Assembly: GCF_000685155.1 (NCBI RefSeq)
Contig: NZ_JMIY01000008.1
Coordinates: 1-55,550 of the forward strand
Length of the DNA: 55,550 nt
Reading direction: 5' to 3'
From: Candidatus Methanoperedens nitratireducens
Lineage (GTDB): Archaea > Halobacteriota > Methanosarcinia > Methanosarcinales > Methanoperedenaceae
The notes beneath the pieces are model-generated. The model did not search any database. It saw nothing but the letters and a program-made list of their open reading frames with translations, and was not told the origin of the DNA. Each line of letters opens with the position of its first letter. The first letter of the stretch is position 1. Positions 1 through 55,550 of this stretch are shown here, one piece after another. The position numbers and the translations under genes were made by a program.

Positions 1-341
1 CTTACCTGAATTTCCAGTTCATTTTTTTCCTGGACTGAGATGTTCTTTTCTATCAGGCGGATGTTTTGATTGAACTCGTTTGTCCTGACTACTGTTTCTC
101 CGTTGAGCCTGATTAAAGAACTGCTGCTTTGATTGTTTTCTTCATCGCCATTCTGGATGTATAAGGTATAGTTACCGTTTATTCTGCTAAGTGAGAAATT
201 ATCCTGGACTGTGGCAGGTGCGCCATTGGTCCGCTCAAACTTAACAGGGCCATAAACAATTGAGGCTGTTGCTGCAGGGCTGAATATCGATACAAGAATT
301 AATGCTATGACTATATACGATGTGAAGGGCCTATGATCCAT
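1..341 (-). CDS. Secreted protein, N-terminal part (runs off window)
   Basis: Reading leftward from an ATG at 341 gives an uninterrupted frame to the window edge, about 113 residues. The N-terminus has an arginine, then a hydrophobic stretch ending in ATAS, as in a Sec signal peptide. The mature part contains a segment with LNGETVV, EFNQNI and NISVQEKNELEIQV, a beta-strand-like pattern often seen in large extracellular archaeal proteins. I do not recognise a specific family. The 3' end lies outside the window, so full length, anchor and function are unknown. It is divergent from the pncB gene at 484. Confidence 0.7.
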   Translation of the reverse strand, partial: MDHRPFTSYIVIALILVSIFSPAATASIVYGPVKFERTNGAPATVQDNFSLSRINGNYTLYIQNGDEENNQSSSSLIRLNGETVVRTNEFNQNIRLIEKNISVQEKNELEIQV

Positions 342-483
342 ACCTAATACCACAGCTATACGTAGATTAATTAAGATATATATAATTATTGATGATAATT
401 ATAATAATGATAGGTAGGTTTAGGATAGGAGAGTAGATATTCTCAGAAACTTTTAATTAAACAGCCGTATCTACATTCATCAT

Positions 484-1851
484 ATGAGTGAAGCACTTAG
501 AACCGACCTGTACCAGCTTACAATGATGCAGGCTTACTGGAGATCAGGACATAACCCGCATGCTACCTTTGATTATTTTGTCAGGAAAATACCCATCGGC
601 TCATACCTTGTAACAGCAGGATTGAGCTATGTCCTGGATTATATCGAGAATCTGAACTTTGAGGATGATGATATCGAATACTTAAAAGGCCAGGATTTTG
701 ATAACGAATTTCTTGAGTTCCTTATGAATTTCAGGTTCACAGGCGATATCATGGCCATGCCTGAGGGATGTATCGCTTTCCCTCTTGAGCCAATTATCAG
801 GGTAACCGCCCCTATAATGGAGGCACAGCTCATCGAGACATTCATACTGAACAAGATGAACTTCTCGACATTGATAGCTACCAAAGCTGCCCGCGTGGTC
901 TATGCTGCAAAAGGCAGGGCGATCGCAGAGTTCGGGCTACGTCGGGCGCAGGGGGACGGGCATCTTGAGGCAACACGCGCCACATATATTGGCGGATGCG
1001 CCTCCACATCCAATGTACTTGCAGGGAAAAGATTCGGCATCCCTGTATCTGGCACCATGGCCCATTCGTTTGTCACAAGCTTTGATCACGAGATTGATTC
1101 GTTCCGCGCCTATGCAGATACATTCCCCTCAAGATGTTTTCTGCTAATAGACACCTACAACAGCATAGAAGGTGCGAAAAAGGCTGTGATTGTGGGAAAG
1201 GAGCTTGAGATGAGAGGAGAAAAACTCCTGGGTGTTAGGCTTGACAGCGGGGATCTAAGCGAATTATCAAAGCAAGTGCGCAAAATACTTGATGATGCAG
1301 GGCTTACGTATGTTAAGATAGTGGCAAGCGGTGACCTCAATGAGTGGAAGATAGATGAACTTATGAGAAAAGGTGCAAGGATCGATATGTTCGGTGTTGG
1401 CACCGAGTTAATCACAGGACGACCAACTCCCGCACTTGATGGGATATATAAGCTCTCGGAAGTGGTTGAACACGGCAGGCGGATCCCGAAGATGAAGCTC
1501 TCAGAAGAGACTGTAAAGGCCACGCTTCCCGGCAGGAAAAACGTCTGGCGCATCTTTGATAAGGGAAAGTCTGTAAAAGATATAATCTCACTTGATGATG
1601 AAGGGATAAGTAACGCCATGCCTTTATTGGGATTAGCTGTTAAAAAGGGAAGAATCATCTGCGACAGACCCTCGCTTGCCCAGATAAGGCAAACTGCGGC
1701 TGAGAATCTTTTGAACTTACCTGATGAGTATAAGAAACAGGATGGTGCACCTGCGTATCCTGTGGAGCTAAGCCCTGGATTGATCGCCCTCAGGGAGCGC
1801 ATGGTTGAGAGAATAAGAAGGGAAGAGATTAGCGGAATTCGACAACATTAA
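484..1851 (+). CDS. pncB: Nicotinate phosphoribosyltransferase
   Basis: Makes nicotinate mononucleotide from nicotinate and PRPP, the entry step of NAD salvage (Preiss-Handler pathway), in the cytoplasm. The 455-residue protein opens with the family signature TDLYQLTMMQAY and carries GTMAHSFV and LLIDTYNSIEGAKKA, followed by LGVRLDSGDL, which are typical phosphoribosyltransferase segments. Length is normal. No Shine-Dalgarno is visible, but an AT-rich TATA-like stretch sits near 449-456, so the message is probably leaderless. It is followed after 21 nt by a dehydratase gene. NAD synthetase, the last NAD step, is also in this window at 19361-20134. Confidence 0.93.
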   Translation: MSEALRTDLYQLTMMQAYWRSGHNPHATFDYFVRKIPIGSYLVTAGLSYVLDYIENLNFEDDDIEYLKGQDFDNEFLEFLMNFRFTGDIMAMPEGCIAFPLEPIIRVTAPIMEAQLIETFILNKMNFSTLIATKAARVVYAAKGRAIAEFGLRRAQGDGHLEATRATYIGGCASTSNVLAGKRFGIPVSGTMAHSFVTSFDHEIDSFRAYADTFPSRCFLLIDTYNSIEGAKKAVIVGKELEMRGEKLLGVRLDSGDLSELSKQVRKILDDAGLTYVKIVASGDLNEWKIDELMRKGARIDMFGVGTELITGRPTPALDGIYKLSEVVEHGRRIPKMKLSEETVKATLPGRKNVWRIFDKGKSVKDIISLDDEGISNAMPLLGLAVKKGRIICDRPSLAQIRQTAAENLLNLPDEYKKQDGAPAYPVELSPGLIALRERMVERIRREEISGIRQH

Positions 1852-1872
1852 ATAATTTAATGCTATCAAGAG

Positions 1873-3147
1873 ATGTTTATGGCTCAAACGATTTCAGAAA
1901 AGATTTTTTCAAAAGCTTGCGGTAAAGATGTAAAAGCCGGGGATTTTGTTCTTGCCAGTATAGATTGCGCTATGACCCATGATATTACAGGGCCGCTTGC
2001 TGTTGAGGGGTTCAGGGAAATAGTAAAAGATAAAAAAAGACAGAAAGTATGGGACCCGGATAAGATCGTTATTCTTTTTGATCACCAGGTACCTGCTGAT
2101 TCGTTAAACGCTGCAGCGAACCATATCCTCATGCGCAAGTTCGCAAGTGAGCAGGGGATACTGAACTACGATGTCTTTGAGGGCGTGTGCCACCAGGTCA
2201 TGCCTGAGAAAGGACACGTAAGACCGGGAGATTTAACGGTGGGTTCTGATTCCCATACCTGCGCCTATGGCGCTCTGGGGGCATTCTCAACAGGTATAGG
2301 AAGCACTGATATGGCTTTTGTTTTTGCAACAGGAAAACTGTGGTTCCGGGTGCCCCAGACCTTCAGGTTTGAGATAGAAGGAAGGCTTCCCAGATGCGTT
2401 TATCCCAAAGATGTCATCCTTCATCTCATCGGTGATGTCGGCGCTGAAGGGGCAAGGTATAAGACAGCAGAATTCTGCGGCAGTACTGTAAGAGCTATGG
2501 ATATCCCGGGCAGGATGACCATGTGCAACATGGCTATCGAGATGGGAGGAAAAGCAGGGATTGTGGAGGCTGACAGTACTACAGAGAAATATATCGGGGA
2601 AAGAGTACCTGATTTTAGATTAGAGGCACCGTGGAAGAGCGATGAGGATGCTGAGTTCTCAGAGGCCAAGAGCTATGATGTCTCTGAGCTTTCGCCCCAG
2701 GTAGCGTGCCCCCACAATGTGGACAATGTAAAACCCGTTGAAGAGGTAGAAGGGACAAGGATCGATCAGGTGTTTGTAGGCTCATGCACAAACGGCCGTT
2801 TTGAGGATATTGAGATCGTAGCAAAAATGATGAAGGGCGAAAAAGTGGCAAAAGGTGTTCGATTATTGATAATACCAGCCTCCCGCACAGAGTATATGAA
2901 GACACTTCGTGCAGGCTACATCGAGCAGTTCATGGAAGCAGGAGCAATCGTGGAGTCCCCATGTTGCGGGCCGTGCATGGGCGGAGCCTTCGGATTATTG
3001 GGTAAAGGCGAAGCAGGACTGTCCACATCAAACCGGAATTTCAAAGGCAGGCAGGGAAGCCCTGATGCCTTTGTATATCTCTCATCCCCGGCAACAGCGG
3101 CTGCGAGCGCTCTTTACGGAGAGATCAGGGACCCGAGAAAGATTTAA
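1873..3147 (+). CDS. 3-isopropylmalate dehydratase / homoaconitase large subunit (copy 1)
   Basis: Aconitase-superfamily large subunit, 424 residues, that should bind a 4Fe-4S cluster and isomerise isopropylmalate or (homo)citrate-type substrates together with a separate small subunit. Cluster cysteines are visible in [13 protein letters not shown] and in the CCGPCMGG motif near residues 357-363. [16 protein letters not shown] and GSDSHTC match the family core. A second, clearly related copy lies at 42636-43886. Archaea commonly carry two such proteins, one for leucine synthesis and one for citrate- or coenzyme-B-type chemistry, and sequence alone does not say which is which. No small subunit gene is in the window. 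ATG at 1879 is an alternative start. Confidence 0.9.
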
Positions 3148-3168
3148 AAAATAAACGCAGATTTTAGC

Positions 3169-4098
3169 ATGATAGATAAAGGCGCAAGTAAAGTAATGGA
3201 ATGCTTCGGGGTGAAGCGCGGTGAGAACGTGCTTATTGTAGTAGATACTGCAACCCCTGTAGCCATAGGCAGGAGCCTGTTCAAAGCCGCCCTGGACCTG
3301 GGATGCGAGGTGATACTGATGACCATACTTCCAAGAACGCGCCACGGGGAGGAACCGCCTGCTGCAGTAGCAGAGGCTATGAAGAGTGCTGATGTGGTTC
3401 TTGCCCCGACTACTTACTCTCTTACCCATACGCAGGCAAAGATCAATGCATGCAAAGCAGGCGCAAGGGTTGCTTCTATGCCTGGGATAACAGAGGAAAT
3501 GATGACATCAGGCGGAATGACAGCCGATTATAATAATATCAGGGATACTGCCATTCGATTAAGCATGAGGCTTGAGAACATCCGTGAGGTGAGAGTTACA
3601 ACTGAATCAGGTACTGATATCGTATTTAATCTTGAGGGATGCAGATGGATGATGGATACTGGATTATGCCATGAGCCCGGATGCAGTGCCAATCTTCCTG
3701 CAGGTGAGCTATATATAGCCCCGAAAGATGCAAACGGCATTTTTGTGGTGGATGGTTCCATGAGCGGTTTTGGTGTTCTTGATTCTCCCCTTGAATTTAC
3801 TGTCAGGAACAGGTATGTGGTCGGTATCAAAGGTAAGCATGCAGATAAGCTGAACTCCATTCTCAACAGAGTAGGAGAAAAAGCGCGCAATATCGCTGAA
3901 CTCGGTATAGGAATCAATCCCGAAGCCCGGCTTATCGGAAATGTCCTTGAGGATGAAAAAGTCGGAGGTACTGTGCATATCGCACTTGGAGATAACAGCA
4001 GCTTTGGAGGGGATGTGATTGCAGGTATCCATCTTGATGGTATTATCAAAAAACCCAGCATCTTTTTAGATGAAGAGAAATTTATTTTTGAATTATAA
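3169..4098 (+). CDS. M29-type aminopeptidase-like protein
   Basis: 309-residue soluble protein resembling the M29 (AmpS/thermophilic) aminopeptidase fold and the related ring-cleaving NicX group. Candidate metal ligands are the Glu in LPAGELYIAP, the His in GTVHIALGD and the HLD near the C-terminus, matching the E, H and HxD pattern of M29. It is shorter than bacterial AmpS (about 410 residues), as are many archaeal members. Intergenic spacing of 21 nt and the same strand suggest an operon with the two genes upstream. Whether it is a peptidase or acts on another substrate cannot be decided from sequence. Confidence 0.75.
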   Translation: MIDKGASKVMECFGVKRGENVLIVVDTATPVAIGRSLFKAALDLGCEVILMTILPRTRHGEEPPAAVAEAMKSADVVLAPTTYSLTHTQAKINACKAGARVASMPGITEEMMTSGGMTADYNNIRDTAIRLSMRLENIREVRVTTESGTDIVFNLEGCRWMMDTGLCHEPGCSANLPAGELYIAPKDANGIFVVDGSMSGFGVLDSPLEFTVRNRYVVGIKGKHADKLNSILNRVGEKARNIAELGIGINPEARLIGNVLEDEKVGGTVHIALGDNSSFGGDVIAGIHLDGIIKKPSIFLDEEKFIFEL

Positions 4099-4137
4099 AT
4101 AACCTTGCTATAGCAATCTTAATCTCTCCAGTTTATT

Positions 4138-4296
4138 TACGTATAGGAAAGTATAAACGCATTTCTTCCTCCTCATCTTGAAATCTGATAGTCTAAAAAC
4201 AACGAACATAAACGAACTGGAACGAACTCCAAGAGTTCGTTTTGAGTTAGTATAAGTTCGTTGTTAATAATTTTGCCCCCGCAGGGGCTTTCTTGA
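4138..4296 (+). repeat. 159-bp structured repeat, copy A
   Basis: This stretch is identical, base for base, to the reverse complement of 22010-22168. It contains nested inverted repeats: outer arms AACAACGAAC / GTTCGTTGTT, an inner arm pair AACGAACT / AGTTCGTT with a 5-nt loop, and a separate small hairpin GCCCC-CGC-AGGGGC near one end. A diverged relative is at 12241-12315. No protein is supported in it. A small non-autonomous mobile element is the simplest reading. A structured RNA is the alternative. Confidence 0.85.
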
Positions 4297-4512
4297 CACA
4301 GTATATAGCTGTGGATTTATATATTCTTCTCCTGACACTCTGTGTAAAAACGTATAAAGTATAGCTATGGGTTTTTGTGATTTGTCTTTTCAGAAAATGT
4401 CACTATCTATCGATTTCTAAATAATTTTATACATTGCTAAATTCTCCACAAAGTTTAAATATGATTGTGTGTGATAACTTGTCTGCACGTAGGATAGGAA
4501 TTAACCCATTTT

Positions 4513-4529
4513 ACATTTTATTAAAATGT
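4513..4529. promoter_or_regulatory. Perfect palindrome upstream of the subtilisin gene
   Basis: An 8-bp inverted repeat, ACATTTTA / TAAAATGT with one central base, lies about 45 bp before the protease start. A TATA-like TTTAAATAT is further upstream near 4455. The position suits a regulator-binding operator, but no regulator gene is adjacent. The rest of the 4099-4573 gap holds repeat copy A and no gene. Confidence 0.4.
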
Positions 4530-4573
4530 GTTATACGTGCTGAATGTAAATTCAAACGGAGAAAAAAATCAAT

Positions 4574-5806
4574 ATGAGAAAACGTATTAAAAAGTTGAGT
4601 ACATTATTGGTTGCATCTATCCTGCTTTTGAATATTTCGGCTGTAGGAAGTATTGCACCATCTGAAAAAGAGAATGTAATAATTGTATTCAAAGACAACC
4701 AAGAATCTGCCTTAGCTCAGGGATCTGCCCTGATTAAGGAGCATGAAGGTGAGATAGAACGGCAACTTACATCCATAAATGCAATTGCCACCAGATTATC
4801 AAAGGATAAGATCGAGATACTGAAAAAATATCCTGAGATAGAGTACATAGAGCCTGATTACGAGGCTGAGATATTAGGAGATCTAGTAGAAGATTCCGTA
4901 GAGGAGACCAGCCACAAGGATAAAGATAAGGGTCCAAGCCAGGTTGCTCCCTGGGGTATCAGCAAGATAAATGCAGATAAGGCCTGGCAGGTTACTAATG
5001 AACCCAATAAAGGTAAAGGAGTCAAGGTAGCAATCCTGGATACTGGAATACAGTATGACCATCCTGACCTTAAGGCCAACATCAAGGGCGGAGTTAATTT
5101 CGTTGGGTCTGGCTCTCGTGACGGTAGTACAGATCCTAAACGCTGGACAGATAAGAACGGCCATGGTACACATGTTGCTGGAACAATTGCTGCTGAGGAC
5201 AATGGTATTGGAGTAGTCGGTGTTGCCCCTCAGGCATCGCTTTACGCCGTAAAAGTATTGAACAACCAGGGCAAAGGCAGTTACAGCGATATCATCCAGG
5301 GCATTGACTGGGCAGTTAAGAATGATATGCAGGTTATCAGCATGAGCCTGGGCGGAAAGAGCGGTTCCAAGGCATTAAAGACGGCTATCGACAATGCCAG
5401 AGCTAAAGGAGTTATAATTGTTGCTGCAGCAGGCAATTCTGGTGATGGCAAATCAGCGACAAATGATGTAGGCTATCCTGCAAAATACGATTCTACTATC
5501 GCTGTAGCAGCGACTGATTCAAAAGATGCTGTGGCAAAGTTCAGCAGCGATGGAAAAGAAGTTGATGTAGCAGCGCCAGGAGTATCTGTACCCTCTACAT
5601 ATAAAGGGAGCTCCTATAAGGCAATGAGCGGTACATCAATGGCCACCCCGCATGTCACAGGGACAGTGGCACTGATGCTTTCTGCGGGTATTTCTCCAGG
5701 CAAGGTCCAGAGCACATTGGAGAAGACTGCTGTTGATCTGCCTCCTGCTGGCTTCGATGTCTTCACAGGCCACGGACGAATAGACGCACTTAAAGCTACA
5801 CAGTAA
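4574..5806 (+). CDS. Secreted subtilisin-like serine protease (S8)
   Basis: 410-residue extracellular protease. A Lys/Arg-rich start and hydrophobic core to about residue 27 form a Sec signal peptide. Residues about 35-100 resemble the I9 propeptide inhibitor (NVIIVFKD, IEYIEPDYEAE). The catalytic domain has Asp156 (AILDTGIQYDHPDL), His197 (NGHGTHVAGT), the oxyanion Asn in AAAGNSGDG, and Ser355 (SGTSMATPHVTG), so the triad is intact. Length matches secreted Bacillus-type subtilisins, to which it looks strikingly similar, suggesting lateral origin. GGAG sits upstream of the ATG and a palindrome lies in front (4513-4529). It is monocistronic, ending at a hairpin terminator. Confidence 0.93.
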   Translation: MRKRIKKLSTLLVASILLLNISAVGSIAPSEKENVIIVFKDNQESALAQGSALIKEHEGEIERQLTSINAIATRLSKDKIEILKKYPEIEYIEPDYEAEILGDLVEDSVEETSHKDKDKGPSQVAPWGISKINADKAWQVTNEPNKGKGVKVAILDTGIQYDHPDLKANIKGGVNFVGSGSRDGSTDPKRWTDKNGHGTHVAGTIAAEDNGIGVVGVAPQASLYAVKVLNNQGKGSYSDIIQGIDWAVKNDMQVISMSLGGKSGSKALKTAIDNARAKGVIIVAAAGNSGDGKSATNDVGYPAKYDSTIAVAATDSKDAVAKFSSDGKEVDVAAPGVSVPSTYKGSSYKAMSGTSMATPHVTGTVALMLSAGISPGKVQSTLEKTAVDLPPAGFDVFTGHGRIDALKATQ

Positions 5807-5823
5807 AAGCTAAGCAATACAAT

Positions 5824-5868
5824 AACAGATCCTGTACTCTTTTAAGAGATAGGGTCTGTTCTTTTTTT
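5824..5868 (+). terminator. Hairpin plus T-run after the subtilisin gene
   Basis: Arms AACAGATCCT and AGGGTCTGTT (9 of 10 pair) with an inner CTCTT/AAGAG stem are followed by seven T residues, 17 bases after the protease stop. This is a convincing transcription end signal. Confidence 0.7.
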
Positions 5869-5927
5869 ATAGTATTATTAATCCTGGATAGCGAAAAATT
5901 TATTTCAGGTTATGATAATATGCGGCT

Positions 5928-6056
5928 ATGCAAGAAGTAAACCAATCCAGTGTATTCTTCAGGTGCAGTGTTTGCGATTTTGTGTTTGAGGCCGATCCCA
6001 ACTTTATCCCGATACCCTGTCCCCAGTGCGGAAGTGAGGGTACGGAGAGGGTTTAA
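5928..6056 (+). CDS. 42-residue zinc-ribbon protein
   Basis: A short frame starting at ATG 5928 encodes 42 residues with two metal-binding knuckles, CSVCDF and CPQCGSEGTE, separated by 15 residues, as in minimal zinc ribbons (FmdB-like or rubredoxin-like knuckles). The coding pattern is confirmed by a decayed copy at 7420-7488, which keeps the C-terminal 22 residues with one substitution, and by a shorter 3' tail at 8383-8407. The role is unknown. Small zinc ribbons of this kind often act as protein-interaction or nucleic-acid-binding modules. Confidence 0.6.
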   Translation: MQEVNQSSVFFRCSVCDFVFEADPNFIPIPCPQCGSEGTERV

Positions 6057-6389
6057 ATATATACCCATGTAAGCAACAAGGCTCTGGGGAATATTATAAG
6101 TCCATTGGATACAAATGAGTATATATGCAATGCGTATATGAACGAGTTATACGATATATGTAGAAGTATTTTGATATAAGTGACGTTCAAGAAGACCGGA
6201 AACAAGCTGATTGAATTTGATGTTACTTATTTATCCAAAAAACCGGCGCTGAGCCAAGAATTATTATGTCCATAGCTCACCAGGATGAGGAGAGAGCCAT
6301 GAAAGAGCTTTGTCTCTCAGGTTGAATCTATGAAACTGCGGAATCCTTATATCATCGAACACTAATTTTCTTATTAAAAGGGGAATCTT
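6057..6389. other. Gene-poor stretch with decayed coding fragments
   Basis: No intact gene is supported. Short protein-like stretches such as KKTGNKLIEFDVTYLSKK (around 6190-6240) and DEERAMKELCLSG (around 6280-6320) end in stops and switch frame, which fits remnants of lost genes. I cannot name them. Confidence 0.4.
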
Positions 6390-6584
6390 ATGAAAATGAA
6401 TCCTGTAGTATATTTTGAAATGCCGGCGAAAGATAAGGCCGTATGAGGAAGTTAAATAATGAAAAACGGCACCCGTGAGCAAATCGATCGGGTAACGCAG
6501 GCATTCTTGCCGATGAAGAAATTCGATATTGCGAAATTAAAGAAAGCATACGAGGAAGGTGAAGGAACATGGCAAAATACGTAG
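6390..6584 (+). pseudogene. Remnant of a VOC/PhnB-like protein
   Basis: The ATG at 6390 gives MNPVVYFEMPAKDKA, a typical start of glyoxalase/VOC proteins, then a stop after 18 codons. A second frame from 6459 to 6584 gives ERVTQAFL-type residues ([24 protein letters not shown] is the local reading, split here by me as [12 protein letters not shown] and [12 protein letters not shown]), which resembles the C-terminal tail of PhnB-like VOC proteins. Head and tail without the middle suggest an internal deletion. The tail overlaps the next gene's start by 16 nt, as an operon partner would. Confidence 0.55.
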
Positions 6585-6949
6585 ATGGATTTGTATTTGT
6601 AGTACCAAAGGATAAAATTGCTGAGTACAAGAAAATGGCAGAAGAGGGTGCCCGTATATGGATGAGATACGGAGCGCTTGAATACATGGAATGCATGGGA
6701 GAAGACCTTGTCGCAAAGGAAATGGACGGCATGAAGCCACTTGCATTTACTGAAATGGCAAAAGCAAAACCAAATGAAACTGTTTGGTTCTCATTTATTG
6801 TTTATAAGTCAAGAGAGCACCGCGATGAAGTCAACACTAAAGTGATGGAAGAGATGAATAAACAAAAGGAAAAATACAAAGATGTTTCGATGCCCTTTGA
6901 TATGGAGCGTTTTGCTTACGGGGGTTTTGAGGTTGTAGTTGAGGGGTAA
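6569..6949 (+). CDS. DUF1428 family protein
   Basis: 126 residues with the DUF1428 pattern: [21 protein letters not shown] at the start (FVFVVPKDK is diagnostic), [11 protein letters not shown] in the middle, [16 protein letters not shown] and [14 protein letters not shown] at the end. It is a small ferredoxin-fold (dimeric alpha/beta barrel) protein of unknown activity, often found next to VOC/PhnB proteins. Here the upstream neighbour is a broken VOC gene whose tail overlaps this start. GGTGAAGGA upstream is a good ribosome-binding site. The residue string above is in two overlapping pieces of under twenty residues each in the protein. Confidence 0.85.
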
Positions 6950-7286
6950 AATCGGAAAGGTTGCTTCAAAAGTATAACGATATTCTCAATTGGATCGAGG
7001 ACTATAATGCAATTCAGTTTACTCCAGAGGAAATGTCCAATGTTCTTCTCGCTTTGGGATTAACTTGATTTGAGAAGCATACATCGTATAACAGAGCGTA
7101 TCTGGCTTCGTGCCTTCGGCACTTAGCCAAAATTCCCCTTTAGGGATCTAGTGTTTTAAAAAATAAGGAACCGCGGATAAACGCAAATGAACGCAGATTT
7201 ATAAAAAGGCATCTGCGTTTGTATATACACTATTCTTGCGAGAACAATAAAGTATTCTTGCACCTACATAACTTGAAACGGTTTTA
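6950..7286. other. Gene-poor region with repeat sequence
   Basis: A 35-codon open stretch at about 6961-7068 (LLQKYNDILNWIEDYN and following) ends in TGA but has no good start, so it is probably a fragment. At 7170-7222 there is an ACGCAAAT/ACGCAGAT repeat with a nearby inverted GCATCTGCGTTT, the same class as the large palindrome at 42508-42579. No intact gene is seen. Confidence 0.4.
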
Positions 7287-7370
7287 TGATAAGAAGATTT
7301 ATGTTAAACCCCGCCAGAGGCGGCGCATCCACAGGGGTATGGGGTCGCAACCCCAGCGCCATAAGGCTAA
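7287..7370 (+). repeat. Direct repeat flanking the toxin-antitoxin cassette, left copy
   Basis: An 84-bp sequence that recurs nearly identically at 8281-8363. It contains two hairpins: CCGCC/GGCGG with a variable loop (AGA here, TTT in the other copy), and a GGCGC...GCGCC stem enclosing GGGGTCGCAACCCC. The stems are kept while the loops vary, which suggests the structure matters. A 25-bp tail from the zinc-ribbon gene follows each copy (7464-7488 and 8383-8407). Confidence 0.8.
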
Positions 7371-7419
7371 TATTGACCGAAACGCCAGATGTCAACGTTG
7401 AATTCTGCAACTTTGATTT

Positions 7420-7488
7420 GAGGCTGATCCCAACTTTATCCCGATACCCTGTCCCCGGTGTGGAAGCGAGGGTACGGAGAGGGTTTAG
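7420..7488 (+). pseudogene. Decayed copy of the 42-residue zinc ribbon
   Basis: Codons 7420-7488 read EADPNFIPIPCPRCGSEGTERV and stop, matching the C-terminal half of the protein at 5928-6056 with Gln to Arg as the only change. The upstream half is missing and an in-frame TGA sits near the break, so it is not expressed as a full protein. Confidence 0.75.
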
Positions 7489-7673
7489 ATATTTAAATAT
7501 AATCACAATAGGATATGCCGGGACGGACTTCATAGAAGGATTTATGATGACAAAAACTCCAACAAAATGAAACTCTATACTTCAGATACACTCGGCCGTT
7601 AGGCGACATTTGCCTGATACTTTTTTCCTTAAAGACAATCCTTTGGAAAGCAATATATAAACGGAAAATCAAA

Positions 7674-7907
7674 ATGAATAGCATGGAAATAGCTCCAAGG
7701 ATTAGTGTAGATGAGAAAATCCGCTTTGGCAAGCCTGTGATAAGCGGGACACGTATCCCAGTAGACCTCATCTTAGGCAAACTTGCTGGAGGGATGACCT
7801 ACAAAGAAGTTATGGACGAGTACGAAATTACCCGTGAGGATATACTAGCTGTCCTTAACTACGCTGCTAAGAGTTTATCCAGTGAAAAGATTAAAGTGAT
7901 AGCATAA
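7674..7907 (+). CDS. DUF433 antitoxin
   Basis: 77-residue small HTH-like protein of the DUF433 (VapB-type) family, with the typical run RISVDEKIRFGKPVISGTRI followed by VDLILGKLAGG and EYEITREDILAVLNYAA. It should bind and neutralise the PIN-like protein encoded 1 nt downstream and repress its own promoter. A TATA-like CAATATATAAA lies just upstream at about 7653, so transcripts may be leaderless and the second ATG (7683) could be the true start. Both genes sit between two direct repeats. Confidence 0.88.
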   Translation: MNSMEIAPRISVDEKIRFGKPVISGTRIPVDLILGKLAGGMTYKEVMDEYEITREDILAVLNYAAKSLSSEKIKVIA

Positions 7908-7908
7908 G

Positions 7909-8271
7909 ATGCCAAAATTTGTGATCGATGAGGATATGCCTCGCTCAACAGGAAAGATTCTAAAAGAGCATGGGTATGATGTCAAGGACATTAGGGACCA
8001 TGGGCTTCGGGGAGCCGCTGATGAAGAGATTTATAAGTTTGCGCAAAAAGAAGATGCAGTGATTCTTACAGGTGATAGGGATTTTGGTAATATTTTACGA
8101 TTTCCACTTGGCGACCATTTTGGAATTGTCGTTGCGCATTTTCCTAATGAAATGCCGGTTATTGATATGAACCGTTATCTTCTAGAAAGATTTAAGGATT
8201 TATCAGAAGAAGACTTCAGAGGGAACGTGATCATCATAGAAACAGCAAAGATACGAATCAGACGAAGATGA
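7909..8271 (+). CDS. DUF5615 PIN-like toxin
   Basis: 120-residue PIN-like nuclease of the DUF5615/Mut7-C type, the usual partner of DUF433. Acidic residues expected at the active site are seen in FVIDEDMP near the start, ADEEIYKFA in the middle and TGDRDFGN near residue 65. It most likely cleaves RNA when freed from the antitoxin. The gene starts 1 nt after the antitoxin stop, so translation is coupled. Length is normal for the family. Confidence 0.87.
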   Translation: MPKFVIDEDMPRSTGKILKEHGYDVKDIRDHGLRGAADEEIYKFAQKEDAVILTGDRDFGNILRFPLGDHFGIVVAHFPNEMPVIDMNRYLLERFKDLSEEDFRGNVIIIETAKIRIRRR

Positions 8272-8280
8272 TATTGGGAG

Positions 8281-8407
8281 TGATAAGAAGATTTATGTTA
8301 AACCCCGCCTTTGGCGGCGCATCCCAGAGGTCTGGGGTCGCAACCCCAGCGCCATAAGGCTAAAATCCAGGAACTTCTTTTAAAGCGAGGGTACGGAGAG
8401 GGTTTAG
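8281..8407 (+). repeat. Direct repeat flanking the toxin-antitoxin cassette, right copy
   Basis: 8281-8363 repeats 7287-7370, and 8383-8407 repeats 7464-7488 (the 3' tail of the zinc-ribbon gene). The copy begins 10 bp after the toxin stop. Its end overlaps the stop codon of the convergent pilin gene, so the pilin 3' end lies inside the repeat. Confidence 0.8.
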
Positions 8408-9054
8408 CTTCCAACCACCTGCCCGCTTACTTTTACTTTAGCTGAGGCAACTGCTATAACCTGGCTTGTAGGGATATCTATTAGTGTAATTGTAACGCTC
8501 GAACCTGGATTTAGTTCCCACTTTTTATTCACACTGTTATTATAGTTTGATGCTTTTCCATCTGCGCCGTATAAAACAATTTTCTCCCCTGCTGTCCAAA
8601 CATCCCCCTGTATTATTTTTGCAAATTCGAGATCCTCATGGCCCAAAAAATAATTGTCTTTTCTTGTTCCAGAGTAGTTTACATAATTGTACCCTTCAAG
8701 ATTATTGTAAGTAATTGTTATACTTCCTGTTGGCGCAGACCCTATCCCTCCGTCCCCTCCGCTCTTTAACGCTTCCTTTCCTGTTCCCCGAATCACAATT
8801 TTAACCTTATCGGGATAGAGATTATCTCCTCCTTTATGTATCAATACAACCTCATTTCCAGTCAGATTAGCGATATTCCCCCTTGCCTCTCTCACCTCAA
8901 TCTTAGCCTGCGGCGCAGGCTGCTGTGGCTGGAGGGCACCGAAGGCAAAAACAGACAGCGCTATAATTGATACCATGACCACAGTCAACCCCAGCAAAAG
9001 GACTACACCGATCACAGACGATACTGCGTCCTCGCGTCCACGGAAGTTCTTCAT
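8404..9054 (-). CDS. Archaeal type IV pilin
   Basis: 216-residue surface pilin. The N-terminus has the class III signal expected for archaeal prepilin peptidase: a short charged leader, then DAVSSVIGVVLLLGLTVVMV, the hallmark of the archaeal pilin N-terminal domain (DUF1628). The hydrophobic helix runs to about residue 37 and a PQQPAPQ linker follows. The rest is beta-rich and exposed. TATAAAAAG sits about 20 bp upstream of the ATG, so the message has little or no leader. The stop codon lies in a repeat shared with the toxin-antitoxin flank. Confidence 0.88.
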   Translation of the reverse strand: MKNFRGREDAVSSVIGVVLLLGLTVVMVSIIALSVFAFGALQPQQPAPQAKIEVREARGNIANLTGNEVVLIHKGGDNLYPDKVKIVIRGTGKEALKSGGDGGIGSAPTGSITITYNNLEGYNYVNYSGTRKDNYFLGHEDLEFAKIIQGDVWTAGEKIVLYGADGKASNYNNSVNKKWELNPGSSVTITLIDIPTSQVIAVASAKVKVSGQVVGS

Positions 9055-9124
9055 GGCTCCGGAGAACTTTTTATAATCCTTAACCTTTACGGTTTTTTCT
9101 GTAATTATCGATACAATGCCGATC

Positions 9125-9397
9125 CTATTTACCTGCTCTTAATCTCTTAACTTCCTCTTTTCCTTTTATTTTCAGGACAAAACTTCCATGGCACGGTTTA
9201 ACATATGGCATAATAACATAGTCATCATCCACTGCTACAGGGATGGGGGAAATCCCTATCAAATAAGTATTAAAAATCCTGTAGCCCTGGTTCACATAAT
9301 AGATTTCCTTAAAGTTTTTCTTTATAAAATCGGCGCATTCCTTAATAGAGCTGCTCGGGAGCAATATCTTGTAATCCATCTCATCGATGCAGCCCAT
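9125..9397 (-). CDS. Conserved small protein of unknown function
   Basis: 90 residues, soluble, no signal peptide, cysteines only at positions 3, 17 and 69 or so. I do not recognise the family. It starts 11 nt after the stop of the ferredoxin-type protein upstream on the same strand, and both are read as one operon divergent from the Lrp regulator at 10324. The position suggests a role with the iron-sulfur protein, but nothing in the sequence proves it. Confidence 0.6.
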   Translation of the reverse strand: MGCIDEMDYKILLPSSSIKECADFIKKNFKEIYYVNQGYRIFNTYLIGISPIPVAVDDDYVIMPYVKPCHGSFVLKIKGKEEVKRLRAGK

Positions 9398-9408
9398 GAT
9401 CTCATCTA

Positions 9409-10122
9409 TTACTGCTTTTCTCCTCTGATCGTTATTACCGTCTGTCTTATTGGCAAAACCTTGCCAGACCTCTGTACTGCATCCTCTACTATTCTCTGTA
9501 GCCCGAAACAGCAGGGCACTTCCATATTGACAAGTGTTATACTTTTAATATTGTTCCTCTTGATCAGCTCGGTGAGTTTATCTATATAGAACTCCACATC
9601 ATCAAGTTTCGGGCAGCCTATAACCAGCGACTTTCCTGCAAGGAAATCAGAATGGAAATTCGGGTATGCGAATGGGACACAATCAGCGGCTACAAGCAGA
9701 TCAGCATCCTTGAAATATGATGCCTCTGGTGAAACAAGCGTAAACTGCACTGGCCACTGCCTCAATTCAGATCTTTGCCGTGGTGATGTTCCCTGTGATA
9801 TTCCTGCAGCAGTATTTTTTCCGCTTCTGAAATCCATTGCTATGCTGCCCGGACATGCGAGTGGCATACTTTTTTCATGTTTCTTTGGTGCTAAGTTCAT
9901 CTCTACCGCTTCCTCATCAAATTCTAGCGCATCTCTTTCTATTATCGTTATCGCGTCCTGCGGACAGTGTCCAAGGCATGCGCCAAGACCATCGCAGAAC
10001 CTATCATCTATAAGCTTTGCCTTCCCATCTATGATTTTTATTGCTCCTTCAGCACAGTTAGGAATGCACAGACCGCAGCCGTTGCATTTCTCCTCATCTA
10101 TCGATACAATTTTTCTTTTCAT
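9409..10122 (-). CDS. Iron-sulfur protein with two 4Fe-4S clusters
   Basis: 237 residues. The N-terminal third is a two-cluster ferredoxin: CNGCGLCIPNC (residues about 13-23), and CDGLGACLGHCPQD, where the first cysteine pair is spaced CxxxxxC, unusual against the standard CxxC. A linker follows, then a C-terminal domain with conserved cysteines (VAADCVP, IGCPKLDD, EVPCCFG) known from methanogen ATP-binding-like ferredoxin proteins. It is probably a cytoplasmic redox carrier or sensor. It is first in an operon with the 90-residue gene, and divergent from a Cys-rich Lrp-type regulator that likely controls it. Confidence 0.8.
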   Translation of the reverse strand: MKRKIVSIDEEKCNGCGLCIPNCAEGAIKIIDGKAKLIDDRFCDGLGACLGHCPQDAITIIERDALEFDEEAVEMNLAPKKHEKSMPLACPGSIAMDFRSGKNTAAGISQGTSPRQRSELRQWPVQFTLVSPEASYFKDADLLVAADCVPFAYPNFHSDFLAGKSLVIGCPKLDDVEFYIDKLTELIKRNNIKSITLVNMEVPCCFGLQRIVEDAVQRSGKVLPIRQTVITIRGEKQ

Positions 10123-10153
10123 ACTCTTTCACTTTTATATTTAGTGCATAATA

Positions 10154-10260
10154 TATAAATTTAATGGCTGCAAGGCACAATCACATCTTATCTTCTTATC
10201 TATTGATATGTTTGTATGTGCTTTATAATTTATAAATTTAATGGTTGTAAGATATAGTCA
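10154..10260. promoter_or_regulatory. Direct-repeat operator candidate between ferredoxin and Lrp genes
   Basis: A 30-bp element beginning TATAAATTTAATGG occurs at 10154-10183 and again at 10231-10260, 77 bp apart, with 24 of 30 bases the same and all six differences being transitions. Each copy begins with a TATA-like core. The spacing is close to seven helical turns. Lrp-family proteins bind such repeated sites as octamers, so autoregulation by the adjacent gene is likely. Confidence 0.5.
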
Positions 10261-10323
10261 AATTATTAGATTGAATTTTAAGCTATAGATAACTTATTTA
10301 TCTATCTATGAGAATTTAGAGCT

Positions 10324-10902
10324 ATGCGAGAATTTCTTGACCTTGATAAAAGAGACCGTGAGATTTTATCCCTGCTGGAAAAAGACCCTGAGATGTCCCA
10401 GAGCGATATTGCAGAAAAACTTAAGATATCCCAGCCATCTGTCAGTGCCAGGATCCATAAACTCAAACAAAAAGGAGCACTGGCCCATGTTGTGGGTATG
10501 AACCTAAAAAAGGTAAACCTTTACATGGCCAAGGTGGACGTGATAGCAAGCAATACCTCATCCGTGCTTGAGATCTTCAAGGACTGCCCCTATTTCCTGA
10601 ATGGCCTCATTGTCTCAGGAAAACACAACCTGTGCCTCTTCTTCGTGGGTGAGGATATTGCCACACTGGAGGCTATTGTGGATGGGCACCTGAGAAATAA
10701 CCCATCCGTCCAGAGTGCTGAGGTCAGCATTGTGATCACTCCAATGAAGGATTTGATCCTGCCTCTGAAGATGAACTTTGATTTCAGTGATAATCCGCCA
10801 TGCGGGAGTGGGTGCAACTGCAAGGAATGCACACACCATGTATCTAACAGGTGCCTGGGATGTCCTGTGACCAACAGCTACAGCGGGAAGATATGGAGAT
10901 AA
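10324..10902 (+). CDS. Lrp/AsnC-type regulator with a C-terminal cysteine cluster
   Basis: 192 residues. Residues about 8-60 are a winged HTH of the Lrp type (KRDREILSLLEKDPEMSQSD, then ISQPSVSARIHKL). About 65-150 is a ferredoxin-like RAM-type domain. The tail, about residues 158-185, has seven cysteines in CGSGCNCKEC and NRCLGCP, not part of a standard Lrp protein, and probably a metal or Fe-S site. It faces the ferredoxin operon across a 201-bp gap with two repeated sites. Redox or metal control of that operon is the natural inference. Confidence 0.82.
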   Translation: MREFLDLDKRDREILSLLEKDPEMSQSDIAEKLKISQPSVSARIHKLKQKGALAHVVGMNLKKVNLYMAKVDVIASNTSSVLEIFKDCPYFLNGLIVSGKHNLCLFFVGEDIATLEAIVDGHLRNNPSVQSAEVSIVITPMKDLILPLKMNFDFSDNPPCGSGCNCKECTHHVSNRCLGCPVTNSYSGKIWR

Positions 10903-10961
10903 GTATCTTCTTAGTTTACAAAATAGGAAAAATAAAAAGTAAAGGAAACGAGTGATAAATT

Positions 10962-11138
10962 ATGGTAAAATCAAAAGTGCTCACAGCAGTGCTACATAAG
11001 GAAGAGGATATGTATGTAGCAGAGTGCCCTGAAGTAGGTGCTTTCAATCAGGGAAAGACAATAGAGGAGGCTGTAAATAACCTCAAGGAAGCAACTGAAT
11101 TGTATCTAGAAGAGTTCCCGCTGGAGAGAGAGGTATAA
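10962..11138 (+). CDS. HicB-like antitoxin, orphan
   Basis: 58 residues starting MVKSKVLTAVLHKEEDMYVA, followed by ECPEVGAFNQGKTIEEAVNN and LKEATELYLEE: the partial RNase-H-like fold of HicB antitoxins. It lacks the DNA-binding tail of longer HicB proteins. No HicA toxin frame exists on either side: Lrp is upstream and the IS200-type element begins about 50 bp downstream, so the partner may have been lost or replaced. GGAAACGAGTGA precedes the ATG. Confidence 0.75.
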   Translation: MVKSKVLTAVLHKEEDMYVAECPEVGAFNQGKTIEEAVNNLKEATELYLEEFPLEREV

Positions 11139-11188
11139 AATCCATTCCCTTTTTTTAGCGCCACAATTGTTACATTGGGTACCCTTTC

Positions 11189-12240
11189 CGTTGGATTCAG
11201 TTATCCAGGAACGTGTAGGATATTGTAGGATATTAATCCAACGTCAAGGAGGACATTATGAGATCTCCCTCGGTCGTACAGGAGAGCATTCTAAACCATC
11301 CCTGCCATGACCACCCCATCGCTCATATTCTGCTCAAGTTTCCGCCGTGACCGGGGGCGTCACATCACGATAAGGCCACTTCTGGTTCACCTGCTGTTCA
11401 GGGCTGTGGTTTACGATACTGGAACCCAGCACAGTCTCTCATGATACTGCATTTTCCTTATCTTCATGCGGGAGCAGCTCCGCATGGTGGGATTTTCACC
11501 CCGGCGGACATGGTGCCGTTACTTTTTTATGTCCTGTTGTTTGTTCTTTCTCTCCTATGTTTCGAGGCACGCCGTCACAAACCCCGTACTTAAGGACGAG
11601 GCCTGTATATAGCGTTCTTTGCATGATGTACATCCTGAGTTTCAATATATTTGCTTACAACCTCCCAACCATTCCCGACACTTCCATGGAAACAGCTCGG
11701 CGCCCATAGATGGTCTCCGCACCATTCCTTCAAGTGAGGAAATTCATCTCTAAGTCGCTTGCTCGAAACTCCTTTTAATTTCTTCGCGATATAGCTGAGA
11801 GAATACTTCGGCGGATACCTGAAGAAAATGTGAACGTGGTCAGGATTCACCGCTATCTCTATAATCTCAATACCCATTTCTACACAAGTTTTGCAGATGA
11901 TGCCCTCGGCGATCATTGCGACATCGTCCACCAGTATCTTTCCTCTGTATTTGGTAGCGAACACCATGTGGTCGGATAGTAATGATACTGTATGTCTATC
12001 ATGGCGGAGTTCCATCTTTCTATCGCTCATCTATTAATCCATCGTTTGAAGGGGTAATAGCCATTTGGTAAGAGCGAAGCGAAAGTATTCAAATCTTCAA
12101 TATTCGGCGCAGGGCTTCAACGTGGGGCGACTATAAAGGTGCGCTGCAAGCCTTACCCACATGGCTTACCATTTCCTGCGAAGTCACCTGCACCAGTTAA
12201 TATTACGTTTATGTGTCACTTCAATTTCAGCTAATATAAA
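11189..12240 (-). mobile_element. IS200/IS605-type element (ends approximate)
   Basis: The element contains the transposase at 11590-12030. On its downstream side (11139-11589) no intact second gene is present, only short protein-like stretches on the minus strand: GEKEQTTGHKKVTAP at about 11515-11560 and a 34-codon segment at 11334-11438 containing VNHSPEQQVN. A 9-bp inverted pair CGTTGGATT / AATCCAACG at 11189-11243 encloses a tandem GTAGGATATT, and could be the right-end hairpin. The left end must lie in 12031-12240, which has further small hairpins. A lost TnpB or an end-associated guide RNA are both possible. Confidence 0.5.
11590..12030 (-). CDS. tnpA: IS200-type Y1 transposase TnpA
   Basis: 146-residue single-strand DNA transposase. 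The HUH metal motif is seen as NPDHVHIFF, and the catalytic tyrosine as VVSKYIETQ near residue 128; WCGDHLWAPSCF is another family landmark. Length is normal. It cuts and joins single-stranded ends with palindromic structure, without target duplication. All key residues are intact, so it may be active. It sits next to a diverged copy of the structured repeat (12241-12315), which could be its end or a substrate. Confidence 0.92.
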   Translation of the reverse strand: MSDRKMELRHDRHTVSLLSDHMVFATKYRGKILVDDVAMIAEGIICKTCVEMGIEIIEIAVNPDHVHIFFRYPPKYSLSYIAKKLKGVSSKRLRDEFPHLKEWCGDHLWAPSCFHGSVGNGWEVVSKYIETQDVHHAKNAIYRPRP

Positions 12241-12315
12241 CACCGAACTGGTACGAACTCGATACGAACTCGGGCTTATGAGTTCGTTTAAGTTAGTTTT
12301 GAGTTCGTTGTTAAT
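12241..12315 (+). repeat. Diverged copy C of the CGAACT structured repeat
   Basis: Three spaced CGAACT units followed by AGTTCGTT, then AGTTAGTT and GAGTTCGTTGTTAAT, the same order as in the 159-bp repeats at 4138 and 22010. The inner stem ACGAACTC / GAGTTCGT is perfect with an 8-base loop. Loop and flanks differ from the other copies. It lies between the IS200-type element and folD. Confidence 0.65.
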
Positions 12316-12370
12316 CGTCTTTTTCATTGTTATATATGAACCACAGTTCATAGCCGACTTTGCGGTGGCT

Positions 12371-13240
12371 TCACCGCTGCATCCTCGCAGCCATAAGCGT
12401 GTGCTCCATAAGGATCGCTATCGTCATAGGCCCCACGCCTCCTGGTACAGGTGATATCAATCCCACCCTGGGCAAAACATCATCGAAATCCACATCCCCG
12501 TAGACCTTATTATCCTGCCATGTTATACCCACATCGAATACGATCGCGCCTTCTTTTACCATATCTGCTTTAATCAGCCCGCGCACGCCTGTTGCCACTA
12601 TGAGGATATCAGCTTCTACTGTGTGGCTCTTTAGATCCTTTGTATAAACATGGCATACCTTTACGGTTGCATTGCGGTTTAAGAGCATAATGGCTGCTGG
12701 CTTTCCTACCACATTGCTGTGTCCCACGACCACCACTTCCATGCCATGCGGATCGATCTTGGATTCCTCAAGGGCACGGATAATGCCTTTGGGCGTGCAC
12801 GGCACAAACCCCTCGCGTCCGATAAGCATCTTACCCATGTTAAGCGGATTGAAACCATCCACATCCTTCTTGGGTGATATTTGCATCATTACCTCGCGCT
12901 CATCAATATGTCCTGGCAGGGGTAACTGCACCAGTATCCCGTGTATCTCAGGCCGTTTGTTCATGGTAGCGATGAGCCCTATTATCTCCTCCTGTGTTGT
13001 CTCCTGCGGAAGCTTGTGGTCTTCAGATATTATACCCACACGTTTACATGCCCAGTGCTTGAGCTTGACATACAGTTTCGAAGGAGGATGTTCCCCCACA
13101 AGTATAGTGGCAAGAGCGGGTCTTATGCCGTGTTCAGAAATGAATTCTTCAACTCCTCTCTTTACATCAGCCTCGATACCCTGAGCTATTTTCTTTCCAT
13201 CAATAATGCGTGGGTCTGTGACCTCTGGAAGCTCCTGCAT
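12371..13240 (-). CDS. folD: Methylene-tetrahydrofolate dehydrogenase / cyclohydrolase
   Basis: Bifunctional cytoplasmic enzyme interconverting methylene-, methenyl- and formyl-tetrahydrofolate. 289 residues with the catalytic Tyr-Lys region SKLYVKLKHWACK, the QLPLPGHI motif, VVGHSNVVGKP for nucleotide binding and PVPGGVGPMT near the end. Length is normal. It is last in a tight purN-glyA-folD operon, 9 nt after glyA. Most methane-cycle archaea use tetrahydromethanopterin; some Methanosarcinales also have this folate set, generally viewed as acquired from bacteria. Confidence 0.95.
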   Translation of the reverse strand: MQELPEVTDPRIIDGKKIAQGIEADVKRGVEEFISEHGIRPALATILVGEHPPSKLYVKLKHWACKRVGIISEDHKLPQETTQEEIIGLIATMNKRPEIHGILVQLPLPGHIDEREVMMQISPKKDVDGFNPLNMGKMLIGREGFVPCTPKGIIRALEESKIDPHGMEVVVVGHSNVVGKPAAIMLLNRNATVKVCHVYTKDLKSHTVEADILIVATGVRGLIKADMVKEGAIVFDVGITWQDNKVYGDVDFDDVLPRVGLISPVPGGVGPMTIAILMEHTLMAARMQR

Positions 13241-13249
13241 AGCATAACC

Positions 13250-14485
13250 TCACTCATACGGGATCGGAAAACGCCTGCACAGCTCAAGAATAGTTCTCTC
13301 TACTTCTTTTATTTTATCTGTATTTTTCATGTTGCGGAGGATCTCATCGATTGCCCAAGCAATAATCTCCATCTCCCTCTCCTTCATCCCCCGTGTTGTG
13401 GCCGCCGGCGTTCCTATACGGATACCGCTTGTGATAAAAGGGCTTTTTGTTTCAAAAGGTATGGTGTTCTTATTCAGAATGATGCCGGCCTCGCCCAGTT
13501 TTGCTTCAGCATCCCTGCCCGTTATATCAAGAGGGGTAAGATCAACGAGCATCAGGTGATTATCCGTGCCGCCTGATACAAGCTCATAGCCGCTTGATAT
13601 GAGTTCTGATGCAAGCTTCCTGGCATTTACTACAATTTGCTTCTGGTAATCCCTGAAATGTTCTCCCATCGCTTCTTTGAACGCAACCGCTTTTGCAGCT
13701 ATGACATGCATGAGAGGGCCGCCCTGTATTCCCGGGAAGACCATCTTATCGATCTCCCTGGCATACTCTGATCTGCACATTATCATGCCACCGCGCGGCC
13801 CTCTTAATGTCTTGTGCGTGGTCGAAGTAACAAAATCAGCATAAGGTACGGGGTCATTGTGTATGCCGGCTGCCACAAGCCCTGCAATGTGTGCTATATC
13901 AGCCAGCAGATACGCATCAACCTCATCGGCGATTTCCCGAAAGCGCGCGAAATCAAGCTCGCGCGGGTATGCACTTGCTCCAGATACGATGAGTTTCGGT
14001 CTGTGCTTCCTGGCAAGCTCCATCAGGGCATCATAATCTATCGTTTTTGTCTCTCTATCCACTCCGTAGGGAACTATATTGAACAGCTTTCCTGAGAAGT
14101 TCACAGGACTGCCATGAGAGAGATGCCCCCCGTGTGATAGATCCATGCTCATGATCGTGTCACCGCATTTCAATACCGCAAGATATACAGCCATGTTTGC
14201 CTGCGAGCCTGAATGCGGCTGCACATTAACGTGCTCCGCCCCGAACAGTTTCTTTGCCCTATCTATCGCCAGGTTCTCGGCAACATCAACAAACTCGCAT
14301 CCGCCGTAGTATCTCTTTCCCGGATAACCCTCAGCGTATTTATTTGTCATTACCGAGCCCTGTGCCTGGAGCACTGCTCGGCTTGCATAGTTCTCAGATG
14401 CTATCAGGTCCAGTTTATTTCTCTGTCTCTCTATCTCCTGTTCCAATATCTGGTAGATTTCCGGGTCGATGTTTTTTAGCGGCAT
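13250..14485 (-). CDS. glyA: Serine hydroxymethyltransferase
   Basis: PLP enzyme that converts serine to glycine and loads the one-carbon unit on a pterin. 411 residues, with the PLP lysine in [23 protein letters not shown] near the start and GSQANMAVY. It is the bacterial length and pattern. Its place between purN and folD argues for tetrahydrofolate rather than tetrahydromethanopterin as carrier. Spacing is 11 nt to purN and 9 nt to folD. Confidence 0.95.
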
Positions 14486-14496
14486 AATAATTCCTT

Positions 14497-15102
14497 TTAC
14501 TCTATGATTCTCACTTTTCGTCCTTCTATACGTAATCTATTTTCGACAAACAATTTCACAGCTTCGGGATAAATCTTGTGCTCCTGTTCAAGTATCCTGT
14601 CTGCAAGGGTCTCGGGTGTATCGTCCTCTTTAATTTCCACGCATCTTTGCAGGATGATCGGCCCTCTATCAAGCGTTTCGTCCACAAAATGAACCGTGCA
14701 TCCTGCTACTTTTACACCATAGTCAAACGCCTGCTTCTGCGCATGAAGCCCGGTAAAGGCAGGGAGCAGTGATGGATGAATATTAAGTATCCTATTTTTA
14801 TATGCAGAAAGCAGTACATCTCCGACTATCCTCATATACCCTGCAAGAAGTATAAGCTCAACACCATGGTTTTTTAAGAGCCGGATGATCTCCTTCTCGT
14901 ATAGTTCCTTTGATGTGAATCTTTTCGGATCTATAAAAACAGCTTCTATTTCATGCCTTCTTGCACGTTCAAGTGCGTAGGCATTTTCCACATCGCTGAT
15001 TACAACCGCAATCTGCGCTTTGAGATAATCGGCCTCAATGCTATCTATGATCGCCTGAAGGTTTGAACCTCTTCCTGAAACAAGCACTGCTATATTCGGC
15101 AC
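14497..15102 (-). CDS. purN: Phosphoribosylglycinamide formyltransferase
   Basis: 201-residue enzyme transferring formyl from 10-formyl-tetrahydrofolate to GAR in purine synthesis. Catalytic Asn and His are in [10 protein letters not shown], the Asp in [13 protein letters not shown], and [11 protein letters not shown] binds phosphate. [11 protein letters not shown] is another family mark. It is the first gene of the folate operon and the consumer of the formyl groups made by glyA and folD. Confidence 0.95.
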
Positions 15103-15143
15103 AAGAGGCCTTAATGCCCTCAGGAATATAATATATTTTGGTT

Positions 15144-15308
15144 TTACCTGTTCTTATAAAACTCAGCTAACAGATCGTCTGTGCTTTTGATCTGCGCTTT
15201 TGCTAATCCCACCGGACAGTTTGATCTGTGTCTATCACCGCAGTTTAAGCATGCAGTCTGAATAGCACGTGAAAAATCTATTCTATATAATGGGATCTGT
15301 TCGTTCAA
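15144..15308 (-). CDS. 54-residue Cys-rich small protein
   Basis: A frame opening at TTG 15308 has an excellent ribosome-binding site (GAGGTGA, 6 nt upstream). It encodes 54 residues with CLNCGDRHRSNCP in the middle, a probable zinc or Fe-S knuckle. No ATG or GTG alternative gives the same frame. It lies between purN and a divergent zinc-ribbon gene. I do not recognise the family. Confidence 0.55.
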   Translation of the reverse strand: MNEQIPLYRIDFSRAIQTACLNCGDRHRSNCPVGLAKAQIKSTDDLLAEFYKNR

Positions 15309-15434
15309 ATAATTCACCTCTTTTTCATGTTATAACATAGAGATGAATAAAGGTTTCGTTGTGTGGGGTTTTGGAATTACCGTAATAAAACAATAAGCTT
15401 TAATACATGTCTTGGATATTTAATAAATAAGAGT

Positions 15435-15743
15435 ATGCCTTCTGAACCAAACAGTGATGAATATAAATTATCTGCCATAAACACAAAGAATGAGGTTATA
15501 GATGTTGTAGTCTGTAGGTGTCAGCACTGCAATGAGAATGTCCCCAAGGTCGGGACATGTCCGGACTGCAGCACTACATATGAGCATAAAAAAACAGTTG
15601 AGAATCCTGAGACAGGTTTTATCCATTTTATTTATGAGTGCTCAGGATGCCCGCCAGATAAAAGGAAAGCGCAGAAGATAATCAAAATAAGCGAAAGCAG
15701 TAATAGAGCTTCAACAAGCGATTTAATAAAGAGCTTCTTTTAG
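15435..15743 (+). CDS. Zinc-ribbon protein of unknown function
   Basis: About 102 residues from the ATG at 15435 (an in-frame ATG at 15363 would add 24 residues of non-conserved look). Cysteine knuckles CRCQHCNEN and GTCPDCSTTY, then a third pair YECSGCPPDK, suggest one or two metal sites. The C-terminus is basic and hydrophilic. No family is recognised. It is convergent with the RuBisCO gene, ending 9 nt from its stop. Confidence 0.6.
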   Translation: MPSEPNSDEYKLSAINTKNEVIDVVVCRCQHCNENVPKVGTCPDCSTTYEHKKTVENPETGFIHFIYECSGCPPDKRKAQKIIKISESSNRASTSDLIKSFF

Positions 15744-15752
15744 TCTGAATAA

Positions 15753-17045
15753 TCATTTAGGCCTGAGATAACCCCATTTATCCAGTGCCTGCTGTAGCTC
15801 TTTGTTCTTTTTTGCATATTCTCTTAGGTCGATCCCTTCCATTGATGCCTCTATTGCCTGCATAACAGCCTTTGCGCCTGCACGTGTTCCCTCCGGGTGC
15901 CCGTGTATTCCGCCGCTAACAAGTAGCGTGCAGTCATTTCCAAGGATTCGCATCACAGATGGGACAAGACCGGGATGAAGACCTCCAGATGAAACAGGAA
16001 GCATGGGTTTTATCAATCCCCACTCCTGTGAGAGCATAGTATTAGCTTTTACACTGGAATCCCGCAGCATATTTGCAATCTGAATTACCTCCTCTCTACT
16101 GCCCACCAGTTTTCCAACGGCTGTACCCACATGAATCTCATCAACACCTATCAATCGCATTAGTTTTGCTAAAAAATACATGGATATTCCATGTCTGGGG
16201 TTCCGATCAAAGGCAGCATGCATGGCACGGTGGGCATGTATGGCTATACCCAGATCGCCGCACTCTTTCCTCAGTGTCTGTACTGCCGCAGTACCGCATG
16301 TAACCACATCGATCATGGCAAATCGAAAGCCAGAATCATGAAGTAGTCTGGCCTTGCGTATCATCTCATTTGTTTCACCTGTGATATTCAGAAGTGCATC
16401 CTTCTGTTCTCCTGTTTGCTCTTGCGCTTTATCTCTTAATTTTGCCATTCGCTCTACCCTGTCCTCAAAGCGATTAAAAGAGGTAGAGGTCAGGTTCTCA
16501 TCATCTTTTACAAGATCAAATCCGCCCATCCATGTCTCAAATGCAATTTGCGCATGTTCTTCTGCGCTGAACCCTATTTTTGGTTTTGGTACTGCGCCTG
16601 TAACAGGTCTTTTTTTAATCCTCAGTAGAGATCTTATTCCCTGGATTCCAAAATTCGGCCCTCTGAAATGCTTTATATAATCCTCTGGCAGTGATGCATC
16701 TACCAGCCTTAAGTTTCGCAGCGCCCTCATCCCGAAGATATTGCCTGCAATCCCGCTCAGCAACTGAGGCGCATTTCCAGGTTCCCACAGCTCTATTGGG
16801 TAGGCCACTTTAACGTAGTTGCTGTCCAGTTCAAAGGCACGCGCCTTGATCTTTGATACCCTGTCAGGTAGCTTATTAAGTGTAGTCCAGGTTCCAGCAG
16901 AACTCTCAGAGGCTATTCTTCCAATGGCCTCTGTGGCACTGATTCCCTTTGCCGGCTCAAAATAATACAGGCAAACAAGATCGTCCTTTGCCAGAGTATA
17001 GCTAAAATCTACAAATTCATCATACCAGTCGATCTTATCAGGCAT
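15753..17045 (-). CDS. rbcL: RuBisCO large subunit, archaeal form III
   Basis: 430-residue carboxylase. Archaeal form III enzymes act in the AMP/nucleoside salvage route that turns ribose-bisphosphate and CO2 into 3-phosphoglycerate rather than in a Calvin cycle. Catalytic lysine in AVPKPKIGFS, carbamylation site GGFDLVKDDEN, substrate-binding AIHAHRAMHAAF and loop-6 lysine in GTAVGKLVGS are all present, so it should be active. The HTH gene ends 5 nt upstream, with GAGGTTACT spanning its stop codon as ribosome-binding site, so the two are cotranscribed. Confidence 0.95.
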   Translation of the reverse strand: MPDKIDWYDEFVDFSYTLAKDDLVCLYYFEPAKGISATEAIGRIASESSAGTWTTLNKLPDRVSKIKARAFELDSNYVKVAYPIELWEPGNAPQLLSGIAGNIFGMRALRNLRLVDASLPEDYIKHFRGPNFGIQGIRSLLRIKKRPVTGAVPKPKIGFSAEEHAQIAFETWMGGFDLVKDDENLTSTSFNRFEDRVERMAKLRDKAQEQTGEQKDALLNITGETNEMIRKARLLHDSGFRFAMIDVVTCGTAAVQTLRKECGDLGIAIHAHRAMHAAFDRNPRHGISMYFLAKLMRLIGVDEIHVGTAVGKLVGSREEVIQIANMLRDSSVKANTMLSQEWGLIKPMLPVSSGGLHPGLVPSVMRILGNDCTLLVSGGIHGHPEGTRAGAKAVMQAIEASMEGIDLREYAKKNKELQQALDKWGYLRPK

Positions 17046-17050
17046 ATGTT

Positions 17051-18019
17051 CTAAGTAACCTCTATCTTTCGTCCCCGTTTCTGTAGCAGGTCTATAAAAT
17101 CATCTTTGTCGCTGAAATTCTTAAGTTCTTTATCTTCTATAAGTACTGTTCTCTCAATATTCTTTGCTTTACTTGCCCCATGTATGATCAGGAGTGACTG
17201 CGTAAGAGTCACCTCTGATATACTGCTCATCAGGTGCGCCTTTTTGACTATCGTACTGGTATACTCACCCACACCGGTCAGTATCGTGGCATTCTCATCC
17301 CTTCGATCTGCGGAAATGGATACAGCATCAAAGGGAGCATGTGAGATAGGTAACACATCAAATCCCATGTCTTTAAGGATAGAGAGAATATCCAGCGATT
17401 TTTTCTCAATATGTTCTTGTCTACGGGCGTCGCTTGTGTAACATCTCTCAAATAATTCAACCGCAGCAATGAATCCTCTATCCATTATCTCCTCAAGCCT
17501 GATGGCAACATCGACACTTGCCGCCATCTCACCTTCCTCGTACTTGCTTACAGTCCTTCTGGAGACACCGAGTGAGGATGCAAGAGCTCCAAGAGAGATA
17601 TTTTTCCTGATGCGCTCCTCCCTCAACGCAGTCCCATCGATATTCACATATAAACCGCCATGCTCAGCATAGATCAGTGGCGGGCTATCCTCAATAAAAT
17701 AATCATTCAATGTACTTATATCAATTGAAGGAACCCCGTACCTGAAATAGACCACACCTGTCTCTAATGAGTGGTCACGGGTTTTTTCACCAACAATAAT
17801 CGGGTTTCCATTCAGATGCTTTGAGAGAAAAAGCATCCCTCTGGCAGTCTCATCATTTAATCCATCGATATTGTACAGTACCTTGATTAAGAGTAATAGA
17901 TCTCCCCGCCTTGCTGCCAGGTCAAAACTTCTTGGGCGGATATCGCAGCGGGCTGATATGACGAAGCCAGCGCTGATTAAGATGCTTATGACCCGATTGA
18001 TGAGTAATTCCTTATTCAT
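17051..18019 (-). CDS. HTH-type transcriptional regulator
   Basis: 322 residues from the ATG at 18019. A longer ORF (to 18082) would start upstream of the TATA box and is rejected. The middle (about residues 130-185) is a Cro/CI-type HTH: LREERIRKNISLGALASSLG then VSRRTVSKYEEGEMAAS. Flanking domains match a conserved archaeal family of putative HTH regulators of about this size. It is cotranscribed with RuBisCO, so it may control that gene and itself. The palindromic TATA region at 18039-18058 is a likely own-operator. Confidence 0.85.
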   Translation of the reverse strand: MNKELLINRVISILISAGFVISARCDIRPRSFDLAARRGDLLLLIKVLYNIDGLNDETARGMLFLSKHLNGNPIIVGEKTRDHSLETGVVYFRYGVPSIDISTLNDYFIEDSPPLIYAEHGGLYVNIDGTALREERIRKNISLGALASSLGVSRRTVSKYEEGEMAASVDVAIRLEEIMDRGFIAAVELFERCYTSDARRQEHIEKKSLDILSILKDMGFDVLPISHAPFDAVSISADRRDENATILTGVGEYTSTIVKKAHLMSSISEVTLTQSLLIIHGASKAKNIERTVLIEDKELKNFSDKDDFIDLLQKRGRKIEVT

Positions 18020-18038
18020 CAAAATTTGATTGTATCTA

Positions 18039-18058
18039 CCCCTATATATATACAGGGG
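18039..18058 (-). promoter_or_regulatory. TATA box inside an inverted repeat
   Basis: The core TATATATA is flanked by CCCCT and AGGGG arms, a near-perfect palindrome centred about 29 bp upstream of the regulator start (18019). The spacing means a leaderless transcript. A protein bound here would block TBP, a standard archaeal repression design. Confidence 0.6.
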
Positions 18059-18123
18059 TTGGATGAACCAGGTGATATCCACCTGCCAAGATTTATAATG
18101 TCAGGGATAGATGATAGTACATT

Positions 18124-19458
18124 ATGATTATCGGAATCGATGATACGGACTCAAAGAATGGCATGTGCACAACCTACCTTGGAGCCGTGCTCATCGAGAA
18201 ACTTAAGTCATACGGTACAATTATAGGATACCCCCTCTTGATCAGACTGAACCCTAATGTAAAATATAAAACACGTGGCAATGCCGCCATTGCCCTGCCG
18301 CTTCAACTGAAAAGTAGTAAAGACGTTGGGCAAATCAAGCATATCGTCACTGCCACCGTGGAAGACATGGCGGTTTTTTCAGATGAGAACACAAATCCGG
18401 GTGTGGTCTTTATCGGGGAGACAGGAGTCAGAGGCAAGATGCTGGATGATCTCAGTATCTTTTCCAGGCGTGCTGTTCAGGATGTACTTGAGATCCGTGA
18501 GGCTCTTGAATTACTTGAGCGTTACGGAATAAGCTATCATGGGTATAAGAATATGAGAGGTCTGATTGGAGCCCTGGCCGCAGCGGGTTTCGCCCTCTCC
18601 GGTCTTCCTGATTCCACATTCGAGCTGATCGCCTACCGGGAGAAAAAGCGGTGGGGGACGCAAAGACAAATCGATGATGATTCTGTATGGGAAGCCGACG
18701 CCGCCTCCAGTCCCGACACATGGGATACAGTGGATTATGAGAACAAGCGCATCGTGTTCGCGCCCCATTCACCAGACCCTATTCTCTTTGGTATCCGCGG
18801 GAAGAGCGAGAGAGCAGTAGAGCATGCTTTCTCGTTGATTAGAAGTGAGGCTGTTGAGAGATATGTGGTCTACAGAACCAACCAGAATACAGATATGCAC
18901 CTGATCCAGGCAAGTGTAAGCGATGTGAGGGATGACCGCTCGTATATTCTAAATGGCAGGGTAAGCAGATCCCCCAGAACAATCGAGGGTGGACATGTTA
19001 TCTTTGAAGTAGCGGATGGCCGCTCTGCATTAGAATGCGCAGCTTTTGAGCCGACGAAAAACTTCCGGGGTATTATCAGGCAGCTCCACACCGGAGATGA
19101 GGTAGTGGTATATGGAAGCGTGAAGGATAAAACCCTCAACCTTGAAAAAATCAGAATCACATCCCTGAGCCAGCATGAGTTGCTAAACCCGCTCTGCTGC
19201 GGTAAGCGAATGAAGTCCGTGGGAAGAGGACAGGGCTACAGATGCAAGAAATGCGGTACGGCCAGAGAAGAACAGGTGATAGAAACAGTTCAGAGGAACA
19301 TCTCACCGGGCTTCTACGAGGTACCGCCCTGCGCACGAAGGCACTTATCAAAGCCCCTTATCAGATTTGAGGCGACGGTGGCGGCATCCTCTTGTGCTCG
19401 CTGGCACGCATCAGTGCAACTAATCGATCCACATGAACAGGAGAGAACACTTTCTTGA
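18124..19458 (+). CDS. tiaS: tRNA(Ile2) 2-agmatinylcytidine synthetase
   Basis: Modifies C34 of the CAU-anticodon tRNA-Ile with agmatine so that it reads AUA, an archaea-specific step. Landmarks: GIDDTDSKNGMCTTYL at the start, IRLNPNVKYKTRGNAA, an OB-fold, and a zinc ribbon with CCGKRM and CKKCGTA. The conserved C-terminus PPCARRHLSKPL ends near 19367. The frame then runs a further 29 or so codons through the antisense of nadE before stopping, so this copy has an unusual tail and overlaps nadE by 98 nt. Confidence 0.93.
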   Translation: MIIGIDDTDSKNGMCTTYLGAVLIEKLKSYGTIIGYPLLIRLNPNVKYKTRGNAAIALPLQLKSSKDVGQIKHIVTATVEDMAVFSDENTNPGVVFIGETGVRGKMLDDLSIFSRRAVQDVLEIREALELLERYGISYHGYKNMRGLIGALAAAGFALSGLPDSTFELIAYREKKRWGTQRQIDDDSVWEADAASSPDTWDTVDYENKRIVFAPHSPDPILFGIRGKSERAVEHAFSLIRSEAVERYVVYRTNQNTDMHLIQASVSDVRDDRSYILNGRVSRSPRTIEGGHVIFEVADGRSALECAAFEPTKNFRGIIRQLHTGDEVVVYGSVKDKTLNLEKIRITSLSQHELLNPLCCGKRMKSVGRGQGYRCKKCGTAREEQVIETVQRNISPGFYEVPPCARRHLSKPLIRFEATVAASSCARWHASVQLIDPHEQERTLS

Positions 19459-20134
19459 CCTCGAAGATCTCCCGTTTCTCATCCACCAGCATGGAGAGAA
19501 TCTTATCTGCTGCCTCGTAGGAGACACCGAGTTCACCTTCATCGGTCTGGCCGGGCCATAAGCCTGCGGTTGGTATTTTATCAATGATCCTGGAAGGTAC
19601 ACCCATATGCCGGGCAAGCTCCCTGACCCGGGTCTTATAGAGACCACCGATCGGTTCGATATCCACGCCTCCATCCCCGTATTTTGTGAAATAACCAAGC
19701 AAAAGTTCGGTCTTATTCCCGGTTCCAACGACCATGCGGTTCATTATGTTTGCATAATAATACAGTATGCACATACGTGTGCGCGCTTTTAAATTCCCGT
19801 TTGCAGATAGTTTTGTATCATCAAAATCAGGCAGGACTGCTGAATATGACCGAAGAACCGGGGATATCTCAATTATCTTATGCTCAATGCCCAGGATTCT
19901 CGTGATCTCAATTGCATCATCTATATCCTGCTCCTGTGTAACGCCTCTCTCAGGCAGAAGCAGCCCCAGGACTTTGTCTTGGCCAAGTGCCTCTACAGTA
20001 AGATATGCCGTTAATGTTGAGTCTATACCCCCGCTCAGGCCGATGACAGCCCCGTACGCGCCTGACTCCACAACCCTGGAGCTTATAAAAGTTACAAGCT
20101 CATCTTTTATTGCTGGATAATCAATCTGGCTCAT
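19361..20134 (-). CDS. nadE: NAD(+) synthetase
   Basis: Ammonia-dependent NAD synthetase (257 residues from ATG 20134). It amidates nicotinate adenine dinucleotide with ATP. The PP-loop is visible in VIGLSGGIDSTLTAY, with GTGNKTELLLGYFTKYGDGG and PTAGLWPGQTDEGELG for substrate binding. The ORF could extend to 20176, but MSQIDYPAIKDEL is the usual start. It lacks a glutaminase domain. The 3' end overlaps tiaS tail-to-tail by 98 nt. Confidence 0.94.
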   Translation of the reverse strand: MSQIDYPAIKDELVTFISSRVVESGAYGAVIGLSGGIDSTLTAYLTVEALGQDKVLGLLLPERGVTQEQDIDDAIEITRILGIEHKIIEISPVLRSYSAVLPDFDDTKLSANGNLKARTRMCILYYYANIMNRMVVGTGNKTELLLGYFTKYGDGGVDIEPIGGLYKTRVRELARHMGVPSRIIDKIPTAGLWPGQTDEGELGVSYEAADKILSMLVDEKREIFEVKKVFSPVHVDRLVALMRASEHKRMPPPSPQI

Positions 20135-20165
20135 CTGTTTTAATTGGAATCCTCTCCTATAAAAT

Positions 20166-20184
20166 ATTACTTTCACCCCGCTCT
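20166..20184 (+). promoter_or_regulatory. 19-bp promoter-proximal motif, copy 1
   Basis: ATTACTTTCACCCCGCTCT is found here and again, identical, at 49510-49528. Each copy is followed within about 20 bp by a TATA-like stretch (CTTTATATG here, AAATATATAT there), so it may be an upstream control element. Here it precedes the RPA gene. Confidence 0.45.
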
Positions 20185-20263
20185 ACGAAGCTTTATATGT
20201 TCACAGGGCAAGGTAGAATCTGCCTCTCAAACAAAAAATCAAAATAGAGGCTTGAGGAACGAT

Positions 20264-21223
20264 ATGAAAGAAACAGAAACACAGTTTGATGAATCTTCAT
20301 CAAAGATAGAGGCCCGATTCTTGGAACTGGGCGTTAAGGTACAGGCAAGCGAAATAAAAACAAAGCTGGACCAGTTGATTAATAAATACAAGGTTCCACC
20401 TGAAGAAGCGCGCCGAAACGTAATTAACTATTTCTTAAAGAAACACAATATCCCAAAGGCACAATTTTTTACGCCGAGGGAAACACAGCAGGTGAAAGTA
20501 TCGGATATCAAAGAGGATGGAAAATGGGTAACACTGCGCTGTAAGGTCGTAAAGCTATGGGAAACAAATCAGGAATCCATATCCCAGGTTGGATTACTGG
20601 GTGATGACTCTGGAGTAATAAAATTCACAAAATGGGCAAAAGCAGCACTGCCACCTGTTGAGGAGGGCAAGAGTTACATACTTAAAAATGTAATCACCTC
20701 AGAATGGCAGGGACAGTTCAGTGTTAAGCTCAATAAGACAAGTGAGATAGTACCGATAGAAGAGGATATCGAGGTAGGCTCAACACCCATTGAGTTCAGC
20801 GGTGCCATAGTAGACGTGCAGAGCGGTTCAGGCCTGATCAAGCGATGCCCTGAATGCAACAGGGCGCTGGTAAAGGGCGCATGTGGCGAACACGGGAAAG
20901 TGGACGGGATCTATGACCTGAGAGTAAAGGCTGTCATGGATGATGGAGAAAAGGTGCAGGATATCCTGCTGAACAGGGAGATCACGGAAGGTCTGACAGG
21001 CATCACTCTTGATAAAGCCAGGGAGATGGCAACCGAAGCGCTTGACCAGACCGTAGTGCTTGATATGATTAAAAGCAAGATTATCGGGCGATATTATATC
21101 GCAACAGGATCAAGGCTTGATCGGTTCATACTTGTAGAATCGATCAAGCAGGACACTAAACCCCTTGAAGAGAGTATAAGCAAGCTGCTTGCAACTGCAA
21201 AGCCAGCAGCACAGGAGGCTTAA
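20264..21223 (+). CDS. Replication protein A, single-strand DNA binding
   Basis: 319 residues from the ATG at 20264 (GAGGAAC upstream); a longer ORF from 20144 would start before the TATA box and is rejected. It is a euryarchaeal RPA with OB-fold DNA-binding domains (WVTLRCKVVKLWETN, LGDDSGVIKFTKWAK) and a C-terminal zinc finger CPECNRALVKGACGEHG. It coats single-stranded DNA during replication and repair. Cotranscribed with its partner 2 nt downstream, as in Methanosarcina and haloarchaea. Confidence 0.9.
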   Translation: MKETETQFDESSSKIEARFLELGVKVQASEIKTKLDQLINKYKVPPEEARRNVINYFLKKHNIPKAQFFTPRETQQVKVSDIKEDGKWVTLRCKVVKLWETNQESISQVGLLGDDSGVIKFTKWAKAALPPVEEGKSYILKNVITSEWQGQFSVKLNKTSEIVPIEEDIEVGSTPIEFSGAIVDVQSGSGLIKRCPECNRALVKGACGEHGKVDGIYDLRVKAVMDDGEKVQDILLNREITEGLTGITLDKAREMATEALDQTVVLDMIKSKIIGRYYIATGSRLDRFILVESIKQDTKPLEESISKLLATAKPAAQEA

Positions 21224-21225
21224 AT

Positions 21226-21795
21226 ATGGCAGAAGCTGGATTTGTCAGGGAAGTTGCACACCGCATATTCGCTGCAGAGTTCAGGGAATCAAATCTCCAG
21301 GCCAGGGAAGGACATGATCAGTACTCACCTCAATACCTACTCACACCCACGGGAGCAAAATGCAACCGGGTCTTCGTGGTCGGTACGTTGACAGAGAAAG
21401 AAGATGTCGGGACCGAGGCGGAGTTCTGGCGGGGGCGCATTGTTGATCCAACAGGCGCGTTCTTTGTGTATGCAGGGCAGTACCAGCCTGAGGCAGCGCA
21501 GATCCTGGCAAGGATAACACCGCCTGAGTTCATAGCAGTCATAGGAAAACCGAGTACATACACCACACCTGAAGGGAATGTGATAACATCCATAAGACCT
21601 GAATCATTACAGGTCGTGGATGCTGAGACACGGGACAGGTGGGTGGTGGATACTGCAATGCATACGATAAAGAGGCTTGAGAGACTGCAGGGTGATGAAC
21701 CTGATGCTGTCAGGGCGAAGGAGCATTACTCAACGAATGTAGAGCAGTACAGGGCGATGGTGGCTCAGGCGCTTGAGTCGTTAAGGGCACGGTAG
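21226..21795 (+). CDS. RPA-associated protein
   Basis: 189 residues, 2 nt after RPA. It matches the COG3390 group found next to euryarchaeal RPA genes: REVAHRIFAAEFRESN at the start, OB-fold-like VGTLTEKEDVG and GRIVDPTGAFFVYAGQYQPEA, and a helical C-terminus. It is thought to form a complex with RPA and aid its loading. No zinc finger is visible. Confidence 0.87.
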   Translation: MAEAGFVREVAHRIFAAEFRESNLQAREGHDQYSPQYLLTPTGAKCNRVFVVGTLTEKEDVGTEAEFWRGRIVDPTGAFFVYAGQYQPEAAQILARITPPEFIAVIGKPSTYTTPEGNVITSIRPESLQVVDAETRDRWVVDTAMHTIKRLERLQGDEPDAVRAKEHYSTNVEQYRAMVAQALESLRAR

Positions 21796-22009
21796 GGTAC
21801 GGTAGGGTGCCCACCTTTTTATTTTTAATTTTAATATTGATATGAGAAGATTAGCTGTCTTGAGTTTTTACATAATGGGCAACTATTATGAGATGAGTTA
21901 TGATAAGAGAAAAAAATCAAGAGTACCAATTTCCACCTAATCTGACTTACTCACGAACTGAAGCTGAAATATTTTATTGGAAAGCTCGGCCGTGAAAATG
22001 TTTGTGCTC
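21796..22009. other. Gene-free gap after the RPA operon
   Basis: It begins with a tandem ACGGTAGGGT and a T-rich run (about 21811-21830) that may end transcription. A 32-codon frame from 21842 has no similarity I recognise and is probably spurious. No gene is supported. Confidence 0.35.
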
Positions 22010-22168
22010 TCAAGAAAGCCCCTGCGGGGGCAAAATTATTAACAACGAACTTATACTAACTCAAAACGAACTCTTGGAGTTCGTTCCAGTTCGTTTATGT
22101 TCGTTGTTTTTAGACTATCAGATTTCAAGATGAGGAGGAAGAAATGCGTTTATACTTTCCTATACGTA
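22010..22168 (-). repeat. 159-bp structured repeat, copy B
   Basis: Exact reverse complement of 4138-4296. One edge (22168) falls inside the truncated TIR-like gene, so it looks like an insertion or recombination point. Perfect identity over 159 bp, 17.8 kb away and in opposite orientation, argues for a recent event or strong selection. Confidence 0.88.
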
Positions 22169-22309
22169 TATAAAGAAGGAGTCGAGATTCCCTCTGACTA
22201 CCATGGCGTATTATATCTACCTATGGATACTAATAATGGATGGCAGCTTTCTCTTGCCAGAGAAATCAAGCAAGTAGGTATTGAAATTGATTTAAACAAG
22301 GTAATTTGA
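22169..22309 (+). pseudogene. 3' fragment of a TIR-like nucleotide-binding protein
   Basis: The 46 codons read EIPSDYHGVLYLPMDTNNGW, then SLAREIKQVGIEIDLNKVI and a stop, closely matching the C-terminus of predicted nucleotide-binding TIR-like proteins (PF10137-type, seen in CBASS-like defence). All of the N-terminal part is missing and is replaced by repeat copy B. The frame continues into the repeat, but those residues are not family-like. It is a likely dead defence gene. Confidence 0.65.
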
Positions 22310-22369
22310 TATATTGCGTAGCTGTAAAAATCGAAGAAAAACCACAAGATGCATGGAGAGCAATTTAAA

Positions 22370-22471
22370 ATGCTAACTAAAGAAGAAGTCATTAAAATCT
22401 TGAAGAAAGAATTACCCTGTTTAAAAGCTGTATTTATGGCACACTCCTGCCACTGCAATGAGGTAAAATGA
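22370..22471 (+). pseudogene. N-terminal fragment of a nucleotidyltransferase antitoxin
   Basis: 33 codons read MLTKEEVIKILKKELP and a few more, typical of the first helix of MntA-type nucleotidyltransferases, then end in TGA overlapping the ATG of the intact MNT gene by the ATGA motif. The catalytic GSxxxxG part is absent. A second, decayed MNT gene once stood here. Confidence 0.5.
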
Positions 22472-22869
22472 CAGCCACTGAAGAAGAAAGAGACCTTGAA
22501 AAAATCGTCAAAACCATATTAAAAGAAATAAGCGGCATCGAAGCGATATATCTTTTTGGCAGTATCGCAAAAGGAAAAGAGAACGAAAGAAGCGATTATG
22601 ACATTGCGGTGATACTAAGGGAGTATCCTGAAAAGGATCTGGATATAATAGCCAGAATAAGGTACTCACTTCTTGGAAGAATAAAAAGACCGCTTGAGAT
22701 ACTGCTTCTTGGCATGGATGACCTGGAGTATTCGTCCCCCTTCCTTTATGAAATATACCATGCCAGCAGGCTTCTTTATGGTACAGATATACTGATCAGG
22801 TGTGAAAATGTTGTGAAGAACATAAGACCCATCATTACAGAAGGCAATAAAGTAGGTTACCATGTCTAA
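22468..22869 (+). CDS. MNT nucleotidyltransferase antitoxin
   Basis: 133-residue minimal nucleotidyltransferase. The GSx10DxD motif is intact (YLFGSIAKGKENERSDYDIA: Gly31-Ser32, Asp43, Asp45). In MntA/HepT systems such proteins silence the HEPN partner by adding AMP to it. It overlaps the HEPN gene by 8 nt, which implies translational coupling. Confidence 0.88.
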   Translation: MTATEEERDLEKIVKTILKEISGIEAIYLFGSIAKGKENERSDYDIAVILREYPEKDLDIIARIRYSLLGRIKRPLEILLLGMDDLEYSSPFLYEIYHASRLLYGTDILIRCENVVKNIRPIITEGNKVGYHV

Positions 22870-23371
22870 TATTAGAGAAGCAAGGGCTATCAGATATTTG
22901 CTGGATGCGGTGAACGATACATCAATTATCGGACCAGCTTTGGAAGAGAAGCTTTATTCTATGGCGATCTTCCACTCCCAGCAGGCTTCCGAAAAATCAG
23001 CAAAAGTATGTCTCTCATTCCTTAATATTTTGATCACAGATGAACATATTTATACAGACTATCTCGTTAAATTCGTAATCCCGAAATCTAAAGACCTGAA
23101 TAAGGACTTTTTAAAGCTGTTGCCTGATGTTAACAAACTTGAATCCTATTACATACCTTCAAGATACGGCGTTGACAGGTTCGGCAAGATACATTACAGG
23201 AAATACGATGAAAAAGAAGTAAAAGACCTTTGCAGGTCATCCATGGAATTTTTAGAATTATGCTTTAAATTCGTTGAAGATAAAAGCGGAAGGGTGATAC
23301 CCAGACAAAGAGAAGAATTAGAGAAATTTTTTATAAATAATTATTATACATTCATAAGAGAATTAAGATAG
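22862..23371 (+). CDS. HEPN-domain RNase toxin
   Basis: 169-residue helical HEPN protein. The RNase motif R-x4-H is seen as RFGKIH (Arg106, His111), preceded by SYYIPSRYG, and FHSQQASEKSAKVCLSF is the typical HEPN helix. This is longer than HepT (about 130), placing it in the PF05168 HEPN branch that pairs with MNT proteins. It is overlapped by its MNT partner at the 5' end. Likely function: RNA cleavage kept silent by the MNT protein. Confidence 0.85.
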   Translation: MSNIREARAIRYLLDAVNDTSIIGPALEEKLYSMAIFHSQQASEKSAKVCLSFLNILITDEHIYTDYLVKFVIPKSKDLNKDFLKLLPDVNKLESYYIPSRYGVDRFGKIHYRKYDEKEVKDLCRSSMEFLELCFKFVEDKSGRVIPRQREELEKFFINNYYTFIRELR

Positions 23372-23476
23372 ATGTGATATCAAGGAGACATCGACTTAAA
23401 ATTTATTGAATTTTAACCACTATCTTATCTCCACTCCCTCCTTCACCGCCTGCGCCACGATCCCTATCTGCTTCTA

Positions 23477-24772
23477 TCAGCTTTCTTTCTCCAACTGCGG
23501 TTTAGCAGGCAATATAAAGCATACAACACGTTCATAGAAGATATAATCCCAGGCCCAGTTGGTCAAAACTAAGAGCCTGTTCCGAAAACCGATAAGACTA
23601 AGCAGGTGTATACCCAGCCAGATAATCCAGGCAAGGAATCCTGTGAAACAAAAGCGATTAAATAGATAGGCTACTGCTGCCCTTCGTCCTATAACCGCCA
23701 TAATGCCCCGGTCACTATAATGGAATGGTACTGGAGGTTTACCAGATATCTGCCTGGTGATGTTCTTTCCTGCTGCTACTCCCTGCTGGATTGCAACAGG
23801 CGCAACCATGGGCAGCGGATGCCCATCTTCCTCTGAATATGCAAGGTCTCCGATTGCATATATATTGGGATAATCAGGAATTTGAAGTGTATTCAGAACA
23901 GCCACTCTCCCACTTGGATTTGTAGGCAGTCCCAGATTAGTTATTACAGGCTCACCTCTTACCCCTGCTGTCCATACAACGGTATAAGCCTGAATTACAG
24001 AGCCGTCGACAAGTTTTACTTCATCGGGCCTAACTTCACTAACCTTTGAATTAAAGCGAACCTCCACCTCCATCCTGTTAAGCCTTTCAAGAGCATAATT
24101 ACCAAGACGATCTGGCAGGTTTGAAAGCAGTCTTTCCCCTGCTTCCAGGAGTATTATCTTAACTTTTTTGAAGTCCAGATTCCTGTAATCCCTTCTCATG
24201 GGACCATATATCAATTCAGCAAGCGCACCTGCAAATTCCACTCCTGTTGAACCACCCCCTACAGTAACAAAGGTCAGTAAACTTTTTTGGAGTTCCTCAT
24301 CTGGCTCATATAATGCTCTTTCAAAGCAGGTTATGATCTGATTGCGAAGATTTACGGCATGTTCAAGAGTTTTAAGAGGGTACGCATATTCACTGGCTCC
24401 TTTAATGCTGAAAAAATGGGTTGTGCTTCCCGCAGCAAGGATCAGAAAATCATAAGAGACCAAGCAAATATCTGTTTCTACAGTTTGTGCTTTAAGATCA
24501 ATTTTGTTTACTTTTGCAAGTAAAAAATGAACGTTTGGGAATTTACGAACAATACTTCTAACGGGGTAGGCTATATCTTCAGGTTCCAGCTCCGCTGCTG
24601 CAACCTGATATAACAGGGGAAAGAAAGTATGATAATTATTCTGGTCTATAATGCATATATCTACAGGATGGCGGACAAGGGTTTTTGTTGCCCACAATCC
24701 TCCAAAACCTGCGCCTAAAATCACTACTCTATAGTGTTTATTTTCTTTATGAAAATTATGTATTTTATCCAT
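23477..24772 (-). CDS. ndh: Type II NADH dehydrogenase
   Basis: 431 residues from ATG 24772 (GGTGGGG upstream; a longer form begins at 24793). Non-proton-pumping FAD enzyme that moves electrons from NAD(P)H to quinone-type carriers on the inner membrane face. FAD motif VVILGAGFGGLWATKTL, NAD motif FVTVGGGSTGVEFAGALAEL, and IPDYPNIYAIGDLAY are present. The C-terminus (LAWIIWLGIHLLSLIGFRN) is a membrane helix or amphipathic anchor. Methane-cycle archaea use F420 and methanophenazine, so its electron partner is unclear. Confidence 0.9.
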   Translation of the reverse strand: MDKIHNFHKENKHYRVVILGAGFGGLWATKTLVRHPVDICIIDQNNYHTFFPLLYQVAAAELEPEDIAYPVRSIVRKFPNVHFLLAKVNKIDLKAQTVETDICLVSYDFLILAAGSTTHFFSIKGASEYAYPLKTLEHAVNLRNQIITCFERALYEPDEELQKSLLTFVTVGGGSTGVEFAGALAELIYGPMRRDYRNLDFKKVKIILLEAGERLLSNLPDRLGNYALERLNRMEVEVRFNSKVSEVRPDEVKLVDGSVIQAYTVVWTAGVRGEPVITNLGLPTNPSGRVAVLNTLQIPDYPNIYAIGDLAYSEEDGHPLPMVAPVAIQQGVAAGKNITRQISGKPPVPFHYSDRGIMAVIGRRAAVAYLFNRFCFTGFLAWIIWLGIHLLSLIGFRNRLLVLTNWAWDYIFYERVVCFILPAKPQLEKES

Positions 24773-24926
24773 TTTACTAAACCCCACCTTCATTCCCTGT
24801 ATTCAAAATATTAGTCTATAATCTTAGATCTTTTATTTTGAGATGATATAGATGCAGGGCTTACAGGATCTTAAAGGCTGCAAATCCCGCACCTGTTATG
24901 CCTTAAAACGGAGTTTGGAGATAACT

Positions 24927-25121
24927 TCAATATCTCTTTGGTATATGGCTCTGGTAGCATTCCCTGCAGTATACCGGTCTGCCGCCGTACGGCTGAAAAG
25001 GTATTTCGGTTTTCAGACCGCAGTCCATGCAGGTTGCATTGCACATCTCTCTTGAACCGCTCAGTCTTAGTCCGAAGCCACTTCTTCCATAGCGGAAGCT
25101 GCCTCTTCTTTCGTTATGCAT
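24927..25121 (-). CDS. CxxC...CxxC small zinc-binding protein
   Basis: 64 residues with an RG-rich head and CMDCGLKTEIPFQPYGGRPV followed by YCRECYQSHIPKRY, the CxxC-x17-CxxC zinc-binding pattern (TIGR04272-type) seen in small archaeal and bacterial proteins and at the ends of some RNA helicases. GGAGGT lies 6 nt before the start. RNA-binding is likely. Function unproven. Confidence 0.8.
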   Translation of the reverse strand: MHNERRGSFRYGRSGFGLRLSGSREMCNATCMDCGLKTEIPFQPYGGRPVYCRECYQSHIPKRY

Positions 25122-25355
25122 ATCTGTACCTCCGTAAATTTAGTTATTCTCAGTTTCCTCAGTAAGTACTGCAAATATACGTACAGGTATATTTACAGCT
25201 TTGTAGCCTACTTAAAAGGCTGATTGATCGGTTGCCCATACTACCTGCTCCTATATAAGCCTAACCTCGCCACTTACGGCTAAGCAATATGTATTTAATC
25301 GAATCTATATAATTTGCTATCTATTTTCATAGCGTAATGTACAGGTGTGTGTCTG

Positions 25356-26099
25356 CTAATGCCAGGATGTCGACCAGCGCCATGCCATAGTTAGTTGCTC
25401 CTTCAACCGATCAATCCCCTCTTTTATCAGGTTGACCTCAGGCCGGTCACCCACCTTTACCTGAGGCTGGGTCGTATTTTGTTGCGATTCAGTTTCGATA
25501 GAATGGTCCGATGGACTTTTAGCTGTTTCATAGAGCTGCTCAACATAGTGAGTGAATTCGACATAGGCTTCCGCATACTCACGTCCTGCATCAACATTAT
25601 TTGGGTCGTAATTCTTCTTGTCCATGACGTCTTTGAACTGTTTATTGACGCCATTTTGCATATTGTGTGTTAGAAGCTTCAGCAGTTGCTCATCTGAACC
25701 ATTCTCAAGCGCCCTGTCAGCAGCAAGAATTACAGGTTCGACAGCACCTGCTGGTTTCAGACCAGTATAAGGCGCTCCCTCCCCGGCCCGGTGTATGCGA
25801 ACCAGTGTTTCAAAGAAATACATATCTGCAAGGTTCCTGGCTTCAGGGCTTAATTTTCGGACTTCAAGAGTCTTTCGGAAAGCTTCTTTTATTTCGTCCT
25901 CATCCTCCTTTTGTATCCAGATAAGAACGGGGTTTACATTCCCGGTCTCTAGTGCATTTTGAGCAGCTTTGATAACCGGGCCATCCATTGTATCACAATG
26001 TGCAGAAGCCACGTCAGCCCCAGCAATTGCGAACAAGATAACTAAAGCAGTTGCAGCGATAATTTTCTTGGTAATTATAATATTTACTTTTCCCATCAT
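25356..26099 (-). CDS. DUF6448 family exported protein
   Basis: 247 residues with a signal peptide ending ASA at about residue 32. The mature start AHCDTMDGPVI, then VLIWIQKEDEDEIKEAF, FFETLVRIHRAGEGAPYTGL and GYILAADR-like segments are the DUF6448 pattern. The His/Cys start of the mature chain could bind a metal. The C-terminus has a Gln/Thr-rich linker (about residue 198-215). It is on the strand of the membrane Fe-S gene at 26346-27998, but 246 bp apart. Confidence 0.8.
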   Translation of the reverse strand: MMGKVNIIITKKIIAATALVILFAIAGADVASAHCDTMDGPVIKAAQNALETGNVNPVLIWIQKEDEDEIKEAFRKTLEVRKLSPEARNLADMYFFETLVRIHRAGEGAPYTGLKPAGAVEPVILAADRALENGSDEQLLKLLTHNMQNGVNKQFKDVMDKKNYDPNNVDAGREYAEAYVEFTHYVEQLYETAKSPSDHSIETESQQNTTQPQVKVGDRPEVNLIKEGIDRLKEQLTMAWRWSTSWH

Positions 26100-26345
26100 T
26101 TCCCCCTCCTAAAGTTATATATTTATCATCTCCTTATTACTCACTCGATATATTTTGCTTATGAATGTACTCTTTCCTTTTTCCCCATAAAATAATGGGT
26201 TTAAGGATATATATAAGCTTATTCTCTGTTTTGTGATCTTACTTGCACCGCCCTTCTCAATGGCATATGCTCTTTTTTGATGACAAAATTTGAGATAGGA
26301 GCTGCAGCCATTGCTGCATACTCCCACTATTTCGGCATTTCAATT

Positions 26346-27998
26346 TCAATGAGCCCGCGCGGCCATAGGCACAGTGTACATCCACAGTGCCACAGCACCA
26401 AACAGCAATATCAATACCACATATGGCAGCACCGATGACCTTGGGCCGGGATTATTCAGTGATATCCTGTGCGCTGTATATACAGCACCAATGATACCAA
26501 GTACTGTGAGCATATACTGGATAACCTGTATCGTAGGCATGTTCAGGATTGATAGATCCCCGGTAATCTTTAATCCAATAAGCGATGCCGATGTATATAT
26601 CACAGAAAGCCCTTCTCCAAGGAAATGTTTTGAATTATGGGCAAGGTGTATACCGAGTCCCAGAGGGATAAGAGAATAGCCAAAACGAATGAAATTAGAA
26701 CGCAGCGCTTCTCCAGGACCTCTGATTGATTGATAGCTTATCTCTGCTGTCTGGTCTGGTATTAGATCAGGTCTCGGCACTCCTGCAGAGATTATGCCTG
26801 ATACAAAGCTTGCAGCCAGCATCAGCAAAACAGGTATAAGCATAGCTCCCGCGAATATCAATGTCCATGCGACGGTGAAGTTTGTGATGCCTGTGGTATT
26901 CTCAAACCAGGTCATGAAAGGCTCCCATACTTCAAGCATAATAACGGTCTGGCTCACTACTATCCCTATTAAAGCAACTGCAAGAAATGACTCCTCAAAA
27001 CGCGGCTTCTTTATAAACCAGAGTTCACTTGTAGGTGGCCTGGGAGTTATCCTGATAGCATCATGAGGACATGTTTTGATGCAGTTAGAGCAGAAATTGC
27101 AGGAACGATTAGAATCCATCGTCCTTGGATACTCGAACATTGAGCAGCCTTCTGCTTTTTCATTTCCTTTATAGCAGTCAGGGGTCTTGCAAGTTTTGCA
27201 TACCTCTTTATCAGCCCGAAGTTCAAGGGCTGAGCTCATGGAATAATTACTTGATAGTCCTCCAAGGAAACACAGGTAGCGGCACCATGCCCGCCTCTCA
27301 AATACTGCGCCCATGAGAACCACCCCTGCGAACACAAACAGCAGAAGATAGCCTGTATTTATAGGTGACTCAACAAGCTCAATGACTACATCAGCCCAGG
27401 TTATAATGAGGAAAGCCATTATTATGATCCAGACCCCGTACTTCTGAAGGAACTTTGGCACTTTTTTCTGCATCCCTACTTTTTTCTGCACCTCATCGCT
27501 TACTCTGGAAAGAGGGCATACCGAACACCACAGCCTGCCGAACAGCAAGAACAGTACAGGCAAGATGGGCCATAGGAATATCCATACCATGACAGAGCCA
27601 AAATTATATGATGCTTCGCTGCTGCCAGAGAAGAGCTGGATTACGATTATCCCGAATATAAGCATGGTAGGCAATACGAATATCAAAGGGTACCAGCGGC
27701 TTTTAAGAATATTTTTTATCGATGCATAATCCAGGAAATTAATTTTCCTCAGTTTTTCTGTGTTTGAAGCGAAATATCCTAGAACGCCAGTTATGCCGAG
27801 TAACAATGCTATAACGTACCAGTTCACATCTCCTTCCATTGCGTGCGCATCCCCGGTATCCCCGGCATGCTGATCATTCATATTCATACTATTGTGGTCG
27901 TCTGATTCCACATTCTGCGATTCTGCTGCGCCGACAGGCAATGCGAGTGCAGCCGACAGCAAAATTATACATAAAACAACTAATATTTTTTTTCCCAT
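26346..27998 (-). CDS. Membrane iron-sulfur protein of the NapH/NosR type with a His/Met-rich head
   Basis: 550 residues. Signal peptide to about residue 24, then a His/Met/Asp-rich exported segment (residues about 34-54, HNSMNMNDQH, GDAHAMEG), then about 11 membrane segments. Cys pairs CSVCPLS and CRYLCFLGG sit in membrane helices as in NapH/NosR. Two 4Fe-4S sets, CKTCKTPDCYKG...C and CNFCSNCIKTCPHD, are cytoplasmic. It probably moves electrons across the membrane between the menaquinone/methanophenazine pool and periplasmic proteins. The His/Met head suggests copper. Confidence 0.82.
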   Translation of the reverse strand: MGKKILVVLCIILLSAALALPVGAAESQNVESDDHNSMNMNDQHAGDTGDAHAMEGDVNWYVIALLLGITGVLGYFASNTEKLRKINFLDYASIKNILKSRWYPLIFVLPTMLIFGIIVIQLFSGSSEASYNFGSVMVWIFLWPILPVLFLLFGRLWCSVCPLSRVSDEVQKKVGMQKKVPKFLQKYGVWIIIMAFLIITWADVVIELVESPINTGYLLLFVFAGVVLMGAVFERRAWCRYLCFLGGLSSNYSMSSALELRADKEVCKTCKTPDCYKGNEKAEGCSMFEYPRTMDSNRSCNFCSNCIKTCPHDAIRITPRPPTSELWFIKKPRFEESFLAVALIGIVVSQTVIMLEVWEPFMTWFENTTGITNFTVAWTLIFAGAMLIPVLLMLAASFVSGIISAGVPRPDLIPDQTAEISYQSIRGPGEALRSNFIRFGYSLIPLGLGIHLAHNSKHFLGEGLSVIYTSASLIGLKITGDLSILNMPTIQVIQYMLTVLGIIGAVYTAHRISLNNPGPRSSVLPYVVLILLFGAVALWMYTVPMAARAH

Positions 27999-28111
27999 TT
28001 ACTATTTTTCCTCCAATGCCTTAATTACCAGCCTTATTCATTCTCTTTGTGATTTAAAATAAGATAAAAAAAGTTCATCCGATCTTGATGTTTTAAAGCG
28101 TTAATTATTTA

Positions 28112-28132
28112 ACTTTACATCGCTTGTAAAGT
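28112..28132. promoter_or_regulatory. Inverted repeat between divergent genes
   Basis: ACTTTAC and GTAAAGT with a 7-base loop sit between the membrane Fe-S gene and the gene at 28265. Possible operator for one or both. A TATA-like ATATTTATAC is at about 28208. No other feature in the 266-bp gap. Confidence 0.35.
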
Positions 28133-28264
28133 AGGGATCTTTTTAGACATTTAGTAATTTTTTTAGGTTTCTAACTTAGAATCTCCATGTCAGGTATCCC
28201 TCAACCAAATATTTATACTCAAACAGCTAGATACTTCTTAGCAGGAATCTAAAGTGGTGAGGTA

Positions 28265-29002
28265 ATGAAATATATACAGGTAACACTGACCCCCCCGGAA
28301 TCAAAGCGAATTATAGCTATGGGCGTAAAGAGGCTTCCGATAGTCCAGCAGGCACTGGAGATAGGATCTATCCTGATAACCCTGGGCACCACCAATGCAT
28401 ATGTGGCAGAGGAACTCACAGGCAGGAAGATAGATCACATGAGATATGCAGCAGGTTACGTTGATGAGATAACAACCGTTGTTCCACAGGAGAAGCGATT
28501 GCCGGTGATTGCCCTGCGCAATGGGAAGCAGGTGGATGCCAAGGGCATATTAGGTGATATGACATCCCAGGATGTTATTATAAAAGGGGCAAATGCCATT
28601 GATCCTCATAACGTGGCCGGTGTCATGATGGCAAATCCAGCTGGTGGCACTACAGGAGATATGCTCGGATCGGTTATGGCAAAAGGCATAAACCTTGTTA
28701 TTCCTGTTGGGCTTGAAAAATCCATACCTTACTCTGTAACAGACATCGCTAAAAGGATAGGGATACAGCGCTGCAGTAAAGCAACAGGGCTTCCAGTAGG
28801 GATGATGCCGCTGTTTGGTACAGTTGTTACTGAGGTGGGAGCATTAGCGCTGCTGGGCGCAGAGGATGTTTTCCCGTTAAGTGCAGGTGGAATAAACGGA
28901 GGCGAAGGCTCAGTAACACTCTGCGTTCTTGGAGATAGAGCTGATGAAATATTTGAGATCGTGCAAAAGGTGAAAGAGAAAAAGGGGAGCTTTGAGAGTT
29001 AA
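28265..29002 (+). CDS. Conserved archaeal protein of unknown function
   Basis: 245-residue soluble protein with glycine-rich loops (LGTTNAYVAEEL, MMANPAGGTTGDMLG, SAGGINGGEGSVTLCVLG). No signal peptide or membrane helix. A strong GGTGAGG precedes the ATG. I cannot assign a family. The loops look like those of a nucleotide- or phosphate-binding fold. It stands alone, 97 bp from tatA. Confidence 0.7.
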   Translation: MKYIQVTLTPPESKRIIAMGVKRLPIVQQALEIGSILITLGTTNAYVAEELTGRKIDHMRYAAGYVDEITTVVPQEKRLPVIALRNGKQVDAKGILGDMTSQDVIIKGANAIDPHNVAGVMMANPAGGTTGDMLGSVMAKGINLVIPVGLEKSIPYSVTDIAKRIGIQRCSKATGLPVGMMPLFGTVVTEVGALALLGAEDVFPLSAGGINGGEGSVTLCVLGDRADEIFEIVQKVKEKKGSFES

Positions 29003-29099
29003 ATTGGCGCAGTATGGAAATATACTTATATCCAGAGTACTTATTACTTAATATATGTTAACAGCGAAAAGTTCCGACCGCTACTGGAGGTGAGAAAGA

Positions 29100-29393
29100 A
29101 TGATTGGACCGCAGGAATTAATATTGGTTTTCCTTGTGATTGTTCTCCTCTTCGGGGCAAGCAAACTACCAGAGCTTGCAAGATCCATGGGAAAAGCATC
29201 TGGTGAATTCAAGAAGGCGCAGATAGAGACTGCAAACGAGATGCGCAAACTTGAGGCACCTATCCAGGAGAGCAAGAACATCCAGCAGCATATCCAGAAG
29301 CTCGCAACAGACCTCGGGATCAATACTGATGGAAAGGATGAGAGCAAGATACTTGAGGAAATAAAAGCAGGCCTAAAGAAGAGCAGAGTATAA
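29100..29393 (+). CDS. tatA: Twin-arginine translocase subunit TatA/E
   Basis: 97 residues. One N-terminal membrane helix (ELILVFLVIVLLFG), then the hinge and amphipathic helix GASKLPELARSMGKASGEFKK characteristic of TatA, and a charged helical tail. It forms the pore that exports folded, often metal-bearing proteins. GGAGGTGA lies 7 nt upstream. No TatC is seen in the window. Confidence 0.9.
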   Translation: MIGPQELILVFLVIVLLFGASKLPELARSMGKASGEFKKAQIETANEMRKLEAPIQESKNIQQHIQKLATDLGINTDGKDESKILEEIKAGLKKSRV

Positions 29394-29455
29394 AGAAGAA
29401 AGCTGCGCTCTAAAAAGGTCAGGAGCTAGCATTTGCTATGCAGTTGTACAGTTGT

Positions 29456-29785
29456 TTATCTCCCTTCTTTCTCTAACCTTTCTATAAGTTCCCTTGCCCA
29501 GCTATATGCTACTATCATCCTCGGGAAGCCTGCAGTATTCAGCGTAAGCAGAATGGCATGGTAGATCTCCTCAGGTGTTGCTCCTGCCTCATAGGCCTGG
29601 GTAACATGGGAGCGTATTGCACCATGCAACTGGGCTGATGCTGCCATTCCCAGTTGTATTAGATGACATGTTTTTTTATCAAGCGGTCCAATGCTGTGCA
29701 CCAGCTCACCTGTCTCTTCATGCGCCTGCCAGATATCCGGATACTCCTGGATAAAAGATGTTAGTGCCTCTGAAAATTTCTTGAT
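29456..29785 (-). CDS. Carboxymuconolactone decarboxylase-like (AhpD fold) protein
   Basis: A helical AhpD/CMD-fold protein: PLDKKTCHLIQLGMAASAQ, HGAIRSHVTQAYEAGATPEE, YHAILLTLNTAGFPRMI. The usual CxxC redox pair is not present, as in several archaeal members. Conserved sequence extends upstream to an ATC codon at 29785 with GGAGGG 6 nt before it; no ATG, GTG or TTG lies in that part of the frame. A GTG at 29701 would leave a truncated 81-residue protein. The complete fold therefore seems to use AUC, or the genome has a base change there. Confidence 0.78.
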   Translation of the reverse strand: MKKFSEALTSFIQEYPDIWQAHEETGELVHSIGPLDKKTCHLIQLGMAASAQLHGAIRSHVTQAYEAGATPEEIYHAILLTLNTAGFPRMIVAYSWARELIERLEKEGR

Positions 29786-30009
29786 TTCTAACCCTCCTTA
29801 TTTAAGTTATACATCCTGCCTATTAAAGATTTCGATATTGGAAAAATGAACTGACAGCAGCTCAACAAAATCCGATACATTAGCATTAGCAGAGGAATTC
29901 ATATAGGAAATAGGAGAAATATCGTTTTTAATTATAGTTAATAACAGTTAAATTTTTACATTGCCTGATGAATTAAAAAATTCTTACACGGAAGATAGGA
30001 AGTGAAGAA

Positions 30010-31341
30010 ATGAATAAAATATCTATCGGACTAGCTATAATAATTTTTTTTCTGATCGGATTTTCAACAGCGGCACATGCGCAAAAGAACGAAGTAAAGG
30101 ATAATGCCTGCGTAGGCTGCCACACGATGGTAGGTGCCACAAAGGGAATCCTCAATGACTGGAGTATGAGTAAGCATGCCATAAACAATGTCACATGTGA
30201 TAGCTGCCATGCAGCAGACCAGGGAGATAAGGATTCATTCACTCATAATGGTTTTCTTATCACAAAAGCCCCGTCACCCGGGGACTGTAGCAAATGCCAT
30301 CCTGACCAGGTGAAACAGTTCAATGCCGGGAAACACAGCCTGGGCTGGACCAAGATGGAGACTGCGTCGCGGTATAAAGCAATCCCGAATGACATGATGC
30401 GGGCAAGCATGTGCGAAGGATGCCACAGCATCGGAAAGGTATATGCGGACGGCTCGGCTGGGAAGTGCGACTCATGCCACACAAGGCACCTGTTCAGCGC
30501 GGAAGAGGCACGCCAGCCAGAGGCATGTGAGACCTGCCACATGGGACTTGATCATGACCAGATAGAATACTACAGGACATCAAAGCACGGGGTGATCACT
30601 GACCTTGATCGAAATACCACGCGTGCACCTACCTGTGTTACATGCCATGCGGATGGGGGAACGCATGATGTTAGCCAGGGGATCACGTTGGGTTCGGTAT
30701 CGCAGGGTGCCTTTATAAGCGACAGGAACAGCGGCAATGATTATATCACCAGCCCTGATGGGATTATAATGAGATCAATAACCCAGGAAGATTTCAATTC
30801 AGGAAGAACCACGATGCTTCAGATCTGCTCGCGGTGCCACTCAGAATCGTTTGCGCGGGGTGTGCTTGAGCAAGCAGATGAGATAAAGAGGCAATCAGAT
30901 GCAAAAGTAGGTGAAGCTATTAAGATCATAAGCGATCTTTACAATGATGGGCTGCTTGATCCCATGCCTGAGAACAGGACGCTAAACCCGGTGACAGGGA
31001 ATAAACTCACTCTGACAGGACACCAGACCTACTCCAATACCTCTGAAATAGAGGCCGAGTTCTTTGAGATGTACAAGTACGCGCTCATACATGCATGGAA
31101 AGGGGCATACCACATGAACCCGGATTATGCTCACTGGTATGGCTGGGCACAGCTCAACCTGGACCTGGAGAAGATAAAAGCTGAAAACAGGACACTGCGA
31201 AGGTTAGCAGAGCTTGAAAAAGCACTGGAGACTGAAAAAACCGGAACAAAGGCAGGAGTAGTGCCAGGGTTTGAGGGATTTGTTGCTATCGTAGCGCTTG
31301 CAATAATGATATCAATAATCCTGATTAGAAAGAGAAGATAA
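30010..31341 (+). CDS. HAO-like octaheme cytochrome c with PGF-CTERM anchor
   Basis: 443 residues with a signal peptide (to about residue 24) and eight CxxCH heme motifs, the first at 34-38 (CVGCH), then CDSCH, CSKCH, CEGCH, CDSCH, CETCH, CVTCH and CSRCH. The order and linkers (GKCDSCHTRHLFSAEEARQP, EACETCHMGLDHDQIE, APTCVTCHAD) match hydroxylamine oxidoreductase relatives. A Tyr-bearing segment YHMNPDYAHWYGW follows near residue 370; whether it holds the heme-crosslink Tyr needs alignment. The C-terminus PGFEGFVAIVALAIM-KRR is a PGF-CTERM sorting signal, so it is fixed on the cell surface. HAO types oxidise hydroxylamine/hydrazine or reduce nitrite. Confidence 0.93.
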   Translation: MNKISIGLAIIIFFLIGFSTAAHAQKNEVKDNACVGCHTMVGATKGILNDWSMSKHAINNVTCDSCHAADQGDKDSFTHNGFLITKAPSPGDCSKCHPDQVKQFNAGKHSLGWTKMETASRYKAIPNDMMRASMCEGCHSIGKVYADGSAGKCDSCHTRHLFSAEEARQPEACETCHMGLDHDQIEYYRTSKHGVITDLDRNTTRAPTCVTCHADGGTHDVSQGITLGSVSQGAFISDRNSGNDYITSPDGIIMRSITQEDFNSGRTTMLQICSRCHSESFARGVLEQADEIKRQSDAKVGEAIKIISDLYNDGLLDPMPENRTLNPVTGNKLTLTGHQTYSNTSEIEAEFFEMYKYALIHAWKGAYHMNPDYAHWYGWAQLNLDLEKIKAENRTLRRLAELEKALETEKTGTKAGVVPGFEGFVAIVALAIMISIILIRKRR

Positions 31342-31346
31342 AGAGG

Positions 31347-31883
31347 ATGAGAGAATACCTGTTAAAGATGAAGGGCGGTGCGAAAAGCCCGCCCAGAATT
31401 AGATTAGCAGAGATATTCTGGTCATGGACAGGAAGCTTCTCGGGGATCGGGGCTGTAGCCTTTCTTAGCTTTAATTTTTTTGAGTCAGGTGACCTGACCC
31501 TGATCATAGGTTCATTCGGAGCATCGGCAGTACTGATATTCGCAGCTATCAGGAGCCCGCTTGCGCAGCCGCGCAATCTTATAGGAGGCCATGTCCTGTC
31601 AGCCATTATAGGCGTGAGCGCATATCAGATGATGGGTGATACCTGGATGGCAAGTGCATTTGCGGTCTCATCTGCCATAGCAGTGATGCTCTTCACCGAT
31701 ACGCTGCATCCACCTGGAGGCGCTACAGCACTGATAGCTGTGATAGGCAGTGAAGAAATACACAACATTGGCTACCTCTACGTATTTGTACCCACGCTTG
31801 CAGGGGCATTAATCATGCTTGTGATAGCGCTGCTTGTGAATAACCTGGCAGAGGGAAGGAAGTATCCTGAGTACTGGTATTGA
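31347..31883 (+). CDS. HPP family membrane protein, candidate nitrite transporter
   Basis: 178 residues with four or five membrane segments and the family signature DTLHPPGGATALIAV. HPP proteins in chloroplasts and cyanobacteria have been linked to nitrite uptake. It starts 5 nt after the HAO-like gene, so the two are cotranscribed. Moving nitrite for the cytochrome's reaction, or for NrfA, is the obvious idea, though the substrate is not proven. Confidence 0.85.
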   Translation: MREYLLKMKGGAKSPPRIRLAEIFWSWTGSFSGIGAVAFLSFNFFESGDLTLIIGSFGASAVLIFAAIRSPLAQPRNLIGGHVLSAIIGVSAYQMMGDTWMASAFAVSSAIAVMLFTDTLHPPGGATALIAVIGSEEIHNIGYLYVFVPTLAGALIMLVIALLVNNLAEGRKYPEYWY

Positions 31884-31884
31884 G

Positions 31885-32301
31885 CTAAGCTTCCTCAGGC
31901 GGTATGAGCGAACGTCCCACATTATAGACGAAGAGATAAAACCCTATAAGCGATATCGCTCCGAACATCAGAGCCCCCATCTGGTAGCTGCTGCCTGCAA
32001 ACCTGTAGGCATACGTGAGTGTAAGTCCCACAAGGCCTATATTCTGAACCCAGAATTGCAGTTCTGCCAGACGCAGGCTATAGAGTTCAGTACCGGCAAA
32101 TACTGGCAGTAGATGATAACCCACGCCAAATATCATCATGGACACGAAACCTATCAGCAGGATGTGGACATGGGAAAAGGTCAATGAGTACCTCTCCAGC
32201 CCCAATCCCATGGTTCTATCTATAAGAACGATAAACCCCACTGTACCTCCTATTAGCAGATATATCAGACTTGACCAGGCAAATTTCAGCGGTATCTCCA
32301 T
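31885..32301 (-). CDS. Short heme-copper oxidase subunit I-like membrane protein
   Basis: 138 residues, four membrane helices. HVHILLIGFVSMMIFGVGYH and LPVFAGTELYSLRLAELQFW resemble the helix pair in short cbb3/NO-reductase-like proteins that bind heme b with few helices. A complete subunit I has twelve helices, so it cannot be an oxidase on its own. It is convergent with the HPP gene (1 nt gap) and 26 nt downstream of the DUF1858 gene, a pairing often seen near nitric-oxide metabolism genes. Confidence 0.7.
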   Translation of the reverse strand: MEIPLKFAWSSLIYLLIGGTVGFIVLIDRTMGLGLERYSLTFSHVHILLIGFVSMMIFGVGYHLLPVFAGTELYSLRLAELQFWVQNIGLVGLTLTYAYRFAGSSYQMGALMFGAISLIGFYLFVYNVGRSLIPPEEA

Positions 32302-32327
32302 GCGCCCCTTCCTTGTATGCCGTGATC

Positions 32328-32531
32328 TTATGCCAGCCCTGCTGCCATATTCAGCTCATCAAGTAACTGGTTGATATCCACCCTGTGCATCCTGCTGAAA
32401 AACTCAAGCGTCTCAGAGGGCAGCCGTCCCGTATATTTTGGCATGCCGTGTTTGATAAATACATCCCGTGTTTGCGGATATTTTGTTATTACTTCGTTGA
32501 GTTTGTCACTCTTGGTTATCTTTTCTGCCAT
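32328..32531 (-). CDS. DUF1858-like protein
   Basis: 67 residues: ITKSDKLNEVITKYPQTRDV, then FIKHGMPKY and SRMHRVDINQLLDELN. This matches DUF1858, also found at the start of ScdA/RIC proteins that repair NO-damaged iron centres. The usual cysteines are absent here. TGAGGAATT lies before the ATG. It is likely cotranscribed with the oxidase-like gene downstream. Confidence 0.75.
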   Translation of the reverse strand: MAEKITKSDKLNEVITKYPQTRDVFIKHGMPKYTGRLPSETLEFFSRMHRVDINQLLDELNMAAGLA

Positions 32532-32570
32532 AATTCCTCACATCCATTTATTGTTCATCAACATCTATCT

Positions 32571-32808
32571 ACTTTCCGTTTGACAGTGTTTGACAGGAAG
32601 ACAGGATCGATATTAGAAGACCACATCCGCATGCCCACTGGATGAGCAGTGACGGGAAGAAGATGGTGACGCCAAACGCATTCACCGCAGATTCAACGAT
32701 AAACCTGCTTGCAAACTATGATCCCATAAGCGGAGCAATAACCGGTCTGTAGGCGGACTGCCTATCCAGCTTCCGGTCAGCCCGAACGGCAGGTACATGG
32801 TGACAGCG
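32571..32808 (+). pseudogene. Broken beta-propeller protein (YVTN / cytochrome d1-like)
   Basis: Protein-like sequence jumps between three plus-strand frames: VFDRKTGSILEDHIRMP (frame ending at a TGA near 32645), then MSSDGKKMVTPNAFTADSTI and ISGAITG (to TAG near 32751), then GLPIQLPVSPNGRYMVTA. SPNGRYMVTA and SSDGKKMVTP are paired blade motifs of YVTN/cytochrome d1 propellers. At least two frameshifts are needed, so it is dead. Its place between nitrogen-oxide genes suggests a lost nitrite-reductase-type or surface propeller. No intact gene lies in the 32532-32842 gap. Confidence 0.7.
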
Positions 32809-32842
32809 TTTGTCATATTGCTATTTCCTCCTTTAATCTAAA

Positions 32843-33328
32843 TTAAAAAATTTCTATCTTACTTTTAATATTTTCATCCCAGGCAATCCATGGCATCAGT
32901 TGTTTTAGTATTTGAACTGCATCGTAACGCGCAGGGATTTTTAATTTTCTCTTTTTTCCGCATGGAGTTTCGAACAGGTTATTTTGAATTTGTTTATATT
33001 CTTCTGATATATCCTGGAGCTCTTTTCCACATCCACATTCTAGCGGCTTTCCATCATTTTCCCATTTTTTTAGTAATCTCTCTTGCAGTTCTTTCTTTAT
33101 TACATGTGCTTCTTTCTCCTTCAATTCTTCGATCAATTCTTGCTTTGTAATCATTTTTTCCTCCCTGTTAATCCATGCTTTAAAAACCGGGGAGTTTTTT
33201 GGGATTATAACCGGAACATCAAAGTTCAGTTTGCACTTTTGGCATCGGTATTTTGTTTTATTCGAATAATTACGTGTACGCCGAAAAATGGACGAACTGC
33301 CACACTCAGGGCACCGCTTGCGGCTCAT
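32843..33328 (-). CDS. Zinc-ribbon protein of a mobile island
   Basis: 161 residues from ATG 33328. The head is a four-cysteine ribbon, CPECGSSSIFRRTRNYSNKT then YRCQKCKLNF, as in DNA-binding proteins of transposons and archaeal plasmids. The central part is a charged coiled-coil-like helix (KQELIEELKEKEAHVIKKEL), followed by a second CxC set (ECGCGKEL...CGKKRK). It is 87 bp downstream of the integrase gene on the same strand. Probably a DNA-binding partner of the integrase. Confidence 0.7.
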   Translation of the reverse strand: MSRKRCPECGSSSIFRRTRNYSNKTKYRCQKCKLNFDVPVIIPKNSPVFKAWINREEKMITKQELIEELKEKEAHVIKKELQERLLKKWENDGKPLECGCGKELQDISEEYKQIQNNLFETPCGKKRKLKIPARYDAVQILKQLMPWIAWDENIKSKIEIF

Positions 33329-33415
33329 GTTCTCTACCTTTACAGAGAATCGTCCTCTTTTAACAGATAAATTTATCATCACTATCCTCAGGTGCTTTTT
33401 AAAACACGTCCATCA

Positions 33416-34003
33416 TTATTTGACCTCTTTCAGAAACCGTTTCTCAACCTCTGGGGTAACCTTAGCATATGCTTCGTCACCAGTCTGGATGCCTGAACGA
33501 CCTAAACGATAGGCTATAATCTCTTTCGGGACTTTACCAAGTAATCTCATAGCCATACCTTTACGGAGCTTTTGAGCGCTCTTTGGTTTTATGCCTATAC
33601 ACTCGCAATAGCCCTTCAATTTCTTATCGAAATTATCCCTGGACATATCGAATAATAGATTAGAGATACGCCATGCATCCCTGTACTTAATAATTTCATA
33701 AAGTAACGCCTTGTCCAGGGAGATGGTGTGATCTACAATTTTAGATCGCTTTCTAATTTGAAAGGTCAAAGATTCGTTCTTAAAATCGATGTTATCCAAT
33801 TTTAGGCTCAGTGCGTCAGAGATCCGCAATCCCGTGTTCCACAATAATGAGATCAACAGCTTATCCCTGTCCCGAAGGAATGCCTTACACAATGTTGGAA
33901 CCATAAGGTTATCCAGGTACTCCATTAATGAATCGATCTCAGACTGAGTAAAGTACTCATCAGGTTTTTTCCTGGTTTTTGCAGACATGACTGTATTTGG
34001 CAT
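33416..34003 (-). CDS. Tyrosine recombinase (integrase), atypical catalytic set
   Basis: 195 residues. LLISLLWNTGLRISDALSL holds the first catalytic Arg. The second box, KLRKGMAMRLLGK, has Lys where the standard RxxH His sits, and LGRSGIQTGDEAYAK has Arg where His is expected before the putative Tyr. No N-terminal core-binding domain is present, so it is a minimal enzyme. A TATATATA box lies about 25 bp upstream, giving a leaderless message. It may be active with altered chemistry or be in decline. Confidence 0.78.
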   Translation of the reverse strand: MPNTVMSAKTRKKPDEYFTQSEIDSLMEYLDNLMVPTLCKAFLRDRDKLLISLLWNTGLRISDALSLKLDNIDFKNESLTFQIRKRSKIVDHTISLDKALLYEIIKYRDAWRISNLLFDMSRDNFDKKLKGYCECIGIKPKSAQKLRKGMAMRLLGKVPKEIIAYRLGRSGIQTGDEAYAKVTPEVEKRFLKEVK

Positions 34004-34178
34004 AAATTAAAGATTGTCATAGTTGTATATATATCATACTGAATTGTCTGATAAATATAGTCAATAGATATATGAAGAAGCCGCAGCCAGAAAGATTTAA
34101 TCTCACGCCAGGCTTTCACTATATCTATTGGCTTAACATTGCATAGCTTTTCTGTACTTAATTTATAATTTCCTTTTA

Positions 34179-34307
34179 CTATTCTTTGCGGCTTTTAAGT
34201 TGTTCGAGAAATTTTCTCTGCTTTTCTCTCTCAGCTTCAGAGACTTCTGGTTTTTTGACCTGCTTTGCTTTTTCAGCCAGGTCCATCGAGCTTTCAAGTC
34301 CAACCAT
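34179..34307 (-). CDS. 42-residue charged small protein
   Basis: A short frame with a strong AGGAGGTG 7 nt upstream encodes 42 residues, highly charged and helical (EVSEAEREKQRKFLEQLKSR). No family is recognised. It is divergent from the 41-residue gene at 34522 across a 214-bp AT-rich gap with TATA-like boxes. Probably a component of the integrase island. Confidence 0.6.
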   Translation of the reverse strand: MVGLESSMDLAEKAKQVKKPEVSEAEREKQRKFLEQLKSRKE

Positions 34308-34521
34308 TTCTTGCACCTCCTATTATGTGACATTGGAGCGATCGTAGTTTGTTATAATTGTATATAAAATTATGCCAAATTGTCTACAAAATTCGTACTA
34401 ATTGTAGAATTTAAGTTCTGGATTTAACCTATATAATAATCGACGACAGTGGAGGTCTATCAATAACATTTATATACAATAAGAACACCAGTAGGTTACC
34501 GTTTGCCTTATAGGAGGAGAT

Positions 34522-34647
34522 ATGCAAAAAGTAACAAAATATAGAGACGGTGGAATGAAATATTGTCTCAAGGTCGGTTCAGGAGAAATGTTTCTTAAAA
34601 GAAATAACCAGGCGGCTATAAGTGAGGTATACAATGTTCGTATCTAG
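34522..34647 (+). CDS. 41-residue small protein
   Basis: The frame opens at ATG 34522 behind AGGAGGAGA and codes for 41 residues (KYRDGGMKYCLKVGSGEMF, FLKRNNQAAISEVYNV). No family is recognised. It ends 33 nt before nrfH, on the same strand, so it may be read with it or share its promoter. An unassigned part of the island. Confidence 0.55.
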   Translation: MQKVTKYRDGGMKYCLKVGSGEMFLKRNNQAAISEVYNVRI

Positions 34648-34680
34648 CGTAAATCCACATGTAACGGCAGGGTGAGGATA

Positions 34681-35166
34681 ATGAAGTTTCTGTTTATTGC
34701 GGGGATTTTTGTACTGGTTGCAATGGGATCAGGAACGTATGTTAATGATTCGGATATGCACATCAGCAATTTAACTGAGTACATTGGGAACACTCTCACA
34801 GCATGTAACAGTTGCCACGTGATGGGTGCTGTTTATGAAAGCTGGTATCACGGCGATCACAAAAACAGGGCGGAATGCAGCGATTGCCATATTCCGCACG
34901 ACCCGATTACAAAGTATGTTGTGAAAGCAGAATCGGGTATCCGCGATGTAACAGCCGTTATCACTGGTAACGTCCCTGAGGTCATTCGCACCACTGAGAA
35001 TTCGCAAAAGATAATCCAGGGTAATTGCCTGCACTGTCATGAGCAAACAGTAGGGAATATCGCCGATAGCAAAAGGAATGATGAGCGTTACTGTTTCGAG
35101 TGCCACCGTACAGTTGCACACGGCGAAAGGGGAATCTCTCTATCACCATATCAGGAGGGCAAATGA
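34681..35166 (+). CDS. nrfH: Cytochrome c nitrite reductase, small subunit NrfH
   Basis: 161 residues from ATG 34681 (GGGTGAGG upstream; GTG at 34672 is possible). N-terminal membrane helix, then four CxxCH motifs: CNSCH, CSDCH, CLHCH, CFECH. It takes electrons from the membrane quinol/methanophenazine pool and passes them to NrfA. NrfA starts inside its stop codon (ATGA), so the pair is tightly coupled. Confidence 0.93.
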   Translation: MKFLFIAGIFVLVAMGSGTYVNDSDMHISNLTEYIGNTLTACNSCHVMGAVYESWYHGDHKNRAECSDCHIPHDPITKYVVKAESGIRDVTAVITGNVPEVIRTTENSQKIIQGNCLHCHEQTVGNIADSKRNDERYCFECHRTVAHGERGISLSPYQEGK

Positions 35167-36467
35167 GGCGTTCTATCTCTATTATTATTCTGACAGGTCT
35201 GATAATCGTCCTGACAGCAGCTTTAACCGCTGCACTTATGTACATCAATAACCAGCCTGTCTCAAATCGCGGCATCAACCAGATATTCGAAGTGCCTGCA
35301 ATGGAACCTGATTCAGCTCAATGGGGATTGAACTTCCCGAATCAATACTCAACCTTTTTGCTTACAAAAACCAACCAGAACCGCACTAAATATGGCGGCT
35401 CATTCCCATATTCAAAATTGGAGATTAACCCGCGTCTTGTCATTTTATATGCCGGATCTGGTTATGACATAGATTACAACGAAGAACGCGGTCATCTTAA
35501 CAGCCTGACCGATGTAAGGAGTATTGAGCGGATCAACAATAAAACGCCCGGTACCTGCTACTCATGTAAGAGTTCGGATAACCCGGGCCTGTGGGCAAAA
35601 ATGGGAATGGCAGAGTTTGATAAAACCATGTTTAGCGAACTTGGAAAAAATATCAATAACCCGATTGGCTGCGCTAATTGCCATGAAGCCAGTACTATGC
35701 GCCTGGTTGTTACAAATCCTGCGCTGGACGAAGCTCTTAAGTCCCAGGGCAAAGACTGGCGTACCTTCACACGCCAGGAGATGCGTACGGTGGTCTGCGC
35801 TAATTGCCATGTGGAATATTATTTCGCAGGTGAAGGCAAGTACCTGACCTTCCCCTGGAAGAACGGTACCCGGATAGAAGATATAACCGCATATTATGAC
35901 AATATAGGGTTCAAAGACTGGCAGCATGCTATTTCCGGTGCACCGATGATCAAGATACAGCACCCCGAATATGAAATGTACACAGCAGATAGTACTCATT
36001 ACAGGGCAGGGGTGTCCTGTGCAGATTGTCACATGCCCTACACCCGTGAAGGTGCTGCAAAATTCTCTACCCACGATGTCAAGAGCCCATTGTTAAATGC
36101 AAACCTTGCATGCGGCGCATGTCACCGTGATGTGGAGTATGCAACTTACAGGGCTGCTACGATCCAGAGTCAGGTGCAGATGTCCATGAACGTTACTGAA
36201 GATGCGCTCATTGCGGCTATTAAGACTATTAAGGCAGCTTCACTGAAACCGGATCCGGACATGAAGGTACTGGCTGAAGCCCGGCAACTGCACCGCGAAG
36301 CGCAGATGCGCTGGGATTTCGTGGCTGCTGAAAATAGCATGGGTTTCCACAATCCTGAGGAGGCTCTGCGCATTCTGCTTTCCTCGGCTGATCTTGCCAG
36401 ACAGGCGCAACTGAAAGCCGTGCAGGCTGCTGGCAGTCCTGCAGTCATATGGAACGGCAGCCACTAA
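35163..36467 (+). CDS. nrfA: Cytochrome c nitrite reductase, catalytic subunit NrfA
   Basis: 434 residues. Reduces nitrite to ammonium with six electrons in the periplasm/pseudoperiplasm. The catalytic heme has the lysine-ligated CxxCK motif (CYSCKSS), and four CxxCH motifs follow (CANCH, CANCH, CADCH, CGACH), the standard five. N-terminal signal anchor present. The site preceding CADCHM has the conserved HYRAGVSC region. Complete in length; functional. It overlaps nrfH by 4 nt. Confidence 0.95.
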   Translation: MRRSISIIILTGLIIVLTAALTAALMYINNQPVSNRGINQIFEVPAMEPDSAQWGLNFPNQYSTFLLTKTNQNRTKYGGSFPYSKLEINPRLVILYAGSGYDIDYNEERGHLNSLTDVRSIERINNKTPGTCYSCKSSDNPGLWAKMGMAEFDKTMFSELGKNINNPIGCANCHEASTMRLVVTNPALDEALKSQGKDWRTFTRQEMRTVVCANCHVEYYFAGEGKYLTFPWKNGTRIEDITAYYDNIGFKDWQHAISGAPMIKIQHPEYEMYTADSTHYRAGVSCADCHMPYTREGAAKFSTHDVKSPLLNANLACGACHRDVEYATYRAATIQSQVQMSMNVTEDALIAAIKTIKAASLKPDPDMKVLAEARQLHREAQMRWDFVAAENSMGFHNPEEALRILLSSADLARQAQLKAVQAAGSPAVIWNGSH

Positions 36468-36618
36468 TATTATTTTTTTAGTCTTTCAACAGCACGGGAT
36501 AAGTTACCAGTGGTTTCGGGCGGGCGTTGTTAACCACCGGCTTGTATGGATAGAAAGGTAGTTATAGAAATTAATTACATAACTCATCTTAGCGAGATTT
36601 CAATGGGGGTGAGAAACA

Positions 36619-37221
36619 ATGAACATTAACAATAAGAGTATACTGGCTGCTCTTATACTGATCACAGCATTAGGTATACCTACGGTGACAACATTCAGTG
36701 CACCACCGGCATCAGATGATCGCAACTTCGCAGCGCATCTTCTGGGTAATGAGGAAGTGCCACCTGTAGATACTCTGGCTCAGGGTCGTGCTACCTTCCG
36801 GCTTAATGAAGATGGCACAGAGCTGAGTTACAGGCTCAATGTATCAAATATTGAGGACGTATCTATGGCGCATATACATCTTGGCGCAGCAGGGATGAAC
36901 GGTCCGGTAGTTGCATGGCTCTATCCTGGTGAGCCACAGCCTGCGGTGATCCCGGGCAGATTTGATGGAGTGCTTGCAGAGGGTACAATCACTGCCGATA
37001 ATCTGGTCGGTCCGCTTGAAGGACAGTCTCTGAAAGCACTAATGGACGTTATGAGGGCTGGTGAGACCTATGCCAATGTGCATACAGAACAGAATCCAGA
37101 AGGTGAGGTCCGCGGCCAGATCAGGACTGAAACAGCGATACCAGAATTTCCACCTGGTATACTGCTCCCGATAGCTGGCATAATGGGCATAGTAGCGTTA
37201 TTATATAGAAGAGAAAAGTGA
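36619..37221 (+). CDS. CHRD-domain surface protein with PEF-CTERM (1)
   Basis: 200 residues. Signal peptide to about residue 28, then one CHRD domain (FAAHLLGNEEVPPVDT, MAHIHLGAAGMNGPVV, YANVHTEQNPEGEVRGQI). The end EFPPGILLPIAGIMGIVALLYRR is a PEF-CTERM sorting tag (in two short pieces: PEFPPGILLP and IAGIMGIVALLYRR) recognised by an archaeosortase C-type enzyme. Function unknown; CHRD proteins are extracellular. It starts behind GGGGGTGAG. A hairpin terminator overlaps its stop. Paralog at 37326. Confidence 0.88.
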   Translation: MNINNKSILAALILITALGIPTVTTFSAPPASDDRNFAAHLLGNEEVPPVDTLAQGRATFRLNEDGTELSYRLNVSNIEDVSMAHIHLGAAGMNGPVVAWLYPGEPQPAVIPGRFDGVLAEGTITADNLVGPLEGQSLKALMDVMRAGETYANVHTEQNPEGEVRGQIRTETAIPEFPPGILLPIAGIMGIVALLYRREK

Positions 37222-37242
37222 TTTTTATCACTTTTATTTTTT
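37214..37242 (+). terminator. Hairpin and T-run overlapping the stop codon
   Basis: AAAAGTGAT and ATCACTTTT form a stem around TTTT, followed by ATTTTTTT. The stop codon of the first CHRD gene lies in the left arm. Confidence 0.65.
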
Positions 37243-37325
37243 TATTTATATGTCTCCTGCATACAGAAAATTATTATAGATATTAACTACATAAGTATTG
37301 TAACCAATATAAGGGGGTTTTAATA

Positions 37326-37976
37326 GTGAGTGGAAAGAATATTTTAGTTGCACTTATACTGGTAATGCTTATTGCACCGGCAATAAGTGCGTCTACAGTG
37401 CCAGATAATCGCAATTTTGCAACACACCTCTCGGGCGATAAGGAAGTGCCACCAGTGGATACTCAGGCCCAGGGTCAGGCCCACTTCAAGCTCAGTAAAG
37501 ATGGCACGGAGCTGAGTTACAAGCTCAACGTAGCAAACATCGAGGACGTATCTATGGCGCACATACATCTTGGCGCAGAAGGTGTAAATGGACCAATCGT
37601 TGTATGGCTGTATCCCGACACACCGCCGCCTGTTCTGATTCCAGGCAGGTTCAGTGGAGTGCTTGCAGAAGGTACAATAACTGCTGATGATCTGGTCGGT
37701 CCGCTTGAAGGACAGTCCCTGAGCGAGCTAATAGATGCCATGAGCGCTGGTGAAACCTATGTCAATGTCCATACCGAGCAAAATCCTGCAGGTGAAATCC
37801 GCGGTCAGGTCCATGGAAAGCTGTCTGAGCCTGAGGTAACAGTAACTGTAACAGCAACTGTGACTGCAACTGCAACGCCATCTGAACCTGTAACATCAAT
37901 ACCAGAATTCCCGCTTGGCATACTGCTCCCTATTGCTGGTATACTGGGCATAGCAGCACTGTTATATAGAAGATAA
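37326..37976 (+). CDS. CHRD-domain surface protein with PEF-CTERM (2)
   Basis: 216 residues from GTG 37326. Same architecture as its neighbour: signal peptide, CHRD domain (SGDKEVPPVDTQAQG, AHIHLGAEGVNGPIVVWLYP, NVHTEQNPAGEIRGQ), a low-complexity TVTVTATVTATATPSEP linker not present in the first copy, and a PEF-CTERM tail (PEFPLGILLPIAGILGIA). Very high similarity with the first gene shows tandem duplication. Both follow nrfA and may be part of the same surface programme. Confidence 0.88.
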   Translation: MSGKNILVALILVMLIAPAISASTVPDNRNFATHLSGDKEVPPVDTQAQGQAHFKLSKDGTELSYKLNVANIEDVSMAHIHLGAEGVNGPIVVWLYPDTPPPVLIPGRFSGVLAEGTITADDLVGPLEGQSLSELIDAMSAGETYVNVHTEQNPAGEIRGQVHGKLSEPEVTVTVTATVTATATPSEPVTSIPEFPLGILLPIAGILGIAALLYRR

Positions 37977-38006
37977 GAGAGGCACTATCTCAATATCTGG
38001 TTGTCG

Positions 38007-38046
38007 ATAAATAAGTATATTATTAATATACTTATTTATTTTTTAA
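38007..38046 (+). terminator. 13-bp perfect hairpin terminator
   Basis: ATAAATAAGTATA and its exact complement with a 7-base loop, followed by a T-run. It closes the second CHRD gene. Confidence 0.7.
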
Positions 38047-38131
38047 GATCATAATATTACTTTGGTTTTAAACAAGTATACCCTGGTAGTTATTTTAATA
38101 TACAATGAAACGTGTAAGATATGAGTAATTA

Positions 38132-38476
38132 ATGAGGACCGGGAACGTGAGCGGCTGTACATTCTGTCAGATTATTAAAGGGGAAGTATCGACGAACTTC
38201 GTTTATAAGGATGAGGATATGGTTGCCTTTTACGATATAAAACCATCTGCACCCGTACATGTACTGATAGTTCCTGTAGAACATATTGAGAGCATCAATA
38301 CACTGGAAGAGAGGCACAGCTACATTATTTCGAAAATGGTGCTTAAGGCAAAGGATATAGCAAGACAACTGGGTATAGCCGATACAGGCTACAAGCTGGT
38401 AATAAACGTAGGCAGAGGTGGAGGGCAGATTATATTCCACCTGCACATACATCTTATCGGAGGCTGGAAACGTTAG
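38132..38476 (+). CDS. HIT family nucleotide hydrolase
   Basis: 114 residues. The histidine triad is FHLHIHLIGGW near the end, with CTFCQIIKGEV near the start as in HINT proteins. It hydrolyses phosphoramidates or dinucleoside phosphates. A GTG at 38147 (VSGCTFC) with GAGG before it is an equally good start. Length is normal. Confidence 0.87.
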   Translation: MRTGNVSGCTFCQIIKGEVSTNFVYKDEDMVAFYDIKPSAPVHVLIVPVEHIESINTLEERHSYIISKMVLKAKDIARQLGIADTGYKLVINVGRGGGQIIFHLHIHLIGGWKR

Positions 38477-38500
38477 CACTTGAATGGATCAATAAAATAA

Positions 38501-38917
38501 TCAAACAAACCTGAACGTTTGTTCGATTTTTATCCTGTCATCAATCTCATCTGCGTAGCGCTTCTTCAAACTAGCCAGCATCTCTACAGATAATTTATTC
38601 TCCTTCACAGCGGGGCAGCGCTCATCCACTGAATCCACGTCAATAACAGGATATAACTCACATAGCACCGGGCGGCATTTATATATGCGGCAGCGTTTCT
38701 CCTTATTTAAGAAGATGCACTGCCCTTTGATCATCTTCACTGCGAAATATACACCATGCTCCCCCTGAGCCTTCCTGAAATACTTCTTGGGATCAAGTTC
38801 CAGAGCATATTCCTCTCTGATCTTTGCTATAAGCTCCATAACCTCATCCCCGGTCAGAACAGGACAGTTCCGGCAGCATAGGGAGGTACATATTTTAATA
38901 TCGCAATTCAGATTCAA
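38501..38917 (-). CDS. YkgJ family cysteine-cluster protein
   Basis: About 138 residues. Cys sets CTSLCCRNCPVLT, GQCIFLNKEKRCRIYKCRPV and LCELYP are the YkgJ zinc/iron-chelating pattern. The open frame extends into the rubrerythrin gene, so a start at TTG 38917, one base after the rubrerythrin stop, is preferred. Cotranscribed with rubrerythrin; a metal-handling role is likely. Confidence 0.75.
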   Translation of the reverse strand: MNLNCDIKICTSLCCRNCPVLTGDEVMELIAKIREEYALELDPKKYFRKAQGEHGVYFAVKMIKGQCIFLNKEKRCRIYKCRPVLCELYPVIDVDSVDERCPAVKENKLSVEMLASLKKRYADEIDDRIKIEQTFRFV

Positions 38918-38918
38918 A

Positions 38919-39491
38919 TTACCAGTTCTGGGCCAGTACCTCATAATATGATTGCGCATGCTTGCATGCAGGGCACACTTTTGGTGCTTCGGTTCCCTCA
39001 TGGATATAGCCGCAGTTCCTGCAGTGCCATTTCACTGTACTTTTCTTCTTAAACACAGACCCATCTTTTAAATTCTCTAATAATGCCCTGTAGCGGCTCT
39101 CATGGAATTGCTCAACTTCCCCGATCTCAGTGAATGAAGAGGCGACCTGTGAAAATCCCTCTTCTTCTGCAACTCTTGCGAATCCGGGATAAAGCGTACC
39201 CCATTCAAGTTTTTCACCCTCTGCTGCCGCAAGTAAATTATCGGCAGTCTTCCCTATGACTCCGGCAGGATATGCTGAGGTAATTTCAACATTTCCGCCC
39301 TCCAGGTATTTGAAGAACACCTCAGCATGTTCTTTTTCATTATCCGCAGTCTCAAGGAAAATCCCTGATATTTGCTCAAATCCCTCCTTTCCGGCAACAC
39401 CTGCAAAGTATGTATAGCGGTTTCTTGCCTGGGATTCACCTGCAAATGCAGCTAAAAGGTTCTTCTCGGTTCTGCTCCCTTTAAGATTCAT
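38919..39491 (-). CDS. Rubrerythrin
   Basis: 190-residue non-heme di-iron peroxidase. N-terminal ferritin-like helices with E-x6-Y and ExxH ligands (AFAGESQARNRY, ETADNEKEHAEVFF, EVEQFHESRY) and a C-terminal rubredoxin domain (CRNCGYIHEG, CPACKHAQSYYE). It removes hydrogen peroxide in anaerobes. It overlaps or abuts the YkgJ gene downstream. Confidence 0.94.
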   Translation of the reverse strand: MNLKGSRTEKNLLAAFAGESQARNRYTYFAGVAGKEGFEQISGIFLETADNEKEHAEVFFKYLEGGNVEITSAYPAGVIGKTADNLLAAAEGEKLEWGTLYPGFARVAEEEGFSQVASSFTEIGEVEQFHESRYRALLENLKDGSVFKKKSTVKWHCRNCGYIHEGTEAPKVCPACKHAQSYYEVLAQNW

Positions 39492-39663
39492 TATTGATCC
39501 CTCTTATCTTGTGAATATTTTCTTAACCATGTCTATTTGGCTTTGCTATGCCTAATAAGCTTTTGGGAACTATATTAAATAACGGCTCTCTGAAATATTT
39601 ACCATCTGCCAGCCCTTAATAAGCTTCTGCTATATTGTCAACTCTCCCAATGTAATCAGCCTC

Positions 39664-40521
39664 CTAAGGACTATAGAAAGGAAATCCGCGTGGTCTATAG
39701 AAAGGCAAAAAAATATAATCAAACGCAACATCCAATACGATTAAAAATACAACTAATGATAAAGCCATCTTCAAAGCTGGAAGGAAAATCTCATTTGCTG
39801 ATTTGGACCTGGATTTTATCACGAACGATATAACAGCCGCTATTCCACTGAAAAATGCAGGAACAATGATCAGAAGAAACATTCCAAGAAATCCAAAGTC
39901 TTCAGAAGAGGAAGGAAGCGCTACACCTGCAACAACCCCAAAAACTGCGGCATAAGCAATAGGATATGCTGTACCTAGTTTTTCATGTCTCCACAGCGAT
40001 GATGCAATAATAAGTAAAGGAATGATAAAATACGCCATGCCTTTACCTGATATAGCCATTGGATGCTGTATTATGTTCTGCAGGGAGACAGAATAAATCA
40101 CGCCCAATAATGCGATTTCAAAGATTGCTGAATAAGGATATAATTTTTTGATATACGTTGTGACTGCTACAAAAATAGTTACAGTAGAAACCACTACGAT
40201 TGGAGGAAGGAGAGGCGAATGCTCCTGACTTAAATATCCCAAGCCTTCAACTATCACTTTTTTGCTAAGGAGCAGAATTGAAAGAAGAGCTACAGCGGTT
40301 AAGATAAAAGTTAAATGTATTCGATATTTTTCAGGGATTGTAACCCCTTTCTCACCGACAGTGGATAGAATAAGCCAGAGTCCTGCGCCTATGACAGGAA
40401 TCAGGATTAAAGGATTAAAAGTTGAGGATATGTATAAAGCTATGAGAACATTAAAAGTAAAAACCAGTAACATCAGAACTGCAATGAATATAATCACATT
40501 TTTCTTAGTTATCAGCATCAT
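39664..40521 (-). CDS. Multi-pass membrane protein of unknown function
   Basis: 285 residues with about eight membrane helices. No cysteine or conserved charged motif points to a sortase or transporter. No family recognised. It follows the signal peptidase gene by 43 nt on the same strand, and is the third member of a surface-protein operon with the peptidase and the seven-repeat protein. Confidence 0.6.
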   Translation of the reverse strand: MMLITKKNVIIFIAVLMLLVFTFNVLIALYISSTFNPLILIPVIGAGLWLILSTVGEKGVTIPEKYRIHLTFILTAVALLSILLLSKKVIVEGLGYLSQEHSPLLPPIVVVSTVTIFVAVTTYIKKLYPYSAIFEIALLGVIYSVSLQNIIQHPMAISGKGMAYFIIPLLIIASSLWRHEKLGTAYPIAYAAVFGVVAGVALPSSSEDFGFLGMFLLIIVPAFFSGIAAVISFVIKSRSKSANEIFLPALKMALSLVVFLIVLDVAFDYIFLPFYRPRGFPFYSP

Positions 40522-40564
40522 AATTTACGCATCCTCTTGCAACTTCAATTCACATCATATTTAC

Positions 40565-41161
40565 TCATATCAATTCCACTTTTTTATGTTTTTCCCTTCT
40601 AAGTAAAAATCCTGCAATTACCGCATATATCACCGAATACATAAGAACTGTTCCACCCATACCTGATAAAAAATACCCGATGTAAGGAATTCTCGCTCTC
40701 GCTACTCCTATAACCCATTCTTTTTTAACTGGCTGGTTATAACTTATGCTTCCCTGCTGATCGAATGAAGGGTTCGTCCATGGATTATCTCCTTTTGTAA
40801 TATAACCTGCATGGGGAGCAGCAGGTCCATCAACCCACATAGGCTCTCCAGCCTCAACATAATACACGGCACGGTGTATGATAGGTATTGTATTAAAATT
40901 ACCATAGGGATAGTATGCAATTAGATTACCATAGTCATTAAACGATCTATAATCAAGTATCTTGCCATCTTCATATGTTATGATGTTTGTGTGCTGGGAG
41001 GATTGTATCAAAATTAGATCGCCTTTTTGCATATTTGGCTTCATACTTTCTGACTGTATAGCAAAGCCCATTTGCCATATTCCAGTTGCTGCATAAATTG
41101 ATATTTTTATAGCAGCTATTACTATAAGAGATATTAAAATAGCCTTGATCCAGACTTTCAT
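40565..41161 (-). CDS. Signal peptidase I, archaeal S26B type
   Basis: 198 residues from ATG 41161 (overlapping the upstream stop by ATGA). Two membrane segments. Catalytic Ser in QSESMKPNMQKGD, His in PIIHRAVYYVE and Asp in ITKGDNPWTNPSFDQ replace the bacterial Lys of type S26A. It is a second signal peptidase beside the housekeeping one, and its linkage to the seven-repeat secreted protein points to a dedicated role. Confidence 0.88.
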   Translation of the reverse strand: MKVWIKAILISLIVIAAIKISIYAATGIWQMGFAIQSESMKPNMQKGDLILIQSSQHTNIITYEDGKILDYRSFNDYGNLIAYYPYGNFNTIPIIHRAVYYVEAGEPMWVDGPAAPHAGYITKGDNPWTNPSFDQQGSISYNQPVKKEWVIGVARARIPYIGYFLSGMGGTVLMYSVIYAVIAGFLLRREKHKKVELI

Positions 41162-42432
41162 TTTCCCCTCCACAGCCCTTTTATGTAAACCGAAATCAAT
41201 GTTATAAAAAACAATGAAGCTTCGAATGCAGGTGTCTTTTTCGGCATCGCAGCACCTTCTGGCTCTCCGCTTACTTTTACAAGCCATACATTACTACCGT
41301 AAAACAAAGGAACATCATAGCCTACAAGGATATAGCCACCATCGCGAGTTTGTCGGGCAGAGTGCAAAAATTTCCCTCTGAGTATAATATCCCATTGCTT
41401 GTTGCCATTTGCATCAACCTTTACGAGCCAGGCATCGCCAGAGTTGTATCTAATGAGGTCTGATGTTCTATCAGCTCCTGTATAACCTGCAAGTATATAT
41501 CCACCATCCTGAGTCTTTTGAACCGAGTGAAAACCATCGTCGCTATTTGTTTCTCCAAATGTCCTGCTCCACGCCACATCGCCGTTTAAATCTGTTTTGA
41601 TAAGCCAGGCATCATAGCTATCGTACGAATCCGTAACGCCAGCAAGTATGTAGCCATCGCTGGTGAGTTGAATAGAACCTATCATGTTATTTTCGCCAAA
41701 AGTCCTGTTCCACAACTCATTTCCTTTAGCGTCAAGCTTTATGAGCAAGGCATCAACAGTGTTATAATAGTTGCCGGTGTTATTCTTGTAAACGTTGCAG
41801 GTTGCAAGCAAATACCCGCCATCCGGCGTCTGCAGCACGGAAGACCCTTCACCGCAAGTTTTTTCAAAATTTTTTATCCACTCTATCTTGCCGACTGAAT
41901 AGAACTTAATGACCCTCACATAACCGGAGCTGTCAAGACCCAGAGATTCAGCAAGTATATATCCACTATCTGATGTCTGCTGAACAGATTTAGCCTCGCC
42001 CCTGACAGGATAAAACTTTTCAATATTCTCATCAAACGTCTTGCTCCACTGTTCGTTGCCATAAGCATCTGTTTTTATTACAAAAGCAACATCCTTTGCA
42101 CCATAATCACCATAAAAGCTTTTACTGCCAGCAAGTATATATCCCCCATCACTGCTCTGTTCGATTTTGAAAACCTGTATAAATTCTCTGGAGGCCAGTT
42201 CAGGTCTGTTGAACTTTCTGATCCACTGCTCAGTGCCATAAGCATCTGTTTTTACAAGCGCATCACCTGCTGCAAGAATATAACCTTCATCCTGCGTCTC
42301 CTGAACATCATAAATTCTCCCGACATTGTACGTCCTGTTCCACTCCTCTACAGGAGCCGCACCCGTGATACCTGTAAGCAGCAGAACTACCGTAATCATT
42401 CTGAAATATTGTACTCCACCGGTCAGTATCAT
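41158..42432 (-). CDS. Seven-repeat secreted propeller-like protein with sorting tail
   Basis: 424 residues. After a signal peptide (to about residue 25) come seven repeats of about 50 residues, each with a core such as SVQKTQDGGYILAGY, and partners AWLIKTDLNGDVAWSRTF. Seven repeats would close one seven-bladed beta-propeller. The C-terminus is PKKTPAFEASLFFITLISVYI plus GLWRGK (in two pieces), resembling PGF-CTERM but with PAF in place of PGF. Function unknown; surface adhesion or binding is possible. Confidence 0.85.
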   Translation of the reverse strand: MILTGGVQYFRMITVVLLLTGITGAAPVEEWNRTYNVGRIYDVQETQDEGYILAAGDALVKTDAYGTEQWIRKFNRPELASREFIQVFKIEQSSDGGYILAGSKSFYGDYGAKDVAFVIKTDAYGNEQWSKTFDENIEKFYPVRGEAKSVQQTSDSGYILAESLGLDSSGYVRVIKFYSVGKIEWIKNFEKTCGEGSSVLQTPDGGYLLATCNVYKNNTGNYYNTVDALLIKLDAKGNELWNRTFGENNMIGSIQLTSDGYILAGVTDSYDSYDAWLIKTDLNGDVAWSRTFGETNSDDGFHSVQKTQDGGYILAGYTGADRTSDLIRYNSGDAWLVKVDANGNKQWDIILRGKFLHSARQTRDGGYILVGYDVPLFYGSNVWLVKVSGEPEGAAMPKKTPAFEASLFFITLISVYIKGLWRGK

Positions 42433-42507
42433 AACCTGCTCACCTTTATGGATTTGGATAATTATATATTTATCAAATATGGTTGTCTGGTCTTTTATAA
42501 TTTTTTA

Positions 42508-42579
42508 AACCGCAGATGAACGCAAATAAACGCAGATGCATAGCAATAAATCCGCGTTCATCGGCGTTTATCTGCGGTT
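42508..42579. repeat. 72-bp imperfect palindrome, ACGCAGAT class
   Basis: AACCGCAGAT at one end and ATCTGCGGTT at the other are perfect inverses, with tandem ACGCAAAT / ACGCAGAT units inside. A related element is at 7170-7222 and fragments near 3150. No gene lies in the 42433-42635 gap. It may be a repeated extragenic element or act as a two-way terminator. Confidence 0.6.
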
Positions 42580-42635
42580 CCATTTCTTTAAATTCCATAA
42601 CTTTCAATAATTTTCATTGATAAAAATCCAGCGGT

Positions 42636-43886
42636 TTATTGACTGTATAGACCCCGTGGATCCGTGATCTCCCCTCTTAGCGCGCTCGCTGCTGCTGTCT
42701 CTGGAGATGAAAGGTATATTAAACCACCAGTCCCCATCCTGCCCTTGAAGTTCCTATTAGAGGTTGAGAGACAGACCTCACCTTCGCATACCACTCCCAT
42801 GTGTGCTCCGAGGCACGGCCCGCAGCCAGGCGGCGCAATGATAGCACCCACTTCCAGGAGCGTCGTTATTATACCAGCCTCTGTGGCTCTGATCAGTACC
42901 GAGCGCGAGGCAGGCAGGATAATCGTTCGTGCTTTGACTTTCTTACCTCTCAGTATTCCTGCAACAGCCTCCAGATCCTCATAGCGCCCGTTGGTGCATG
43001 AGCCTATAAAAACCTGGTCAATCGGTGTTCCTGTCACCTCCCCGACATCGGATACGTTATCCACCTCATGTGGCCTTGCGATCTGGGGCTGGAGATCTCC
43101 AATATCAAAATCATATTCTTCTGAATATTGCGCGTCCTTATCAGCATACACAGGGGTGTATTTTTCCCTGGCATTTCCTTTTAAGTATTCAAACGTTTTC
43201 TCATCAGGCGGTACGATACCTGCTTTAGCTCCCATCTCGATGGACATATTGCACAGCGTCATCCGGCCTGAGATCGAAAGTTCACTTATGGCATCGCCGT
43301 AATACTCTATTGTCCTGTAATTCGCCCCATCAGCACCTATGTTTTTGATGATATAAAGGGTCATGTCCTTTGCCGATACTCCCTTCGCCAGTTCTCCGCT
43401 CACGGTTATCCTGATCGAGCGCGGTACCCGCAGCCACAGTTTTCCCGTTGCAAAAATCTCAGCCATATCTGTTGCACCCACGCCGGTAGCGAACGCACCG
43501 AAGGCACCGTATGTACATGAATGTGAGTCTGCGCCTATTATCAGCTTCCCGGGCATGGCAAACCCGCTCTCAGGGAGCACCTGGTGACAGATACCGTCTC
43601 CAACATCAAAAAAATTGGTGATCCCCTGCTCTTTTATCCATTTTCGTATGCTCTGCTGGAGTTTAGCCGCGGTCTCATTATTAGCAGGCACAATATGGTC
43701 AAACGGTATTATTATCCGCTCCGGGTTCCATACTTTTTTTGCATCCATCTTCTTGAAGGCGGATACAGCGAGCACACTGGTTCCATCGTGTGCCATAGCA
43801 TAATCTATATCCGCTATCACAAAATCGTCTGCTGCTGCGGACTTTCCTGAAGCCCTGCTGAGTATCTTTTCACTTATGGTAGGCAT
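42636..43886 (-). CDS. 3-isopropylmalate dehydratase / homoaconitase large subunit (copy 2)
   Basis: 416 residues, the paralog of the gene at 1873-3147. It has the iron-sulfur cluster cysteines [15 protein letters not shown] and [37 protein letters not shown] and [13 protein letters not shown] agree with the family. It needs a small subunit, which is not in the window. Substrate (isopropylmalate, homocitrate or citrate-type) is uncertain. Leucine-pathway LeuA is present at 53895. Confidence 0.9.
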
Positions 43887-43957
43887 TTGCTGTAGATTGG
43901 GGTTTAAGATAGATAGATATTTCTGCTTATAGATCTGAATAATTCAACGGTGATACA

Positions 43958-45223
43958 TTGTTTACAATCGAGAAGACCCATGCAATCAAAAGCATTCATG
44001 CAAGAGAGATACTCGACTCAAGAGGCAATCCTGCAGTTGAGGTTGATGTTTATACAGAAGGCGGGTTTGGACGGGCAAGTGTGCCGTCAGGCGCATCCAC
44101 AGGGACAAACGAAGCGCTTGAGTTGAGGGACAGGGACAAACGATACCACGGAAAAGGCGTCAGGACAGCGGTAAACAATGTTAATACAGAGATCAAAAAA
44201 GCGCTCATGGGTATGGATGTCCGCCACCAGTATGATATTGACAGGATAATGCTTGAACTTGATGGCACCCCGAATAAATCAAGGCTTGGTGCCAACGCCA
44301 TCCTCGGAGTGTCTCTTGCTGCTGCCCATGCGGCGGCGAAATCCACAGGACTTTATCTTTACCGCTACCTGGGAGGCACGAGCGCATTCACGCTTCCATG
44401 TCCTACCATGAACGTAATAAACGGAGGGAAACACGCAGGCAACGAGCTTGCAATACAGGAGTTCATGATCCAGCCAAAAGGCGCCAGGACATACTCTGAA
44501 GCCCTGCGCATGGGCGCTGAGACGTACCATGTTCTTGGCTCTATACTTTCTAAAAAATACGGTATCTCTGCTGTCAATGTGGGATACGAGGGCGGATATG
44601 CTCCTCCCCTTACAAACACAAAGGACGCGCTTGATTCCCTCACCCATGCCATTGAAGAGGCAGGATACGGGAAAGAGATCACAATCGGCCTGGATGCAGC
44701 AGCCTCTGAGTTCTATAAAGATGGTAAATACAGCATCGATGGGAAGACATTATCCGCAGGGGAGCTGGTAGATCTTTACGCCGAACTTGTGAAGACATAT
44801 CCTATCCTCTCTATCGAAGATCCGTTCCATGAAGAGGCTTTTGATGATTTTGCGCTTTTGACAAATAAACTCAGGGACACGATAATCGTGGGTGATGATC
44901 TTTTTGTGACAAATGTAAAGAGGCTTGGGCAGGGCATAAGGATGGGCGCTGCGAATGCATTGCTTCTTAAGGTCAACCAGATAGGCACGCTATCCGAGGC
45001 TTTTGATGCTGCAAAACTGGCGCAGAAGAGCGGGTATAAGGTTATCGTAAGCCACAGGTCTGCTGAGACAGAGGATACCAGCATAGCCGATATATCAGTG
45101 GCTATCGGAGCTGAACTGATCAAGACAGGAGCGCCTGCAAGAAGCGAGCGCAATGCAAAATATAACCAGCTCCTCAGGATCGAAGAGGAACTCGGGAAGG
45201 CGGCAGGGTATATCCAGCTTTGA
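43958..45223 (+). CDS. eno: Enolase
   Basis: 421 residues from TTG 43958 with GGTGA 4 nt upstream. Interconverts 2-phosphoglycerate and phosphoenolpyruvate. Key segments: [51 protein letters not shown] and [15 protein letters not shown]; the two metal-binding acids and the catalytic Lys are present. Length normal. Divergent from the LeuC gene. Confidence 0.95.
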
Positions 45224-45295
45224 TTTTCCCATGAACTTAAGAGAAAAATATAAGCCCCAGATGGCTTTATCTAGATAAAAGCAGGAGAAATCGAT

Positions 45296-46009
45296 ATAAT
45301 ATCTGTTGAAAAACTTTCAAAGGCATTCGGTACCAATATTGTTCTAAGAAATATAGATCTCAGTATAGAGCAGGGACAATTCCTGACAATATTCGGTCCC
45401 AATGGTGCAGGAAAGACCACACTTATTAAAATAATATCAACCCTTGTAAGCCCGACCTCTGGCAGGGTCATGATCGATGGTATTGATATCAAAGAGAAAC
45501 CGATCGAGATAAGGAAAAAGATCGGTGTGATCTCGCATGAGACATACCTGTACCATGAACTGACCGCTGCTGAGAATCTAAGGTTCTTCGGACGGATGTA
45601 CGGCATAGAGAACAATGATATCGAGGCTAAAATAGATGACCTCTTAAAACAGGTAGGTCTATCTTACAGGAAGAACGACCGTGTAAGGACGTTTTCCCGA
45701 GGTATGAAGCAGCGTCTCTCGATAGCACGGGCCCTGATCCACGACCCTCCCATACTTCTGCTCGATGAGCCTTACACAGGTCTTGACCAGCATGCAAGTG
45801 CCACATTTGACAGGATACTGGACAGCATGAACGCACACGATAAGACCCGTGTTCTCATCTCCCATGATATAGAGCGGGGCATCTCTATGTGCGATCGGGC
45901 AGTCATCCTAACGAATGGGAATATAGCCCATGAGATGAGTGGAAGCGAAATCGGCGACCTGCAAAAGTGCAGGGCTATTTACGAAAGATATGTGCAGGAG
46001 CATGCATGA
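45296..46009 (+). CDS. ccmA: Heme exporter ATP-binding protein CcmA
   Basis: ABC ATPase with Walker A (GPNGAGKTT), signature (FSRGMKQR) and Walker B (ILLLDEPYTGLD), about 237 residues. The frame is open from about 45275, and the usual N-terminus (ISVEKLSKAFGTNIVL) is complete, yet no ATG, GTG or TTG precedes it. The first in-frame ATG is 45470, inside the gene after Walker A. ATA at 45296, 7 nt after GGAGA, or ATC at 45290, are the candidate starts. It leads ccmB with ATGA overlap and works with CcmB/C on heme delivery for c-type cytochromes. Confidence 0.82.
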   Translation: MISVEKLSKAFGTNIVLRNIDLSIEQGQFLTIFGPNGAGKTTLIKIISTLVSPTSGRVMIDGIDIKEKPIEIRKKIGVISHETYLYHELTAAENLRFFGRMYGIENNDIEAKIDDLLKQVGLSYRKNDRVRTFSRGMKQRLSIARALIHDPPILLLDEPYTGLDQHASATFDRILDSMNAHDKTRVLISHDIERGISMCDRAVILTNGNIAHEMSGSEIGDLQKCRAIYERYVQEHA

Positions 46010-46695
46010 GGTTCCTGGAGATAGCCAGCAAGGATCTGAGAGCAGAGTTCCGCACAAAGCAGATGCTCAATTCAATGATGATCTTTGCCCTTCTTGTGAT
46101 TGTTATCTTCAGCTTTGCATTCGGGAATGAGGCATCGATATTCATACAGGGCTTGAATAGAAAGGTAGTCGATCTACTTGCGCCCGGAATATTGTGGATT
46201 GCATTTACCTTTGCAGGTATGCTCGGTCTTTCAAGATCGTTTGCAGGAGAGAAAGAGGAAGGTTGCCTTGAGGGCCTGAAGCTGTGTCCTGTGGACAGAT
46301 CCGATATATATAACGGCAAGGTACTATCCAATGCCGTTTTGATGTTCCTGACGGAGATAATCGCCATCCCGATCTTTGTTGTACTTTTCAGTTATGATAT
46401 TAACAATATCCCGGGTCTGGTACTGGTTGTTATACTCGGGACTTTTGGGTTCATTTTTGTGGGCACTCTTCTCTCTGCACTCACTGTAAACACAAGAACA
46501 CGCGAAATCCTGCTTCCTGTGATCCTTTTCCCCGTTCTCATCCCGGTCATCCTCTCGGCTGTGACCGCAACAGGGAGAATGCTCTCATCAGGTGATATCT
46601 CTGAAATATCAGGAGAACTGCAGCTACTTGCTGTCTATGATATAATTTTCTTTATCGTGGCACAGCTTGTATTTGAGTACACGATCGAGGACTGA
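46006..46695 (+). CDS. ccmB: Heme exporter subunit CcmB
   Basis: 229 residues from ATG 46006, overlapping the ccmA stop. Six membrane helices. FAGEKEEGCLEGLKLCPVDR is the typical CcmB loop. It forms the membrane part of the CcmABC complex that hands heme to CcmE. Adjacent genes supply the 17-heme cytochrome set in this window. Confidence 0.88.
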   Translation: MRFLEIASKDLRAEFRTKQMLNSMMIFALLVIVIFSFAFGNEASIFIQGLNRKVVDLLAPGILWIAFTFAGMLGLSRSFAGEKEEGCLEGLKLCPVDRSDIYNGKVLSNAVLMFLTEIIAIPIFVVLFSYDINNIPGLVLVVILGTFGFIFVGTLLSALTVNTRTREILLPVILFPVLIPVILSAVTATGRMLSSGDISEISGELQLLAVYDIIFFIVAQLVFEYTIED

Positions 46696-46777
46696 GAATA
46701 TTAAGAAAAGAATATAGCTATGGCGGATATATAGCAAAAGATAATATTGATATAAACATGAGGATTTAATACGTAAT

Positions 46778-47464
46778 ATGTTAAAAAAGATACTTTACAC
46801 CGTAACAGCCCTGCTAATACTTGCTTCAATATATCTGGTGTTCTTCTACGCACCTATTCCGATTGATCCAAGAGAAGCAGGCGGAGACCCGAATAACTTC
46901 AAGATCTTCTATTTCCATGTACCGATTGCAATCACTGCGTACCTCGCTTTTGCATCTGTATTTGTCTCAAGCATATTATATCTAAGAAGCAAGCAGCAGA
47001 AGTGGGATATAGTTGCAATCTCAGCTGCTGAGGTCGGTATTGTTTTTGCGTTTTTGACCCTGGTCAGCGGGTCGATCTGGGCAAGATCGGCATGGGGAGA
47101 ATACTGGGTAACATGGGATGTGAGGCTCAATACATCACTTGTGCTGTTTTTGATATACCTGTCTTATCTGATGGTGCGTCAGGCTGTAGATGAGCCTGAG
47201 AAAAGGGCAAGATTATCAGCCGTTTTCGGAATAGTGGGATTTATAGGCGTGCCGCTAAGTTTCATGTCCATACGGTTGTGGAACAGGGCAACCATACATC
47301 CAGTCGCTGAACTGAACTATTCCACATTCAGCCCGCTACTTATCACTTTTTTTATGAACTTTATAGCTTTCTTCCTTCTTGCAGCATCGCTGATACTGCT
47401 AAAGATTGATAGCGAGCACTTGAAAGAGAAAACAAATGAACTGAAAAGAATAAAAGGTTTGTGA
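46778..47464 (+). CDS. ccmC: Cytochrome c biogenesis protein CcmC
   Basis: 228 residues with six membrane helices. The tryptophan-rich loop SAWGEYWVTWDVRL replaces the standard WGTWWVWD but keeps the heme-handling Trp and Asp residues, and flanking His residues (FYFHVPIA, ATIHPVAE) are the axial ligands. It binds heme with CcmAB for CcmE. No ccmD, E or F genes are in the window. Confidence 0.9.
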   Translation: MLKKILYTVTALLILASIYLVFFYAPIPIDPREAGGDPNNFKIFYFHVPIAITAYLAFASVFVSSILYLRSKQQKWDIVAISAAEVGIVFAFLTLVSGSIWARSAWGEYWVTWDVRLNTSLVLFLIYLSYLMVRQAVDEPEKRARLSAVFGIVGFIGVPLSFMSIRLWNRATIHPVAELNYSTFSPLLITFFMNFIAFFLLAASLILLKIDSEHLKEKTNELKRIKGL

Positions 47465-47523
47465 ACTGCGTGAGGCTTTTAGCAGCATCAATAAATAGTT
47501 GCATTCTCAATTAGCATCCTCAT

Positions 47524-48792
47524 ATGAAGCTTATAATCCAGAGGTCAGATATTAAAGGAGTCGTCAATGCACCTCCCTCAAAGAGCTATACTCACAGGGC
47601 TATTGCCATAGCTGCCCTCTCGAAAAAAGCATCAGTCAACAACCCGCTTATATCAGAGGATACAAAAGCCACAATAAGAGCATTAGAAGCCTTCGGGGCC
47701 AGCATAGACTCGAAATCAAAAAAGGACACACTCATAATCAATGGGTTTGAAGGAAAACCAAAAACCCCTGGTAATGTGATCGATGTTGCCAATTCAGGTA
47801 CTACGCTTCGCATAATGACCGCAGTGGCTTCACTTGCAGATGGCGCGACCGTTCTCACAGGGGATGCCAGTATAAGGATAAGGCCAAATACACCGCTACT
47901 GAATGCGTTAAACGACCTGGGGGCAGAGGCATTCTCCACACGCAACAACGGCATGGCTCCGATCGTGATAAGGGGAAAGATGAGGGGCGGACGTATTTAT
48001 ATTGACGGATCAATAAGCTCACAGTTCATATCAGCGCTTCTCATCTCATGTCCGTTTGCACGGAATGAAACCTCAATATTAATAAAAGGAGAATTAAAAT
48101 CCAGACCATATGTTAATATTACGGTCAGGATGCTCCAGGATGCAGGTGCCAGGATAATCGCGGATGGCTTGAACTCTTTTATCATCCCGCCTGAGCAGGA
48201 GTGCAACATGAGATCGTATAATGTCCCGGGTGATTTCTCCTCTGCTTCGTATATGATGGCTGCTGGAGCACTGTGCGGTGAAATGGTTATCAAAAATCTG
48301 TTTCCCTCAGAGCAGGGTGATGCAGCCCTGATTGAGATACTCAGGAGAATGGGGGCGCAAATACAGTGGGATGAGAAAAGAGGAGAGGTTAAGGTAAGCA
48401 AGAGCAGGTTAAAAGGCATCAGTGTAGATGTGGGGAAGACCCCGGATCTTGTGCCCACGCTGGCCGTGCTGGGCGCTGCATCCGAGGGAACCATGGTCAT
48501 TGAGAATGCAGAGCATGTGAGATATAAAGAGACAGACAGGCTTCATGCAATGACCGTTGAACTGAAGAAAATGGGCGTTGACATTACAGAGGAAAAAGAC
48601 AGGCTGATAATAAAAGGCGGGAGTATTAAAGGAGCAGAGGTACATGGCTGGGATGACCACAGGATCGTCATGGCGCTGGCTGTAGCCGGTATGGTAGCAG
48701 GTGACACAACTATTGATACAGTAGAGTCGGTCAGCATATCCTACCCTGGTTTTTTTGAGGATTTGAGGAAGATAGGCGCAGGTGTTTCATAG
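47524..48792 (+). CDS. aroA: 3-phosphoshikimate 1-carboxyvinyltransferase (EPSP synthase)
   Basis: 422 residues. Joins phosphoenolpyruvate to shikimate-3-phosphate in the aromatic amino acid pathway. NAPPSKSYTHRA, VANSGTTLRIM, YKETDRLHAM and GWDDHRIVMAL are the standard active-site segments. Length normal. The following gene starts 14 nt after the stop. Confidence 0.95.
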   Translation: MKLIIQRSDIKGVVNAPPSKSYTHRAIAIAALSKKASVNNPLISEDTKATIRALEAFGASIDSKSKKDTLIINGFEGKPKTPGNVIDVANSGTTLRIMTAVASLADGATVLTGDASIRIRPNTPLLNALNDLGAEAFSTRNNGMAPIVIRGKMRGGRIYIDGSISSQFISALLISCPFARNETSILIKGELKSRPYVNITVRMLQDAGARIIADGLNSFIIPPEQECNMRSYNVPGDFSSASYMMAAGALCGEMVIKNLFPSEQGDAALIEILRRMGAQIQWDEKRGEVKVSKSRLKGISVDVGKTPDLVPTLAVLGAASEGTMVIENAEHVRYKETDRLHAMTVELKKMGVDITEEKDRLIIKGGSIKGAEVHGWDDHRIVMALAVAGMVAGDTTIDTVESVSISYPGFFEDLRKIGAGVS

Positions 48793-48805
48793 ACAGAGAG
48801 AATTT

Positions 48806-49510
48806 ATGGGATCAGGAGATGAAACTGATATACAATATGCTGCCAGAGCCGCAATTAAATGGCTAAAAACCCAGAAGCCAGATGCAGTTAAAGACCTGTC
48901 AAGATCAATCCAGGCGCTATCATTATGGAACGAGAACACCTCTGATCTGATTGAAATACTCTTATCAAAGAGAAAAAACGCATTCTGGGATACAGACAGG
49001 CCCATTCCTGATACAGCAAGGGCATACAGCGCACTGGCAGGATGCGGGATAATACATCCAGAGACGATCAACTGGATACTTAAGCAGCAAAAAAACGACA
49101 ACTGGAACAATAACGAGATTGATACCTCGTATGCATTGATCGCTCTTGGGGATGCAGGTATAAAAAATGAGCAGGGATGCGAGTGGTTGTATCGCAATTA
49201 CGGGGAAAAATGGGAGTATGCCGGCACAACATCGCTCATCATCACGGCTCTCATAAAACAAAATCACAGCAGATACAGGGAGTTCATAAAAGACCGTGCA
49301 GGCTGGCTTATCTCAAAGAGACAGTCAGGCGGCTGGGCTTATACTGCTACAAGCAACCTGGTGATACAGGCGCTGATTCTGGCAGGAGAAGAGGACATCA
49401 ATCCATCGATACAATGGCTTCTGGATAAGCAGGAAGGAGGTAACTGGGGAGATATCATATCAACTTCACTCTCTTTAATTTCATTGAAGATGTATCTTAG
49501 TAAAAAATGA
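48806..49510 (+). CDS. Alpha/alpha-barrel repeat protein (prenyltransferase/terpene-cyclase-like)
   Basis: 234 residues from ATG 48806. Repeated helix pairs with QxxxGxW-like units (ISKRQSGGWAYTATSN, LLDKQEGGNWGDIISTSLS) are as in squalene cyclase and prenyltransferase-like barrels. It is shorter than those enzymes, with no catalytic DxDD visible, so binding rather than catalysis may be its job. 14 nt after aroA and overlapping nothing, probably in the same operon. Confidence 0.6.
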   Translation: MGSGDETDIQYAARAAIKWLKTQKPDAVKDLSRSIQALSLWNENTSDLIEILLSKRKNAFWDTDRPIPDTARAYSALAGCGIIHPETINWILKQQKNDNWNNNEIDTSYALIALGDAGIKNEQGCEWLYRNYGEKWEYAGTTSLIITALIKQNHSRYREFIKDRAGWLISKRQSGGWAYTATSNLVIQALILAGEEDINPSIQWLLDKQEGGNWGDIISTSLSLISLKMYLSKK

Positions 49511-49528
49511 TTACTTTCACCCCGCTCT
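49510..49528 (+). promoter_or_regulatory. 19-bp promoter-proximal motif, copy 2
   Basis: Identical to 20166-20184. It overlaps the stop of the preceding gene and precedes a TATA-like AAATATATAT at about 49538 for the small gene at 49579. Confidence 0.45.
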
Positions 49529-49578
49529 TGGATCGCAAATATATATTGGCCGGGTTATTCTGGATTGAGGTGACTAAA

Positions 49579-49710
49579 ATGGATCTATTCTGGAGCGGTC
49601 TTGTAAATCGTGCTTCTGAACACACAAGGATTGAAAGGAGAAGTCAGTTCAGCAAGGTATTTGAGACTGCAATTCAAGATATTGAGATGAAGAGGCGAAA
49701 AGAAGAATAG
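49579..49710 (+). CDS. 43-residue small protein
   Basis: From ATG 49579, with GAGGTGA upstream, 43 residues (DLFWSGLVNRASEHTRIERR, SQFSKVFETAIQDIEMKRR in separate segments). Helical and charged, with a conserved look (FWSGLVNRASEHTRIER). No family recognised. It is followed by a hairpin at 49721-49760. Confidence 0.6.
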   Translation: MDLFWSGLVNRASEHTRIERRSQFSKVFETAIQDIEMKRRKEE

Positions 49711-49720
49711 AACACGGATG

Positions 49721-49760
49721 ACACAGATCACACGGATTTCGTATCCGTGCAATCAGTGTC
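49721..49760. repeat. Hairpin element (CACGGAT class)
   Basis: CACGGAT, a 5-base loop and ATCCGTG form a perfect stem at 49731-49749, flanked by imperfectly paired ACACAGATCA / GCAATCAGTGT. It could end the small gene's transcript. The same class of sequence (ACACGGAT) recurs widely in archaeal and bacterial genomes. Confidence 0.45.
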
Positions 49761-49906
49761 CTATCGTATCTCTCATAATCAGTTATGTAAGGATTCATAT
49801 ATTATCTAATTGCTTATGCAAAATACCGTAATTGTAATTATTATTTATTTTCAAATATCTTTAAGTTATGAGACTGCTAATATAAGGTAAGGGAGGCTGA
49901 TAAAGT

Positions 49907-50080
49907 ATGGATATATTTGATGTGTTGACCGCTATCTCGAAAAGAAAGATAGCATTCATGCATAATGGTATAAACGAACGTGAAGCTCTTATGAGAGCTG
50001 AGCTTGACATATCGAGAGAATATAATATAGCGCTGCTTGATATCAAGAAGTTGTCAGGACAGAGATTCAATAGTGCTTAA
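49907..50080 (+). CDS. 57-residue helical small protein
   Basis: The frame from ATG 49907 has GGGAGG upstream and encodes 57 residues, mostly helical (DIFDVLTAISKRKIAFMHNG, ISREYNIALLDIKKLSG). Not recognised. Monocistronic, followed by a 164-bp gap holding a small hairpin (CATTGCGTA...TACGCGATG at 50137-50159). Confidence 0.6.
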   Translation: MDIFDVLTAISKRKIAFMHNGINEREALMRAELDISREYNIALLDIKKLSGQRFNSA

Positions 50081-50244
50081 ATCTATAAGCATAGATGCTC
50101 ATTCTCGTGGGTTCCATTCACGTTCAGTTTCTAAGACATTGCGTATAATCTACGCGATGTTCATTTTTGAGGAACGAGTGATAAGGTAATCTTTTCATGC
50201 AAATCTTTTTAGTGCCATAAAATGATTCAGCAACATGTGAGATT

Positions 50245-51141
50245 ATGGTATTAAAAAAAATAATGATTGGCATTTTCGTAATACTGCTGACTACAGGATT
50301 CGCAGGTGCACAGACTCTCTATGTCGGAACAGGGCAGACCTATACAACAATCCAATCTGCTATAGATGACGCCAGTACAGGCGATGTGATTTCAGTCGAT
50401 GAAGGGACATACTCTGAGAACCTTATTATAAAAAAGAACGGGATTTCAATAATAGGAAAAGATAAAGAAAAGACAATCATTGATGGAAAAAAGGTCGGAA
50501 GCGGGATCAATATAGACCAGGCAAACAACATAAAAATCAGCGGGTTCACTATCCAGAACAGCAATGGATCGGTCAGATCAGACGCTGGTATAAGTATGTA
50601 TTCGGCAAAAAATAATACGATTGCAAATACAATTATTGTTAATAATGCAGTGGGTATTTCAATCTATTTAGATAGCAACAATAACGTTATCTCTGGCAAC
50701 GATATAAGATCCAACACCAACCATGGAATTTTGATCTATTCATCCAGCGACAATAGGATATATAATAACAATATCCAGAATAATAAAATAGGGATTTATG
50801 CAGATTCGGCCCGTTCAAACCATATTTATTCAAATAATCTCATAGATAACAGCAATGAACAGGCCTATGATAACAGTGGATCGAATTTCTGGGATGATGG
50901 TAAATCCGGCAATTTCTGGAACACTCATAAAAATAGCGATGCATATACTATCAGCGGAGCGCCAAAAGCAAAGGATAATTTCCCTCTCTCAAGTGCTGTT
51001 ACAATACGATACGTGAACGTCCCTGTTACTCTTGGACAAAATGAAGTCAAAGATGAATCTATAAAATCCTCTCCCGGATTTACAGGCTTAGCGATTCTGG
51101 GTCTGTTAATTGTTATTGGAATATTAAAGAAACGTCAATGA
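50245..51141 (+). CDS. NosD-like right-handed beta-helix protein with PGF-CTERM
   Basis: 298 residues. Signal peptide ends at AGA-Q near residue 22. TYTTIQSAIDDASTGDVISV opens the typical parallel beta-helix (PbH1/NosD) repeats, with Asn-rich turns (NNTIANTIIVNN, SSSDNRIYNNNIQNN). SPGFTGLAILGLLIVIG with a KKRQ tail is a PGF-CTERM anchor. NosD proper assists nitrous-oxide reductase. Most of these archaeal relatives are surface structural proteins, and no nosZ is seen here. Confidence 0.85.
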   Translation: MVLKKIMIGIFVILLTTGFAGAQTLYVGTGQTYTTIQSAIDDASTGDVISVDEGTYSENLIIKKNGISIIGKDKEKTIIDGKKVGSGINIDQANNIKISGFTIQNSNGSVRSDAGISMYSAKNNTIANTIIVNNAVGISIYLDSNNNVISGNDIRSNTNHGILIYSSSDNRIYNNNIQNNKIGIYADSARSNHIYSNNLIDNSNEQAYDNSGSNFWDDGKSGNFWNTHKNSDAYTISGAPKAKDNFPLSSAVTIRYVNVPVTLGQNEVKDESIKSSPGFTGLAILGLLIVIGILKKRQ

Positions 51142-51174
51142 GCCACTTGGCACAGGCACGTAAATATGAAAATT

Positions 51175-52209
51175 CTAAGTGCCAGTTCCCACCTCTATAT
51201 CATATTCATCAAAGATCTCCCCAACCAGTTCCTCTAAGATATCCTCAATTGAGACCAGTCCTATAACCCTCATATTATCATCCACAACCACTGAAAGGTT
51301 CATTTTCTTCTGCTGGAGTTCTTTTAGTATAGAGGCAATCTTTTTCCCTGCCCTAACAACCAGAATCGGGCGCAGGATCTGATGCACTTTTATCCTGTTT
51401 AACTCATGATCCCTGAACTTAAGGAAATCTTTTGCATATATCATGCCAACAATATCATCAAAATTCCTTGTATAAACAGGTATTCTTGAATGACCGGATT
51501 CATTTATTAATGCAAGCGCGGCATCAAGGGTCTCTGATTCCTTTATGCATACCATATTTTCTCTCGGGGTCATAACACCATGTGCTTTTTCATCTGAGAA
51601 TTCAAAGACATTATGAATGATCTCTCTCTCGTGCTTCTCAATAGTCCCTTCCTTCTCTCCTACCTTAAGCAGCATATTGATAATCTCCTCTGTAACGAAT
51701 GGTGTTTTAACCTTTTCTTTTCCGCCCAGGAGTGTAATCAATGAATTTACAAAAGCAGTTAAAATCCAAACAACGGGACTTAAGACAGAGATAAGCAGCG
51801 TTATGGGCCTGGCTATCCTGAGCGATATTGCCTCTGAATGCCTTGAAGCAAGTGTTTTTGGAAAAACCTCTCCAAAGACCAGGACAAGTAAGGTCATAGC
51901 TCCCGCTGCTATTGCGATTCCAGGCTCTCCAAAAATGGTTAATGCAGCGTTCGCAGCCAGAACAGAGGCTATGATATTGACGATATTGTTGCCTATCAGG
52001 ATCGCAGTAAGAAACTGCTCTGGATTTTCGAGTAATTTAATAACTATTCTGGCATTCTTATTCCCTTTATCTGCCAGGTGCCTGATCCTTATCTTACTTA
52101 CAGAAAGAAGCGTGGCCTCTGAACCTGAGAAAAAGGAGGAAAGAGCAACCAATAATAATATAATTAAGATTTCAATTGTAATCCATGAATACATCGGATA
52201 TTTGATCAA
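51175..52209 (-). CDS. CNNM/CorC-type DUF21-CBS membrane protein
   Basis: 344 residues: four membrane helices with the DUF21 core (SSFFSGSEATLLSVSKIRI, FGEVFPKTLASRH), then a CBS pair (FDDIVGMIYAKDFLKF, MRVIGLVSIEDILEELVGEI). The C-terminal CorC_HlyC domain is absent, ending at FDEYDIE. Probably involved in magnesium or other divalent cation transport. Convergent with the NosD-like gene. Confidence 0.88.
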   Translation of the reverse strand: MIKYPMYSWITIEILIILLLVALSSFFSGSEATLLSVSKIRIRHLADKGNKNARIVIKLLENPEQFLTAILIGNNIVNIIASVLAANAALTIFGEPGIAIAAGAMTLLVLVFGEVFPKTLASRHSEAISLRIARPITLLISVLSPVVWILTAFVNSLITLLGGKEKVKTPFVTEEIINMLLKVGEKEGTIEKHEREIIHNVFEFSDEKAHGVMTPRENMVCIKESETLDAALALINESGHSRIPVYTRNFDDIVGMIYAKDFLKFRDHELNRIKVHQILRPILVVRAGKKIASILKELQQKKMNLSVVVDDNMRVIGLVSIEDILEELVGEIFDEYDIEVGTGT

Positions 52210-52283
52210 TTCTTATAATTATCAATATGGTTTAAAAACTTATCTGCAAACATAGATATAAACGTAAATGATTACCAGTATTC

Positions 52284-52538
52284 ATGATCGTTCTTGCAGA
52301 GTTTGAATTTGATCTGGATGGCAATGCCGGGATCATCTATGAGTCATTACTTCCAGAACTCGGGGAGGACTACCAGCGCACAAAATCAAATCTTAAACTG
52401 GAGAACAACATACTTATCTTAAATGTTAAAGCAAGTGATATCGTATCAATGAGAGCTGCTCTGAACGGCTGGCTTCGGCTCATTAAAATCACGTATGAAA
52501 TGTGCTGTATCACTTCTAATACACAAGTTATAAATTAG
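52284..52538 (+). CDS. KEOPS complex subunit Pcc1
   Basis: 84 residues with the Pcc1 fold: FEFDLDGNAGIIYESLLPEL, then LILNVKASDIVSMRAALNGW and IKITYEMC. It dimerises the KEOPS machinery that makes t6A in tRNAs. Overlaps the downstream open frame and sits in the conserved euryarchaeal cluster pcc1-prefoldin-DHH. Confidence 0.9.
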   Translation: MIVLAEFEFDLDGNAGIIYESLLPELGEDYQRTKSNLKLENNILILNVKASDIVSMRAALNGWLRLIKITYEMCCITSNTQVIN

Positions 52539-52576
52539 TGCTGGGCAATACTACAGTAGATTTACAGGTGAATCAT

Positions 52577-52933
52577 ATGACTTCAGAATTACCCCCACAA
52601 ATCAAAAACCAGCTTGCGCAGTTGCAGCAAATTCAACAGCAGGCGCAGGCGATCGCAGTTCAGAAAAACCAGGTTGAAATAACCTTAAAAGAGACTGAAC
52701 TTGCCCTTGAAGAGCTTGACAAACTAACTCCTGATGCCGTAATCTACAGAGCAGTAGGAGATTTACTGATCAAAACTGAACGCGATAAGACAAAAGAATC
52801 TCTTAAGGAAAAGAAAGACACACTTGATCTAAGACTACAGACCCTCGCACGCCAGGAAGAACGCGCTCAGAAGCGGTTTCAGCAGTTACAGGAGCAACTC
52901 AGACAGGCTATCGGTACTCCAGCCGCACAGTGA
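52577..52933 (+). CDS. pfdB: Prefoldin subunit beta
   Basis: 118 residues from ATG 52577 (an earlier in-frame GTG at 52538 is less likely). Two long coiled-coil helices joined by a hairpin (VEITLKETELALEELDKL, ERDKTKESLKEKKDTLDLRL). With the alpha subunit it forms the hexameric holdase that feeds unfolded chains to the thermosome. Confidence 0.92.
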   Translation: MTSELPPQIKNQLAQLQQIQQQAQAIAVQKNQVEITLKETELALEELDKLTPDAVIYRAVGDLLIKTERDKTKESLKEKKDTLDLRLQTLARQEERAQKRFQQLQEQLRQAIGTPAAQ

Positions 52934-53898
52934 TTATGGAGATAGATGAGTCAGAGTTCTATAATCAACTGCTGGATTATCACAATATCCTCTACTTATG
53001 TCACAGAAACGCGGACCCTGATGCCCTAGGGAGTGCATTTGCGCTAAAAGAAGCAATTGGAGGCACTATAGGCATCATAGGCGGATGTGATAGGGTAGCA
53101 TCTCAGATCGCAAAACAGCTTGACATTAAATTTGTCACAGATCCAGTAGATAACTATGACCTGGTGGTAGTTATCGATACCTCTACGCTTACCCAGCTTG
53201 ATGGATTTCCGCTAAAAAAATACGCGGTCATCGATCACCATACCACTACATCATTGAATGAAAACGCGGTGTTTTTTCTTCATCGAAATAAGAGATCAAC
53301 TGCTGAGATCGTCCTTGAGGTTTTAAACACGATGGGCGCTCCGATAATGAGGCGTGTCGCATTTGCCCTTATTGCCGGTATTATCACGGATACAGGTAAT
53401 TTTAAGCATGCGTCGGCAGATTCTTTTAAGGCTGTAGCCGAGCTTATAGAATTAAGCGGTATCGAGTACAGCGAAGTGATGGATGCTATATCTTCTGTTC
53501 CGCAGGATGTCTCTATGCGGATCGCTTTTTTAAAGGCTGCCCAGCGGGCTTTAATTGAACGAGTGGGCGAATGGATCGTTGTTACATCCCAGGTGAGTTC
53601 TTTCTCAGGCTCTGCTGCCTCCAATTTAATCTCAATAGGGGCAGATGTGGCTTTTGTAGCTTCAAAGGATGATGGGATGGTCAAGGTGAGCGCTCGCGCT
53701 AGAAAATGCGCTATTAACGCAGGTGTGAACCTTGCAAGATTGATGGAAGAGATAAGTGTAAAATTCAATGGCACTGGCGGGGGACATGAGGGTGCGGCAG
53801 GTATGGATGTGTATGGAGAGGCTGAGGTCATACTTGCATGCTGCACTGAATATACCAGGAAATCCCTTCTGAATAAGCATAGCCAGGTATTGAATTAG
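52930..53898 (+). CDS. DHH family phosphoesterase
   Basis: 322 residues beginning at GTG 52930 overlapping the prefoldin stop. CHRNADPDALGSAFALK, VIDTST, AVIDHHTTT and GTGGGHEGAAGM are the DHH/DHHA1 motifs. It probably hydrolyses short RNA or DNA oligomers or cyclic dinucleotides. Part of the archaeal pcc1-pfdB-DHH cluster. Convergent and 4 nt overlap with leuA. Confidence 0.9.
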   Translation: MIMEIDESEFYNQLLDYHNILYLCHRNADPDALGSAFALKEAIGGTIGIIGGCDRVASQIAKQLDIKFVTDPVDNYDLVVVIDTSTLTQLDGFPLKKYAVIDHHTTTSLNENAVFFLHRNKRSTAEIVLEVLNTMGAPIMRRVAFALIAGIITDTGNFKHASADSFKAVAELIELSGIEYSEVMDAISSVPQDVSMRIAFLKAAQRALIERVGEWIVVTSQVSSFSGSAASNLISIGADVAFVASKDDGMVKVSARARKCAINAGVNLARLMEEISVKFNGTGGGHEGAAGMDVYGEAEVILACCTEYTRKSLLNKHSQVLN

Positions 53899-55433
53899 AA
53901 TCTATCCTGTGCGCTTATAAGCTGATTTATTGCAGCCACGAGCGCTTCTACCGATGCCAGAACTATATCCTCGTTTGTGGAACGTGCAGATACCACTCTG
54001 CCTTTTTCATCCTCTACTCCGATAATCACTTCTGCAAGTGCGTCTGATCCACCTGAGATTGCCTCGATTCTAAAATCGCGCAGTTTAACCTTATAGTCCC
54101 CGAGTATGCCTGTTACTGCTTTAAGGGCTGCATCCACAGGTCCCACTCCAGTATTTGCACCCAGAAGCTCCCTGCCCTTAACTGTGGCTTTTACAGTTGC
54201 AGTAGGGGTTATGATATTGCCTGTCATAACAGATACTTCTTTTAGTATGATAGCCTGCTCGCCTTTTGATGTTGCACCTATAATTGATTCTGCAATGGCA
54301 TAGAGGTCGGCATCTGTAACGCGTTTACCTTTATCGCCTATATCTTTTACCCGCCTGAGTACATCATTTAGCTGTGCATCCGTGGGGTGCAGCCCTGCAC
54401 ATTCAAGAGATTGTTTTACGGCATGTTTGCCTGCATGTTTACCAAGTACGATGCGCCTTCTATGACCCACCATCTCAGGGGTCATAACCCCGGGCTCAAA
54501 GGTATCGGATCTCACAAGTACCCCGTGTGTATGTATGCCTGATTCATGGGCAAAAGCATTCTCGCCTACGATAGGCATTGTTGGAGGCATACGTACCCCG
54601 GTCAATTTCTCAACCATATGTGATGTTTCAACAATGTACTGGGTCTTTATATTGGTTTTTGCACCATACAGTGAATGAAGCCCCATAACCGTCCCTGCAA
54701 GATCTGCATTCCCTGCCCGCTCACCAAGACTGTTTATTGTGACCTGTACCTGGCTTGCTCCTGCTTCCACAGCAGCAAGACTGTTTGCCACTGCAAGCCC
54801 AAAATCGTTATGGCAGTGCACATCAATAGGTATTTTGATATTCGCTGCAATCTCGCTGATCAACTTATACGTGGCAGAAGGCACGCTTACGCCCACTGTA
54901 TCAGGCACGTTTATTATATCACAGTGCGCCTCTTCTACGCCTTTATAGATGCTGATCAGATAATCGATATCGGTCCGTGTTGCGTCCATGGCAGAGAACA
55001 TGCACTTTGCGCCGTGGTCTTTTATATACTCGACAGCATCCACGGCCATCTTATAGACTTCATCCCTGCTCTTCTTGATGGTAGATATACGCTGTACATC
55101 TGATGTTGAGACAAAGGTGTGTACCATATCCACACCGCAGTCAAGACATGAATCTATATCCGACCTGATGACCCTTGACAGTCCGCATATCTGTAAATTA
55201 AGACCTGCATCGGTTATTTTTTTAACTGAGCACCTCTCCCCCTCAGAGGACATGGGAAAACCGGCCTCGATGATATCCACACCCAGTTTATCGAGCTGCT
55301 GCGCGACGAGAAGCTTATCATCCTGTGTGAGCGATACCCCTGGCGTCTGTTCTCCATCCCTGAGAGTGGTATCAAAAATACTTATTCTTTTATCCCTTAG
55401 CGATTCAATGATGTAAAAGGCAATCCCTCGCAT
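53895..55433 (-). CDS. leuA: 2-isopropylmalate synthase
   Basis: 512 residues. Condenses acetyl-CoA with 2-oxoisovalerate at the head of the leucine pathway. FDTTLRDGEQTPGVSLT, IDVHCHNDFGLAVAN (the metal-binding HxH) and the C-terminal LeuA regulatory domain (IEAISGGSDALAEV) are all present. Citramalate and homocitrate synthases are close relatives, so substrate is a family inference. Two candidate isomerase large subunits, for the next step, are in this window. Confidence 0.9.
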   Translation of the reverse strand: MRGIAFYIIESLRDKRISIFDTTLRDGEQTPGVSLTQDDKLLVAQQLDKLGVDIIEAGFPMSSEGERCSVKKITDAGLNLQICGLSRVIRSDIDSCLDCGVDMVHTFVSTSDVQRISTIKKSRDEVYKMAVDAVEYIKDHGAKCMFSAMDATRTDIDYLISIYKGVEEAHCDIINVPDTVGVSVPSATYKLISEIAANIKIPIDVHCHNDFGLAVANSLAAVEAGASQVQVTINSLGERAGNADLAGTVMGLHSLYGAKTNIKTQYIVETSHMVEKLTGVRMPPTMPIVGENAFAHESGIHTHGVLVRSDTFEPGVMTPEMVGHRRRIVLGKHAGKHAVKQSLECAGLHPTDAQLNDVLRRVKDIGDKGKRVTDADLYAIAESIIGATSKGEQAIILKEVSVMTGNIITPTATVKATVKGRELLGANTGVGPVDAALKAVTGILGDYKVKLRDFRIEAISGGSDALAEVIIGVEDEKGRVVSARSTNEDIVLASVEALVAAINQLISAQDRF

Positions 55434-55550
55434 TTGTCATAATCCAATATGAATAGCGTTTTATTGTATAAAGTTTATTGTTGGAAGATCAGTACTTCCG
55501 ATCGGTCGTAGTTCCGAATAGTATCCTGAATCATATTTGTGCTAAGCGAT

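Follow-up and report, generated by a model that had tools for sequence, protein, structure and literature searches.

The octaheme cytochromes of the hydroxylamine oxidoreductase (HAO) family include enzymes that oxidise their substrate and others that reduce it. The reducing kind is exemplified by KsHAOr of Kuenenia (Kustc0457/Kustc0458, PDB 6h5l) which, according to the portion of PMC12485887 that cites Ferousi 2021, has no tyrosine cross-link and converts nitrite to NO, and HAOs that do not have this tyrosine are generally regarded as reductive (PMC12758564). For Nautilia, an HAO that does not have the critical Tyr was proposed to be the nitrite reductase of a reverse-HURM ammonification pathway (PMC3701875), and HAO-based ammonification has also been proposed for Deferribacter and Thermosulfurimonas (PMC6896113, PMC5276818). 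An HPP protein acts as a nitrite transporter of cyanobacteria and of chloroplasts; in Kuenenia, two HPP genes are upregulated under nitrite limitation, both as related in PMC7438415 where it cites Maeda 2014. In Candidatus Methanoperedens BLZ2, a 2026 paper drew a gene labelled 'hao' within a cluster of cooS and non-canonical nar genes, present on the chromosome and on a 156-kb mobile element (PMC13079737).

Organization of the locus

The window, the whole stretch of 55,550 nucleotides analysed, is contig C8 of a Methanoperedens genome 3.2 Mb in size. A sequence-only reading had recognised an HAO-like octaheme cytochrome, an HPP protein, a short COX1-like protein, a DUF1858 protein and NrfHA, all of which were found again at their positions:

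29456..29701, minus strand: carboxymuconolactone-decarboxylase/AhpD-type small protein (PF02627, 1e-12), divergent from HAO
30010..31341, plus strand: HAO-family octaheme cytochrome c, 443 aa (PF13447, 1.4e-31), with eight CxxCH motifs and the loop MNPDYAHWYGWAQ at residues 369-381
31264..31338, plus strand: predicted PGF-type C-terminal anchor of HAO, with PGF, a hydrophobic stretch (421-439) and a basic tail
31347..31883, plus strand: TM_HPP membrane protein, putative nitrite transporter, 178 aa (PF04982, 2.8e-61), HPP motif at residue 121
31885..32301, minus strand: COX1-like short membrane protein, 138 aa (PF00115, 1.9e-10, partial)
32328..32531, minus strand: DUF1858 protein (PF08984, 8.1e-10), paired with the COX1-like gene
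32843..34003, minus strand: zinc-ribbon protein and phage-type integrase (PF00589, 4.5e-15 for 33416-34003), outside the module
34672..35166, plus strand: NrfH, tetraheme quinol dehydrogenase (TIGR03153, 136.5 bits, curated cut-off 134.2), four CxxCH
35157..36467, plus strand: NrfA, pentaheme ammonium-forming nitrite reductase (PF02335, 2.4e-133), CxxCK at 134 and four CxxCH

The zinc-ribbon and integrase genes, which the earlier description did not include, intervene between NrfHA and the HAO group, and these two sets of genes therefore do not constitute one operon. At the left edge of the region (29456), the carboxymuconolactone-decarboxylase-type gene has relatives that adjoin HAO in two other genomes, G001 (83%) and G002 (100%). 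The COX1-like protein resembles the C-terminal half of heme-copper oxidase subunit I, matches only positions 306-398 of the 436 in PF00115 and retains an HxH pair. Close relatives (64-71%) occur in about half of the Methanoperedenaceae; in G003 and G032 the gene is also close to HPP, with no HAO alongside, and the COX1-like/DUF1858 pair recurs at three further loci (L176, L177 and L179; DUF1858 members recognised by eye). The DUF1858 protein scores 35.6 bits against TIGR03980, below the cut-off of 44.95. A linkage to Hcp, prompted by the name of that profile, was rejected as Hcp (TIGR01703) is absent from all 34 Methanoperedenaceae genomes at E 1e-80, a search in which control genomes gave matches.

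The cytochrome belongs to the HAO family

The assignment of the cytochrome to the HAO family is borne out by the PF13447 match, by eight CxxCH motifs (residues 34, 63, 93, 135, 153, 173, 209 and 273) and by the closest solved structures, all of which are HAO-family proteins. The closest PDB chain is 6h5l, from the Kuenenia reducing HAO-like complex (3.9e-34). The family signature, CDSCHTRHxFS...EACxTCHMGxDH, is present, and the active-site Asp-His (D181 and H182, equivalent to 267/268 in the Nitrosomonas enzyme) is conserved in every aligned relative. There is no CxxCK in this protein or its relatives, unlike the active-site heme of octaheme nitrite reductase and NrfA. Foldseek returned 11 matches with E ≤ 1.1e-8, all HAO-type, with NrfA and ONR appearing only at E > 0.2, from a query model that is weak (pLDDT 63.7, TM 0.46) and from which no active-site geometry was taken.

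Phylogenetically, the cytochrome does not cluster with unrelated octaheme proteins. The Methanoperedens HAOs form one clade (100/99), whose sister is from a Hainich groundwater bacterium (100/96). The tree took in the T. dismutans HAO (as L095) and PDB HAO sequences that had in part been assembled from alignments and, as the latter form long branches that meet, it is silent on which solved HAO is nearest. Both HAO (dN/dS 0.195, versus G002) and HPP (dN/dS 0.154) are under purifying selection.

A reducing-type active-site loop

Alignment with the solved HAOs revealed that the oxidising-type cross-link Tyr is missing and that a reducing-type, Tyr-less loop is present. At position +8 of the active-site loop both oxidising HAOs (4fas and 4n4j) have Tyr, whereas the window HAO, KsHAOr and nearly all relatives have Trp. 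In the window HAO this is Trp376 (His375 if the gap is moved), at the position of Tyr467 in the oxidising enzymes, and the loop is as long as that of KsHAOr and shorter than that of the oxidising HAOs. MAFFT placed a Gln of 4n4j under Tyr467; this was rejected since 4n4j is an oxidising HAO, and anchoring by hand on the preceding His brings the Tyr of each oxidising enzyme to +8. Judged by this loop, the window HAO is more like the reducing enzymes than the oxidising ones.

Tyr373 and Tyr377 lie 1-4 residues from the cross-link position (Tyr377 one to two away) and so either may form a shifted heme cross-link. These residues, together with the HAO fold and family, are consistent with an enzyme that works in the classical HAO/HOX direction, oxidising hydroxylamine or NO and so recovering electrons from leaked intermediates. 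Because Trp occupies the cross-link position and the loop is the shorter one also found in KsHAOr, we consider this very unlikely.

A probable surface anchor

That HAO is anchored at the cell surface, as the sequence-only reading had suggested, gained support from a signal peptide, from a C-terminal tail, PGFEGFVAIVALAIMISIILIRKRR, that fits a PGF-CTERM anchor in sequence and hydropathy, with PGF conserved in all nine intact relatives, and from two archaeosortase A genes in the window genome (261 and 228 bits, cut-off 75). A PGF-CTERM profile search of HAO gave no match, the nearest being Heimdall-CTERM at 19.4 bits (cut-off 24). HAO is probably surface-anchored.

HAO and HPP are inherited together

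The HAO-HPP adjacency also proved to be conserved when surveyed across 34 Methanoperedenaceae genomes. HPP genes are found in nine, all of which bear HAO or a piece of it, and HPP is positioned no more than 3 kb downstream of HAO in seven of nine intact HAO loci (Fisher p about 1e-6 for co-occurrence, uncorrected for kinship). The pair is inherited together. The G001 gene carries a frameshift of a single base, either genuine or a sequence error. A neighbourhood check of the bacterial HAO relatives found neither HPP nor other shared partners. The ancestral archaeal order, as compared across loci, looks like HAO-TusA-siroheme reductase-amidohydrolase-CBS-HPP, and the start of HPP only 5 nt past the HAO stop codon in the window is a derived deletion that resulted from loss of the genes between. 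The Pfam model covers residues 15-174 of HPP, and a simple hydropathy scan detected two strong helices (HPP nitrite transporters have four membrane helices).

Other companions of HAO

A partnership of HAO with NrfHA, as first envisaged, was not supported by the survey. NrfA of the window type is present in only four of the 34 genomes and is near HAO only in the window genome and its sister, with the integrase intervening here, and seven genomes have HAO without it. HAO is accompanied more steadily by the non-canonical nitrate reductase, by a CBS protein and by TusA together with a siroheme reductase, to which several lineages add CO dehydrogenase. Every genome that encodes the non-canonical NarG, six in total, also encodes HAO and HPP, and in four of the six these genes are no more than about 10 kb apart. 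G015, G031 and G032 have HAO and HPP without this NarG.

In G004 (record FeB_1) HAO is present and no NarG or HPP match was found, a pattern that, with the surface anchor, would fit a terminal cytochrome that passes electrons to extracellular metal oxides or partners and reduces nitrite or hydroxylamine only incidentally. OcwA of Thermincola similarly reduces iron oxide, nitrite and hydroxylamine (PMC6703420). The linkage to or co-occurrence with HPP, siroheme reductase and NarG, and retention of the active-site Asp-His in all relatives, argue otherwise and make this role unlikely.

CO dehydrogenase suggests a different arrangement, in which HAO is a module of CO-driven nitrate ammonification, with CooS providing reductant and HAO taking nitrite. 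A true CooS adjoins or is within two genes of HAO in G003, G013, G030 (two loci), G031 and G015, and also in G058 from another archaeal family; the three tested were confirmed by TIGR01702 (773-797 bits). In BLZ2, CO is oxidised with nitrate and the cluster drawn for this organism includes cooS and hao (PMC13079737), and Deferribacter autotrophicus links CO oxidation with nitrate ammonification by a proposed HAO route without NrfA (PMC6896113). The CooS genes of the window genome are, however, located on different contigs and are distant relatives (48% and 36%), and no CooS accompanies HAO in G002, G032, G004 or G001. We regard this explanation as improbable, to the same degree as the electron-transfer role.

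In G032 and G001, TusA and the siroheme protein are encoded between HAO and CBS-HPP, and the siroheme protein scores best, at 133 bits and below the cut-off, with the profile of sulfite reductase subunit C. HAO could then serve sulfur, handling sulfite as the octaheme cytochrome of a set completed by TusA and a small siroheme sulfite reductase. We consider this very unlikely: a search for the siroheme gene (E 1e-60, at least 86% identity) gave no match in the window genome, G002, G004, G015 or G031, the HPP and NarG links favour nitrite, and a siroheme enzyme of ANME archaea that bore the name of a sulfite reductase turned out to reduce nitrite (PMC9295563). G419 and G115, which belong to other archaeal families, have an HAO relative near a NirB-like siroheme domain.

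A possible role in nitrate respiration

Given the joint inheritance of the pair and the likeness of the enzyme to the reducing kind, HAO is probably a second way to handle nitrite or its toxic by-products. The mechanism that we propose, to which we give about an even chance, is that a cell-surface, Tyr-less, reductive-type HAO with its own HPP nitrite carrier is part of the nitrate-respiration equipment of Methanoperedens. Nitrate reductase would produce nitrite outside the cytoplasmic membrane, where the PGF-type anchor would hold HAO at the membrane or S-layer and other multiheme cytochromes would pass it electrons. HAO would reduce the nitrite to NO, hydroxylamine or ammonium or, alternatively, clear the NO and hydroxylamine that other reductases leak. 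Nitrite would be carried across the membrane by HPP and, in relatives in which HPP is flanked by a siroheme nitrite/sulfite-type reductase as well as by a CBS regulator, that reductase would act on the imported nitrite. The observed basis is the HAO family, eight hemes, Tyr-less cross-link position, conserved HAO-(CBS)-HPP linkage, full NarG co-occurrence and purifying selection; we infer the direction of catalysis, substrate, product, electron donor, HPP substrate and anchoring. A shared, partly mobile nitrate island could alone account for the co-occurrence (PMC13079737) and, with the gene contents of G004, G015, G031 and G032 and the position of CO dehydrogenase, a non-nitrogen gene, next to HAO in several relatives, speaks against the mechanism.

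More tentatively, and with rather less confidence, nitrate-respiring Methanoperedens might own, in the surface HAO and its dedicated HPP, a second nitrite-disposal system able to replace NrfA. G013 is NarG-positive, is without NrfA and retains HAO-CBS-HPP. If true, Methanoperedens archaea would be HAO-type nitrite reducers; the literature examined assigns the fate of nitrite in nitrate-dependent methane oxidation to NrfAH alone. With an HAO-type enzyme that follows nitrate reductase more closely than NrfA does, the products predicted (NO, hydroxylamine, ammonium) would change and, with them, cross-feeding with anammox and Methylomirabilis bacteria. The HAO link also provides a conserved genomic handle on archaeal HPP proteins.

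Comparison with known systems

KsHAOr is the best match to the window HAO in sequence and fold, with eight hemes, a loop of equal length, Trp at the cross-link position and the active-site Asp-His. The window HAO is, however, only ~28% identical, archaeal, probably carries a PGF-type anchor and is linked to HPP, and no diheme partner like Kustc0457 was noticed beside it, which also counts against the mechanism proposed. The 'hao' of BLZ2 is probably the orthologue L075 (71% identical, contig NTMG01000017); PMC13079737 names the gene only, giving no HPP link, active-site analysis or role, and the window copy differs in being outside such a cluster, without CooS or CBS. As in Nautilia, Deferribacter and Thermosulfurimonas, a Tyr-less HAO is present with an NrfH/NapC-type donor in the genome, although the Methanoperedenaceae differ from the reverse-HURM arrangement in having no Hcp (0/34), NarG instead of Nap, and an HPP partner. 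With the HPP nitrite transporters of cyanobacteria and chloroplasts, and the Kuenenia candidates (PMC7438415), the window HPP shares the TM_HPP family and HPP motif; it differs in being archaeal and in adjoining an HAO gene, with a nitrite role that is putative.

Organization of the HAO locus

Every feature named in the sequence-only reading (an HAO-like octaheme cytochrome, an HPP transporter, COX1-like and DUF1858 proteins, and NrfHA) is present where it was placed, as verified by ORF, Pfam and NCBIfam checks. The window covers positions 1-55550 of a contig (C8) that is 122 kb long, within a 3,203,386-base genome of 10 contigs.

30010-31341 (+), HAO, 443-aa octaheme cytochrome
31347-31883 (+), HPP, putative nitrite transporter
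31885-32301 (-), COX1-like protein
32328-32531 (-), DUF1858 protein
32843-34003, zinc-ribbon protein and integrase, between the HAO group and NrfHA
34672-35166 (+), NrfH
35157-36467 (+), NrfA

In genome G002 the HAO group and the integrase are separated by a 525-aa cupredoxin-like and beta-propeller protein (L043, 13400-14977) that is absent at the corresponding place in the window. A DUF6448 protein is encoded 4 kb from HAO (25356-26099), and a look-alike, recognized by eye from its HCDTMDGP start, immediately precedes an HAO in the archaeal genome G416 (L185, 1532-2071). The carboxymuconolactone-type gene at 29456-29790 seemingly has a non-ATG start codon; a relative (L179) has ~28 additional N-terminal residues, and the position of its ATG is ATC in the window. 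Downstream of NrfA is a tandem pair of genes for CHRD-domain proteins, both with PEF-type tails (36619-37976), and a RuBisCO large-chain gene (15753-17045) adjoins a helix-turn-helix regulator.

HAO and HPP form a conserved module

HAO, or a recognizable piece of it, is present in 11 of 34 Methanoperedenaceae genomes and HPP in nine, all within those 11 (Fisher 1e-6 for 34 genomes, ignoring kinship). The HPP adjacency seen in the window extends to relatives, with HPP located ≤3 kb downstream on the same strand at seven of nine intact HAO loci (the window, G002, G003, G013, G015, G030-C10 and G032), the remaining two, G030-C4 and G004, having no HPP within that distance. HPP is also near a split, divergent HAO in G031 and a frameshifted HAO in G001. 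In the latter (isolate Mnv1; L051, 8880-10207), which has NarG and lacks NrfA, a one-base deletion interrupts HAO, either true decay or an assembly error.

HAO and HPP are separated in relatives by a CBS-pair protein (PF00571, 1.9e-34) whose gene overlaps HPP by 4 nt, and the order in G032 and G001 is HAO, TusA, siroheme reductase, amidohydrolase, CBS, HPP. G002 retains a truncated amidohydrolase start ahead of CBS. In the window all intervening genes are gone, leaving 5 nt, and the tight spacing is therefore derived; the HPP there is under purifying selection (dN/dS 0.154). The HPP-CBS-amidohydrolase set also occurs away from HAO in G003, and no HPP was found near HAO in the bacterial neighbourhoods searched. 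The DUF1858/COX1-like pair is widespread and, as it recurs near HPP without HAO, may go with HPP rather than HAO. The COX1-like protein retains an HxH pair that can be read as resembling that of oxidase helix X.

HAO family, active site and probable anchor

HAO matches PF13447 in a Pfam profile search, and its strong PDB matches are exclusively HAO-type octahemes: 6h5l, the Kuenenia reducing complex KsHAOr (3.9e-34), and the oxidising 4n4j (5.6e-32) and 4fas (7e-29). The NCBIfam hydrazine dehydrogenase model gave 101 bits, far below its cut-off of 900. The AlphaFold model is weak (pLDDT 63.7); a fold search with it matched only HAO-type structures at E <1e-8, with 6h5l the top match.

The Asp-His pair is present in all aligned relatives except one PDB reference. 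With the conserved His as the origin of the cross-link loop numbering, 4fas and 4n4j carry Tyr at +8, where the window HAO, 6h5l and 53 of 56 family members carry Trp. Part of the relatives were retrieved by patterns on this very loop, which biases their agreement; the archaeal relatives, retrieved by profile, also agree. HAOs without the cross-link Tyr are reductive (PMC12758564; PMC3701875), and KsHAOr slowly converts nitrite to NO (PMC12485887). Another gap placement puts His375 of the window HAO at the cross-link position and, as Tyr373 and Tyr377 are nearby, a shifted heme cross-link through either is possible.

The N-terminus of HAO is signal-like, and the C-terminus consists of PGF, a hydrophobic stretch and a basic tail. 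PGF is present in all nine intact Methanoperedens HAO proteins, and the window genome has two archaeosortase A genes above the profile cut-off. A PGF-CTERM profile search of HAO gave no match, so surface anchoring through a PGF-type tail is likely rather than certain.

Association with nitrate reductase and CO dehydrogenase

A non-canonical NarG (~1160 aa) is encoded in exactly six genomes (the window genome, G001, G002, G003, G013 and G030), all of which also have HAO and HPP. It is within ~10 kb of HAO in G001, G003, G013 and G030, and on a separate contig in the window genome and G002. Neither HAO nor HPP is present in the genomes with a differing 935-990-aa type-II enzyme (G014, G016, G017, G024, G027, G028 and G029). 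Window-type NrfA is limited to four genomes, and in just two of them, the window genome and G002, does it lie close to HAO. G013, 93% complete, has NarG and an intact HAO and lacks window-type NrfA, the sole genome hinting that HAO replaces NrfA.

Co-transfer explains part of this co-occurrence, as a 129.6-kb contig of G003 (C27; L046, L176), encoding NrfA, canonical and non-canonical NarG, two siroheme reductases, two HPP, CooS and HAO, matches in size the region common to BLZ2, another Ca. Methanoperedens, and a 156-kb mobile element (PMC13079737).

A competing or extending explanation, apart from the window's own anatomy, ties HAO to CO dehydrogenase. A true CooS adjoins HAO or is within two genes of it in G003, G013, G030 (two loci), G031 and G015, and in G058 from another archaeal family (for example L046, L047, L048, L050 and L182), a proximity that may be a signature of nitrate reduction driven by CO. 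For Deferribacter autotrophicus, in which the oxidation of CO is coupled to ammonification of nitrate, an HAO route has been proposed (PMC6896113), and the BLZ2 paper draws 'hao' within a cooS cluster, assigning it no role (PMC13079737). The CooS genes of the window genome, however, are all distant relatives encoded on other contigs.

Proposed function and relation to known systems

In the favoured reading, NarG would generate nitrite outside the cell membrane, and the anchored HAO, with electrons presumably supplied by multiheme cytochromes, would reduce nitrite or remove NO and hydroxylamine. HPP would carry nitrite inward where, in some relatives, it could meet a siroheme reductase. The reverse-HURM scheme, ammonification via hydroxylamine, needs Hcp, which profile searches found in none of the 34 Methanoperedenaceae genomes; hydroxylamine, if released, would therefore need some other sink.

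No report of a conserved HAO-(CBS)-HPP module, its tracking with NarG or the surface anchor was found in the literature searched, which left most subscription journals outside. Already known are archaeal HAO-family proteins (PMC4429474), reductive HAOs lacking the Tyr, nitrite transport by HPP and the BLZ2 'hao' gene.
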